Source of the DNA: Prochloraceae cyanobacterium
Lineage (GTDB): Bacteria > Cyanobacteriota > Cyanobacteriia > Cyanobacteriales > JASJDA01
Direction of reading: 5' to 3'
Assembly: GCA_030065755.1 (NCBI GenBank)
Contig: JASJDA010000096.1
Location: 1-33,300, forward strand
DNA length: 33,300 nt
Shown: positions 1-33,300 of the stretch, one piece after another
How the letters are laid out: each line of letters opens with the position of its first letter
How positions within the stretch are numbered: position 1 is the stretch's first letter
Position numbers and translations under genes: made by a program
Notes under the pieces: model-generated
Told to the model about the DNA's origin: nothing
Database searches by the model: none
What the model saw: only the letters and a program-made list of their open reading frames with translations

Positions 1-891
1 TTAATTCCTTACCCTCCTGACTCTATTAGTTTAGAAGATAAAATTACCACCACTAAACTCTTATTAGGATGTGGTGCCAATATCAATCAAATTAATGGAG
101 TTCGGAAACATTTATCCCAATTAAAAGGGGGTGGCTTGACCAGTTTAGCTGCACCTGCTGAGCTTCACGCTCTAATTTTATCAGATGTTATTGGTGATGA
201 AGTAACGGCGATCGCTAGCGGTACTACTGTCCCAGATTCAACTACTTATGATGACGCAATTCAAGTATTAAAAACCGTTTGGGAACAAGTACCGATCGAG
301 GTGCGCCAACATTTAGAAGCTGGAAAAAGAGGGGAAATTCCTGAAACTCCAAAAGAAGACGATCCCATTTTTGCTAATAGTGATTACACTATTATCGGCA
401 GTAATCGGATTAGTGTTAACGCCCTAATTCAAGAAGCTAAAAAACAAGGCTTTACCCCTTGTTTGTACCGAGATGAATTAACGGGAGAAGCGAATCAAGT
501 TGCTCGAGATTTAGTAGAATTTGCCTTACAACAAGAGCGAAAAACTCCCTTAGCAATTTTAGCCGGTGGCGAAACTACTGTAACCCTAAATCAGAATCCA
601 GGTTTGGGAGGACGCAATCAAGAAATGGCCTTAGCTTTGGCTCTAGCTGCTCAACAAAAAGGTTTAACCGGAAACTGGGTCTTTTTAAGTGGTGGAACCG
701 ATGGCAGAGATGGTCCAACAGATGCAGCTGGAGGGATTGTAAATCCTACAACTTTGGAGAAAATTGCTAATGCCCAAAATTATCTAGATAACCATGATGC
801 TTATCATGCTTTACAACAAGCGGATGCCTTATTACAAATTGGCGCAACTGGCACTAATGTCGCCGATTTACAAGTATTTCTCCTCAATTAG
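1..891 (+). CDS. Glycerate 2-kinase (DUF4147/MOFRL family), 5' end outside window
   Basis: The reading frame is open from base 1, so the gene is truncated by the window edge. The TTG near 136 is internal, because residues upstream of it (LEDK, then a GAxI...NxVRKHLS stretch) belong to the conserved family core. Visible motifs are the KGG loop, an ISDVxGD-like segment (LSDVIGD), SGTTVPD and, near the C-terminus, GGRNQEMALALA, the hallmark of the MOFRL domain. LSGGTDGRDGPTDAAGG is the conserved nucleotide/glycerate site. Members phosphorylate glycerate to 2-phosphoglycerate in the cytosol, feeding photorespiratory or glyoxylate carbon into glycolysis. The stop codon overlaps the end of the convergent NB-ARC gene by 8 bases. 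The family is certain; the exact substrate in this organism is inferred. Confidence 0.9.
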   Translation, partial: LIPYPPDSISLEDKITTTKLLLGCGANINQINGVRKHLSQLKGGGLTSLAAPAELHALILSDVIGDEVTAIASGTTVPDSTTYDDAIQVLKTVWEQVPIEVRQHLEAGKRGEIPETPKEDDPIFANSDYTIIGSNRISVNALIQEAKKQGFTPCLYRDELTGEANQVARDLVEFALQQERKTPLAILAGGETTVTLNQNPGLGGRNQEMALALALAAQQKGLTGNWVFLSGGTDGRDGPTDAAGGIVNPTTLEKIANAQNYLDNHDAYHALQQADALLQIGATGTNVADLQVFLLN

Positions 892-2914
892 AAAGACGCT
901 CAATGACTTCGTCGCAATCTTGAACATCAGCATCAAGTCCCATTGCTTGGTACAATTGACGAGCATTGCGATAAGCATCAATTGCCTCTGATTGTTGATT
1001 TAGCTCGGTTAAACTTTCCCCTATATTAAACCAGGCAATCGCTTCCCCAGAGCGATCGCCAATTTCTCTAGCTATATCTAAAGCCTGCTGGAGATACTCA
1101 ATTGCCTTGTGGAACTCCCCCAGGGAGTAGTAAGCCAGTCCCAAATTGCCCAAAGCTTTCCCTTCCCCAGAGCGATCGCCTATTTCTCTAGCTATTTCTA
1201 AATATTGCTGGTGATACTCAATTGCCTTGTGGAACTCCCCCAGGGAGTAGTAAGCCAGTCCCAAATTGCCCAAGGAAGCCCCTTCCCCAGAGCGATCGCC
1301 TATTTCTCTAGCTATTTCTAAAGATTGCTGGTGATACTCAATTGCCTTGTGGAACTCCCCCAGGGAGTAGTAAGCCAGTCCCAAATTGCCCAAGGAAGCC
1401 CCTTCCCCAGAACGGTTTCTAAGTTCTCGGTCAATATCGAGAGACAATTGATGGTATTGAATTGCCTTTTGGAACTGCCCCAGGGAGTAGTAAGCGAGAC
1501 CTAGACGTGTTAATGCCCAGCCAAAATTCTTTTTCTCTTCATCGTTTCTCGGCTGCCAGAGCTGAACCAATTGTTCATTCAGCTCCACTATAGTTGTATA
1601 GTAACCCCGAAGGTCGAGAAATTCATCGCAATAGTTCAAAATTTCGTCAGCTTCGGCATACTCTTCCAGTTGACACAGGTGATAAAAAATTTCTAGGTAC
1701 TCCTTTAGGTCGTCCATAGTCTGCCAAGGTTGTTCTTTGGCAATCGAGTAATAGTAATCAATGGCTCGGCGATGTGCTTCAGTTCGATCGCCTGCTTTAT
1801 ACTTGACGTATTCCAAAACTACTGACTGAAATTCAAACCGCCGCTTTGAGTTCAGCCTTTCCTCTAACCAAGAACGTTCAACTAGCTTCCTCAATTCTGG
1901 CTCTAGCGTTCCTCCTCTTGCTCTCTTCTGAAGGGGGAAAGACATTAAGGAAGAAACAAAAGATGGGGATTTTAACAGCATTGCTGCTGCTTCTGCGTCA
2001 AATGTCTGGCGATAAACACTCACCTTCAGCAACAGATTTCTCTGACTCGGCTGAAGATGTCTGAAGCTGGCATCTAGTACTAAAGCCATCCCAACTATTT
2101 CGCGACGGTGCTGACCTCTCACTTTGGGGTCAGTTAAAAACTGTTGCAAATTACCTAACCCCAAATCCCTTAAACGCTCCAGATTCGGATCTTGAGAATA
2201 TTCCTTTTTGAGTAACTTGGCTACTAATGTCAGCAGCAGGGGATGTCCGTCCACCGACTGGCTAAACTTTTCTAAATCGCCTTTTACTCCCAATTCAGCT
2301 AACAAAGCTGCCCCTTCTTCTCTCTTCAAACCCTTCAAAGATAGCCATTCAAATCCATCTAATAAAGGTCTCTCCCGCGTGGTCACGAGAATCTTACTTT
2401 CTCCTCCATACTCTAGCCACGTGCGGAAAAAGTCCTCGTAGAATTGACTACTCCACCCTCTATCGGTTTTGAGCAGGCTTTCCAAGTTATCAATTACTAG
2501 CAGATACTTACCCGATCGCAAACATCTAACCAAAGCCTTAACTAACTGTAATTCCTCCTCTGGAACTCTCCAGCCAAAGTCAGTTAGCACTCGTCGGGCT
2601 AAATCGCTGAAAATAATGGCTCCAGAAGAAACATCAGCCCAGAATCGTTTGGGAAACCCTTCAATTTCTTTGTAAATCTTCGATGCCAGCATCGATTTCC
2701 CTGTTCCTCCGATGCCTTCTATGCCAATCAGACGAATATTGTCATCAGCTAACCATTGGCGCAATTTATCAATTTCTTCTACTCGTCCTTGCCAATAATC
2801 AAGACTTTTGGGCAGATCTCCTGCTTTGAGAATCCCAACTGATTCCTCACGAGCACTTTTTCCTTGCTCAAGTTTTTCCGCAAGTTCTAGAACAGCTTCT
2901 GGTGTGATTATTAC
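884..2914 (-). CDS. NB-ARC ATPase with C-terminal TPR array (STAND/NLR-like), probably the -1 frameshift product of the upstream ORF
   Basis: Numbering from the TTG at 2764, an NB-ARC domain is clear: Walker A GIGGTGKS (17-24), Walker B (LLVIDNLESLL), an RNBS-B-like VTTRERPLL and a GLPL-like GHPLLL. After a helical linker come at least five TPRs of 40 residues, each with LGLAYYSLG and KAIEYHQQ. Such proteins are STAND switches that oligomerise on ligand binding; many bacterial ones act in defence or signalling. The TTG is a poor start. The frame continues upstream without a stop to about 2955, coding a family-like linker (SLDYWQGRVEEIDKLRQWL), with no ATG, GTG or TTG. At 2914-2920 it meets the preceding ORF at a slippery heptamer. 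I therefore give the start of the -1 frame rather than the TTG. Alternatives are a non-AUG start or a one-base disruption. The effector output is unknown. Confidence 0.8.
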   Translation of the reverse strand, partial: VIITPEAVLELAEKLEQGKSAREESVGILKAGDLPKSLDYWQGRVEEIDKLRQWLADDNIRLIGIEGIGGTGKSMLASKIYKEIEGFPKRFWADVSSGAIIFSDLARRVLTDFGWRVPEEELQLVKALVRCLRSGKYLLVIDNLESLLKTDRGWSSQFYEDFFRTWLEYGGESKILVTTRERPLLDGFEWLSLKGLKREEGAALLAELGVKGDLEKFSQSVDGHPLLLTLVAKLLKKEYSQDPNLERLRDLGLGNLQQFLTDPKVRGQHRREIVGMALVLDASFRHLQPSQRNLLLKVSVYRQTFDAEAAAMLLKSPSFVSSLMSFPLQKRARGGTLEPELRKLVERSWLEERLNSKRRFEFQSVVLEYVKYKAGDRTEAHRRAIDYYYSIAKEQPWQTMDDLKEYLEIFYHLCQLEEYAEADEILNYCDEFLDLRGYYTTIVELNEQLVQLWQPRNDEEKKNFGWALTRLGLAYYSLGQFQKAIQYHQLSLDIDRELRNRSGEGASLGNLGLAYYSLGEFHKAIEYHQQSLEIAREIGDRSGEGASLGNLGLAYYSLGEFHKAIEYHQQYLEIAREIGDRSGEGKALGNLGLAYYSLGEFHKAIEYLQQALDIAREIGDRSGEAIAWFNIGESLTELNQQSEAIDAYRNARQLYQAMGLDADVQDCDEVIERLSN
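1030..1510 (-). repeat. 120-bp tandem DNA repeat encoding TPR units
   Basis: About four copies of a 120-bp unit (40 codons) lie head to tail. Three are almost identical at the nucleotide level, including third codon positions and a HIP1 core (AGCGATCGCC); the copy nearest 1440-1510 is more diverged. Such uniformity suggests recent duplication or gene conversion, so copy number may vary between strains. The array lies inside the NB-ARC/TPR gene. Confidence 0.9.
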
Positions 2915-3336
2915 TTTTTTTCGTGGTAATGAGTTACAAAGGTTTGTGTTTTAGCTTTCGGTTGGAGAACCACATTTTGCGTACTTTTGTCATGGGAAAT
3001 AGCTGACACTTGAATATTATCTTTACTACCTTGTTGAATTTCTAGATTTATTTGCTGAGCGATGTTTTGAATCTCTTGAGCGAATTGGGGGTCTTTGAGC
3101 ATAGCTACCTGCAAAAATGGCACTATCTGCTCTTCTAAGATTTTTGAAGATTTATTTTTCTCTACCTCTACCAATACTGCTTCCGTAACACCTTCCTCTT
3201 TGACCTTTCCTCGCATCTTTTGCCAAAGCTGTTTGCCTTTTTCTAGTCCAGCTTCCGTTAGCTTACCTGCGCCAGCCTGAATGACTCCATCAAAGACGAG
3301 TTTGGCGATCGCTGCTGCTGTTAAGGTTTCAATCAT
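2911..3336 (-). CDS. Small helical protein, N-terminal partner of the NB-ARC ATPase
   Basis: A 141-residue, mostly helical protein rich in Lys, Glu and Ala. Its N-terminus (IETLTAAAIAKLVFDGVIQ) resembles the short N-terminal modules that precede NTPase or TPR parts in many large cyanobacterial signalling proteins. The middle (PFLQVAMLKDPQFAQEIQNI) looks like another helix pair. There is no signal peptide and no recognisable catalytic motif. It ends in HYHEKK-stop on the slippery site described separately, directly against the NB-ARC frame, so it may be an N-terminal domain made alone or as a fusion. The ATG at 3336 lies 5-10 bases after GGATGGC, a weak ribosome site. Function is unknown; a role as adaptor or effector for the ATPase is inference from position. 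Confidence 0.7.
   Translation of the reverse strand: MIETLTAAAIAKLVFDGVIQAGAGKLTEAGLEKGKQLWQKMRGKVKEEGVTEAVLVEVEKNKSSKILEEQIVPFLQVAMLKDPQFAQEIQNIAQQINLEIQQGSKDNIQVSAISHDKSTQNVVLQPKAKTQTFVTHYHEKK
2914..2920 (-). other. Candidate programmed -1 frameshift site, A AAA AAG followed by UAA
   Basis: Read on the minus strand, the upstream ORF ends GAA AAA AAG TAA. The heptamer A AAA AAG in that phase is the classical bacterial -1 slip site, as in dnaX and IS3-family elements. Slipping back one base gives AAA AAA GTA and enters the NB-ARC frame, which has no standard start codon for the next 150 bases. No strong upstream Shine-Dalgarno stimulator is visible. Downstream there is only a weak palindrome (GTTCTAGAAC). 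Transcript slippage on the A7 run is an alternative mechanism. Confidence 0.5.
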
Positions 3337-3424
3337 CTCAAGCCATCCTCCTTGGCTTAGAATTAATTTAATCTTAGAAAAATACTCTTCTACTTAGTAA
3401 AGAATTTAATAATTAGAGAAAGAT

Positions 3425-3462
3425 TTTAGGGGCGCAATAAAAAATCTACGTAAACTAGGGTA
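3425..3462. repeat. Left inverted-repeat pair flanking the TnpB-related gene
   Basis: Two motifs here recur inverted on the far side of the gene. TTTAGGGGCG (3425-3434) is the exact complement of 5187-5196. The 17-mer at 3446-3462 (core GTAAACT) matches the reverse complement of 5143-5159 at 13 of 17 positions. The order of the motifs is mirrored, as expected of element ends. Confidence 0.4.
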
Positions 3463-3465
3463 AAT

Positions 3466-5040
3466 TTATGTAGGCATGACATCAAGCGCACTGATATCAC
3501 TAGGGTTTATAGGAGTATCAATAGATTTGCTCATTAACTTCCTTTTCTTTTGAGAACTCTGGTTATTGAGCTTGTCCCCTACCCTGATTTTCATTCCAAA
3601 GTAGCTATGTCGACGACAACCCTTAACTAACCTTGAAATACGCGCCCAATAACTCCAGACGTGCTTATTTAAATCCACTGGCTTAAATAAGGCGTAAAGG
3701 ACTCTAGGCAAACGCTCCGAAAACCGAAGACTACGACGGGCTAAAACTAATGCTGCTGCTGTTCCACTATTTAACCCATAAAGACTCATGTATTTAGTTA
3801 ATCCAATCAAGCTCGAATATGCTGGATTAACAAGTTTTACTTCAATTCCTGCCAGTTGTGCTTTAGATTTAACTAAATCGCCGAATTTAGAATAAGCAAA
3901 TTGAGACAACATCTTTGCGTACCGTGGCGACCCGTATTCTCTTAATGTAGCTTTCTTTTTACTGAAATCTAATTTTTCGATGGCGATTGGACATCTATAT
4001 TTTGTAGCGATGTTTACAACTTGGCTAATAGCTAAAGAAAAAATATTAGTAATTTGAGCTGAAGATTTATTTTCTAAATCAAAATTAATTTGACCTTTCT
4101 CTTTTAAATTTCCCGTGCCATCGCCATAAGCCCAAGCTATATTATTAACGTTTAGATCTATACCAACACAGCCATTTTTGGGACTAGAAATATGAGGAAT
4201 ATCGGGTAACTCTACGTGAGTATGTAGATACCATTTTTCGTCTCGTTTGACAAATCTGTGAGTTACTGGTTTTTCAGTTCCGTTGCGATATTCTTTACCT
4301 CGTTTGTGTAAAGTTTGAGTTAAAGCAATATTAATAAAATCTTGACCGTATCTAAATTTAATACCATTACAGTTAACTTTCTCGCCAAATTGCTCCCTTA
4401 AGGCAGGTGGAACGGTTATGGTTAAATTACCAAATCTATCTAATCTACATAGTTGATTACCGCTACTATAAGTTTTCGAGCCAACCATGAGAAAATTTGA
4501 CGAGCGAGATTGACGCCAATCCTCTAACCATTCATTACGAGATTTATAACCATTAGCTTCTAGGTTGTATTGAGCCTTAAATAGTTTTTTAGTTCCAAAA
4601 CAAAGAGAGATTTTTCCTGATTTTAAAAGCTTTTCTAATCGTTCTAATTTTTGTTGTAAAGTCCCTAATCTGCGTTTTTTCTGGTGAATTATAAAACGCT
4701 CTTTTTGATTAGATGTTCCTTGTTTAATTTTCTTCTGACTCTGCTTATCAATGCATTTTATCGTTTTTTTTAGACCACTAATGGCTGTTTTTAAATCTTT
4801 TATTTGAATAGCTTGTAACTCTTTGATTGAGCTTAGCTTTCCTTTCAAATTGTGGTGTACATTACGAACAGTAGTGATATCAACAAAGTATTCTGATTGT
4901 ATAAGTTTTTCAATTACACCTATCTTCTCACCAGCCATTAAGCTCACGTGCATTACTCGTTCAATTTTTGAGTACAGTTGGCACATCTCATCTAAGAACG
5001 AGTAAATCTTACTTGGTAGTAGGGTCTGATAAGTAGGCAT
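3466..5040 (-). CDS. TnpB-related (IS605 OrfB-like) protein without zinc finger
   Basis: A 524-residue protein of the long 'TnpB-related accessory' type. Residues 60-140 form a basic coiled-coil-like segment and the C-terminal half carries a RuvC-like fold. RuvC-I Asp lies at 295 in VGIDLN and RuvC-II Glu at 355 in AIEKLDF. The region where RuvC-III should be (NPAYSS...GLNSGTAAALVLARRSLRF, about 405-440) has no Asp in the usual D-x-N-A-A context, and there is no CxxC pair, unlike canonical TnpB. Canonical TnpB is an RNA-guided nuclease of IS200/IS605 elements; nuclease activity here is doubtful or would need a rearranged site. No tnpA is nearby, and no tnsB, tnsC or tniQ that would mark a Cas12k transposon. 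The ATG at 5040 is preceded by an AT-rich leader. Its last codons overlap the left flanking repeat region. Confidence 0.8.
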   Translation of the reverse strand: MPTYQTLLPSKIYSFLDEMCQLYSKIERVMHVSLMAGEKIGVIEKLIQSEYFVDITTVRNVHHNLKGKLSSIKELQAIQIKDLKTAISGLKKTIKCIDKQSQKKIKQGTSNQKERFIIHQKKRRLGTLQQKLERLEKLLKSGKISLCFGTKKLFKAQYNLEANGYKSRNEWLEDWRQSRSSNFLMVGSKTYSSGNQLCRLDRFGNLTITVPPALREQFGEKVNCNGIKFRYGQDFINIALTQTLHKRGKEYRNGTEKPVTHRFVKRDEKWYLHTHVELPDIPHISSPKNGCVGIDLNVNNIAWAYGDGTGNLKEKGQINFDLENKSSAQITNIFSLAISQVVNIATKYRCPIAIEKLDFSKKKATLREYGSPRYAKMLSQFAYSKFGDLVKSKAQLAGIEVKLVNPAYSSLIGLTKYMSLYGLNSGTAAALVLARRSLRFSERLPRVLYALFKPVDLNKHVWSYWARISRLVKGCRRHSYFGMKIRVGDKLNNQSSQKKRKLMSKSIDTPINPSDISALDVMPT

Positions 5041-5142
5041 ATCTGATTATACTAAATTTTCCTGGTCAATTTTGGCTATTTTCTCTGTAAGTATGCTGCT
5101 TCAGATCTATTTAACTTAGGCATCTACTAAAATGAAAAATTA

Positions 5143-5196
5143 TACCTAAGTTTACCTAATGATTTATTGTGCAGCACGTAGCCGATCGCCCCTAAA
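5143..5196. repeat. Right inverted-repeat pair flanking the TnpB-related gene
   Basis: This holds the inverted partners of the motifs left of the gene: TACCTAAGTTTACCTAA at 5143-5159 (13 of 17 matches) and CGCCCCTAAA at 5187-5196 (10 of 10). Together with the left copies they would bound an element of about 1.77 kb. A 10-bp match in such short flanks could arise by chance, so this is tentative. Confidence 0.4.
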
Positions 5197-5252
5197 TTAA
5201 AAGCAAGAAACTAGCAATAATAACGGTAAGATTGTCAAGAGGAGGCTCAATA

Positions 5253-6263
5253 ATGAAATCTTCTCAAAAGCGACGATCGACTACATTCAATAGCCGCATT
5301 CAATTAACTATTCTTCTAGTCACCATCGGACTAATATTGACACTTGCACTCTCTCTATCTTTGGGTGCTGTACATTTAAGCTTATCTGAATTGTGGCAAG
5401 CCTTTCTACGTCAAGGGGAACCAGTAAATCAAACTATTTTTTGGGACTTGCGCTTACCTCGCGTTATGGCTGCTGTCACTGTTGGTGCTGCTTTAGGGAC
5501 TTCTGGAGCCTTATTGCAAGGAATGTTGCGCAATTCCCTTGCAACCCCTTTTCTGCTGGGAATTTCTGCGGGAGCTGGTTTAGTAGTTGTCGCCATGGTA
5601 ACTTTAGGAGTGTTTCAAGCGTGGATTCCTCTAGCAGCTTGGATGGGTTCAGTTTTAACTACAGTTATAGTTTATTTTCTAGCTAAGACTGGGGATGGGA
5701 TAGCGATCGAACGTTTAATATTAGGAGGTGTAGCTATTTCTTCTCTGTTTGGTTCCATACAAACTACTTTATTGTTGCTATCAGAAGAAGGTCGCATCCA
5801 AAGAGCTTTAAATTGGATTGTTGGGAGTCTCAACGGACGAGGTTGGTCGGAATTGACAATGGCTGGCCCCTATATTGCTGTAGCATTGCTATGTGCTTGT
5901 TTGCTCGCTCGATCGCTCAACGTTTTAAATTTAGGGGACGACCTGGCTGTAGGATTGGGCGTTTCCTTAGCGCGATCGCGTATCTTTATAGGTGGGGTAG
6001 CCACCCTTTTAGCTGCTGGTGCTGTTAGCGTAGCAGGACTGATAGGTTTTGTCGGTTTAGTCGTCCCTCACGGTATGCGCTTGCTCATTGGCGGTAACGA
6101 CTATCGTTGGTTAATTCCCCTTTCTGCTGCAGGAGGTGCTTTAGTACTCTCTCTAGCCGATTTACTATCTCGTATGGGAGCAGTAGAATTACCCGTAGGT
6201 GCCGTAACTTCCCTTTTAGGTTCACCTTTATTTGTCTGGTTACTATATCGGCGATCGTATTAG
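5253..6263 (+). CDS. FecCD-family ABC transporter permease (iron-chelate/cobalamin type)
   Basis: 336 residues with about nine or ten hydrophobic segments. The family motifs LRLPRVMAAVTVGAALGTSGALLQGMLRN, near the N-terminus, and GxIGFVGLVVPHGMRLLIG, near the C-terminus, are present (the latter contacts the ATPase). It is the inner-membrane channel of a type II importer for ferric siderophores, haem or vitamin B12. The start is the ATG at 5253, since GAGGAGG lies 7 bases upstream; an in-frame TTG at 5232 would place that ribosome site inside the gene. The matching ATPase follows after a repeat-filled spacer, and a candidate binding lipoprotein lies at 10.4 kb. The substrate cannot be read from the sequence; no riboswitch or clear Fur box was seen. 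Confidence 0.92.
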   Translation: MKSSQKRRSTTFNSRIQLTILLVTIGLILTLALSLSLGAVHLSLSELWQAFLRQGEPVNQTIFWDLRLPRVMAAVTVGAALGTSGALLQGMLRNSLATPFLLGISAGAGLVVVAMVTLGVFQAWIPLAAWMGSVLTTVIVYFLAKTGDGIAIERLILGGVAISSLFGSIQTTLLLLSEEGRIQRALNWIVGSLNGRGWSELTMAGPYIAVALLCACLLARSLNVLNLGDDLAVGLGVSLARSRIFIGGVATLLAAGAVSVAGLIGFVGLVVPHGMRLLIGGNDYRWLIPLSAAGGALVLSLADLLSRMGAVELPVGAVTSLLGSPLFVWLLYRRSY

Positions 6264-6376
6264 TTGGCTGTTGGCTATTTGCTGTTGGCTGTTGGCTGTT
6301 GGCTATTTGTTATTCTCCCCCTCTCCCCCTCTCCCCCTCCCCCTCTCCCCCTCTCCCCTTCCCCCCCCCTCCTCCA
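6264..6376 (+). repeat. Low-complexity spacer: TGTTGGC repeats then CCCCCTCT repeats
   Basis: The spacer starts with repeats of a TTGGCTGTTGGCTATTTG type and continues as a pyrimidine tract of CCCCCTCT units ending in C9. Such tandem heptamer-like fillers are common between cyanobacterial genes and vary in length between strains. It separates permease from ATPase, so the ATPase has no purine-rich ribosome site. Confidence 0.85.
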
Positions 6377-7159
6377 ATGCCTATAGAAACGCAAAAAATC
6401 ACCGGTGGTTACAAAAATAAAACAGTTATTCGTCAGATAGACCTAACTCTGCAAAATGGCGAATGGCTTAGTTTATTGGGAGCAAATGGATCGGGTAAAT
6501 CTACTTTTCTCAAACTCCTCAGCCGCATTCTCCAGCCGACAAAAGGACTTATTCTTTTAGATGGTAAAGAAATACACGATTTACCTCCTAATATCGTCGC
6601 CCAAAAAATGGCTATTTTGCCCCAACAGCAAACTGTACCCACGGGTTTAACAGTCCATCAGTTAGTGAGTTTGGGTAGAACACCCCATCAATCATGGTGG
6701 CAGTGGGAATTAGACGTTGAAGATCGGCAAAAAGTAGAAGAAGCACTGGTGCAAACCCAAATCGATCGCGAAAGCGATCGCCCAGTTACTCAACTCTCTG
6801 GGGGAGAAAGACAAAGAGCGTTTCTGGCTTTAGCTTTAGCACAAGACCCTAAAATTTTGCTCTTAGACGAGCCGACAACCTATTTGGATATCAATTATCA
6901 ATTACAGTTATTAGAACTGTTAAATCGACTCAAACAGCAGCGAGAATTAACAATTATTACTGTACTCCACGACATCAATTTAGCAGCTAGGTATAGCGAT
7001 CGCCTGGCATTACTCGATCGAGGGCTACTTTACGGGGTGGGAACTCCAGCCGAAATTTTAACTCCAGAAGCACTTATCGATGTATTTGGCGTTAAAGTTG
7101 AGATTATAGATACCCCTGTAGGAATCCAGATTTGTCCGATCGCCTCCTGTGTCACATAG
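6377..7159 (+). CDS. ABC transporter ATP-binding protein of the FecE/FhuC/BtuD type
   Basis: 260 residues with all ABC ATPase motifs: Walker A GANGSGKST (35-43), Q-loop LPQQQ, signature LSGGERQR, Walker B ILLLDEPTTYLD and switch His in TVLHDINLA. The sequence around them fits the iron-chelate/cobalamin subfamily that partners FecCD permeases. It hydrolyses ATP on the cytoplasmic face to drive import. The ATG at 6377 fits the family N-terminus (IETQKITGGYKNKTVIRQIDL). Upstream in-frame codons only translate the C-rich repeat and the end of the permease gene in another frame, so the longer ORF from 6107 is not believed. There is no ribosome site, because the pyrimidine tract directly precedes the ATG; translation may depend on coupling or on a leader unlike typical genes. 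Confidence 0.93.
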   Translation: MPIETQKITGGYKNKTVIRQIDLTLQNGEWLSLLGANGSGKSTFLKLLSRILQPTKGLILLDGKEIHDLPPNIVAQKMAILPQQQTVPTGLTVHQLVSLGRTPHQSWWQWELDVEDRQKVEEALVQTQIDRESDRPVTQLSGGERQRAFLALALAQDPKILLLDEPTTYLDINYQLQLLELLNRLKQQRELTIITVLHDINLAARYSDRLALLDRGLLYGVGTPAEILTPEALIDVFGVKVEIIDTPVGIQICPIASCVT

Positions 7160-7200
7160 AGGTCAGGGGTCAGGGGTCAGAGGTCAGAGGTCAAATAACA
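7160..7200 (+). repeat. GGTCAGG heptamer repeat
   Basis: Four to five copies of GGTCAGG/GGTCAGA lie directly after the ATPase stop codon. This is a classical cyanobacterial short tandemly repeated repetitive sequence. In-frame translation of it (GQGSGVRGQRS) should not be counted as part of the next gene. Confidence 0.8.
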
Positions 7201-7217
7201 AACAACAAACAGCACAT

Positions 7218-8654
7218 ATGTTTGATACTGTAGAAAGTCGTTTTAGGCAAATTAACCCCGAAGTGGACTTTTGCTCTTTACGGCTAGTCGAAGAACGATC
7301 GGAACGCATCAGCGTTCGTCAAGGAATTTTGCAGCCAGTGCAAGACAAATTGGACGTTGGTGCTATGGTTACAGTACACGATCGAGGTGGTACTGGTTAT
7401 GCAGCGACATCAGACCTTTCCCCCAGTGGTTTAAGTGCAGCGGTAGAGCAAGCTAAGATTTGGGCGCAAAAAACGGCAGGAAGCTCGGTTTTCGATTTCA
7501 GTAAGGTGGCAATGCCAGCACCTGTAGGAGAATATTCTACACCAGTAGCCAAATCCTGGGATAGCTTGAGCTTAGCAGATAAAATAGACCTGCTCCAGCA
7601 AACTTGCACGAGTCTGAAAAGTAACGATCGCGTTGTAGATTGGGAAGCGACTCTTTGGTATACAGAAGAAGATATTCTCTATATAACAGCAGATGGAGCG
7701 CGAGTGCGGCAAAAATTGCACCTCATGGCACCCCAGTTGCGAGTTACAGCAGCAGTCGGTAGCAATACTCAAACTCGCAGCTTTGGTCTTTTTGGCGAGA
7801 GTCAGCAAGGAGGACTAGAAGTTCTCGATCGCATTCGCTTTAGAGATCGGGCTCCTCAGTTGAGCGAGGAAGCTTTGCAACTGCTAGAAGCTCCTAATTG
7901 TCCGTCGGAAAAGATGGATCTGTTGCTCACATCAGATCAAATGCTGATTCAAATTCACGAATCGATCGGTCATCCCCTCGAACTCGATCGCATTCTCGGT
8001 GACGAACGTAATTTTGCTGGAACTAGCTTTGTCTCTCTAGATATGTTTGGCAGCTATCAATATGGCTCCGAACTACTCAATGTCACCTTTAACCCAGAGC
8101 ATCCAGAACAACTTGCTAGTTACGGTTTCGACGATTGCGGTTCCCAGGCGGAAAAAACATTCATAATTGAAAAAGGAATTTTAAAACGACCTCTAGGAAG
8201 TTTAATCTCTCAAGCTAGAGCTGGTCTACCTGGCGCCATAGCTAACGCTAGAGCCAGCAGTTGGAATCGACCTCCTATAGATAGGATGGCAAACTTGAAT
8301 ATCGAACCAGGGAACCAAACTTTACAGCAACTAATCAACTCGATCGAACGGGGAGTGTTAATGCGCACCAATTGGTCGTGGTCGATCGATGACTCCCGCA
8401 ATAAATTTCAATTTGGCTGCGAGTGGGGACAATTAATCGAAGACGGTCAGCTAACTAAAGTAGTAAAAAATCCCAATTATCGGGGCATTTCTGCCAGTTT
8501 TTGGCGTAATTTAAAAGGATTAGGGGACAGTTCTACTTTTGAATTGCTCGGCTCTCCTTTCTGCGGTAAAGGAGAACCGACGCAAATTATCCGCGTCGGT
8601 CACGGTAGTCCCGCTTGCGTTTTTGCCAACGTTGATGTATTTGGAGGAGATTAG
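7218..8654 (+). CDS. tldD: TldD-family metalloprotease
   Basis: 478 residues of the TldD/PmbA (U62) family. The zinc-binding motif HESIGH is at 247-252, and a distal Cys at about 449 (SPFCGKGEP) fits the third metal ligand known in E. coli TldD. TldD acts with its inactive partner TldE/PmbA as a cytosolic heterodimer that cleaves unfolded peptides. In E. coli it matures microcin B17, degrades CcdA and supports gyrase-inhibitor sensitivity. The PmbA-like partner follows 7 bases after the stop. I chose ATG 7218 because upstream in-frame codons translate the GGTCAGG repeat. The pair sits between the ATPase and the binding protein of the importer and runs in the same direction, so co-transcription is possible. 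Whether it processes a peptide here is unknown; no RiPP precursor was seen nearby. Confidence 0.92.
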   Translation: MFDTVESRFRQINPEVDFCSLRLVEERSERISVRQGILQPVQDKLDVGAMVTVHDRGGTGYAATSDLSPSGLSAAVEQAKIWAQKTAGSSVFDFSKVAMPAPVGEYSTPVAKSWDSLSLADKIDLLQQTCTSLKSNDRVVDWEATLWYTEEDILYITADGARVRQKLHLMAPQLRVTAAVGSNTQTRSFGLFGESQQGGLEVLDRIRFRDRAPQLSEEALQLLEAPNCPSEKMDLLLTSDQMLIQIHESIGHPLELDRILGDERNFAGTSFVSLDMFGSYQYGSELLNVTFNPEHPEQLASYGFDDCGSQAEKTFIIEKGILKRPLGSLISQARAGLPGAIANARASSWNRPPIDRMANLNIEPGNQTLQQLINSIERGVLMRTNWSWSIDDSRNKFQFGCEWGQLIEDGQLTKVVKNPNYRGISASFWRNLKGLGDSSTFELLGSPFCGKGEPTQIIRVGHGSPACVFANVDVFGGD

Positions 8655-8661
8655 TTAATTG

Positions 8662-9984
8662 ATGGAAAGCTATTTCTATACTATTGCCGATCGCTTACAG
8701 CAATTGCTCTCAGGAGAAGAAGTTTATACTGCATGGTTTGAAGGAGAAGTTTCTAACTTCGTTCGTTTTAACCGCGCTTTGGTACGCCAACCTGGTTCGG
8801 TTGCTCATCAATATCTCAACGTGGATCTGATTCGCGATCGCCACCACGCCAATAAAACAATCGCTCTATCTGGAGATTTAAACGTCGATGGCGAACGTCT
8901 AAAAAGCGCGATCGAGGCTTTAAGGGAAAAACTATCTCACGTCGAGCCAGATCCTTATCTTCTCTACAATACTGAAGTTGCTTCTACTTCTCACACTAGC
9001 ACCCAAACTCTACCCGAATCCACCGCGATCGTCCAGGAAATTCTTGCTGCTGTAGAAAAATTTGACTTTGTCGGTTTTTATGCCGATGGAAAAGTAGCTC
9101 GCGGTTTTGCCAATTCTTTAGGACAGCGCAATTGGTGGGAAAAAAACAGTTTTAATCTCGATTGGAGTCTTTACAGTGAAGGGGACAAGGCAGTAAAAGC
9201 TAATTACGCTGGTTTTGAGTGGAATAGCGAACTATTTCGAGAAAAACTAAATAAATGCACCGAACAGCTTCAAATTATCCAGCAACCCTCTCGCACCATC
9301 GAGCCAGGAAAATACCGCGTCTATTTAGCACCTGCAGCGATGAAAGAGGTGCTGGGAATGGTATGTTGGGGAGGATTTGGTCTCAAAAGTTCCCGCACCA
9401 AACAAACCCCCTTGATTAAAATGAGAGAAGAGCAAATGCGCCTTCATCCAGCGATCTCAATTCAAGAAAATACTGGTGCTGGTGCTGGTCCTAATTTTCA
9501 ATCCCAAGGATTTGCTAAGCCCGATCGCGTCACCTTAATTACCGAAGGTCAATTGAGCGACCCCCTCGTCAGTCCTCGATCGGCTACCGAATATGGTGTA
9601 GAAACTAATGGTGCTAACGATAGTGAAGCGCCTCAAGCTTTGGATATGGCAGCAGGAGAACTAGCTGCATCCGATATTGAAAAGCAACTGGATACGGGAG
9701 TTTATATTAACAACTTGTGGTATTTAAATTATTCCGATCGCCCTGCTGCTCGCATGACTGGAATGACTAGATTTGCCACTTTTTGGGTAAAAAATGGTCA
9801 GCTGGTGGCTCCAGTTAATGTCATGCGCTTCGACGAAAGCTTATATAGGATGTGGGGCGATTTTCTTGTAGACTTAACTAGCGATCGAGAAATGCTTTTA
9901 TCTGCAAACACTTGGGACGGACGTTCTACCAGCAGCGTTCGCCTTCCTGGCGCGATCGTCGATGAATTTACATTTACTCTTTAG
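8662..9984 (+). CDS. PmbA/TldE-like partner of TldD
   Basis: 440 residues of the TldD/PmbA family but without HExxxH, as expected for the non-catalytic TldE/PmbA subunit. Recognisable segments are GLNSSRT-like GLKSSRTKQTPL, the FxSQGFAKPDRVTLI region and a C-terminal half with DTGVYINNLWYLNYSDRPAARMTGMTRFATF, typical of the cyanobacterial PmbA branch. It is expected to form the proteolytic chamber together with TldD. The ATG at 8662 directly follows an in-frame TTG at 8659; GGAGGAG at 8643-8649 sits inside the end of tldD, 9 bases before the TTG and 12 before the ATG, so either start is possible. The two genes are translationally linked. Confidence 0.88.
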   Translation: MESYFYTIADRLQQLLSGEEVYTAWFEGEVSNFVRFNRALVRQPGSVAHQYLNVDLIRDRHHANKTIALSGDLNVDGERLKSAIEALREKLSHVEPDPYLLYNTEVASTSHTSTQTLPESTAIVQEILAAVEKFDFVGFYADGKVARGFANSLGQRNWWEKNSFNLDWSLYSEGDKAVKANYAGFEWNSELFREKLNKCTEQLQIIQQPSRTIEPGKYRVYLAPAAMKEVLGMVCWGGFGLKSSRTKQTPLIKMREEQMRLHPAISIQENTGAGAGPNFQSQGFAKPDRVTLITEGQLSDPLVSPRSATEYGVETNGANDSEAPQALDMAAGELAASDIEKQLDTGVYINNLWYLNYSDRPAARMTGMTRFATFWVKNGQLVAPVNVMRFDESLYRMWGDFLVDLTSDREMLLSANTWDGRSTSSVRLPGAIVDEFTFTL

Positions 9985-10094
9985 TATAGTTATCGGAAAT
10001 TAGAAATATAGGGAAATATTAACATACACAAACATTTCTTGCATCAGAGCTTGTTCTAACGAATCAGATATACTATAATTTAATTTATCAAAGA

Positions 10095-10360
10095 CGAAAC
10101 TAGATGCATTGACTTAACACAGTAGAGGTGAAAGTCCTCACGCACAACCGCTTAAACAGTTTACTGATAGTCAGGGGCGTAAATTAAACACTGGTTAATG
10201 AGCAAATCAAAACAATAAAAAAGTTTCTCTATTCAACAGGTAAAAAGTAACCTCAAAAGCTCTTGCTGATGGGTTAGGGAGCTGTGTAGTTCAGCCTAGG
10301 TTGGCAAGACCAACTAAAGAAAAGATGAAGGAAAAAGCTGAAATACTTTTTATGGCTATG
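10095..10360 (+). mobile_element. Relic of a group II intron, domain I side
   Basis: This 405-base spacer holds no ORF but contains motifs that recall domain I of cyanobacterial group II introns: GAGGTGAAAGTCCTC at 10126-10140, CGCACAACCGCTTAA just after, a CTGATAGTCAGGGGCG block, then GATGGGTTAGGGAGC and CAGCCTAGGTTGGCAAG with its paired CTTGCC-like side. GAAAAAGCTGAAATACTTT near 10330-10350 resembles the stretch that precedes the intron-encoded protein. No maturase gene, domain V or 3' end is present, so it is a truncated copy. The call rests on memory of intron sequences; a covariance search would settle it. Confidence 0.4.
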
Positions 10361-10390
10361 TAATATTTGCCTATATTTTTTCTAACTATT

Positions 10391-11263
10391 ATGCCCAGTC
10401 GTTGGATAAAAATAATTTTTGCTTTTCTACTCGGCTTAGCTTTTATCGCCTGTACTGCACCTACTCCCGATCGCGACAATACATCTTCTTCAACTGAGCC
10501 AGCACAGAGAGTAGTTGCACTAACTTCTTTGACCGCTGATATCGTAGAGCAATTGGCTCCAAATACACTGGTTGGTAGTGTTGAGAGTCCTTTGCTGGCA
10601 AAAGATATCCGCTTTCAAGATCTTCCCAAAGTAAGCAATGCTCGAACTCCGCCCAATTTAGAAAAAATTGTGGCTCTCAAACCAGATTTAGTTATTGGCG
10701 CGCGAGGATTTCACGATCGTGCTCTTGACAAATTACAAGATTTAGGCATTGCCACCATAACAACCAAAGTGACTAGCTGGGATGGTTTATTAGAAGTAAC
10801 AAAAACCTTGGCAAAGGCGATCGACGCGGATCCTTCTCCTTTATTAAAACGCTATCAAACTTTTTTAGCGGATATTCCCGATAGTAGCCCTTCAGTCTTA
10901 GTCTTGTTTCAGCGTCAGCCGATTTTATCCCCGAATAAAAATAGTTGGGCTGGAGACTTATTAAACAAATTTAAAGTAAAAAATTTAGCGGCATCAATAC
11001 AGGGAAAATCTCCCTTTCGCGGCTACATAACTCTTTCGGCTGAAAAAATTCTCCAAGAGAATCCAGAGATCGTACTAGTTGCAGATTTCGCTCGACAAGG
11101 AATTCTTCAAGAGTTTAAATCTGAGCCTTTCTGGAGTCAACTGCAAGCTACTCAAAATGGAAGGGTATATATTTTTGAGTATTACGGGCTAGTGAATCCT
11201 GGCAGTATCAATAAAATAGAAGAGACTTGCACAAAGCTTAAAGAAGCTTTGGCAAGTCAATAA
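10391..11263 (+). CDS. Periplasmic substrate-binding lipoprotein, FecB/BtuF type
   Basis: 290 residues. The N-terminus has a basic start (MPSRWIK), a hydrophobic core and a lipobox (FIAC, Cys at about 19), followed by an acidic, Thr/Ser-rich linker. The body shows the class III binding-protein layout: RVVALTSLTADIVEQLAP, NLEKIVALKPDLVIGARG, a long central helix and ENPEIVLVADF. It should deliver an iron chelate or corrinoid to the FecCD permease. I chose ATG 10391 because it gives the correct signal peptide; an in-frame TTG 24 bases upstream adds only hydrophobic residues. It lies 4 kb from the permease, separated by TldD/PmbA and an intron relic, yet it is the only binding protein here. Confidence 0.88.
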   Translation: MPSRWIKIIFAFLLGLAFIACTAPTPDRDNTSSSTEPAQRVVALTSLTADIVEQLAPNTLVGSVESPLLAKDIRFQDLPKVSNARTPPNLEKIVALKPDLVIGARGFHDRALDKLQDLGIATITTKVTSWDGLLEVTKTLAKAIDADPSPLLKRYQTFLADIPDSSPSVLVLFQRQPILSPNKNSWAGDLLNKFKVKNLAASIQGKSPFRGYITLSAEKILQENPEIVLVADFARQGILQEFKSEPFWSQLQATQNGRVYIFEYYGLVNPGSINKIEETCTKLKEALASQ

Positions 11264-11278
11264 GCGATATTGGTTTTT

Positions 11279-11935
11279 TTATCCAAATGCTCTTCTTTTT
11301 GGTACAAGTGTTTCAACAGGATAAATTTGGCGAGAACCTTCAGGAATATAAATCCAACCCAAGTCTTTAAGACGATGAACGAGATTAGATATAGTAACAC
11401 CTAATTCTTCAGCTATTTGATAAAGATGCCGCCATTGAGTCAAATCTCGTTCTTTTTGCTTCTCTAGCAAAATATATTCGGGCATCAATAAACAACTAGC
11501 AAAGTATTGAGCTTGCCATTCTATCCCTTGTAACGTGCTGGCGCTACGGCATAATAAAGGTTCTACTCTTATTTGTATACCTCTATTTTGCAGTCTTAAA
11601 AACCGATTAACTGCTACTGAGTTGACGTGCAGTACCCAATGACCGATTTCGTGAGCGATAGTTGATTCTCCAAAACCACCGCGCAGTATAGGAAGATCTT
11701 CATTAATCTCAATTAATCGATCGAGAGGCAAAATTCTTGCCGCTATTTTCCCTTCTTGGTCATCGGGAATGCTGTCCCAAACTACATCTAACTCCAAGAA
11801 CTCAGCCACTCGACTTGCATCTAAAGGCCATTTGAGAGTATAGTTTGGGTCTTTTTCCATTTGTTTGAGAATATCTGTTGCCTTAGCTTCAATCTCCTGT
11901 TTGTGGATAAAGCGAAATGGTCTAAATATACCCAA
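11279..11935 (-). CDS. ImmA/IrrE-family metallopeptidase
   Basis: 218 residues with the zinc motif HEIGH (95-99) and the downstream Glu-containing helix EWQAQYFASCLLMP (from 139) that is diagnostic of ImmA/IrrE proteases. The C-terminus (NLVHRLKDLGWIYIP) resembles the usual helical tail. Family members cut a partner XRE repressor and so relieve repression, as in ImmA/ImmR of ICEBs1 or IrrE/DdrO of Deinococcus. The partner repressor lies immediately upstream: its stop codon is 5 bases before this start. The start is TTG at 11935, with AAGGAG inside the end of the upstream gene at good spacing, implying translational coupling. The signal that activates it is unknown. Confidence 0.92.
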   Translation of the reverse strand: MGIFRPFRFIHKQEIEAKATDILKQMEKDPNYTLKWPLDASRVAEFLELDVVWDSIPDDQEGKIAARILPLDRLIEINEDLPILRGGFGESTIAHEIGHWVLHVNSVAVNRFLRLQNRGIQIRVEPLLCRSASTLQGIEWQAQYFASCLLMPEYILLEKQKERDLTQWRHLYQIAEELGVTISNLVHRLKDLGWIYIPEGSRQIYPVETLVPKRRAFG

Positions 11936-11940
11936 CTTGA

Positions 11941-12297
11941 CTACTCCTTTGTATTTTTGTGTTCGGACTCTATTGCTTCCTTCAACACTTTCTCAGCAAA
12001 TTCCGGATTTTCTCGTATTCGTCTAAATAAAGCAGGCATAGTTTTGTAATGTTGCTTGAGAAGATCTTCTTCCTTTTGAGGAATGCGACCTGCTAAGAAA
12101 ACCAATTCCTCTTCATCTAGATCTAAATTGCGGGCTAGCGATCGGATTACGTCTTCTTTGGGAGGATAATCAGCTCTGCTGTTCTCTAACTTGGATAAAT
12201 AAGTAAAATCTAGCCCGATTCGCTTCGCTAGTTCTCTTTGAGAGTAAGCTTTTTCTTTACGAGCTTGTCGAATAACTTTACCAAAGTTCTGTTCCAC
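11941..12297 (-). CDS. XRE-family HTH repressor, partner of the ImmA/IrrE protease
   Basis: 118 residues. The first 66 form a Cro/cI-type helix-turn-helix (IRQARKEKAYSQRELAKRIGLDFTYLSKLENSRADYPP), with the recognition helix around FTYLSKLENS. The tail is charged and helical and may hold the protease cleavage site. It is co-transcribed with the protease gene downstream and diverges from the coiled-coil gene at 12582. By analogy with DdrO/IrrE and ImmR/ImmA it probably represses its own operon and perhaps the divergent genes; direct repeats in the 280-base intergenic region are candidate operators. The ATG at 12297 is preceded by GGAGGAGA at 8 bases. Confidence 0.92.
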   Translation of the reverse strand: MEQNFGKVIRQARKEKAYSQRELAKRIGLDFTYLSKLENSRADYPPKEDVIRSLARNLDLDEEELVFLAGRIPQKEEDLLKQHYKTMPALFRRIRENPEFAEKVLKEAIESEHKNTKE

Positions 12298-12416
12298 TTG
12301 TCTTCTCCTCCTTTATTGAGTATATTAGTATTACTTGAAAAAAAAAATCAATTTATAGTAGGCGCGAACATCAAACCGTTGATATTATGGGTATAGAAGC
12401 AGTTGAACAAAATTTC

Positions 12417-12448
12417 ATAATAGCGAGAGCCAGATCCTATAATAGCGA
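12417..12448. promoter_or_regulatory. Candidate operator: two ATAATAGCGA direct repeats 22 bp apart
   Basis: ATAATAGCGA occurs at 12417-12426 and again at 12439-12448, start-to-start 22 bp, about two helical turns, so both copies face the same side of the DNA. A weaker third copy (GATAGTGAGA) follows near 12460. They sit in the shared 283-base region between the repressor gene and the coiled-coil genes, the expected place for operator sites. Binding is inferred. Confidence 0.4.
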
Positions 12449-12581
12449 ATTTGACAGCCGATAGTGAGATATTCAACAAATATGTAGGGAAATATATAAC
12501 TGTAGCCTGACGACAATCGCGATCGTCGGAAACAAATTTTTCACTCTTTTAAATAACAGACAAGTATCGAGGAGACAAGTC

Positions 12582-13571
12582 GTGAATCAAGAAGTAGCCA
12601 AAGAAGGCAAATACCAGATCCTGACAGCGTTTAGCAAATTAATCGCCGAATACAAACAAAGCGACTCGAAAGTAGCAACTAAAGAAGAAGAAGCAGAAAA
12701 ACAAAAAAACCAACAACTCCTCGAAACTGTTTCCGACTATACAGTTGATAATATTGTCAATGGGATGGCTTCTTTGCAACTAGATTTTGGGAGTGTCATC
12801 AACGAACTCTCCGTCAACTTGGACGCTGAGTCTTCCAAATTAGACGAACTCAAGAAAGCCATAGCCGTTAAAAGCGAGAACTTAAAACAATTACGTAAAG
12901 TACGCTTAGTAGCCGACGCACTCTACATTCTCAGACAGGAACACCAAGAAAAATTAAGAACTTTACAAGAAAATATTGCTAGTCAGCAAGAAGCCATAGA
13001 AAAAGACATGGCTAAAATGCGCAAAAACTGGGAAAGAGAGCAACAAGAGTTTGAGACAAGAATAACAGAAGAAACAGAATTATTGACCAAAAAACGGGAA
13101 CGAGAAGCAGAGGACTATCAATATGAAATTGAGCGAATTCGCAAAATAGAAATGGACGAATATGAAGAGACAAAACGGCAACAGACGAGGGAATTACAAG
13201 AAAGCGATCGAGAGAAAGAAAAAGCTTGGCAAGAAAGAGAGAAGTTTCTAACAGACGATCGAGAAAAATTCCAGGAAAATCAACAGAAAATAGAAGGATT
13301 TGAAGCGAAGCTCAAACAAGAATATCAAAAAGCCAAAGAAGAAGCCATCAAAAAAGCTCAAGACGAAGCCAAAGTAAGAGCAGATTTATTTGAAAAAGAG
13401 TGGGAAGCTGTCGAAGAAGGTTATCAATTAAAAATCCAATCTCTACAACAAAAAATTGAACGACAAACCGAACAAATATCTGAATTGACCAAACAGTTAC
13501 AAGAAGTAACTACCCAAGCTCAAAACTTAGCTATGAAAGCTTTTCCAACTTCTAATAACGGTCAAGGTTAA
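12582..13571 (+). CDS. Coiled-coil protein, first of a paralogous tandem pair
   Basis: 329 residues, almost entirely long charged helix rich in Glu, Lys and Gln. A less charged segment near 50-75 (NIVNGMASLQLDFGSVINELSVNL) aligns with a segment of the next protein, and both end in QAQNLAMKAF/QVQDLAVKAI, so the two genes are paralogues. There is no signal peptide and no membrane span. GTG start at 12582 with GAGGAG 7 bases upstream. Function is not recognised; architectures like this suggest filament or scaffold formation. It diverges from the XRE/ImmA pair and may be controlled by it. Codon use looks like the neighbours, apart from AAA/GAA richness driven by composition. Confidence 0.8.
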   Translation: MNQEVAKEGKYQILTAFSKLIAEYKQSDSKVATKEEEAEKQKNQQLLETVSDYTVDNIVNGMASLQLDFGSVINELSVNLDAESSKLDELKKAIAVKSENLKQLRKVRLVADALYILRQEHQEKLRTLQENIASQQEAIEKDMAKMRKNWEREQQEFETRITEETELLTKKREREAEDYQYEIERIRKIEMDEYEETKRQQTRELQESDREKEKAWQEREKFLTDDREKFQENQQKIEGFEAKLKQEYQKAKEEAIKKAQDEAKVRADLFEKEWEAVEEGYQLKIQSLQQKIERQTEQISELTKQLQEVTTQAQNLAMKAFPTSNNGQG

Positions 13572-13612
13572 ATCGAGCAAAAAAAATTGTAAATAGTCGG
13601 GGAAGAATAACA

Positions 13613-14686
13613 GTGGTCGCGAGAAAAATAACAGCAAAAAATACCAAGGCAGAAATCTTAGAAGCTTTAAATGAATTAAAAAAAGAAAAGTCTGCCTTAG
13701 AGTCAGAGAATAAAAAACTCAAAAACAATACACCTGTAAAAACTAGCCAAGTGAATAATAGTAAACCCGTGGAACAAACTAAAAACGATCGTCAAAATAT
13801 AAGTCAGGTAATTCAAAACCTAGAACAATTGCAGGTAGGGTTTGGGAGTGCAGTAAGTAATTTATCAGAACAACTAATCGCCGAAGCATCAGCCTTAGAA
13901 GAAATTCAAAATTCACTAACAGAAGAGACAACCCAATTACAAGAATTACACAGTTTAGAATCAGTTGAAGAAGACACCTTAGACAATTTGATTCAGTCTT
14001 ATGAAGAAAGTGCTAAGACATTTGAAGAAGAACTTGCTCGACAAAAAGAAACTTTAGACCAACAAATACAAGACTTCAAGAAATCTTGGCAAAAAGAGCA
14101 AGAAGAACGCGATCGAGAGATAAAAGAACGTAATTTAAACGATCGAAAAACTCGCCAAAGAGACGAAGAGGAATATAAATACAATCTGGAATTGGAAAGA
14201 AATTTGAACGAAGAAGAATACGAACAGACAAAGAACGCCCTATACAAAGAATTGCACGAATCTCGCGAAGAGCAAGAAAAACAGTGGAAAGAGAGAGAAG
14301 AAAGTATTAGTAAGCAAGAAAAAGAATATGCTGAAGCCAAAGAAAAAGTAGAAGCTTTCGAGAAAGAATTAGAGCAAAATATCAAAAATGGAAAAGACAA
14401 TGGACGCAATATCGGTAATTATCAAGCTAAAGTGAAAGCAGATTTGCGTGGGAAGGAAGTTGAAGGACAGAAACAAAATTATCAACTGCAAATACAATCT
14501 TTAGAAGAGACAATTTTGAATCAAGAAGAGAGAATTCAAAATCTATCCAAACAACTCGATGCAGCCCTCAAACAAGTTCAGGATCTAGCTGTTAAAGCAA
14601 TAGAAGGCAATTCTAATCGAAATTCTTTCCAAGCTATTAAAGAAATTGCTTTAGAGCAAGCTAAAAATCCACAGAAGAGCAAATAA
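13613..14686 (+). CDS. Coiled-coil protein, second of the paralogous pair
   Basis: 357 residues of charged helix. The N-terminus (ITAKNTKAEILEALNELKKEKSALE) looks like a short helical module before a disordered linker (KTSQVNNSKPVEQTKNDRQ). Next comes the conserved block QNLEQLQVGFGSAVSNLSEQL shared with the first paralogue, then about 200 residues of continuous coiled coil with a regular EEYEQTK/EEYKYN pattern. GTG start at 13613 after GGGGAAGA; the gap to the first gene is only 41 bases, so one operon is likely. The acidic and basic heptads of the two proteins could let them co-assemble. No enzymatic motif was seen. Confidence 0.78.
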   Translation: MVARKITAKNTKAEILEALNELKKEKSALESENKKLKNNTPVKTSQVNNSKPVEQTKNDRQNISQVIQNLEQLQVGFGSAVSNLSEQLIAEASALEEIQNSLTEETTQLQELHSLESVEEDTLDNLIQSYEESAKTFEEELARQKETLDQQIQDFKKSWQKEQEERDREIKERNLNDRKTRQRDEEEYKYNLELERNLNEEEYEQTKNALYKELHESREEQEKQWKEREESISKQEKEYAEAKEKVEAFEKELEQNIKNGKDNGRNIGNYQAKVKADLRGKEVEGQKQNYQLQIQSLEETILNQEERIQNLSKQLDAALKQVQDLAVKAIEGNSNRNSFQAIKEIALEQAKNPQKSK

Positions 14687-14725
14687 TAACAATTTCTTTT
14701 ATGTTTCTACAGACGATCGATGAAA

Positions 14726-14776
14726 GGGAGTGTGGGGAGTGTGGGAAGTGTTGGGAGAGGGGGAGAGGGGGAAAAT
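14726..14776 (+). repeat. G-rich short tandem repeat (GGGAGTGT units)
   Basis: Repeats of GGGAGTGTGG and GGGAGAG. The same unit appears at 31933-31975 and, in reverse complement, at 32021-32061, so it is a dispersed genome repeat rather than a local feature. The rest of the 14687-15034 spacer holds a CCTATTCCCTATTCCC tract and a palindromic block listed separately; no gene was seen. Confidence 0.75.
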
Positions 14777-14914
14777 ATCTAGCAATAATTCAGTGTTCCC
14801 TATTCCCTATTCCCTAGACCTCTTTCATAAATATTTTGTGATATAATAAAAAGTTATTTCGTTTAAGTAGAAGGGCGATCGAAGGCTGGAGAACCGCGAT
14901 CGAGAACTATAACT

Positions 14915-14948
14915 GGCGATCTCGGAGAGATCCGCGTAGCGGCGCGCC
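14915..14948. repeat. Double-hairpin palindromic repeat
   Basis: GGCG and CGCC enclose two adjacent small hairpins: GATCTC/GAGATC (14918-14932) and CCGC/GCGG (14932-14942). This style of compact palindromic unit (with CGCGTAGCG) recurs in many cyanobacterial genomes. It may fold in RNA or as a cruciform; no function is implied. Confidence 0.6.
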
Positions 14949-15034
14949 AGAGAAGAAAAATTGACATAAAAAATTGATTCAGGCATTGATTAATTCCTGA
15001 ATTTTCTCCGATATATTTAATTTCTTGTTTTAAT

Positions 15035-15313
15035 TTATCTGGCTAATTCGTAATTATAAATGCCCGCAATTAAATTACTTCTCAAGCCAAATCTCTTATG
15101 ACGATTTCGATATCGATAGGATAAAATCTTGAAGATTTTTAAGGGACGATTAATATGTTCAACTACGACTCTTAATCGATTTAATTTGCGATTATATTTC
15201 TTCTGTTCTTTTGTCAACTTACCGCCTCGTGGTTTTTTAATAGGAGTTTCACTTAAGTCATGAATTTTAGCAATTCCTTGATATCCTTTATCTGCTATAA
15301 CTTTAAGTAATTT
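15035..15313 (-). pseudogene. IS5-type transposase, C-terminal remnant
   Basis: Translation of the minus strand from about 15313 to 15035 gives a continuous transposase C-terminus: VIADKGYQGI (the DDE second-Asp region), then KKPRGGKL, NRLRVVVEHINRPLKIF (the Glu of the DDE triad in VEH) and a tail LRSNLIAGIYNYEL. This matches IS5-family transposases. The N-terminal two thirds, including the first catalytic Asp, are absent, because the frame runs directly into the PEP-CTERM gene at about 15314. The remnant cannot transpose. The 3' flank, with ATTGATTAATTCC and poly-T stretches, may contain the old element end. Confidence 0.85.
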
Positions 15314-15811
15314 ATGAAAGATTTTCTCGGCGTGCCTCTTGGCAGTCTAGACCCCGACCCTAATAACTTTGTAGCTGCCTTTGAAGGGTCTGCTATCAAA
15401 CAAACCATAACAGCAAAAGCGGGAGATGTTCTCAGCTTCAATTGGAACTTTTTGAGCAACGAGTCCTTGAATGGAGACTATGCTTTTATCACGTTAAATG
15501 GCCTATCCGAATTGGGTAACAGCGCTGCTACGCTGTTGACCTCAAACATGCCGTTTCTGAAAGAGACAGGTTACCAAACATTCTCTTATACTGTAACAAC
15601 CTCTGGTACCTACACCCTCAGAATTGGCGTTGTTGATGTCAATGATTTTAATGAAACTTCTGCCCTATTAATTGACGATGTAAAGCTAACTAGTACAGAG
15701 CCACCCAAATCAGTTCCAGAACCAACTTCTAGCCTTGGTATCTTATTATTTATCAGTTATCAGTTATCGGTTGTGAATTCATTTTTGAATCAATTGATAA
15801 TTGGTAACTGA
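15314..15811 (+). pseudogene. PEP-CTERM sorted exoprotein, broken at both ends
   Basis: The reading frame codes for the middle of a typical cyanobacterial PEP-CTERM protein: DFLGVPLGSLD, GSAIKQTITAKAGDVLSFNWNFL, TYTLRIGVVDVNDFNETSALLIDDVKL, then the VPEP motif and the start of the anchor (TSSLGILLF). The N-terminus with its signal peptide is missing, because the IS5 remnant joins at about 15314 and the ATG there is fortuitous. At the 3' end the hydrophobic anchor and basic tail are replaced by translated inverted-repeat sequence (ISYQLSVVNS...). Without signal peptide or intact anchor it could not be exported and sorted, so I treat it as a pseudogene. Confidence 0.75.
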
Positions 15812-15829
15812 CAACTGATAACTGATAAA
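15745..15829. repeat. Long imperfect inverted repeat of TTATCAG units
   Basis: Arms of about 35 bases (TTTATCAGTTATCAGTTATC on the left; its inverted copy GATAACTGATAAAT on the right with a few mismatches) surround a short AT-rich centre. Each arm is itself built from ATCAGTT units. It ends one base from the 3' end of tRNA-Leu and has overwritten the 3' end of the PEP-CTERM gene. As RNA it would form a long hairpin. Confidence 0.75.
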
Positions 15830-15913
15830 TGCGGAACTCGGGACTTGAACCCGAAAGTCCTTGCGAACACTAGAACCTGAATCTAGCGCGTCTACCAATT
15901 CCGCCAGTTCCGC
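15830..15913 (-). tRNA. tRNA-Leu (anticodon CAG)
   Basis: The minus strand folds as a class II tRNA of 84 nt. The acceptor GCGGAAC pairs with GTTCCGC plus discriminator A, and the D arm contains GGCGGAATTGGTAGACGCG. The anticodon stem CTAGA/TCTAG encloses a loop with CAG, the long variable arm is GTGTTCGCAAGGACT, and the T arm is CGGGTTCAAGTCCCG. The CCA end is not encoded. Confidence 0.96.
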
Positions 15914-16122
15914 GTTAAGGTATATTTTAATGCCTAATTTACTAGTATTGCTAAATAATCAAAATTAGTCAAGATTCTAAAAAAAATTTAAGATTTTTTT
16001 AGATAATTTCTACGATCGTATCAATTGCCAATAAGATTTGTGATAAGCATAGACATTTTTCCTCTTTCAGTTAGAATCAGAACCGAATTTTCCAACAATC
16101 TCGCGATCGAATTTTACTGATT

Positions 16123-17457
16123 TTGGAGGATAAAGCTATAAATTTCCCGCTTAACTCAACAAAAACCAACAATGTCAACAGCACCACAAATGAAACAGTT
16201 CTTGAAATTTGGGGTCGAGCCTCTTTGCAGGGACAGGTCAAAATTAGTGGAGCTAAAAATTCTGCTCTAGCTATTATGGCAGGAGCTATATTGTGTCCTA
16301 CTGATTGTCGAATTAGTAATATTCCTTCTTTAGTAGACATAGGGCGCATGAGCCAGATTTTGCAAGCTTTAGGCGTGAAGTTAACGAGAAATGGAGATAT
16401 TTTAGACATTAACGCTAGGGATATTGTCTCGCAAGAAGCTCCCTACGATATAGTTTCTCAACTGAGAGCTAGTTTTTTTGTTATCGGGCCGCTTTTAACT
16501 AGATTAGGAGTAGCTAGAGTTCCGTTACCAGGGGGATGTGCCATTGGTGCTAGACCAGTGGACCTTCACGTCAGAGGCCTGCAAGCTCTAGGCGCAGACG
16601 TTATGATTGAATCTGGCACAGTTCTTGCTGGTGTCAAAGGAAGAGGTGGGAGGTTAAAGGGAACAAAAATATATCTAGACTATCCCAGTGTGGGTGCTAC
16701 AGAAACCATTATGATGGCAGCAACACTCGCAGAAGGGGAAACAATAATAGAAAATGCTGCTTGCGAGCCAGAAGTAGTCGATCTGGCAAATTTTTGCTGC
16801 TCGATGGGAGCAAAAATCAAAGGTGCTGGCACTCAGACAATTACGATCGCTGGAGTCGATCGCTTGCATTCGACTGATTACTCGATTATTCCCGATCGCA
16901 TAGAAGCTGGCACTTTCTTAGTAGCTGGAGCGATCGCTAATTCAGAATTAGTACTAACCCACGTAATTCCAGAACACCTGAGTGCGGTTATAGCCAAGCT
17001 AAAAGAGATAGGCTGCCAAATACGCCAAGAAGATCTCAACTGTCTGCGCATTATTCCTGGTCATTTAAGGGGTACAAATATAGAAACCTTACCTTTTCCT
17101 GGTTTTCCCACCGACCTACAGGCTCAGTTTATGGCGCTGCTGGCTGTTAGTGAGGGGGATAGTTTAATTAGCGAAACAGTATTCGAGAATCGCTTACATC
17201 ACGTAGCCGAATTAAATCGCATGGGAGCAAACATTTACGTTAAAGGCAATCACGCCATTGTGCGCGGCGTTCCTTTTCTATCTGGAGCACCAGTGCAAGC
17301 AACCGATCTGCGAGCCTCAGCAGCTCTAGTACTAGCGGGTATCGCAGCTAGAGGAAAGACTGTCGTTAGAGGATTGCAGCACCTCGATCGCGGCTATGAA
17401 AATCTAGAGGGAAAATTACGAAACCTAGGCGTGAATCTTCAACGAGTCACCCCTTAA
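16123..17457 (+). CDS. murA: UDP-N-acetylglucosamine 1-carboxyvinyltransferase
   Basis: Transfers enolpyruvate from PEP to UDP-GlcNAc, the first committed step of peptidoglycan synthesis, in the cytosol. Family motifs are clear: SGAKNSAL (Lys45-Asn46), [14 protein letters not shown] with the catalytic, fosfomycin-binding Cys139, and the C-terminal [15 protein letters not shown] block. 444 residues, slightly longer than usual because of a Thr/Asn-rich N-terminus ahead of TVLEIWG. The start is uncertain. The only standard in-frame start upstream of the core is TTG at 16123, yet the strong GGAGGA (16125-16130) lies just after it, 7 bases before an in-frame ATA at 16138. The gene is single, with no operon partner close by. 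Confidence 0.95.
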
Positions 17458-17642
17458 CTAATTTTGTCTCTTTTGCTTTTATGGGATGAGGTGGAATTTA
17501 CTCCTATTTTCTCCTCATCTTCTTTATTGTTTTACTTCTCAACCAATAACAAACAACAAATTATAAATTAGCAGCAATTAAAGCTTAGATTTATGTCATA
17601 ATTTGTTAAAGATATTTTAAGAAGATTTGCTTATCTCAAGTA

Positions 17643-17990
17643 ATGAGCGAGCGACCAGAAGAAAAAACCCTTGCCGAAAAATCACCCGCCAGTTACGAAT
17701 GTCGCGCCTGCGGCTACGTATACGAACCCAGTAAGGGTGATAGTAAAAATGATATTGCTGCAGGAACGCAGTTTGAAGATTTACCTAGCAACTGGCGTTG
17801 TCCCGTATGCGGCGCACGTTCCAACGTTTTTGTCAATATTGGTGCAACTGGCGCACCATCAGGATTTGAAGAAAATTTAAATTATGGTTTTGGGGTTAAC
17901 CGTTTAACACCAAAACAGAAAAATCTTCTTATCTTTGGCGCTTTAGCTTTAGGCTTTTTGTTCTTTATAAGTCTATACGGTCTCAATTAA
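17643..17990 (+). CDS. rubA: Membrane-anchored rubredoxin RubA
   Basis: 115 residues. The rubredoxin iron site is two CxxC pairs, Cys20/Cys23 (CRACGY) and Cys53/Cys56 (CPVCGA), with the usual aromatic spacing between (GTQFEDLPSNWR). After a linker, residues about 94-112 form a single membrane helix (NLLIFGALALGFLFFISLYG). RubA is a thylakoid-bound rubredoxin needed for photosystem assembly, acting with Ycf48 early in PSII formation. In many cyanobacteria and some algae it lies in the order rubA-ycf48-psbEFLJ, exactly as here. ATG start at 17643 after an AAG-rich leader. Confidence 0.96.
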   Translation: MSERPEEKTLAEKSPASYECRACGYVYEPSKGDSKNDIAAGTQFEDLPSNWRCPVCGARSNVFVNIGATGAPSGFEENLNYGFGVNRLTPKQKNLLIFGALALGFLFFISLYGLN

Positions 17991-18123
17991 GCTAAAGCAG
18001 CCCTACACCAAAGACAGTTAGCACCATATTTTAGTGCTTGAAATAAATTGTTTGCAGTAACCCACCGAGGGATACTAGAGCAATTTGCCTTGATTACAGA
18101 TTGGATGTTAGTAAACCTACTTT

Positions 18124-19119
18124 ATGAGAAAACTGAAACAAATTGTAATAGTAATAGCGGTTTGCTTATTTTGTGCTAGTTGCAGTCAAGTCGCCTCGAT
18201 CGACAATAATCCCTGGAAAGTAGTCGAGCTTTCTACCGATTCTACTTTGGCAGATGTAGATTTTACCGAAGACTTAAACCACGGTTGGTTGGTAGGAAGC
18301 AAAGCTACCCTATTAGAAACCACTGATGGGGGGGATAATTGGGAAGAAAAAACTCTAGACCTAGGAGACGAGAAAGTTAGTTTTACTTCTGTCAGCTTCA
18401 GCGGAGAAGAAGGATGGATTACTGGGGAACCGGCAATTTTGCTTCACACCGATGACGGTGGTAAAACCTGGTCTCGCATTCCTTTGAGTGAAAAATTACC
18501 AGGTTCTCCCTATCAAATACTCGCATTGGGGCCAGACTCAGCAGAGATGGTAACAGATTTAGGTGCAATTTATACAACAGAAAACGGTGGTCGCACCTGG
18601 AAAGCTATGGTACAAGGAGCAGTAGGAGTTGCTCGCAACATAAATCGATCGCGCGATGGAAAATACGTTGCTGTTTCTGCTAGAGGAAACTTTTATTCTA
18701 CTTGGGAACCAGGTCAAGAAGAATGGACACCTCACCAGCGCACTTCTTCCCGTAGAGTTCAAAATATGGGTTTTAGCGAAGATGGCAACAATTTATGGCT
18801 CCTAGCTCGTGGCGGTCAAATTCAGTTTACTGAATCAGAAGATGTAGAAGATTGGGGAGATGTTGTTTATCCAGAACCTTCTACAAGTTGGGGTCTTTTA
18901 GATATTGCTTATCGCACAGAAGAAGAAATGTGGGTAGCTGGAGGTAGTGGTAACTTACTACGTAGCGTTGATAATGGCAAAAGTTGGGAAAAAGATCGAG
19001 AAGTAGAAAAAGTTCCTTCTAATTTTTATAAAGTTCTATTTATAACACCTGAAAAAGGATTTGTTCTCGGTCAGAGAGGAATTTTACTCAAATACGAGCC
19101 ATTAGAAGAAGCAACATAA
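18124..19119 (+). CDS. ycf48: Photosystem II assembly factor Ycf48 (HCF136)
   Basis: 331 residues with a lipoprotein signal (hydrophobic core, then FCASC; lipid Cys about 20). The body consists of seven BNR-type blades with repeated TTDGGDNWEEKT, HTDDGGKTW, TENGGRTW and SVDNGKSW motifs, forming a lumenal beta-propeller. Ycf48 binds precursor D1 and cytochrome b559 modules and helps insert chlorophyll during PSII assembly and repair. It follows rubA by 133 bases in the conserved cluster. A 460-base insertion of repeat-like sequence separates it from psbE, so psbE-J probably has its own promoter here. Confidence 0.97.
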   Translation: MRKLKQIVIVIAVCLFCASCSQVASIDNNPWKVVELSTDSTLADVDFTEDLNHGWLVGSKATLLETTDGGDNWEEKTLDLGDEKVSFTSVSFSGEEGWITGEPAILLHTDDGGKTWSRIPLSEKLPGSPYQILALGPDSAEMVTDLGAIYTTENGGRTWKAMVQGAVGVARNINRSRDGKYVAVSARGNFYSTWEPGQEEWTPHQRTSSRRVQNMGFSEDGNNLWLLARGGQIQFTESEDVEDWGDVVYPEPSTSWGLLDIAYRTEEEMWVAGGSGNLLRSVDNGKSWEKDREVEKVPSNFYKVLFITPEKGFVLGQRGILLKYEPLEEAT

Positions 19120-19282
19120 ATACTCGACGATAGCTATCGAAAATAACTGATTGCTTGTCATACTAAGGCCATTTCCCATATTTTTTGTCCAAAAAAGCCA
19201 CACAGTTAAAGTGCGTAACTTTTGACTTAAAATAAGTTAGAATAAAAAAATGGTACATTTTAGGTTACATCTTTAGAGATGG

Positions 19283-19355
19283 GTCGATCGTAAGTGTCAA
19301 GCGGGATAAATTGAGGATGTAGGTGCAAGTCTTGTCCGAACCTCACCTCGATCGT
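19283..19355 (+). mobile_element. Possible group II intron 5' fragment in the psbE leader
   Basis: The 463-base spacer 19120-19582 has no ORF. Within it, GAGGATGTAGGTGCAAGTC, followed by CCGAACCTCACC, resembles the 5' part of domain I of group II introns, and CGATCG flanks it on both sides. Downstream, at 19457-19495, two hairpins share bases: GGGTTT/AAACCC and CCCTA/TAGGG, so only one can form. The spacer must also hold the psbE promoter; a TATAAT at about 19556 lies too near the start codon to be sure. Confidence 0.3.
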
Positions 19356-19582
19356 TATGATGATAAAAAACAGCCAAAACTTGCAATAATTTAGACTCTA
19401 GGATTAAAATATTAGTCCAAAATAAAAAACAAGAGTCACAAAATAATTTTGTTTTGGGGTTTGTAATAAAAAACCCTATGTCTTAGCAACTAGGGCTTCT
19501 GCAAGTAAAAATAGCTTAATAGGTCTCAATAAAGCTCGCAGATAGTTCGTAACTTTATAATATAACAGGAGGAAAACCAACA

Positions 19583-19831
19583 ATGTCCAGTGGTTCTACA
19601 GGAGAACGTCCCTTTGCAGATATTATTACTAGCGTTCGCTATTGGGTAATTCATAGTATTACAATTCCCATGTTATTTATCGCTGGTTGGCTATTTGTAA
19701 GTACTGGCCTAGCATACGACGCTTTTGGTACCCCTCGCCCTAATGAGTATTTCACTCAAGATCGCCAGGAAATACCAATCCTTTCCGATCGCTATGAAGC
19801 AAAAAATCAAATTGAAGATTTTAATAACTAG
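19583..19831 (+). CDS. psbE: Cytochrome b559 alpha subunit
   Basis: 82 residues, the normal length. A short N-terminal stromal segment leads into the single membrane helix containing haem ligand His24 ([21 protein letters not shown]), then the lumenal [16 protein letters not shown] block. It pairs with PsbF to bind haem at the PSII core and is one of the first proteins assembled. AGGAGG lies 9 bases before the ATG. First gene of psbEFLJ; psbF follows after 23 bases. Confidence 0.99.
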
Positions 19832-19854
19832 TTAGTAAAAAAAAGGAGAACATT

Positions 19855-19992
19855 ATGACTAGTGGTACTAATCCAAATCAACCAATTTCTTATCCAATTT
19901 TTACTGTTAGGTGGCTAGCAGTCCACACTCTAGCCGTTCCCAGCGTCTTCTTTGTAGGCGCGATCGCCGCTATGCAATTTATTCAAAGATAG
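19855..19992 (+). CDS. psbF: Cytochrome b559 beta subunit
   Basis: 45 residues. One membrane helix with haem ligand His24 in [20 protein letters not shown], ending QFIQR as in the family. AAAAGGAGA precedes the ATG by 5 bases. It forms the haem-binding heterodimer with PsbE. Second gene of psbEFLJ; the next start is 14 bases after its stop. Confidence 0.98.
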
Positions 19993-20006
19993 GAGAAGAA
20001 ATAAAG

Positions 20007-20126
20007 ATGGAAAGAAATCCAAATCCAAATAAACTACCAGTAGAACTAAACCGTACTTCTCTATACTTGGGTTTACTTCTAGTTGCTGTGCTTGGTATTC
20101 TATTTTCCAGCTATTTCTTCAACTAA
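20007..20126 (+). CDS. psbL: Photosystem II reaction centre protein L
   Basis: 39 residues, the invariant length. A polar N-terminus ([20 protein letters not shown]) leads into one membrane helix ending FSSYFFN. PsbL sits at the PSII dimer interface and stabilises the QA site. A GGAGA lies upstream. Translation is probably coupled within the psbEFLJ operon. Confidence 0.98.
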
Positions 20127-20151
20127 TTCTAATAATTAGGAGGTTAAAAAA

Positions 20152-20271
20152 ATGTCTGGAGAAGCAAGAATTCCATTATGGATCGTAGCTGTTATTGCCG
20201 GCTTAGGTGCAATCGCTGTCCTAGGTGTTTTCTTCTATGGTGCCTATGCGGGTGTAGGCTCCTCTTTGTAG
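20152..20271 (+). CDS. psbJ: Photosystem II reaction centre protein J
   Basis: 39 residues: [18 protein letters not shown], a Gly-rich membrane helix and the tail [10 protein letters not shown], identical in layout to known PsbJ. AGGAGG is placed 7 bases before the ATG. PsbJ lies at the plastoquinone exchange channel near cytochrome b559 and is needed for late assembly steps. Last gene of psbEFLJ, followed by a strong terminator. Confidence 0.98.
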
Positions 20272-20301
20272 TAAATCAAAGCAAAATTTAATTTAAATTT
20301 T

Positions 20302-20340
20302 AAAGACCGCCTGTTTGTTTTGAGCTAGCGGTCTTTTTAT
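20302..20340 (+). terminator. Intrinsic terminator of psbEFLJ
   Basis: A perfect 9-bp stem AAAGACCGC/GCGGTCTTT (20302-20310 with 20328-20336), a 17-base loop and a T-rich tail (TTTTTATTTTT). It stands 30 bases after psbJ. Confidence 0.9.
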
Positions 20341-20486
20341 TTTTACCTAAAATTTTTTTTAAATTGAGATTGTATAATCAATGATCTTTAGCTTGTAATT
20401 ATGTTTTAAAAGTAGTATTTTTGTTCGTTATGTGTTATGTTACTAATTGAGAAAAACAGCTACTTGCAATCCCTAAGTAAGAGTCG

Positions 20487-20660
20487 ATGGGTCAGGAATT
20501 TTATATCGAGGGGTATGGAAATCCGCCAACTTACTTTTTGCAATCAGCGCTGGAAGAATGTCAAGAAGCTCGTGGGTACACAGGGATATTTGAAGAGAAT
20601 AAAAACTTATTTGACTTATTAAACAATAAAGGTTATTATGGTTGTATCGTCAATGCTTGA
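20487..20660 (+). CDS. Small unrecognised protein (57 aa)
   Basis: This frame overlaps, in another phase, a longer but unconvincing ORF. From ATG 20487 it reads MGQEFYIEGYGNPPTYF, then LQSALEECQEARG, then a Tyr/Asn/Leu-rich end YYGCIVNA. An in-frame stop 9 bases upstream fixes the start. The composition is balanced, acidic and protein-like (GYGNPPTYF loop, amphipathic helix, FEENKNLFDLL), whereas the overlapping frame is rich in Lys, Arg and Ser without pattern. No convincing ribosome site beyond GTAAGAG. It lies between the psbJ terminator and recA. It may be a complete microprotein or a fragment of a larger family; I do not recognise it. Confidence 0.45.
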   Translation: MGQEFYIEGYGNPPTYFLQSALEECQEARGYTGIFEENKNLFDLLNNKGYYGCIVNA

Positions 20661-20863
20661 CGAGAGCAGTTGAGAGGTTAAATTGTAAGGTGTAGGGTTT
20701 TTGAGGAGATAAGGAAAAAGTATAGTTCAGATCGACCTCACAACCTAAAAATTGCACGACACGCCACATCCTAACCACATAACAGGTCTAGCGAAGTGTT
20801 TGTAACAAAAACTAGATTTCCCGTCTACATCAATAATTCTTTAGATCGTAAACCGAGGCATTA

Positions 20864-21931
20864 ATGGCTCCTAGCACTATTACAAACAATCCTGAAAAAG
20901 ACAAAGCTTTAAGCTTAGTATTAAACCAAATCGAGCGCAATTTTGGCAAAGGCTCAATTATGCGCTTGGGAGACGCTACCCGCATGAGGGTAGAAACAAT
21001 CTCTACTGGCGCACTTACCCTAGACTTAGCATTGGGTGGTGGATTGCCAAAAGGCCGGATAATTGAAATATACGGTCCTGAGAGTTCGGGTAAAACAACT
21101 TTAGCACTACACGGGATCGCCGAAGTCCAAAAAGCAGGAGGAGTAGCTGCTTTTATTGATGCCGAACACGCATTAGATCCTATTTACTCAGAAGCTTTAG
21201 GGGTTGACATTCAAAACCTATTTATTTCTCAACCAGATACAGGAGAAACAGGCTTAGAAATAGTCGATCAGTTAGTGCGATCGGCAGCAGTAGATATTAT
21301 CGTAATTGACTCGGTAGCGGCTCTAGTACCTCGAGCAGAAATTGAAGGAGAAATGGGCGACAATCAGGTGGGACTGCAAGCTCGTCTGATGAGTAAAGCA
21401 CTGCGCAAAATTGCTGGAAACATTGGCAAATCAGGCTGTACGGTTATTTTCCTCAACCAATTACGGCAAAAAATAGGAGTTACTTACGGTAATCCAGAAG
21501 TGACTACAGGAGGAACAGCCCTCAAATTCTATTCCTCAGTGCGTTTAGATATTCGTCGCACTCAAACCCTCAAAAAAGGCAGCGAAGGCGAATATGGCAA
21601 TCGCGTTAAAGTAAAAGTGGCTAAGAATAAAGTTGCACCTCCTTTTCGCATTGCCGAGTTTGACATCATTTTTGGTACCGGAATTTCTCGCCTAGGATGT
21701 ATGTTAGATTTAGCCGAACAAACAGGGGCGATCGTCCGCAAAGGAGCTTGGTATAGCTATAACGGTGATAATATTGCTCAAGGTAGAGATAACGCCGTCA
21801 CTTACCTAGAAGAAAAACCTCAATTAGCGATCGAAATAGAAAAGCAAGTGCGAGAAAAACTAGATATGAAAACTTCGGCTTCTGACAATTCAGTCGATCT
21901 ACCTTCAGAAGAAGAAGAACAAGAAGAATAA
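20864..21931 (+). CDS. recA: Recombinase RecA
   Basis: 355 residues. Walker A GPESSGKT (71-78), the MAW-type core helix ([35 protein letters not shown]), loop L1/L2 region ([19 protein letters not shown]) and an acidic C-terminal tail (SEEEEQEE). It forms ATP-dependent filaments on single-stranded DNA for strand exchange. GAGG upstream of the ATG serves as ribosome site. The leader (20661-20863) is AT-rich and shows no obvious LexA box, consistent with the often non-SOS control of cyanobacterial recA, though I did not test this systematically. Confidence 0.99.
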
Positions 21932-21937
21932 ACCACC

Positions 21938-21993
21938 AAAATGCGCGGGGGGCTACGACCTCAGCGTAACGGGTCGTAGGGGGATAGCGCGTT
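21938..21993. terminator. Long hairpin between convergent recA and the DUF3493 gene, likely bidirectional terminator
   Basis: The inner stem CTACGACC/GGTCGTAG (21953-21960 with 21972-21979) and the outer stem AATGCGC/GCGCGTT (about 21940-21946 with 21987-21993, one G-U pair) are separated by G-rich internal loops. T-rich runs are short on either side, so termination strength is uncertain. Confidence 0.6.
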
Positions 21994-22021
21994 GATTTCA
22001 ACCCTTCGATGCAGTTTACTA

Positions 22022-22327
22022 TTAAGGTCTACGTCTGCTTTCTGCCTTTTCTTCCCAGCGAAATAACCAATACATCAGCGCTACTACGCCAATTTGTACA
22101 GCTAAGTTAGGTAAGGTAGAAGAGACATTTTTTCCAGCAGCTAACTGGGTGAGGAAAATAAAAGCACCAATTAAACCAGAGGCTCCAAAAGAAAAATAGA
22201 TAAATTTTCTCAAACCTCTATAGGGAGCCTCTGCTTCTGCTTTTAGTCGCGCGTATTTTTCTGTGCCAAGTTGCTGACGACGATTGTTAAGTTTATTGCT
22301 GGGTTTTTCCGTAGGTGAATCTGCCAT
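22022..22327 (-). CDS. DUF3493 membrane protein (LPA1/Rep27-type domain)
   Basis: 101 residues. A polar, basic N-terminus leads into AEAEAPYRGLRKFIYFSFGASGLIGAFIFLTQLAAG, the first membrane helix with the family's APYRGLR motif. A second helix follows (LAVQIGVVALMYWLF) and a basic end (RWEEKAESRRRP). This matches the small cyanobacterial DUF3493 proteins; the same domain is found in plant/algal LPA1/Rep27, a PSII assembly or repair factor. A role in thylakoid biogenesis is therefore plausible but not shown. It converges on recA, with a shared hairpin between the two. Confidence 0.85.
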   Translation of the reverse strand: MADSPTEKPSNKLNNRRQQLGTEKYARLKAEAEAPYRGLRKFIYFSFGASGLIGAFIFLTQLAAGKNVSSTLPNLAVQIGVVALMYWLFRWEEKAESRRRP

Positions 22328-22457
22328 TAGGTTTTTTGCGACGTTTTCGGACCTTTAGATTAAGAATTATAACGCACGAAGCTCAACCTCGCAGTGCAAT
22401 TGGGCTGAGTGTCTGTCTAGTAACTGAATCTCTTAGCTATAATAAATTTGAGAAACT

Positions 22458-22529
22458 GCCGGAGTAGCTCAGGGGTAGAGCATTCGATTCGTAATCGAAC
22501 GGTCGTCGGTTCAAATCCGATCTTCGGCT
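22458..22529 (+). tRNA. tRNA-Thr (anticodon CGT)
   Basis: 72 nt. The acceptor GCCGGAG pairs with CTTCGGC (one G-T), D arm GCTC-AGGGGTA-GAGC, anticodon stem TTCGA/TCGAA with loop TTCGTAA giving CGU, and T arm GTCGGTTCAAATCCGAT. Discriminator T; CCA not encoded. Confidence 0.95.
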
Positions 22530-22714
22530 TAACTGTTCGATCGCGGTAGAAATAAAAGATAAGCCACAAACAGCATAGAAAGTAATATTATAATTCTGAG
22601 CGTTCAGCAATCTCGATCGCCTTCGACTAGAGAATTTTTGCCAAGGGGCTTTGTAAATAAGACAATTCTTGAGAAAATCTCTATTTAGTTAGTTAACAGC
22701 AAAAAAAAATAGTT

Positions 22715-23167
22715 ATGCCCATTATTAGATCGGTATTCTCTTTGATTTTGGTACTAGTTACCGTTTTATTAGTAAGTTGCGGTAGTCCTCAAGCAACCGA
22801 ACCCACTACCTACAGTGCAGAACAAATTGAAGAAATTCAGAGCTTTTTAGAACCCGTACTGGTTTCAAGAGAGCGGATGAAGGAACTAGAAAGTCTCATC
22901 AATGACGAAAATTGGATAGACACAGATAATTTGATTCACGGTCCCTTAGGATCTTTGCGACGAAATTTGAGGTATTTATCAGATAATCTTCTACCAGAAG
23001 ACCAAAAAAGAGCCAAACAATTAAGTAAAGAGTTATTTGCTGATATCGAAAGAATCGATGTTGCTGCTAAAAATCAAAACTACAGCGCCGCAGTACAGCA
23101 ATACACTCAAACAATAAGAGACTTCGATACTTTATTGGATCTAATTCCTACTTCCGAAGATACATGA
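22715..23167 (+). CDS. psbQ: Photosystem II lipoprotein PsbQ (CyanoQ)
   Basis: 150 residues. Lipoprotein signal: SVFSLILVLVTVLLVSC, lipid Cys about 22. The mature part is a four-helix bundle with the family landmarks AEQIEEIQSFLEPV, RERMKELESLINDENW, NLIHGPLGSLRR and YLSDNLLPEDQ. CyanoQ sits on the lumenal face of PSII and stabilises the oxygen-evolving complex. Its stop codon overlaps the start of the following oxidoreductase gene (ATGA), so the two are co-translated, although no functional link is known. Confidence 0.93.
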   Translation: MPIIRSVFSLILVLVTVLLVSCGSPQATEPTTYSAEQIEEIQSFLEPVLVSRERMKELESLINDENWIDTDNLIHGPLGSLRRNLRYLSDNLLPEDQKRAKQLSKELFADIERIDVAAKNQNYSAAVQQYTQTIRDFDTLLDLIPTSEDT

Positions 23168-24270
23168 GCCAAGTTGCCGTAATTGGATGCGGCGTAGTTG
23201 GAGCCGCGATCGCCTACGAGCTCAGTCTTGTCGTTGGGTTAGATGTTACCCTATTAGACAAACAAGCTCCGGCATCGGGTTCCACTGGAGCAGCACTTGG
23301 GATTCTAATGGGCGCAATTAGCCACAAAACTAAGGGTCGATCGTGGCGACTGCGTCAAACTAGTATGCAGCGCTATGAAACCCTTATTCCTGAATTAGAA
23401 GCTATAACTGGAGAGATTATCCCTTTTAACCGTCAAGGTATTCTCATGCTTCGTTTTAATGAAGAAGATGAGGCACAGTGGGATAAGTTAGCGGCAATTC
23501 GTCAATCCCAAGGTTACAATCTCGAAACTTGGGATCGCAAACAACTGCAAGAAAAATGTCCCCACATCGCTAGTGATAAGATTCTCGGCGCTATTTACTC
23601 TCCCCAAGACAGACAAGTTAATCCTCAAATTTTGACAACAGCTCTAGTGGCTGGAGCCGCCAAAAACGGCGTTAACTGTCGATTTGGTGTAGTTGTAGAA
23701 AATGTTAGCTCGACTGCCCTTGCAGGCTCAAATATACGCCGCTGCTGCCAGATTCATACCAGTGCTGGAACAATAGAAGTAGATTGGTTGGTAATAGCTG
23801 CTGGTTTGGGTTCAACTCCTCTGACCGCTTCCTTGGCAGAAAAAATAGATATTCGTCCAGTGCTGGGGCAAGCATTACATTTAAAGTTAGATCGACCCAT
23901 AGGAAATTTAGATTTTCAACCAATTATTACTGGGGACGACATTCATATCGTACCTTTAGGTGGAGGAGAATATTGGGTAGGAGCAACGGTTGAGTTTCCC
24001 GATAGCGCAGGAGAAGTCGTGGCACAAAAGGAGTTATTAGAACAAGTCAAACAGCAAGCGATCGCCTATTGTCCCGCTTTAGCAGATGCGATCGTCATTA
24101 ATACTTGGTCTGGTAAACGTCCTCGTCCAGAAGGACAACCCGCGCCTATTATTAGGGAACTACCTGGATATAGTAATGTTTTACTAGCTACCGGTCACTA
24201 TCGTAATGGCGTATTACTCGCACCTGCTACGGCGCTAATCATTCGAGACATGTTGACGCTCCCCCGTTAA
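23164..24270 (+). CDS. FAD-dependent amino-acid oxidase (DAO family, ThiO-like)
   Basis: 368 residues. The N-terminal dinucleotide-binding fold is GCGVVGAAIAYELS, with the acidic end of strand two in TLLDK. Next come the SGSTGAALGIL motif and, at the C-terminus, LATGHYRNGVLLAPATALIIRDML, the second FAD motif typical of glycine/D-amino-acid oxidases. Such enzymes deaminate glycine or D-amino acids; ThiO supplies the iminoglycine for thiamine synthesis, but without other thi genes nearby the substrate stays open. The last codons (LPR and the stop) lie inside the terminal hairpin of the adjacent tnpB element, so the element insertion has changed the natural C-terminus by a few residues. Confidence 0.85.
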   Translation: MSQVAVIGCGVVGAAIAYELSLVVGLDVTLLDKQAPASGSTGAALGILMGAISHKTKGRSWRLRQTSMQRYETLIPELEAITGEIIPFNRQGILMLRFNEEDEAQWDKLAAIRQSQGYNLETWDRKQLQEKCPHIASDKILGAIYSPQDRQVNPQILTTALVAGAAKNGVNCRFGVVVENVSSTALAGSNIRRCCQIHTSAGTIEVDWLVIAAGLGSTPLTASLAEKIDIRPVLGQALHLKLDRPIGNLDFQPIITGDDIHIVPLGGGEYWVGATVEFPDSAGEVVAQKELLEQVKQQAIAYCPALADAIVINTWSGKRPRPEGQPAPIIRELPGYSNVLLATGHYRNGVLLAPATALIIRDMLTLPR

Positions 24271-25571
24271 CTTCCTGTCGTCAATTTAACGGGGGATTCT
24301 TGCTTCAATGACTCTTGACTAGATCGGACAGATTTAACTGCACAATCCCCGCCAGACCGTCTCCACAAGCTTTTTCTCGGACGGTACGCCCTACCGCCAC
24401 TAGTCCTCTTTGCATTATTATTTTTGCCGAATTTGTATCTCTAGATTCAGTATGATTACAATACTGGCAAATATGCATCCTTTCGTTCAAGGCTTTTTTA
24501 CCAGTATGCTTGCCACATTTTGAACACTCTTGAGATGTTCCGTCTTTGTTTACTTTTAGGTAAAATTTTCCTCTTTTCCAACAGACAAAAGGCAAAACAT
24601 CATTAATAAAACCACCAATACCTGAATCCAGAGATTGCTTACAAAATAAGCTTTTTGACCAAGATTTAAAGTTAATATCTTCGACAAAAATATTGTCAGC
24701 TCTATCGCAAAGATAATGAGCTAATTTGAAATGCCAATCTCTTCTAGTATTAGCTACTTTTTCGTGGAATAAAGATATTTTGTTTTGTAGTTTTAACCAA
24801 TTACTAGACCATTTAGTTTTCTTTTTCAGTCGTCGCTGAAGTGTTCTCAACTTCTTAAGCTGACTTCGAAGAAACCTAGGGCTTTTGATTAATTCTGTTG
24901 TTGTAGCTAGAAATGACTCAATTCCTGCATCGATACCAATTGATGTTTTACCTGCTATAGGGTCGGGCACAGATTCTAATGACTGGAAAGTAATCATTAG
25001 ATAGTAGCCACTAGCCCTTTTGACGATTTGAAATTGCTTCGGTGTAAAACCACTCGGATACTCTCTTGAACGCCTAATTTTTATCCAACCAATACTTGGC
25101 AATTTAACCTTATTGGCATCTAAACAATTGTTTCCTAGCTGTGGAAAAACTAGACTTCTAAATCTATTCTTTGATTTAAAACGAGGAAATCCTCGTTCTG
25201 GCATCTTAAAGAAATCAGACCAAGCTTTATCTAACCTCTTGATAACTTGCTGTCAACATTGAGCATTTACTAGCTTTAAATGAGGAAATTTCTTTTTAGC
25301 TTCAGTTAGAGACTTAGCTTGTTTATTATAACTAGGAAAAGGAGTATCTGCAGGAATTATATACTCGGAAATAATCGAACATCTATCTACTCTTGACTTA
25401 CGAGATTCAAGCCAAGCTAATCTTTCAGCATGAGCATAATTGTAGACTCCACGACAAATATCTAAGTACTGTTCTATTTGCTCAACTTGCTTTTTAGATG
25501 CCTTTATCTTGAATCTATAAGTAAAAGTAATCATTGCTCGACCAATAATGATATATTAGAAGCATATCATT
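24253..25571 (-). mobile_element. IS200/IS605-type (IS1341-like) tnpB element, tnpA absent
   Basis: Bounded on the tnpB 3' side by a GC-rich hairpin (CCCCCGTTAA/TTAACGGGGG, 24261-24270 with 24286-24295) ending AGCGTCAA, the usual right-end form of such elements. On the 5' side it is bounded by an AATGATAT/ATATCATT hairpin (25547-25554 with 25564-25571). It contains only tnpB, carrying a nonsense codon. The region over the 3' end of tnpB should include the guide (omega) RNA. Confidence 0.75.
24305..25534 (-). pseudogene. tnpB: tnpB, interrupted by a single in-frame UGA
   Basis: The 93-residue N-terminal part (25534-25253) and the remainder, open to 24305, are in the same frame. Reading through the UGA gives HLKLVNAQC-stop-QQVIKRLDKAW, a smooth family sequence of 409 codons, the normal TnpB length. 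RuvC-I Asp (IGIDAG), RuvC-II Glu (FVEDINF), the four-Cys zinc finger (CSKCG...CQYC) and RuvC-III Asp (RDTNSAK) are all intact. One substitution, for example TTA to TGA, explains the break. It is probably recent, since nothing else has decayed. The internal ATG at 25204 would lack the N-terminal RNA-binding part. Confidence 0.9.
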
Positions 25572-25659
25572 TACCGATATATAACGAAGTAATAAAGTTA
25601 TCGTAAAAGGGGACTTTAATAAAAATGATTTCCTTGTTGACTTTCGCGTTTTTTTGTTG

Positions 25660-25751
25660 GGCGCGATTCATCTCGCCGTTAAAACATTGGGCGCGGCGAC
25701 AACTGCGTTGTCTTAAATCGCCCTCGTTTTTAACGGGAGTCCTCTCGCGCC
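25660..25751 (+). other. Nested four-stem structured element
   Basis: Four stems nest inside one another: GGCGCGA/TCGCGCC (25660-25666 with 25745-25751); CCGTTAAAAC/GTTTTTAACGG (25676-25685 with 25726-25736, one bulge); GGGCG/CGCCC (25689-25693 with 25719-25723); and GACAAC/GTTGTC (25698-25703 with 25707-25712). The arrangement is too ordered for chance. It ends 24 bases before the methyltransferase ATG. It may be a structured leader, a small RNA, or the right end of a lost IS200/IS605-type element: its TTAACGGGAG resembles the nearby tnpB end. Confidence 0.65.
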
Positions 25752-25775
25752 ATTTAGGATAGAAAAAAGCGCTCC

Positions 25776-26558
25776 ATGATTACCAGTATTCAGAATCCTT
25801 CTGTCAAACAGATGCGTAAATTGCATAGTGTCAAGGAGCGGCGCAAGCAAAATTTAATTCTGTTGGAGGGAACTCATTTAGTCGAATCGGCTTGCGAGCT
25901 AAATTACTCTTTAGTGAGTGTTTTTTGTACTCCTTCTTGGCAAGAAACTCATCCTCAGTTGTGGGAGAATGCTTGCCAAAAATCTCAGCGAGCCGAAATA
26001 GTTACCCCAGAAATATTAAGAGCGATCGCCACTACAGTCAATCCTGACGGAGTGGTTGCAACTGCACCGCGAAGAAGTACGTCCCAAATCTCTCTCGATC
26101 GGGTTCAATTGGGATTAGTTCTAGAAAGGTTGCAAGATCCAGGAAATCTAGGAACTATTATTCGCACCGCAACTGCTGCCGATGTCGATGCTTTATGGTT
26201 GAGTGAAGATAGCGTAGATCTCGAAAATCCTAAAGTATTGAGAAGTTCTGCTGGAGAGTGGTTTAAACTGCCAATGGCAATTAGTACCGACCTATTGGAA
26301 TTAGTTAAAGATTATCGATCGCGAGGAGGACAGGTAATAGCTACTTTACCCCAAGCACCTTTGACTTACTGGCAAATAGATTTTACTCTTCCTACTTTGA
26401 TTTTGTTAGGTAATGAAGGTGGGGGACTCACAGAAGAGTTGGTTTCTTTTGCAGACAAACAAGTGAAAATTCCTCTAGGTGGGGGCGTAGAGTCTTTAAA
26501 TGCCGCGATCGCTGCTGCTTTATTATTGTACGAAGCAAAAAGGCAAAAAAATTATTAA
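25776..26558 (+). CDS. SpoU/TrmH-family RNA 2'-O-methyltransferase (RlmB-like)
   Basis: 260 residues. An N-terminal substrate-binding domain (MITSIQNPSVKQMRKLHSVKERR, LLEGTHLVESA) is followed by the SPOUT knot with motif 1 LERLQDPGNLGTIIRTA, motif 2 LLGNEGGGL and motif 3 VESLNAAIAAALLLYE. It uses S-adenosylmethionine to methylate a ribose 2'-OH, most likely a guanosine or similar in 23S rRNA. The target cannot be assigned by eye. The gene starts 24 bases after a strongly folded element and ends overlapping the convergent psb28 gene by 4 bases. Confidence 0.93.
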   Translation: MITSIQNPSVKQMRKLHSVKERRKQNLILLEGTHLVESACELNYSLVSVFCTPSWQETHPQLWENACQKSQRAEIVTPEILRAIATTVNPDGVVATAPRRSTSQISLDRVQLGLVLERLQDPGNLGTIIRTATAADVDALWLSEDSVDLENPKVLRSSAGEWFKLPMAISTDLLELVKDYRSRGGQVIATLPQAPLTYWQIDFTLPTLILLGNEGGGLTEELVSFADKQVKIPLGGGVESLNAAIAAALLLYEAKRQKNY

Positions 26559-26932
26559 GCTTTTTTATTATCGTTGTAACCCATACCATTTGCTTCGGCG
26601 TAGCGATGCATAAAGCGCATGAATCTTTCCCAATGGTCTTCTCTTTCTATTTCAAAGACGCATTCTACTCGCTTGAGATCGTCACCTTCATCGCCACCAA
26701 AGATAAATTTTAGAGAGGAAGGAGCCACGCTAATGGAACCTTCTGAGTCTACTAAGCGAACGTTTTTATAAAATTGCTTGGTAAAGCTGTTAAATTTTTC
26801 TATGGCTTTTAAAGAATCGAATGTCATCAAAACGCTTTTAACGCCCGTACTTTTATTTTGTCGCAAGCTTACATTGCTTAATTGTTCGGAAACTCCTGCA
26901 AAAAATTCTATAGATGGGGTTGGAGATGTCAT
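26555..26932 (-). CDS. Psb28-family PSII assembly protein (Psb28-2-like)
   Basis: 125 residues from ATG 26932 (MTSPTPSIEFFAGVSEQLSNVSLRQN). The family signature is the C-terminal EREDHWERFMRFMHRYAEANGMGY, with the FFxGV start and a beta-rich centre. Psb28 proteins bind the cytoplasmic side of PSII assembly intermediates (RC47). The sequence is closer to the Psb28-2 branch than to classical Psb28, judged by memory only. An upstream in-frame ATG would add 15 hydrophobic/aromatic residues not expected for this soluble protein; the ATG used has ACTGGCAACAATT rather than a strong ribosome site. Divergence between Psb28-1 and -2 needs a tree. Confidence 0.88.
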   Translation of the reverse strand: MTSPTPSIEFFAGVSEQLSNVSLRQNKSTGVKSVLMTFDSLKAIEKFNSFTKQFYKNVRLVDSEGSISVAPSSLKFIFGGDEGDDLKRVECVFEIEREDHWERFMRFMHRYAEANGMGYNDNKKA

Positions 26933-27056
26933 GAAAAAATAATTGTTGCCAGTAAATATGTAAGTTTTATTATACAAATTAACCTGGGAAAAAAAGTGAA
27001 GCTCGAAATAGCTCGCAGTTTTGAGACTTCACTGTTTATTTTCGATCGCAAAACAA

Positions 27057-27170
27057 TTATTCTGTTTGACCGCCTTGGATTTTAAGCAATAAAAATCCCC
27101 AAGCTAAACCTAAAAGAACTAGAACAATGCACGTGATGGCTCCGTTAAAAAGCATACTCTCAGCGCTCAT
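27057..27170 (-). CDS. petM: Cytochrome b6f complex subunit PetM
   Basis: 37 residues, easily overlooked: [38 protein letters not shown] short lumenal start and one membrane helix ending LLLKIQGG fit PetM exactly. It is a small structural subunit of the cytochrome b6f complex in thylakoids. AAAGGAG lies 6 bases before the ATG at 27170. It is divergent from pdxA, and a 124-base gap separates its stop from the psb28 start, in the same direction. Confidence 0.95.
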
Positions 27171-27300
27171 ATTTTCTCCTTTTGGGATATCTTTTATTTA
27201 AGTCTAGATACAGACACTACTTATCTAGGTACTTTAGCAACCTCAGAAGAATATTACCCCTGAATTTAACAAAAGCCTTAGGAATAGTGAATAAAAAGCG

Positions 27301-28356
27301 ATGACTAGTAAATTAAAACCACACTTAGCTATTACTCTAGGGGATCCGGCTGGAATTGGGCCTGAGATTGTCCTCAAAGCTTTGGCAGATCCTCTAGTGA
27401 GGGAAAATTGTTCTGTAACAGTAATTGGCACATATTCCTTAATACAAGCAACTTATCAGCATTTATACCAAAAAGCCAACTTAGAAAAAGATAGACTAGC
27501 AAATCCACAGGATTTATCTATTATAGATATTCCTCTAGAGAACGAGGCGCAATCACTAATTGAAATCGGTCGGGGAAATGCTGCAAGTGGTGCAGCTAGT
27601 TTTTTCTATTTAAAAGAAGGGATCGATCGGACTTTAAAAGGTGAATTTCAGGGTATTATCACTGCACCTATTGCTAAGTCTTTGTGGAAAGCAGCAGGAT
27701 ACAATTATCCAGGTCAAACAGAGGTTCTCGCATCAGGTGCGGGTGTGGATAGATTTGGCATGCTGTTTGTAGCGCGATCGCCTCACACTGGTTGTATTTT
27801 GCGAACTCTTTTGGCGACTACCCACATACCTTTATCTGAGGTACCTTCAGTTTTAAATCCTCAGTTGATGTCTGCTAAACTCGACTTATTGATAAATTCT
27901 CTCCGTAAGGATTTTGGTATCGACGCACCTAAAATTGCTATTTCTGGTCTAAATCCCCATAGTGGAGAGGAAGGGCAATTGGGAACCGAAGAAAAAGATT
28001 GGTTGATTCCTTGGTTAGAACAAGAAAGGCAAAAACGTCCTTTATTAGAGTTAATTGGCCCCGTACCTCCCGATACTCTTTGGGTTAAACCTGGTCGCGC
28101 TTGGTATGGAGACGATCGCGATGGCAAGAGTAATATTGCTGATGCCTATCTTGCTTTGTATCACGATCAAGGTTTAATTCCCCTGAAATTAATGGCTTTC
28201 GATCGAGCTATTAATACCACCATAGGTCTTCCTTTTATCCGCACTTCTCCCGATCACGGTACTGCTTTCGATATTGCTGGTAAAGGATTTGCCAATGCTA
28301 ATAGCATGAAAGAAGCGATTAATTTGGCTGTAGAATTAGTCAGAAGACGAATCTAA
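27301..28356 (+). CDS. pdxA: 4-hydroxythreonine-4-phosphate dehydrogenase
   Basis: 351 residues. Family landmarks are [20 protein letters not shown] at the N-terminus, [24 protein letters not shown] (substrate and metal site), [17 protein letters not shown] (metal-binding His) and [11 protein letters not shown] plus [23 protein letters not shown] near the end. It oxidises 4-phosphohydroxythreonine with NAD in the DXP-dependent route to pyridoxal phosphate. ATG at 27301 with no strong ribosome site. No other pdx gene lies in the window, which is usual. Confidence 0.97.
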
Positions 28357-28357
28357 G

Positions 28358-28585
28358 TTATCGATTTAGTAGTTGAGTAGTAGTATCTTGCTTGTTGAGA
28401 TCTATTCCTGCTTTCTTCATCACCTCAGATGCCACTCTAAGAGCTCTCTCTTTACCTAAAGTTTCTTCTACTTCTAGCAAGTAACTATCTTGTAGAAGTT
28501 TTATTCTAATTATTTCAGTAGAAAACCCTTGTTGCAAACACTTTTGTGCTAGCAGCTTTAGTCTTACTTTTTCTAAAATACTCAT
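28358..28585 (-). CDS. Small hypothetical helical protein
   Basis: 75 residues: MSILEKVRLKLLAQKCLQQGF, a central EIIRIKLLQDSYLLEVEETLGKERALRVASEVMKKAGIDL and a polar tail. Balanced charge and amphipathic helices suggest a real soluble protein. AAGGATGAG precedes the ATG by 8 bases. It is tail-to-tail with pdxA, with the stop codons 1 base apart. I do not recognise the family. Confidence 0.65.
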   Translation of the reverse strand: MSILEKVRLKLLAQKCLQQGFSTEIIRIKLLQDSYLLEVEETLGKERALRVASEVMKKAGIDLNKQDTTTQLLNR

Positions 28586-28802
28586 AATTTTTTCTCATCC
28601 TTTATAAATCTTTTAATTATGTTTTTTTTATGCTTTCTACTTTATTTTTACTTAATTGTCGTTACATTTATTGGTGATTTGTGTCTAGTAAACATGTGTT
28701 TACGATCGCAACAAACCTATTTAGACTTAAAAATATAAGTAAATATATGGAGATATTATTTGTTTAATTTAATTATTTTAACTTCAAAGTAAATTTTTAT
28801 TC

Positions 28803-28818
28803 AACACTTTTAAGTGTT
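28803..28818 (-). terminator. Putative terminator of the secreted-protein gene
   Basis: AACACTT and AAGTGTT form a perfect short hairpin, followed on the minus strand by GAATAAAAATTT. It lies 26 bases after the stop of the gene at 28845. The U-tract is poor, so confidence is moderate. The rest of 28586-28844 is AT-rich and shows no gene. Confidence 0.45.
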
Positions 28819-28844
28819 TGTACTTAGAAGTGTCGAACAAATCA

Positions 28845-29639
28845 CTATTTTTGCTCCCCATTAGAGGCTGTTTCTTCGATACTGGTCAATTCCAACTGAT
28901 AGCGATAAAGGGCTACAGGACGACCAGTCGCCATAAAATAGTCGGGATCTTGAGGAGATAAATAAATAGCTGTTACTTGGTCTGCCACTACTTTCCCTGG
29001 CTTCTCAAGCTGATAAGCAGTGGTTGTCTCCACTTGATTAATATAAATCTGAGAATTCCCTCGAAACACCTGCTGAGCGAGTTCTGTGGCTACAAATCGA
29101 TCGGTTGCAGGGGTCTCGGTACCTCGTTTTGTGACTGTAGAGATAAGCAGGCGTTTTCCTGCTAAGAAAGTAATTTGTCGATTGGGATTATTGGGATCTA
29201 CTTTAACTGATAAAACATCATTATCGCCTAAATAAGCGCGAGCAATTTCTAAGCCGTTAAAAGCGCGATCTGCAACTATCGGCTGTTCCCCTGGGAGAAA
29301 AAATAGCGGTCGTACGCTCATCTCAGAGAACAAGTATTGTTCTGCAAATCGTACCTCAAATTTGACTGGTCGATCTAAGTAAGAGCGATTTTTTTCAAAC
29401 CCTGGAGTAACAATTTTCGGTGCTAAAGGTGCTATTTGCTCCACTAAGGTGCTCGTTACTTCCCAAGTGCCATCCATCCACTCAGGATACACTAAATCTC
29501 CTCTAGCAGCCCTCACTGGAGGTTTATTTGTCCATTGAGGAAATTGTTCTAAACGATCGCTTAATTGTCCTGCTAGAGCATCTGGACTACTCCAAAGGAA
29601 CATCGTTATGACTAAGCAAATACAACCCCAAAATCTCAT
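28845..29639 (-). CDS. Conserved secreted cyanobacterial protein (DUF6816-like)
   Basis: 264 residues with a Sec signal peptide (FWGCICLVITMFLWSSPDALA, cleavage about 23-24). The mature part is a beta-rich, lipocalin-like domain: YPEWMDGTWEVTSTLVEQIAPLAP, VKFEVRFAEQYLF, NRQITFLAGKRLLISTVTKRGTE and a final VALYRYQLELTSIE. This layout matches proteins conserved across cyanobacteria and plastids, which I recall as DUF6816; the number should be checked. Expected location is the thylakoid lumen or periplasm. Function unknown. Divergent from the glycosyltransferase gene, with only 70 bases between starts. Confidence 0.7.
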   Translation of the reverse strand: MRFWGCICLVITMFLWSSPDALAGQLSDRLEQFPQWTNKPPVRAARGDLVYPEWMDGTWEVTSTLVEQIAPLAPKIVTPGFEKNRSYLDRPVKFEVRFAEQYLFSEMSVRPLFFLPGEQPIVADRAFNGLEIARAYLGDNDVLSVKVDPNNPNRQITFLAGKRLLISTVTKRGTETPATDRFVATELAQQVFRGNSQIYINQVETTTAYQLEKPGKVVADQVTAIYLSPQDPDYFMATGRPVALYRYQLELTSIEETASNGEQK

Positions 29640-29709
29640 CTCAATTTAACTTTACTTATTTAAAATCTCATTAACTGTAATGTGTCTATTAACTATCAAA
29701 TTATCAGTA

Positions 29710-30420
29710 ATGAGCTTAGCAACAATTAGTATTATTATTCCAGTTTTAAACGAAGCAGCGATAATTAAAGATAGCTTAGCCAAACTCGATCGCTCTGTTG
29801 ATGTAGAAGTAATTGTAGTCGATGGGGGTAGTAAAGATAATACAGTCTGTCTAGCACGAGAAACAGGGGTAAAAGTTATCTCTACTACTGCTGCTGGAAG
29901 GGCTAATCAAATGAATAAAGGTGCAGAAGAAGCCACCGGAGATATTCTTTTATTTTTGCACGCCGATACTCATCTACCGTCAAATTATCAAAAAACAGTT
30001 ACAGAAGTACTATCTCAACCAAAAACTATTGCTGGTGCTTTTTCTCTAGCAATTGACTCGAGACAACGTTCCCTAAGGGTTGTGGAAAGAGCTGTCAATT
30101 GGCGATCGCGCTATTTTTCTCTTCCCTACGGCGATCAAGCTATCTTTTTAAAGAAAAGTGTATTTCAAGAAATTGGAGGTTTTCCCAATCTACCAATTAT
30201 GGAAGATTTTGAATTAATCCAAAGGCTCAAGTGCAGAGGTAAAATTGCGATCGCACCAGCAGCAGTATTAACTTCAGGTCGTCGGTGGCAAAAATTAGGT
30301 GTCTTCAAAACCACTCTGATTAACCAACTAATTATTTTCGGCTATTATTTGGGGATTCCTCCGCAAAAATTGAAGCGTTTGTATACGGGAATCACAAGTA
30401 ATACTAAGGAGACGGGTTGA
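29710..30420 (+). CDS. Family 2 glycosyltransferase, TIGR04283 type
   Basis: 236 residues of a GT-A fold: ISIIIPVLNEAAIIKDSL, VEVIVVDGGSKDNT, GRANQMNKGAEEATGDILLFLHADTHLP (the metal-binding D-x-T-type motif), PYGDQAIFLKKSVFQEIGGFPNLPIMEDFELIQRLKCRG and FGYYLGIPPQKLKRLY. TIGR04283 members often sit beside arsenic or photosynthesis-linked genes, but the acceptor is unknown. The ATG at 29710 is preferred because homologues start close to ISIIIP; an ATG at 29680 would add ten unconserved residues. No membrane span is evident, unlike polymerising GT2 enzymes. Confidence 0.9.
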   Translation: MSLATISIIIPVLNEAAIIKDSLAKLDRSVDVEVIVVDGGSKDNTVCLARETGVKVISTTAAGRANQMNKGAEEATGDILLFLHADTHLPSNYQKTVTEVLSQPKTIAGAFSLAIDSRQRSLRVVERAVNWRSRYFSLPYGDQAIFLKKSVFQEIGGFPNLPIMEDFELIQRLKCRGKIAIAPAAVLTSGRRWQKLGVFKTTLINQLIIFGYYLGIPPQKLKRLYTGITSNTKETG

Positions 30421-30514
30421 TGGGAAACGGGGTGATGGGGAAACACAATAAAAATAAGTTAACAAACAGAAAACTTAATCTCCTAGTCCCCTAGTTTCCC
30501 CTTCCCTGAATAAT

Positions 30515-31429
30515 CTAGTATTTCTGGATTATATAAACCCAATCCTTATATTTTGGTTCGCGATTTTCTGTAATTGCTGTTAGCTTATCTTTGATTTTAT
30601 CAGTAATTGGTCTATTCTTTGATAATTGATAATTTTCTATTTTGTTTACCGGAGTAATTTTAGCTGCAGTACCGCAGAGAAAAACTTCATCAGCGATGAA
30701 AAGCTCGGACTTATCTACAGGTCTTTCTGTAGTAGTAATTCCTAAGTCTTTTGCAATAGTCATAACACTATCTCTAGTGATACCTTCTAGAATATCTTGG
30801 TCGAATCCTGGAGCTATTAATTGCTCATTTCTCACTATAAATATATTCATCCCAGTAGCTTCGCATACTTTGCCCTGAGAGTTCAGTAAAATTGCTTCGT
30901 CAAAGCCAGATTCTACCGCTTCTGTTTTAGCCAAAGAAGAAGTAATATAGGCTCCACTAACTTTACCTCTTAAAGGTAAACTGCGGTCTTCCTGGCGATG
31001 CCAAGAACTAATTCTACAGTTAATGCCATCAGGAGATAAATAGTCTCCTAATTCTAAACCATAGATCAAAAAGTCTTTTTCTATTTTATGAAGTCTGGGG
31101 GCAATCCCTAGCCCAGAAGTATAAATAAAAGGTCTGATATAAAAAGAAGTATCTGGAGTATTTTTCTTGACGAAATCAATAATTAAACTCTCGATTTTAT
31201 CTGCTGGTAAATCGTAGTGGAGGAATTTAGCGCTGTTACTTAATCTTTGAGCGTGACGGTCTAATCTAAATAATAAAATTTGTTCTGGGTTTTGGGGATC
31301 TGGAATTCCTCGCATTCCTGCAAAAGCACCCGTGCCATAATGTAAAGCGTGAGTGGCGATCGAAATTTGAGCTTGCTCGAAAGGAATAAATCTATTTTGG
31401 AAGTAAGCAATAGGTAGAAAGTTATGCAT
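30515..31429 (-). CDS. ilvE: Branched-chain amino acid aminotransferase
   Basis: 304 residues, class IV PLP enzyme. HYGTGAFAGMRG at the N-terminus, the PLP-lysine region LRGKVSGAYITSSLAKTEAVESGFDEAILLN, then GKVCEATGMNIFIV, ILEGITRDSVM and the end ADEVFLCGTAAKITPV are all conserved. It catalyses the last step of Val, Leu and Ile synthesis (and the first of their breakdown). ATG 31429. A monocistronic unit; the 94 bases to the glycosyltransferase stop contain C/G-rich matched tracts (GGGGTGATGGGG against CCCCTAGTTTCCCC) that may terminate both genes. Confidence 0.96.
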   Translation of the reverse strand: MHNFLPIAYFQNRFIPFEQAQISIATHALHYGTGAFAGMRGIPDPQNPEQILLFRLDRHAQRLSNSAKFLHYDLPADKIESLIIDFVKKNTPDTSFYIRPFIYTSGLGIAPRLHKIEKDFLIYGLELGDYLSPDGINCRISSWHRQEDRSLPLRGKVSGAYITSSLAKTEAVESGFDEAILLNSQGKVCEATGMNIFIVRNEQLIAPGFDQDILEGITRDSVMTIAKDLGITTTERPVDKSELFIADEVFLCGTAAKITPVNKIENYQLSKNRPITDKIKDKLTAITENREPKYKDWVYIIQKY

Positions 31430-31540
31430 AGTTATCTGGTTTTACTTCTAATTTAACTAGCTTGGCACGAGTGTGGAGTTGAGGGACACTTCTTTAAAAT
31501 AAAAGATGGTTGAAGCTATAAGGATTTAGCGCTTTTGGTC

Positions 31541-31815
31541 TTAAGATTTACTGTTGTAATGGCCGTTAACCTTAGTTATTAAATCCCGATCGTCAACTTC
31601 CATAAATTCTACTGCTAATAATCCTTTAACGCTGCGGTAGATAAGAGATTATCAAATTGTTTACTCCTACTAAAATTTGTACGGGTTCAAATTTAAGCGA
31701 GATAAATTTAATTTCCTCAGCGTAATGAACCATAATAGCATCTAACGCCGCAGTTATTCCAATCTTCAATCCACTTTTGAGCAATCTTAAGGGCATCTGG
31801 TTCGGCGATCGTCAT
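31541..31815 (-). pseudogene. NTF2/SnoaL-like protein, frameshifted
   Basis: The spacer after ilvE is not empty. From an ATG at 31815 the minus strand reads MTIAEPDALKIAQKWIEDWNN and stops soon after. A second frame continues LDAIMVHYAEEIKFISLKFEP and a third ends GLLAVEFMEVDDRDLITKVNGHYNS. Joined, they follow the order of a short NTF2-like (SnoaL) protein, whose hallmark is WIEAWNxHDLDAIMxHYAxxIEF. At least two frameshifts are needed, so the gene is dead. The remainder of 31430-31976 shows nothing else. Confidence 0.65.
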
Positions 31816-31932
31816 GGTTTATGTTTATCTTAAGAATGTTATTTGATTGATTTTAATATCAAACTGCCAAGTTGAGGAAAATTAATAATTTGACACTTAG
31901 ACCATCTACACCAGACTGATAACTATCAACGA

Positions 31933-32061
31933 GAGTGTGGGGAGTGTGGGAAGAGGGGGGAGTGTGGGAAGATTAATTAATCGCAGTAAGAATAACTTTC
32001 ATAGCATACAAATAAATCCATCTCCCCACACCTCCTACACCTCCCACACTCCCCACACTTC
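31933..32061. repeat. Inverted pair of G-rich tandem repeats
   Basis: AGTGTGGGGAGTGTGGGA (31934-31951) reappears inverted at 32042-32059; both lie in longer GGGAGTGT-type tracts. The same unit is found at 14726-14776. The 70 bases between arms contain no credible gene. Confidence 0.75.
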
Positions 32062-32124
32062 TTTATTGGCGTTCGCCGTTGGCTGACAACTGTTAAAGAT
32101 ATTTCATTTCTCATCTTCAATTTA

Positions 32125-32153
32125 TTGACAAATATTCTTAATAAGCTTATATT
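32125..32153 (+). promoter_or_regulatory. Consensus sigma70-type promoter
   Basis: TTGACA (32125-32130) and TATATT (32148-32153) are separated by exactly 17 bases, a near-perfect housekeeping promoter. No plus-strand ORF follows, but an intrinsic terminator does, 70-75 bases later. Predicted start of transcription is about 32160. Confidence 0.65.
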
Positions 32154-32159
32154 AAATAT

Positions 32160-32230
32160 CAAGTGTTCTCCTCTTGAGGATCGGCAGGTGGGAGCGAAAG
32201 CATTGTAAGGCTGCTCCCCTGTTTTTTTTT
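32160..32230 (+). ncRNA. Candidate orphan small RNA (about 70 nt)
   Basis: Defined by the upstream TTGACA-17-TATATT promoter and a downstream hairpin with nine T residues. The predicted transcript starts AAGTGTTCTCC, contains TCCT-CTTG-AGGA (a stem with a stable CUUG-type tetraloop, 32172-32182 region) and ends with the terminator hairpin. The stretch GTTCTCCTC is complementary to Shine-Dalgarno sequences (GAGGAG), typical of sRNAs that block translation. Flanking genes are on the other strand, so it is not a leader. It lacks the ACUCCUCACACC box of Yfr1, and I cannot match it to a known family. Boundaries are predictions. Confidence 0.55.
32185..32230 (+). terminator. Intrinsic terminator of the candidate small RNA
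   Basis: The CAGG-TG-GGAGC arm (32185-32195) pairs with GCTCCCCTG (32213-32221), with a 2-base bulge, followed by nine T residues (32222-32230). The minus strand lacks a U-run after the hairpin, so it serves plus-strand transcription. Confidence 0.85.
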
Positions 32231-32257
32231 CCTAGGTTGGCAAATCAGAAAAAGCAC

Positions 32258-33148
32258 TTAGACAAGTGCCTCTAAGGTTGCAGCAACAACTCGATAATCA
32301 GAATCGGATCGCAACTTCATTAAAGCTTCTCGAGCTCGTGGCGAGTCAAAGTAAGTTAAAATCAATGCGACTTGTATCCTTATTTCGACTGTCCTAGAGG
32401 TAGCTAGGGAAAGAAGGATTTCTAGAGCCTCCTCAGCTTGGGGCGTTCCTTCTAATTGACCCATTGACGCGATCCCTGCTTGCTTAACAACTAAATCGAG
32501 ACCTTCGATTGCTAAACGACAGAATTTTAAAAGAATCTCAGAATATTCAGTTTCCGATAAAGCAGCTAAAAGGCTTTGTCGCACGAGCCAGTGAGTATCT
32601 CGTTCAAATAATTTGCTCAGATGGGGCATGGCTCGATCGCCATATTTAGCAAGAGAATTAGCAGCTTCAGCTCGGACATTAGGATCGGTGTCAAATTCAA
32701 TTAAGTCAACTAAGGCTTCAAAAGCTTCTTCAGTTTGCTTGTTTCCCAGTCCCATAGCCACAAAAGAGCGAATCACAAATTCTTTGTCATTAATTCGCCG
32801 TTTTAGTAAAGGAACGACAACTTCAGGGGCGTAGTGTCGCAATTCAGTAATTGCCTTCATTCGGTGTTGAGGATTGGTACTATCGAGATAAGTTTTAACA
32901 ATTGTGAGCGGGAAGTCCTCAGCCTCAGCAAAGCGGGCTGAGGATGAGAGCGAACCCTTGATTTCACAGCAAAAGTGCTGTAAAATACATAACCAAGATA
33001 AAGCGGTATTTATGGGCGTGATGTAGCCGCATTCTGCGAACTCCCCGCTATTGCCAAAGGCTAAGACTGCTAGCTCAAATGAGCTAATCAACACTTGGAT
33101 AGCGAGTAATGTAGTTATCCGTAGATAAAACAAAAGTGTTGTAACCAA
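32258..33148 (-). CDS. HEAT-repeat protein with a doubtful N-terminal extension
   Basis: From about residue 82 (position 32908) the protein is a regular HEAT/PBS-lyase-like array of about 215 residues: NPQHRMKAITELRHYAPEVVVPLL, DKEFVIRSFVAMGLGNKQTEEAFEALVDLI, DPNVRAEAANSLAKYGDRAMPHL, HWLVRQSLLAALSETE and VEIRIQVALILTYFDSPRAREALMKL. Such cyanobacterial proteins act in protein-protein contacts, sometimes around phycobilisomes; no specific role can be given. Residues 1-80 come from a TTG start at 33148 and are hydrophobic and Cys-rich without pattern. They translate structured DNA that includes an IS-type terminal hairpin (LSSSARFAEAEDFP is that hairpin). The original start was probably lost or moved when this sequence arrived; the functional start is unknown. 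Confidence 0.7.
   Translation of the reverse strand: MVTTLLFYLRITTLLAIQVLISSFELAVLAFGNSGEFAECGYITPINTALSWLCILQHFCCEIKGSLSSSARFAEAEDFPLTIVKTYLDSTNPQHRMKAITELRHYAPEVVVPLLKRRINDKEFVIRSFVAMGLGNKQTEEAFEALVDLIEFDTDPNVRAEAANSLAKYGDRAMPHLSKLFERDTHWLVRQSLLAALSETEYSEILLKFCRLAIEGLDLVVKQAGIASMGQLEGTPQAEEALEILLSLATSRTVEIRIQVALILTYFDSPRAREALMKLRSDSDYRVVAATLEALV
32911..32949 (+). mobile_element. Isolated tnpB-element right-end hairpin
   Basis: GGAAGT, then a perfect stem CCTCAGC/GCTGAGG (32917-32923 with 32937-32943), then ATGAGAG. The form GGGAA-hairpin-GGATG is that of IS200/IS605-type right ends. No tnpB is attached on the expected side, so it is a solo end inserted at the beginning of the HEAT gene. 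Confidence 0.4.
33089..33141. other. Two-stage stem-loop upstream of the HEAT gene
   Basis: CAACACTT/AAGTGTTG (33089-33096 with 33134-33141) encloses GGATA/TATCC (33097-33101 with 33116-33120), the second stem directly stacked on the 5' side. A smaller palindrome AGCTCA-AA-TGAGCT precedes it at about 33072. The block between the solo hairpin and the possible tnpB tail is thus strongly structured and non-coding in character. Confidence 0.45.
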
Positions 33149-33157
33149 AAAATAATT

Positions 33158-33289
33158 ATGAGACTGGGTCAGGCGGACTCCTGCCTGTGGAGGGAAGGTA
33201 AATCCAAGACTGAGCTTGCTTGGTCGAGGTTCATCCCCTTGAAGCGGGAAATCCCGAAGACGAATAAGACCGTCTCCGAGTTGAGTTGA
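33158..33289 (+). pseudogene. Possible TnpB C-terminal tail at window edge
   Basis: A 43-codon frame (MRLGQADSCLWREGKSK...KTNKTVSELS) resembles the variable C-terminal tail of cyanobacterial IS1341-type TnpB. The sequence after its stop (TTGAATTGGGAATCC, running off the window) looks like the start of an element right end. The RuvC and zinc-finger parts are absent upstream, so it would be a remnant or internally deleted copy. The call is from memory of such tails; the missing flank would confirm it. Confidence 0.3.
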
Positions 33290-33300
33290 ATTGGGAATCC

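Follow-up and report, generated by a model that had tools for sequence, protein, structure and literature searches.

A predicted CapH/CapP-like repressor-protease switch facing a ZicK/ZacK-type coiled-coil gene pair in cyanobacteria

The window, a stretch of 33,300 nucleotides from a Prochloraceae cyanobacterium, carries four genes whose open reading frames agree with the coordinates given in the original prediction, which had been made from the DNA letters alone. These genes and the operator-like elements between the divergent gene pairs are:

11279..11935, minus strand: ImmA/IrrE-type (M78) metallopeptidase, CapP-like, with a HEIGH motif and a conserved Glu139 (ImmA)
11941..12297, minus strand: XRE repressor, HTH and three C-terminal helices, CapH/ImmR/DdrO-like (XRE)
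12335..12351, no strand: operator-like palindrome TTGA-N9-TCAA, XRE-proximal, exact, central N9 all A
12359..12374, no strand: putative degenerate operator over the expected zicK -35 box, right arm TCAA alone kept (placed by eye, guided by how sites are spaced in relatives)
12383..12388, plus strand: putative zicK -10 box TATTAT (by eye; relative place as in cis relatives)
12403..12418, no strand: operator-like palindrome TTGA-N8-TCAT, one mismatch, at the O2 position
12582..13571, plus strand: coiled-coil 1 (CC1), probable Alr4504 (ZicK) orthologue by synteny
13613..14686, plus strand: coiled-coil 2 (CC2), probable Alr4505 (ZacK) orthologue by synteny

CC1 and CC2 are separated by a spacer of 41 bases (13572-13612), and this gap together with the tandem order in relatives suggests that they form one operon. 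They are paralogues, as had been claimed, with 35% identity over 274 amino acids, and their description as coiled coils seems reasonable given the high share of E+K+R+Q (46% of residues in CC1 and 45% in CC2) and the long proline/glycine-free runs (168 and 181 residues, respectively). Neither protein matched a Pfam family at E up to 0.1. CC1 was found in 153/243 genomes of the order sample, 150 of which have two CC matches and three a single one (G017, G106, G123). These paired matches across genomes and the invariant active-site residues of ImmA described below indicate that the locus is more than a chance assembly.

In family f33, which is presumed to be Nostocaceae, CC1 occurs in 141/217 genomes (E 1e-45), and the window pair is 47-52% (CC1) and 50-54% (CC2) identical to the f33 pairs. 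At 10 of 12 f33 loci the pair lies divergent from genes for a response regulator, a membrane kinase and a PhoU-like protein, as judged by eye except at locus L123, where the neighbors were PhoB, PnpS/PhoR and PhoU by NCBIfam, PhoU alone scoring above its cut-off. The genes alr4504 and alr4505 are reported to encode ZicK and ZacK. In Anabaena, all4501-4503 are phoU, sphS and sphR according to PMC7564538. Because of the synteny of the f33 pairs with sphR/sphS/phoU-like genes, CC1 and CC2 were assigned as probable orthologues of Alr4504/Alr4505 (ZicK/ZacK), the tandem pair next to sphR (all4503). ZicK and ZacK are intermediate-filament-like proteins, and for Anabaena they are reported to form interdependent heteropolymer filaments (PMC7766704). 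The pair had been said to have no known domain or system, which no longer holds, as CC1/CC2 belong to the described ZicK/ZacK family, while the suggestion of filament-forming proteins gains from this probable membership. CC1/CC2 resemble ZicK/ZacK of Anabaena PCC 7120 in being a tandem coiled-coil pair with identical gene order; in contrast, 12/12 inspected f33 loci have neither an adjacent XRE-ImmA nor an exact operator in the 300 bases upstream.

ImmA matched Pfam Peptidase_M78 (PF06114, E=1.1e-10), and its best PADLOC match was capP (4.6e-17). When searched against the PDB, the single sequence had no match and only the family profile did, with CapP of CBASS (7t5t, 5.7e-6) as best match. Among 42 aligned sequences, H95, E96 and E139 of ImmA are invariant and H99 nearly so, E139 presumably being the third ligand. 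An AF2 model of ImmA (4 sequences) was too poor for comparison (pLDDT 52.6). XRE matched Pfam HTH_3 (4.6e-12) and, in PADLOC, HTH_VI (6.2e-13) followed by capH (7.3e-10). Its AF2 model (pLDDT 80.5) gave VIA-align Z values of 11.8 with ImmR, 11.5 with CapH and 10.3 with DdrO, covering the HTH part only. Because all three share this part, the fold comparison cannot tell CapH, ImmR and DdrO apart. Features of a CapH/CapP-type pair are present, namely an M78 protease with HExxH and a third ligand and a sequence relation to both CapP and CapH.

For an analysis of gene linkage, 149 CC1 genomes were listed, four of the 153 (G017, G099, G107, G203) being outside the list. XRE is located divergent from and upstream of CC1 in 59/149 listed genomes, in the same arrangement every time, and this linkage recurs in many families. 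ImmA is also present in 43 of these 59 loci and is never linked without XRE (43/43 with XRE); the remaining 16 loci have XRE only. An M78 protein (PF06114) above the cut-off occurs in 8 of the 16 XRE-only genomes (open frames of at least 299 aa), the other 8 have none above the cut-off, and no such protein was encoded on the zicK contig at a distance of 200 kb or less. As XRE is kept without linked ImmA, and in 8/16 cases without any such M78 protein, control cannot depend solely on this protease cleaving the repressor. No regulator is adjacent in 90/149 listed genomes (XRE elsewhere in 46, no XRE match in 44). With ImmA unmatched in 62/149 and XRE in 44/149, zicK-zacK does not need the switch. 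Twenty-four genomes possess ImmA and no listed CC1, and therefore the cassette must have other or lost targets.

The palindrome TTGA-N8/9-TCAA was first seen in 20 direct loci, so its count there is circular: 39 exact sites, compared with 0.56 on average in shuffles, with at least one exact site in 19/20 loci (none in L017) and at least two in 16/20. For this set, loci that did not differ in their first 200 bases had been merged, and near-identical relatives remain. An exact double site at zicK is present in 16/16 XRE-only cis genomes. Two sites 35-50 bases apart occur in 41/50 cis loci, the window belonging to the 9 that lack an exact pair. In 40 of the 41 paired loci, the left arm of the first site coincides with a -35 box TTGACN, located 17-18 bases before TANNNT, and the second site starts 36-43 bases later. 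Operators of the window are partly decayed, one being exact with a poly-A center, one having one mismatch and one consisting of a single arm; at least one exact match arises in 1.4% of shuffles, and at least two sites at one mismatch are expected in 8.2%.

Exact zicK operators were detected in 24/46 genomes with XRE elsewhere vs 0/43 genomes without XRE, the latter being those fetched among the 44 lacking an XRE match (Fisher 2.7e-9, relatedness ignored), and the 24 positive genomes belong to three families only (f5 9, f20 7, f21 8). In the scan that covered the 20 direct loci, sites were also present at 4/24 zicK loci with no XRE next to them, and all four genomes have XRE elsewhere. One-mismatch sites occur in 13/43 genomes without XRE, so that the distinction holds for exact sites only. 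Among the stretches retrieved, three were short (L260 198, L287 365 and L309 365 bases). Sixteen of the 22 exceptions, including G072 and G089, have Argonaute-partnered ImmA only, two of these (G185, G205) carrying a further XRE match without ImmA; in four (G002, G108, G211, G182) zicK is preceded by X2 or sits at a contig end; the remaining two (G198, G016) have an XRE match and, unexplained, no exact site. For a separate Fisher test, 24 vs 59 genomes, these last six were left out post hoc. Operators shared in cis and in trans point to control of the coiled-coil pair by the regulator pair, as had been proposed. A pair commonly found without the regulators had been named as speaking against that proposal; by position this is the case (90/149 listed genomes), but by regulation it is not for 24 of the 90, which combine exact zicK operators with XRE elsewhere, the other 66 having no exact zicK site as far as they were fetched (all but G188, at a contig end).

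The XRE-ImmA cassette family faces Argonaute genes in 37 of 128 ImmA matches (130 less fragments in G017 and G065), and operator-type sites were present in 7/9 Argonaute-facing loci examined. It also faces X1-X2-X3, an uncharacterized operon, and X2 has relatives on cyanobacterial plasmids. With these further partners, and a pair that is common without adjacent regulator, the suggestion of a self-contained switch is not supported. The Argonaute of these cyanobacteria, assigned to class II by PADLOC and accompanied by a Cas4-like nuclease, has the cassette family and the operator type in common with the locus; unlike zicK-zacK, it has no match in the window's genome at E 1e-30, and zicK lacks an exact operator in 16/16 genomes with Argonaute-partnered ImmA only. 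Among genomes with ImmA and no listed CC1, a double operator lies beside XRE in G125, G139, G152, G174, G175 and G189, with X2 located at it in G139 and no divergent gene seen at it in G125; these double operators may be relics of a lost partner.

In the CapH/CapP arrangement of CBASS, an XRE repressor and an M78 protease are divergent from the operon that they control. The same layout is found here, with CapP as best PADLOC/PDB match, but here zicK-zacK (or Argonaute, or X1-X2-X3) lie opposite the cassette, PADLOC gave no CBASS match for CC1/CC2 at E up to 0.1 and thus no CD-NTase/effector set, and protease cleavage and activation by ssDNA would apply by analogy. DdrO/IrrE (PprI) of Deinococcus likewise combines a repressor with an M78 protease and a motif common to regulated promoters, here also in trans. 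It differs in that the structural match of DdrO to XRE covers the HTH only, that the recurrent targets seen here are limited to the operons of zicK, X1 and Argonaute and to the side of XRE itself, and that ImmA of the window, with 218 aa, leaves no room for the additional GAF-like domain that PprI has (PMC10904395). Like ImmR/ImmA of ICEBs1, the locus has a small XRE repressor (the Z of 11.8 refers to the ImmR DNA-binding domain) and a small M78 protease, but no integrative element was recognized around the genes inspected.

From the observed sites, promoter geometry and tracking of the operators with XRE, we consider it probable (about 0.7) that zicK-zacK is under an autoregulated CapH/CapP-like switch and stays repressed as long as the protease has not inactivated the repressor. 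The locus would thus be a zicK-zacK operon under a switch of the CapH/CapP, ImmR/ImmA and DdrO/IrrE kind. XRE is predicted to bind the repeated TTGA-N8/9-TCAA that cover both -35 box and start site in the zicK promoter, and a further operator on its own side, and would keep zicK-zacK low; where its genes lie elsewhere it would act in trans, and some genomes appear to keep the repressor only. The ImmA/CapP-like protease, with its HExxH intact, would, judging from its family, cleave XRE and so release the operon. The weakest step is the trigger, which would most likely be ssDNA derived from DNA that is damaged or invading, by analogy with CapP and PprI; activation by ssDNA is given for PprI, and for CapP as cited there, in PMC10904395.

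Although this kind of switch is known, its zicK-zacK target was not found described in the literature searched, in which regulation by NtcA, mentioned in PMC8147232, was the only control of cyanobacterial intermediate-filament-like proteins found. The locus joins these proteins to the protease-repressor switches of CBASS and of the Deinococcus damage response, two separate literatures, and one regulatory cassette family fronts cytoskeletal, Argonaute and uncharacterized operons. We suggest, only tentatively, that in many cyanobacteria ZicK/ZacK filaments might assemble only once ssDNA has been sensed by a CapP-like protease that then destroys the repressor, as an inducible damage- or invader-response arm under the cassette family that guards Argonaute in related genomes. 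With a defined operator, promoter and gene set, when and why the filaments are made becomes directly testable.

The Argonaute genes behind the same cassette and operator family, the proximity of ImmA to CapP of CBASS and the plasmid-borne X2 relatives would also suit a defense module, in which the switch is a defense regulator, ZicK/ZacK (and X1-X2-X3 where present) are inducible anti-invader or damage effectors, and the trichome-shape role in Anabaena is secondary. We regard this as rather unlikely, as CC1/CC2 have no weighty PADLOC defense match (only ZorA, E 0.02, for CC1) and CC1, frequent as it is in f33, has no adjacent switch at any locus inspected there. XRE might instead tune filament levels for growth or cell shape, the protease, where present, answering a non-DNA cue. 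Such housekeeping is consistent with operators retained at XRE-only loci without linked protease and with the wide distribution of the pair, but appears doubtful given that linked ImmA always accompanies XRE and that its active site is kept in 42 sequences.

Pairs of M78 and XRE proteins are a typical feature of ICEs and phages, both proteins have PHROG matches, distant ImmA relatives occur on 41 viral contigs, and a transposase remnant (15035-15217, Pfam DDE_Tnp_4 1.3e-5) lies 350 bases past CC2. That an ICE or prophage left its ImmR/ImmA immunity module beside the pair by chance is nevertheless very improbable, since the linkage recurs in many families, zicK operators follow XRE in trans, the viral ImmA relatives are just 27-42% identical over the matched part, and no integrase or phage structural gene was seen by eye in nearby ORF lists, the search against family libraries covering only some of the nearest genes. 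A phage origin of the coiled-coil pair itself was rejected: phrog_29668, which we assume may derive from predicted prophages, matches both proteins (8.8e-14 and 2.8e-17), yet tblastn of CC2 against 50,697 phage records gave no match and scans of viral contigs with CC2 and with a CC1 alignment gave no relative. A plasmid location of the pair was likewise dismissed, with one plasmid record only. Least probable of all is a toxin-antitoxin locus with the coiled-coil partner as toxin. XRE antitoxins are common, and a protein network in a proteomics paper suggested that alr4505 and alr4504 may belong to a toxin-antitoxin system (PMC8147232), but many genomes have the pair and no XRE, and others have ImmA/XRE and no pair.

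A wider regulon was also considered and rejected, as genome-wide exact double operators are near the control level in many genomes (2 vs 2 in the window's own genome); the two matches in the own genome, on small contigs with no clear target, were dismissed. In G116, the motif repeats away from zicK.

The original prediction placed an ImmA/IrrE protease, an XRE repressor and two paralogous coiled-coil proteins in this region, and all four genes were found at the coordinates it gave, 11279-14686 (individually, 11279-11935 and 11941-12297 on the minus strand; CC1 at 12582-13571 and CC2 at 13613-14686 on the plus strand). The window is contig C56 within an 8.46 Mb cyanobacterial assembly; judged by CC1, its closest named relative is a MAG of the Prochloraceae, at 72% identity. 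Pfam assigns the protease to the M78 (ImmA/IrrE) peptidases and marks the regulator as of XRE type; in PADLOC the top match of the protease is CapP (4.6e-17), and the regulator matches HTH_VI (6.2e-13) above CapH (7.3e-10). CC1 and CC2 are indeed paralogous, with 35% identity across 274 aa, and searches with both returned nothing up to E 0.1 in Pfam and nothing better than 0.02 in PADLOC. A periplasmic-binding-protein gene (Peripla_BP_2, 10367-11263) is convergent with the protease gene, and nothing was seen tying it to the switch. Downstream of CC2, Pfam (DDE_Tnp_4, 1.3e-5) marks a short minus-strand open frame (15035-15217) as the remnant of a transposase gene. The same genome carries a second XRE and ImmA, mutually divergent and near thiC (L087:5371-6595, contig C34 of G000), and neither zicK nor an Argonaute was seen at that locus.

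Relatives of CC1 occur in 153 of the 243 genomes of the order, with two matches in 150 of them, and in 141 of 217 genomes (E 1e-45) of family f33, which is taken to be Nostocaceae. At the 12 f33 loci inspected the two genes lie in tandem; at 10 of them, genes recognised by eye as coding for a response regulator, a membrane kinase and a PhoU-like protein run divergently from the pair. A family check at one locus (L123) gave PhoB, PnpS/PhoR and PhoU, of which only PhoU passed its cut-off. In Nostoc PCC 7120/7118, all4501, all4502 and all4503 are given as phoU, sphS and sphR (PMC7564538). Because alr4504 and alr4505 come next after these three genes, whose like flank the f33 pairs, gene order suggests that they are most likely CC1 and CC2. 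The products of alr4504/alr4505 are reportedly ZicK and ZacK (FEBS J 2021). A review describes ZicK and ZacK as strictly interdependent in heteropolymer formation and as possibly stabilising the linear trichome (PMC7766704). Under BMAA, proteomics found Alr4505 20-fold and Alr4504 4.35-fold up, and both are listed as under NtcA (PMC8147232).

Searches of the same 243 genomes gave 111 positive for ImmA (E 1e-12) and 132 for XRE (E 1e-22). Linkage counts cover 149 of the 153 CC1-positive genomes, those listed with place. A divergent XRE gene lies within 5 kb upstream of CC1 in 59 of the 149, together with a linked ImmA in 43 and without one in 16; XRE is elsewhere in 46 genomes, and 44 have no XRE match. 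Half of the XRE-only genomes are without any M78 protein over the cut-off, and the repressor can therefore persist without this protease. In 23 linked loci X2 separates XRE from CC1 and shares the strand of CC1; it belongs to a group of up to three extra genes, X1, X2 and X3. X2 had no match in Pfam or NCBIfam, and its distant relatives are on cyanobacterial plasmids. X1-X2-X3 form an uncharacterised operon, in many cases preceding zicK, that carries the operators described below (L088:4190-6081, L089:4034-5494, L090:3954-6868, L091:5244-6873).

The divergent regions contain a repeated palindrome, TTGA-N8/9-TCAA, first spotted by eye. Compared with 100 dinucleotide shuffles for each locus set, exact sites numbered 39 in the 20 direct-zic loci (shuffle mean 0.56), 89 in the 29 X loci (0.43), 10 in the nine Argonaute loci (0.07; site in seven) and 21 in 23 other XRE loci (0.46; site in 18), an enrichment that is partly circular because the motif was derived from some of these loci. 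Paired exact sites 35-50 bases apart are present in 41 of the 50 direct-zic and X loci. In 40 of these loci a -35 element, TTGACN, makes up the first site's left arm and is followed at 17-18 bases by TANNNT; the second site begins 36-43 bases further along than the first and lies over the expected start. Judged from sequence, this placement on the promoter is as expected for a repressor site. All 16 XRE-only cis genomes have an exact double site at zicK. The window belongs to the nine loci without an exact pair, and has the following elements:

12335-12351, operator-like site, exact
12359-12374, operator-like site, single arm
12383-12388, TATTAT box, with the sites around it
12403-12418, operator-like site, one mismatch

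These sites are weaker than those of its relatives; an exact site plus a second near site occurred in 0.45% of shuffles, and two near sites alone in 8.2%. Operator-like repeats also occur in G116 away from zicK (L337:6952-7048 and L338:4894-4999); one group lies where genes converge, and the repeats could represent a small repeat element.

An independent test in trans used the 461 bases upstream of zicK (three stretches shorter) from the 46 XRE-elsewhere genomes and 43 of the 44 XRE-less ones. Exact sites were present in 24 of the 46, two or more in 23, whereas none of the 43 had any (Fisher 2.7e-9; the genomes are related, and the 24 represent three families of 9, 7 and 8). Operators thus follow the repressor in trans. 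Among the 22 site-less XRE-elsewhere genomes, 16 have ImmA only as Argonaute-partnered, three (G002, G108, G211) have X2 ahead of zicK, which is therefore not the first gene, in one (G182) zicK sits at the end of a contig, and two (G198, G016) fit none of these explanations. With exceptions removed post hoc, 24 versus 59 gave a Fisher value of 2.2e-21, again among related genomes. One-mismatch sites do not discriminate, being present in 13 of the 43 XRE-less genomes.

Linkage is thus conserved, promoter-placed operators are shared and the ImmA active site is conserved. The closest solved relative of the protease family is CapP (7t5t, 5.7e-6); the predicted XRE structure (pLDDT 80.5) has an HTH and three further helices, and its solved matches reflect the HTH part. 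In the proposed switch, XRE would bind the TTGA-N8/9-TCAA sites and ImmA would cleave XRE, and by analogy with PprI-DdrO, and with CapP-CapH as cited in PMC10904395, the trigger may be ssDNA or DNA damage. The coiled-coil pair is known, being likely ZicK/ZacK; within the literature that could be searched, no paper brings ImmA, XRE, cyanobacteria and coiled-coil together. The switch type is known, and zicK-zacK is not described there as its target.

At the cut-offs used, 128 ImmA matches were classed by partner: 21 face zicK without X2 (among them G017, whose genes are broken), 23 X2 and zicK together, eight X2 alone (at contig ends in G002 and G182), 37 a relative of the L168 Argonaute (the G033 locus contributing two in tandem) and 39 none of these, at least three of the 39 being damaged or cut (G112, with a Cas4-like gene and an insert; G120 and G211, with X1 seen). 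In a tree of 61 ImmA sequences, one well-supported branch (99/99) holds all 17 direct-zic rows, seven of eight trans rows, nine rows from zicK-less genomes and the second ImmA of the window's own genome. Another (95/86) holds 13 X-plus-zic rows, two X rows, one trans row (G005) and one zicK-less row; the 10 Argonaute rows fall outside both.

The Argonautes of L168 and L174 are class II (PADLOC), each adjoined by a Cas4-like nuclease gene; the others were identified through similarity only. In L168, L171, L173, L174, L175, L177, L178 and L180, XRE-ImmA cassettes face, in divergent orientation, operons of Argonaute type that include a Cas4-like gene, and a CapH/CapP-like switch may regulate cyanobacterial Argonaute; by title, none of the literature found for IrrE, cyanobacteria and prokaryotic Argonaute concerns this switch. 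Adjoining the Argonaute in L175, a 381-aa open frame (3994-5139) resembling a fused XRE-ImmA precedes a second ImmA. At L178:6674-8125, in G112, an open frame of 483 aa that by eye may be a transposase comes after the Cas4-like gene in a cassette of Argonaute type, and the Argonaute match begins beyond it.
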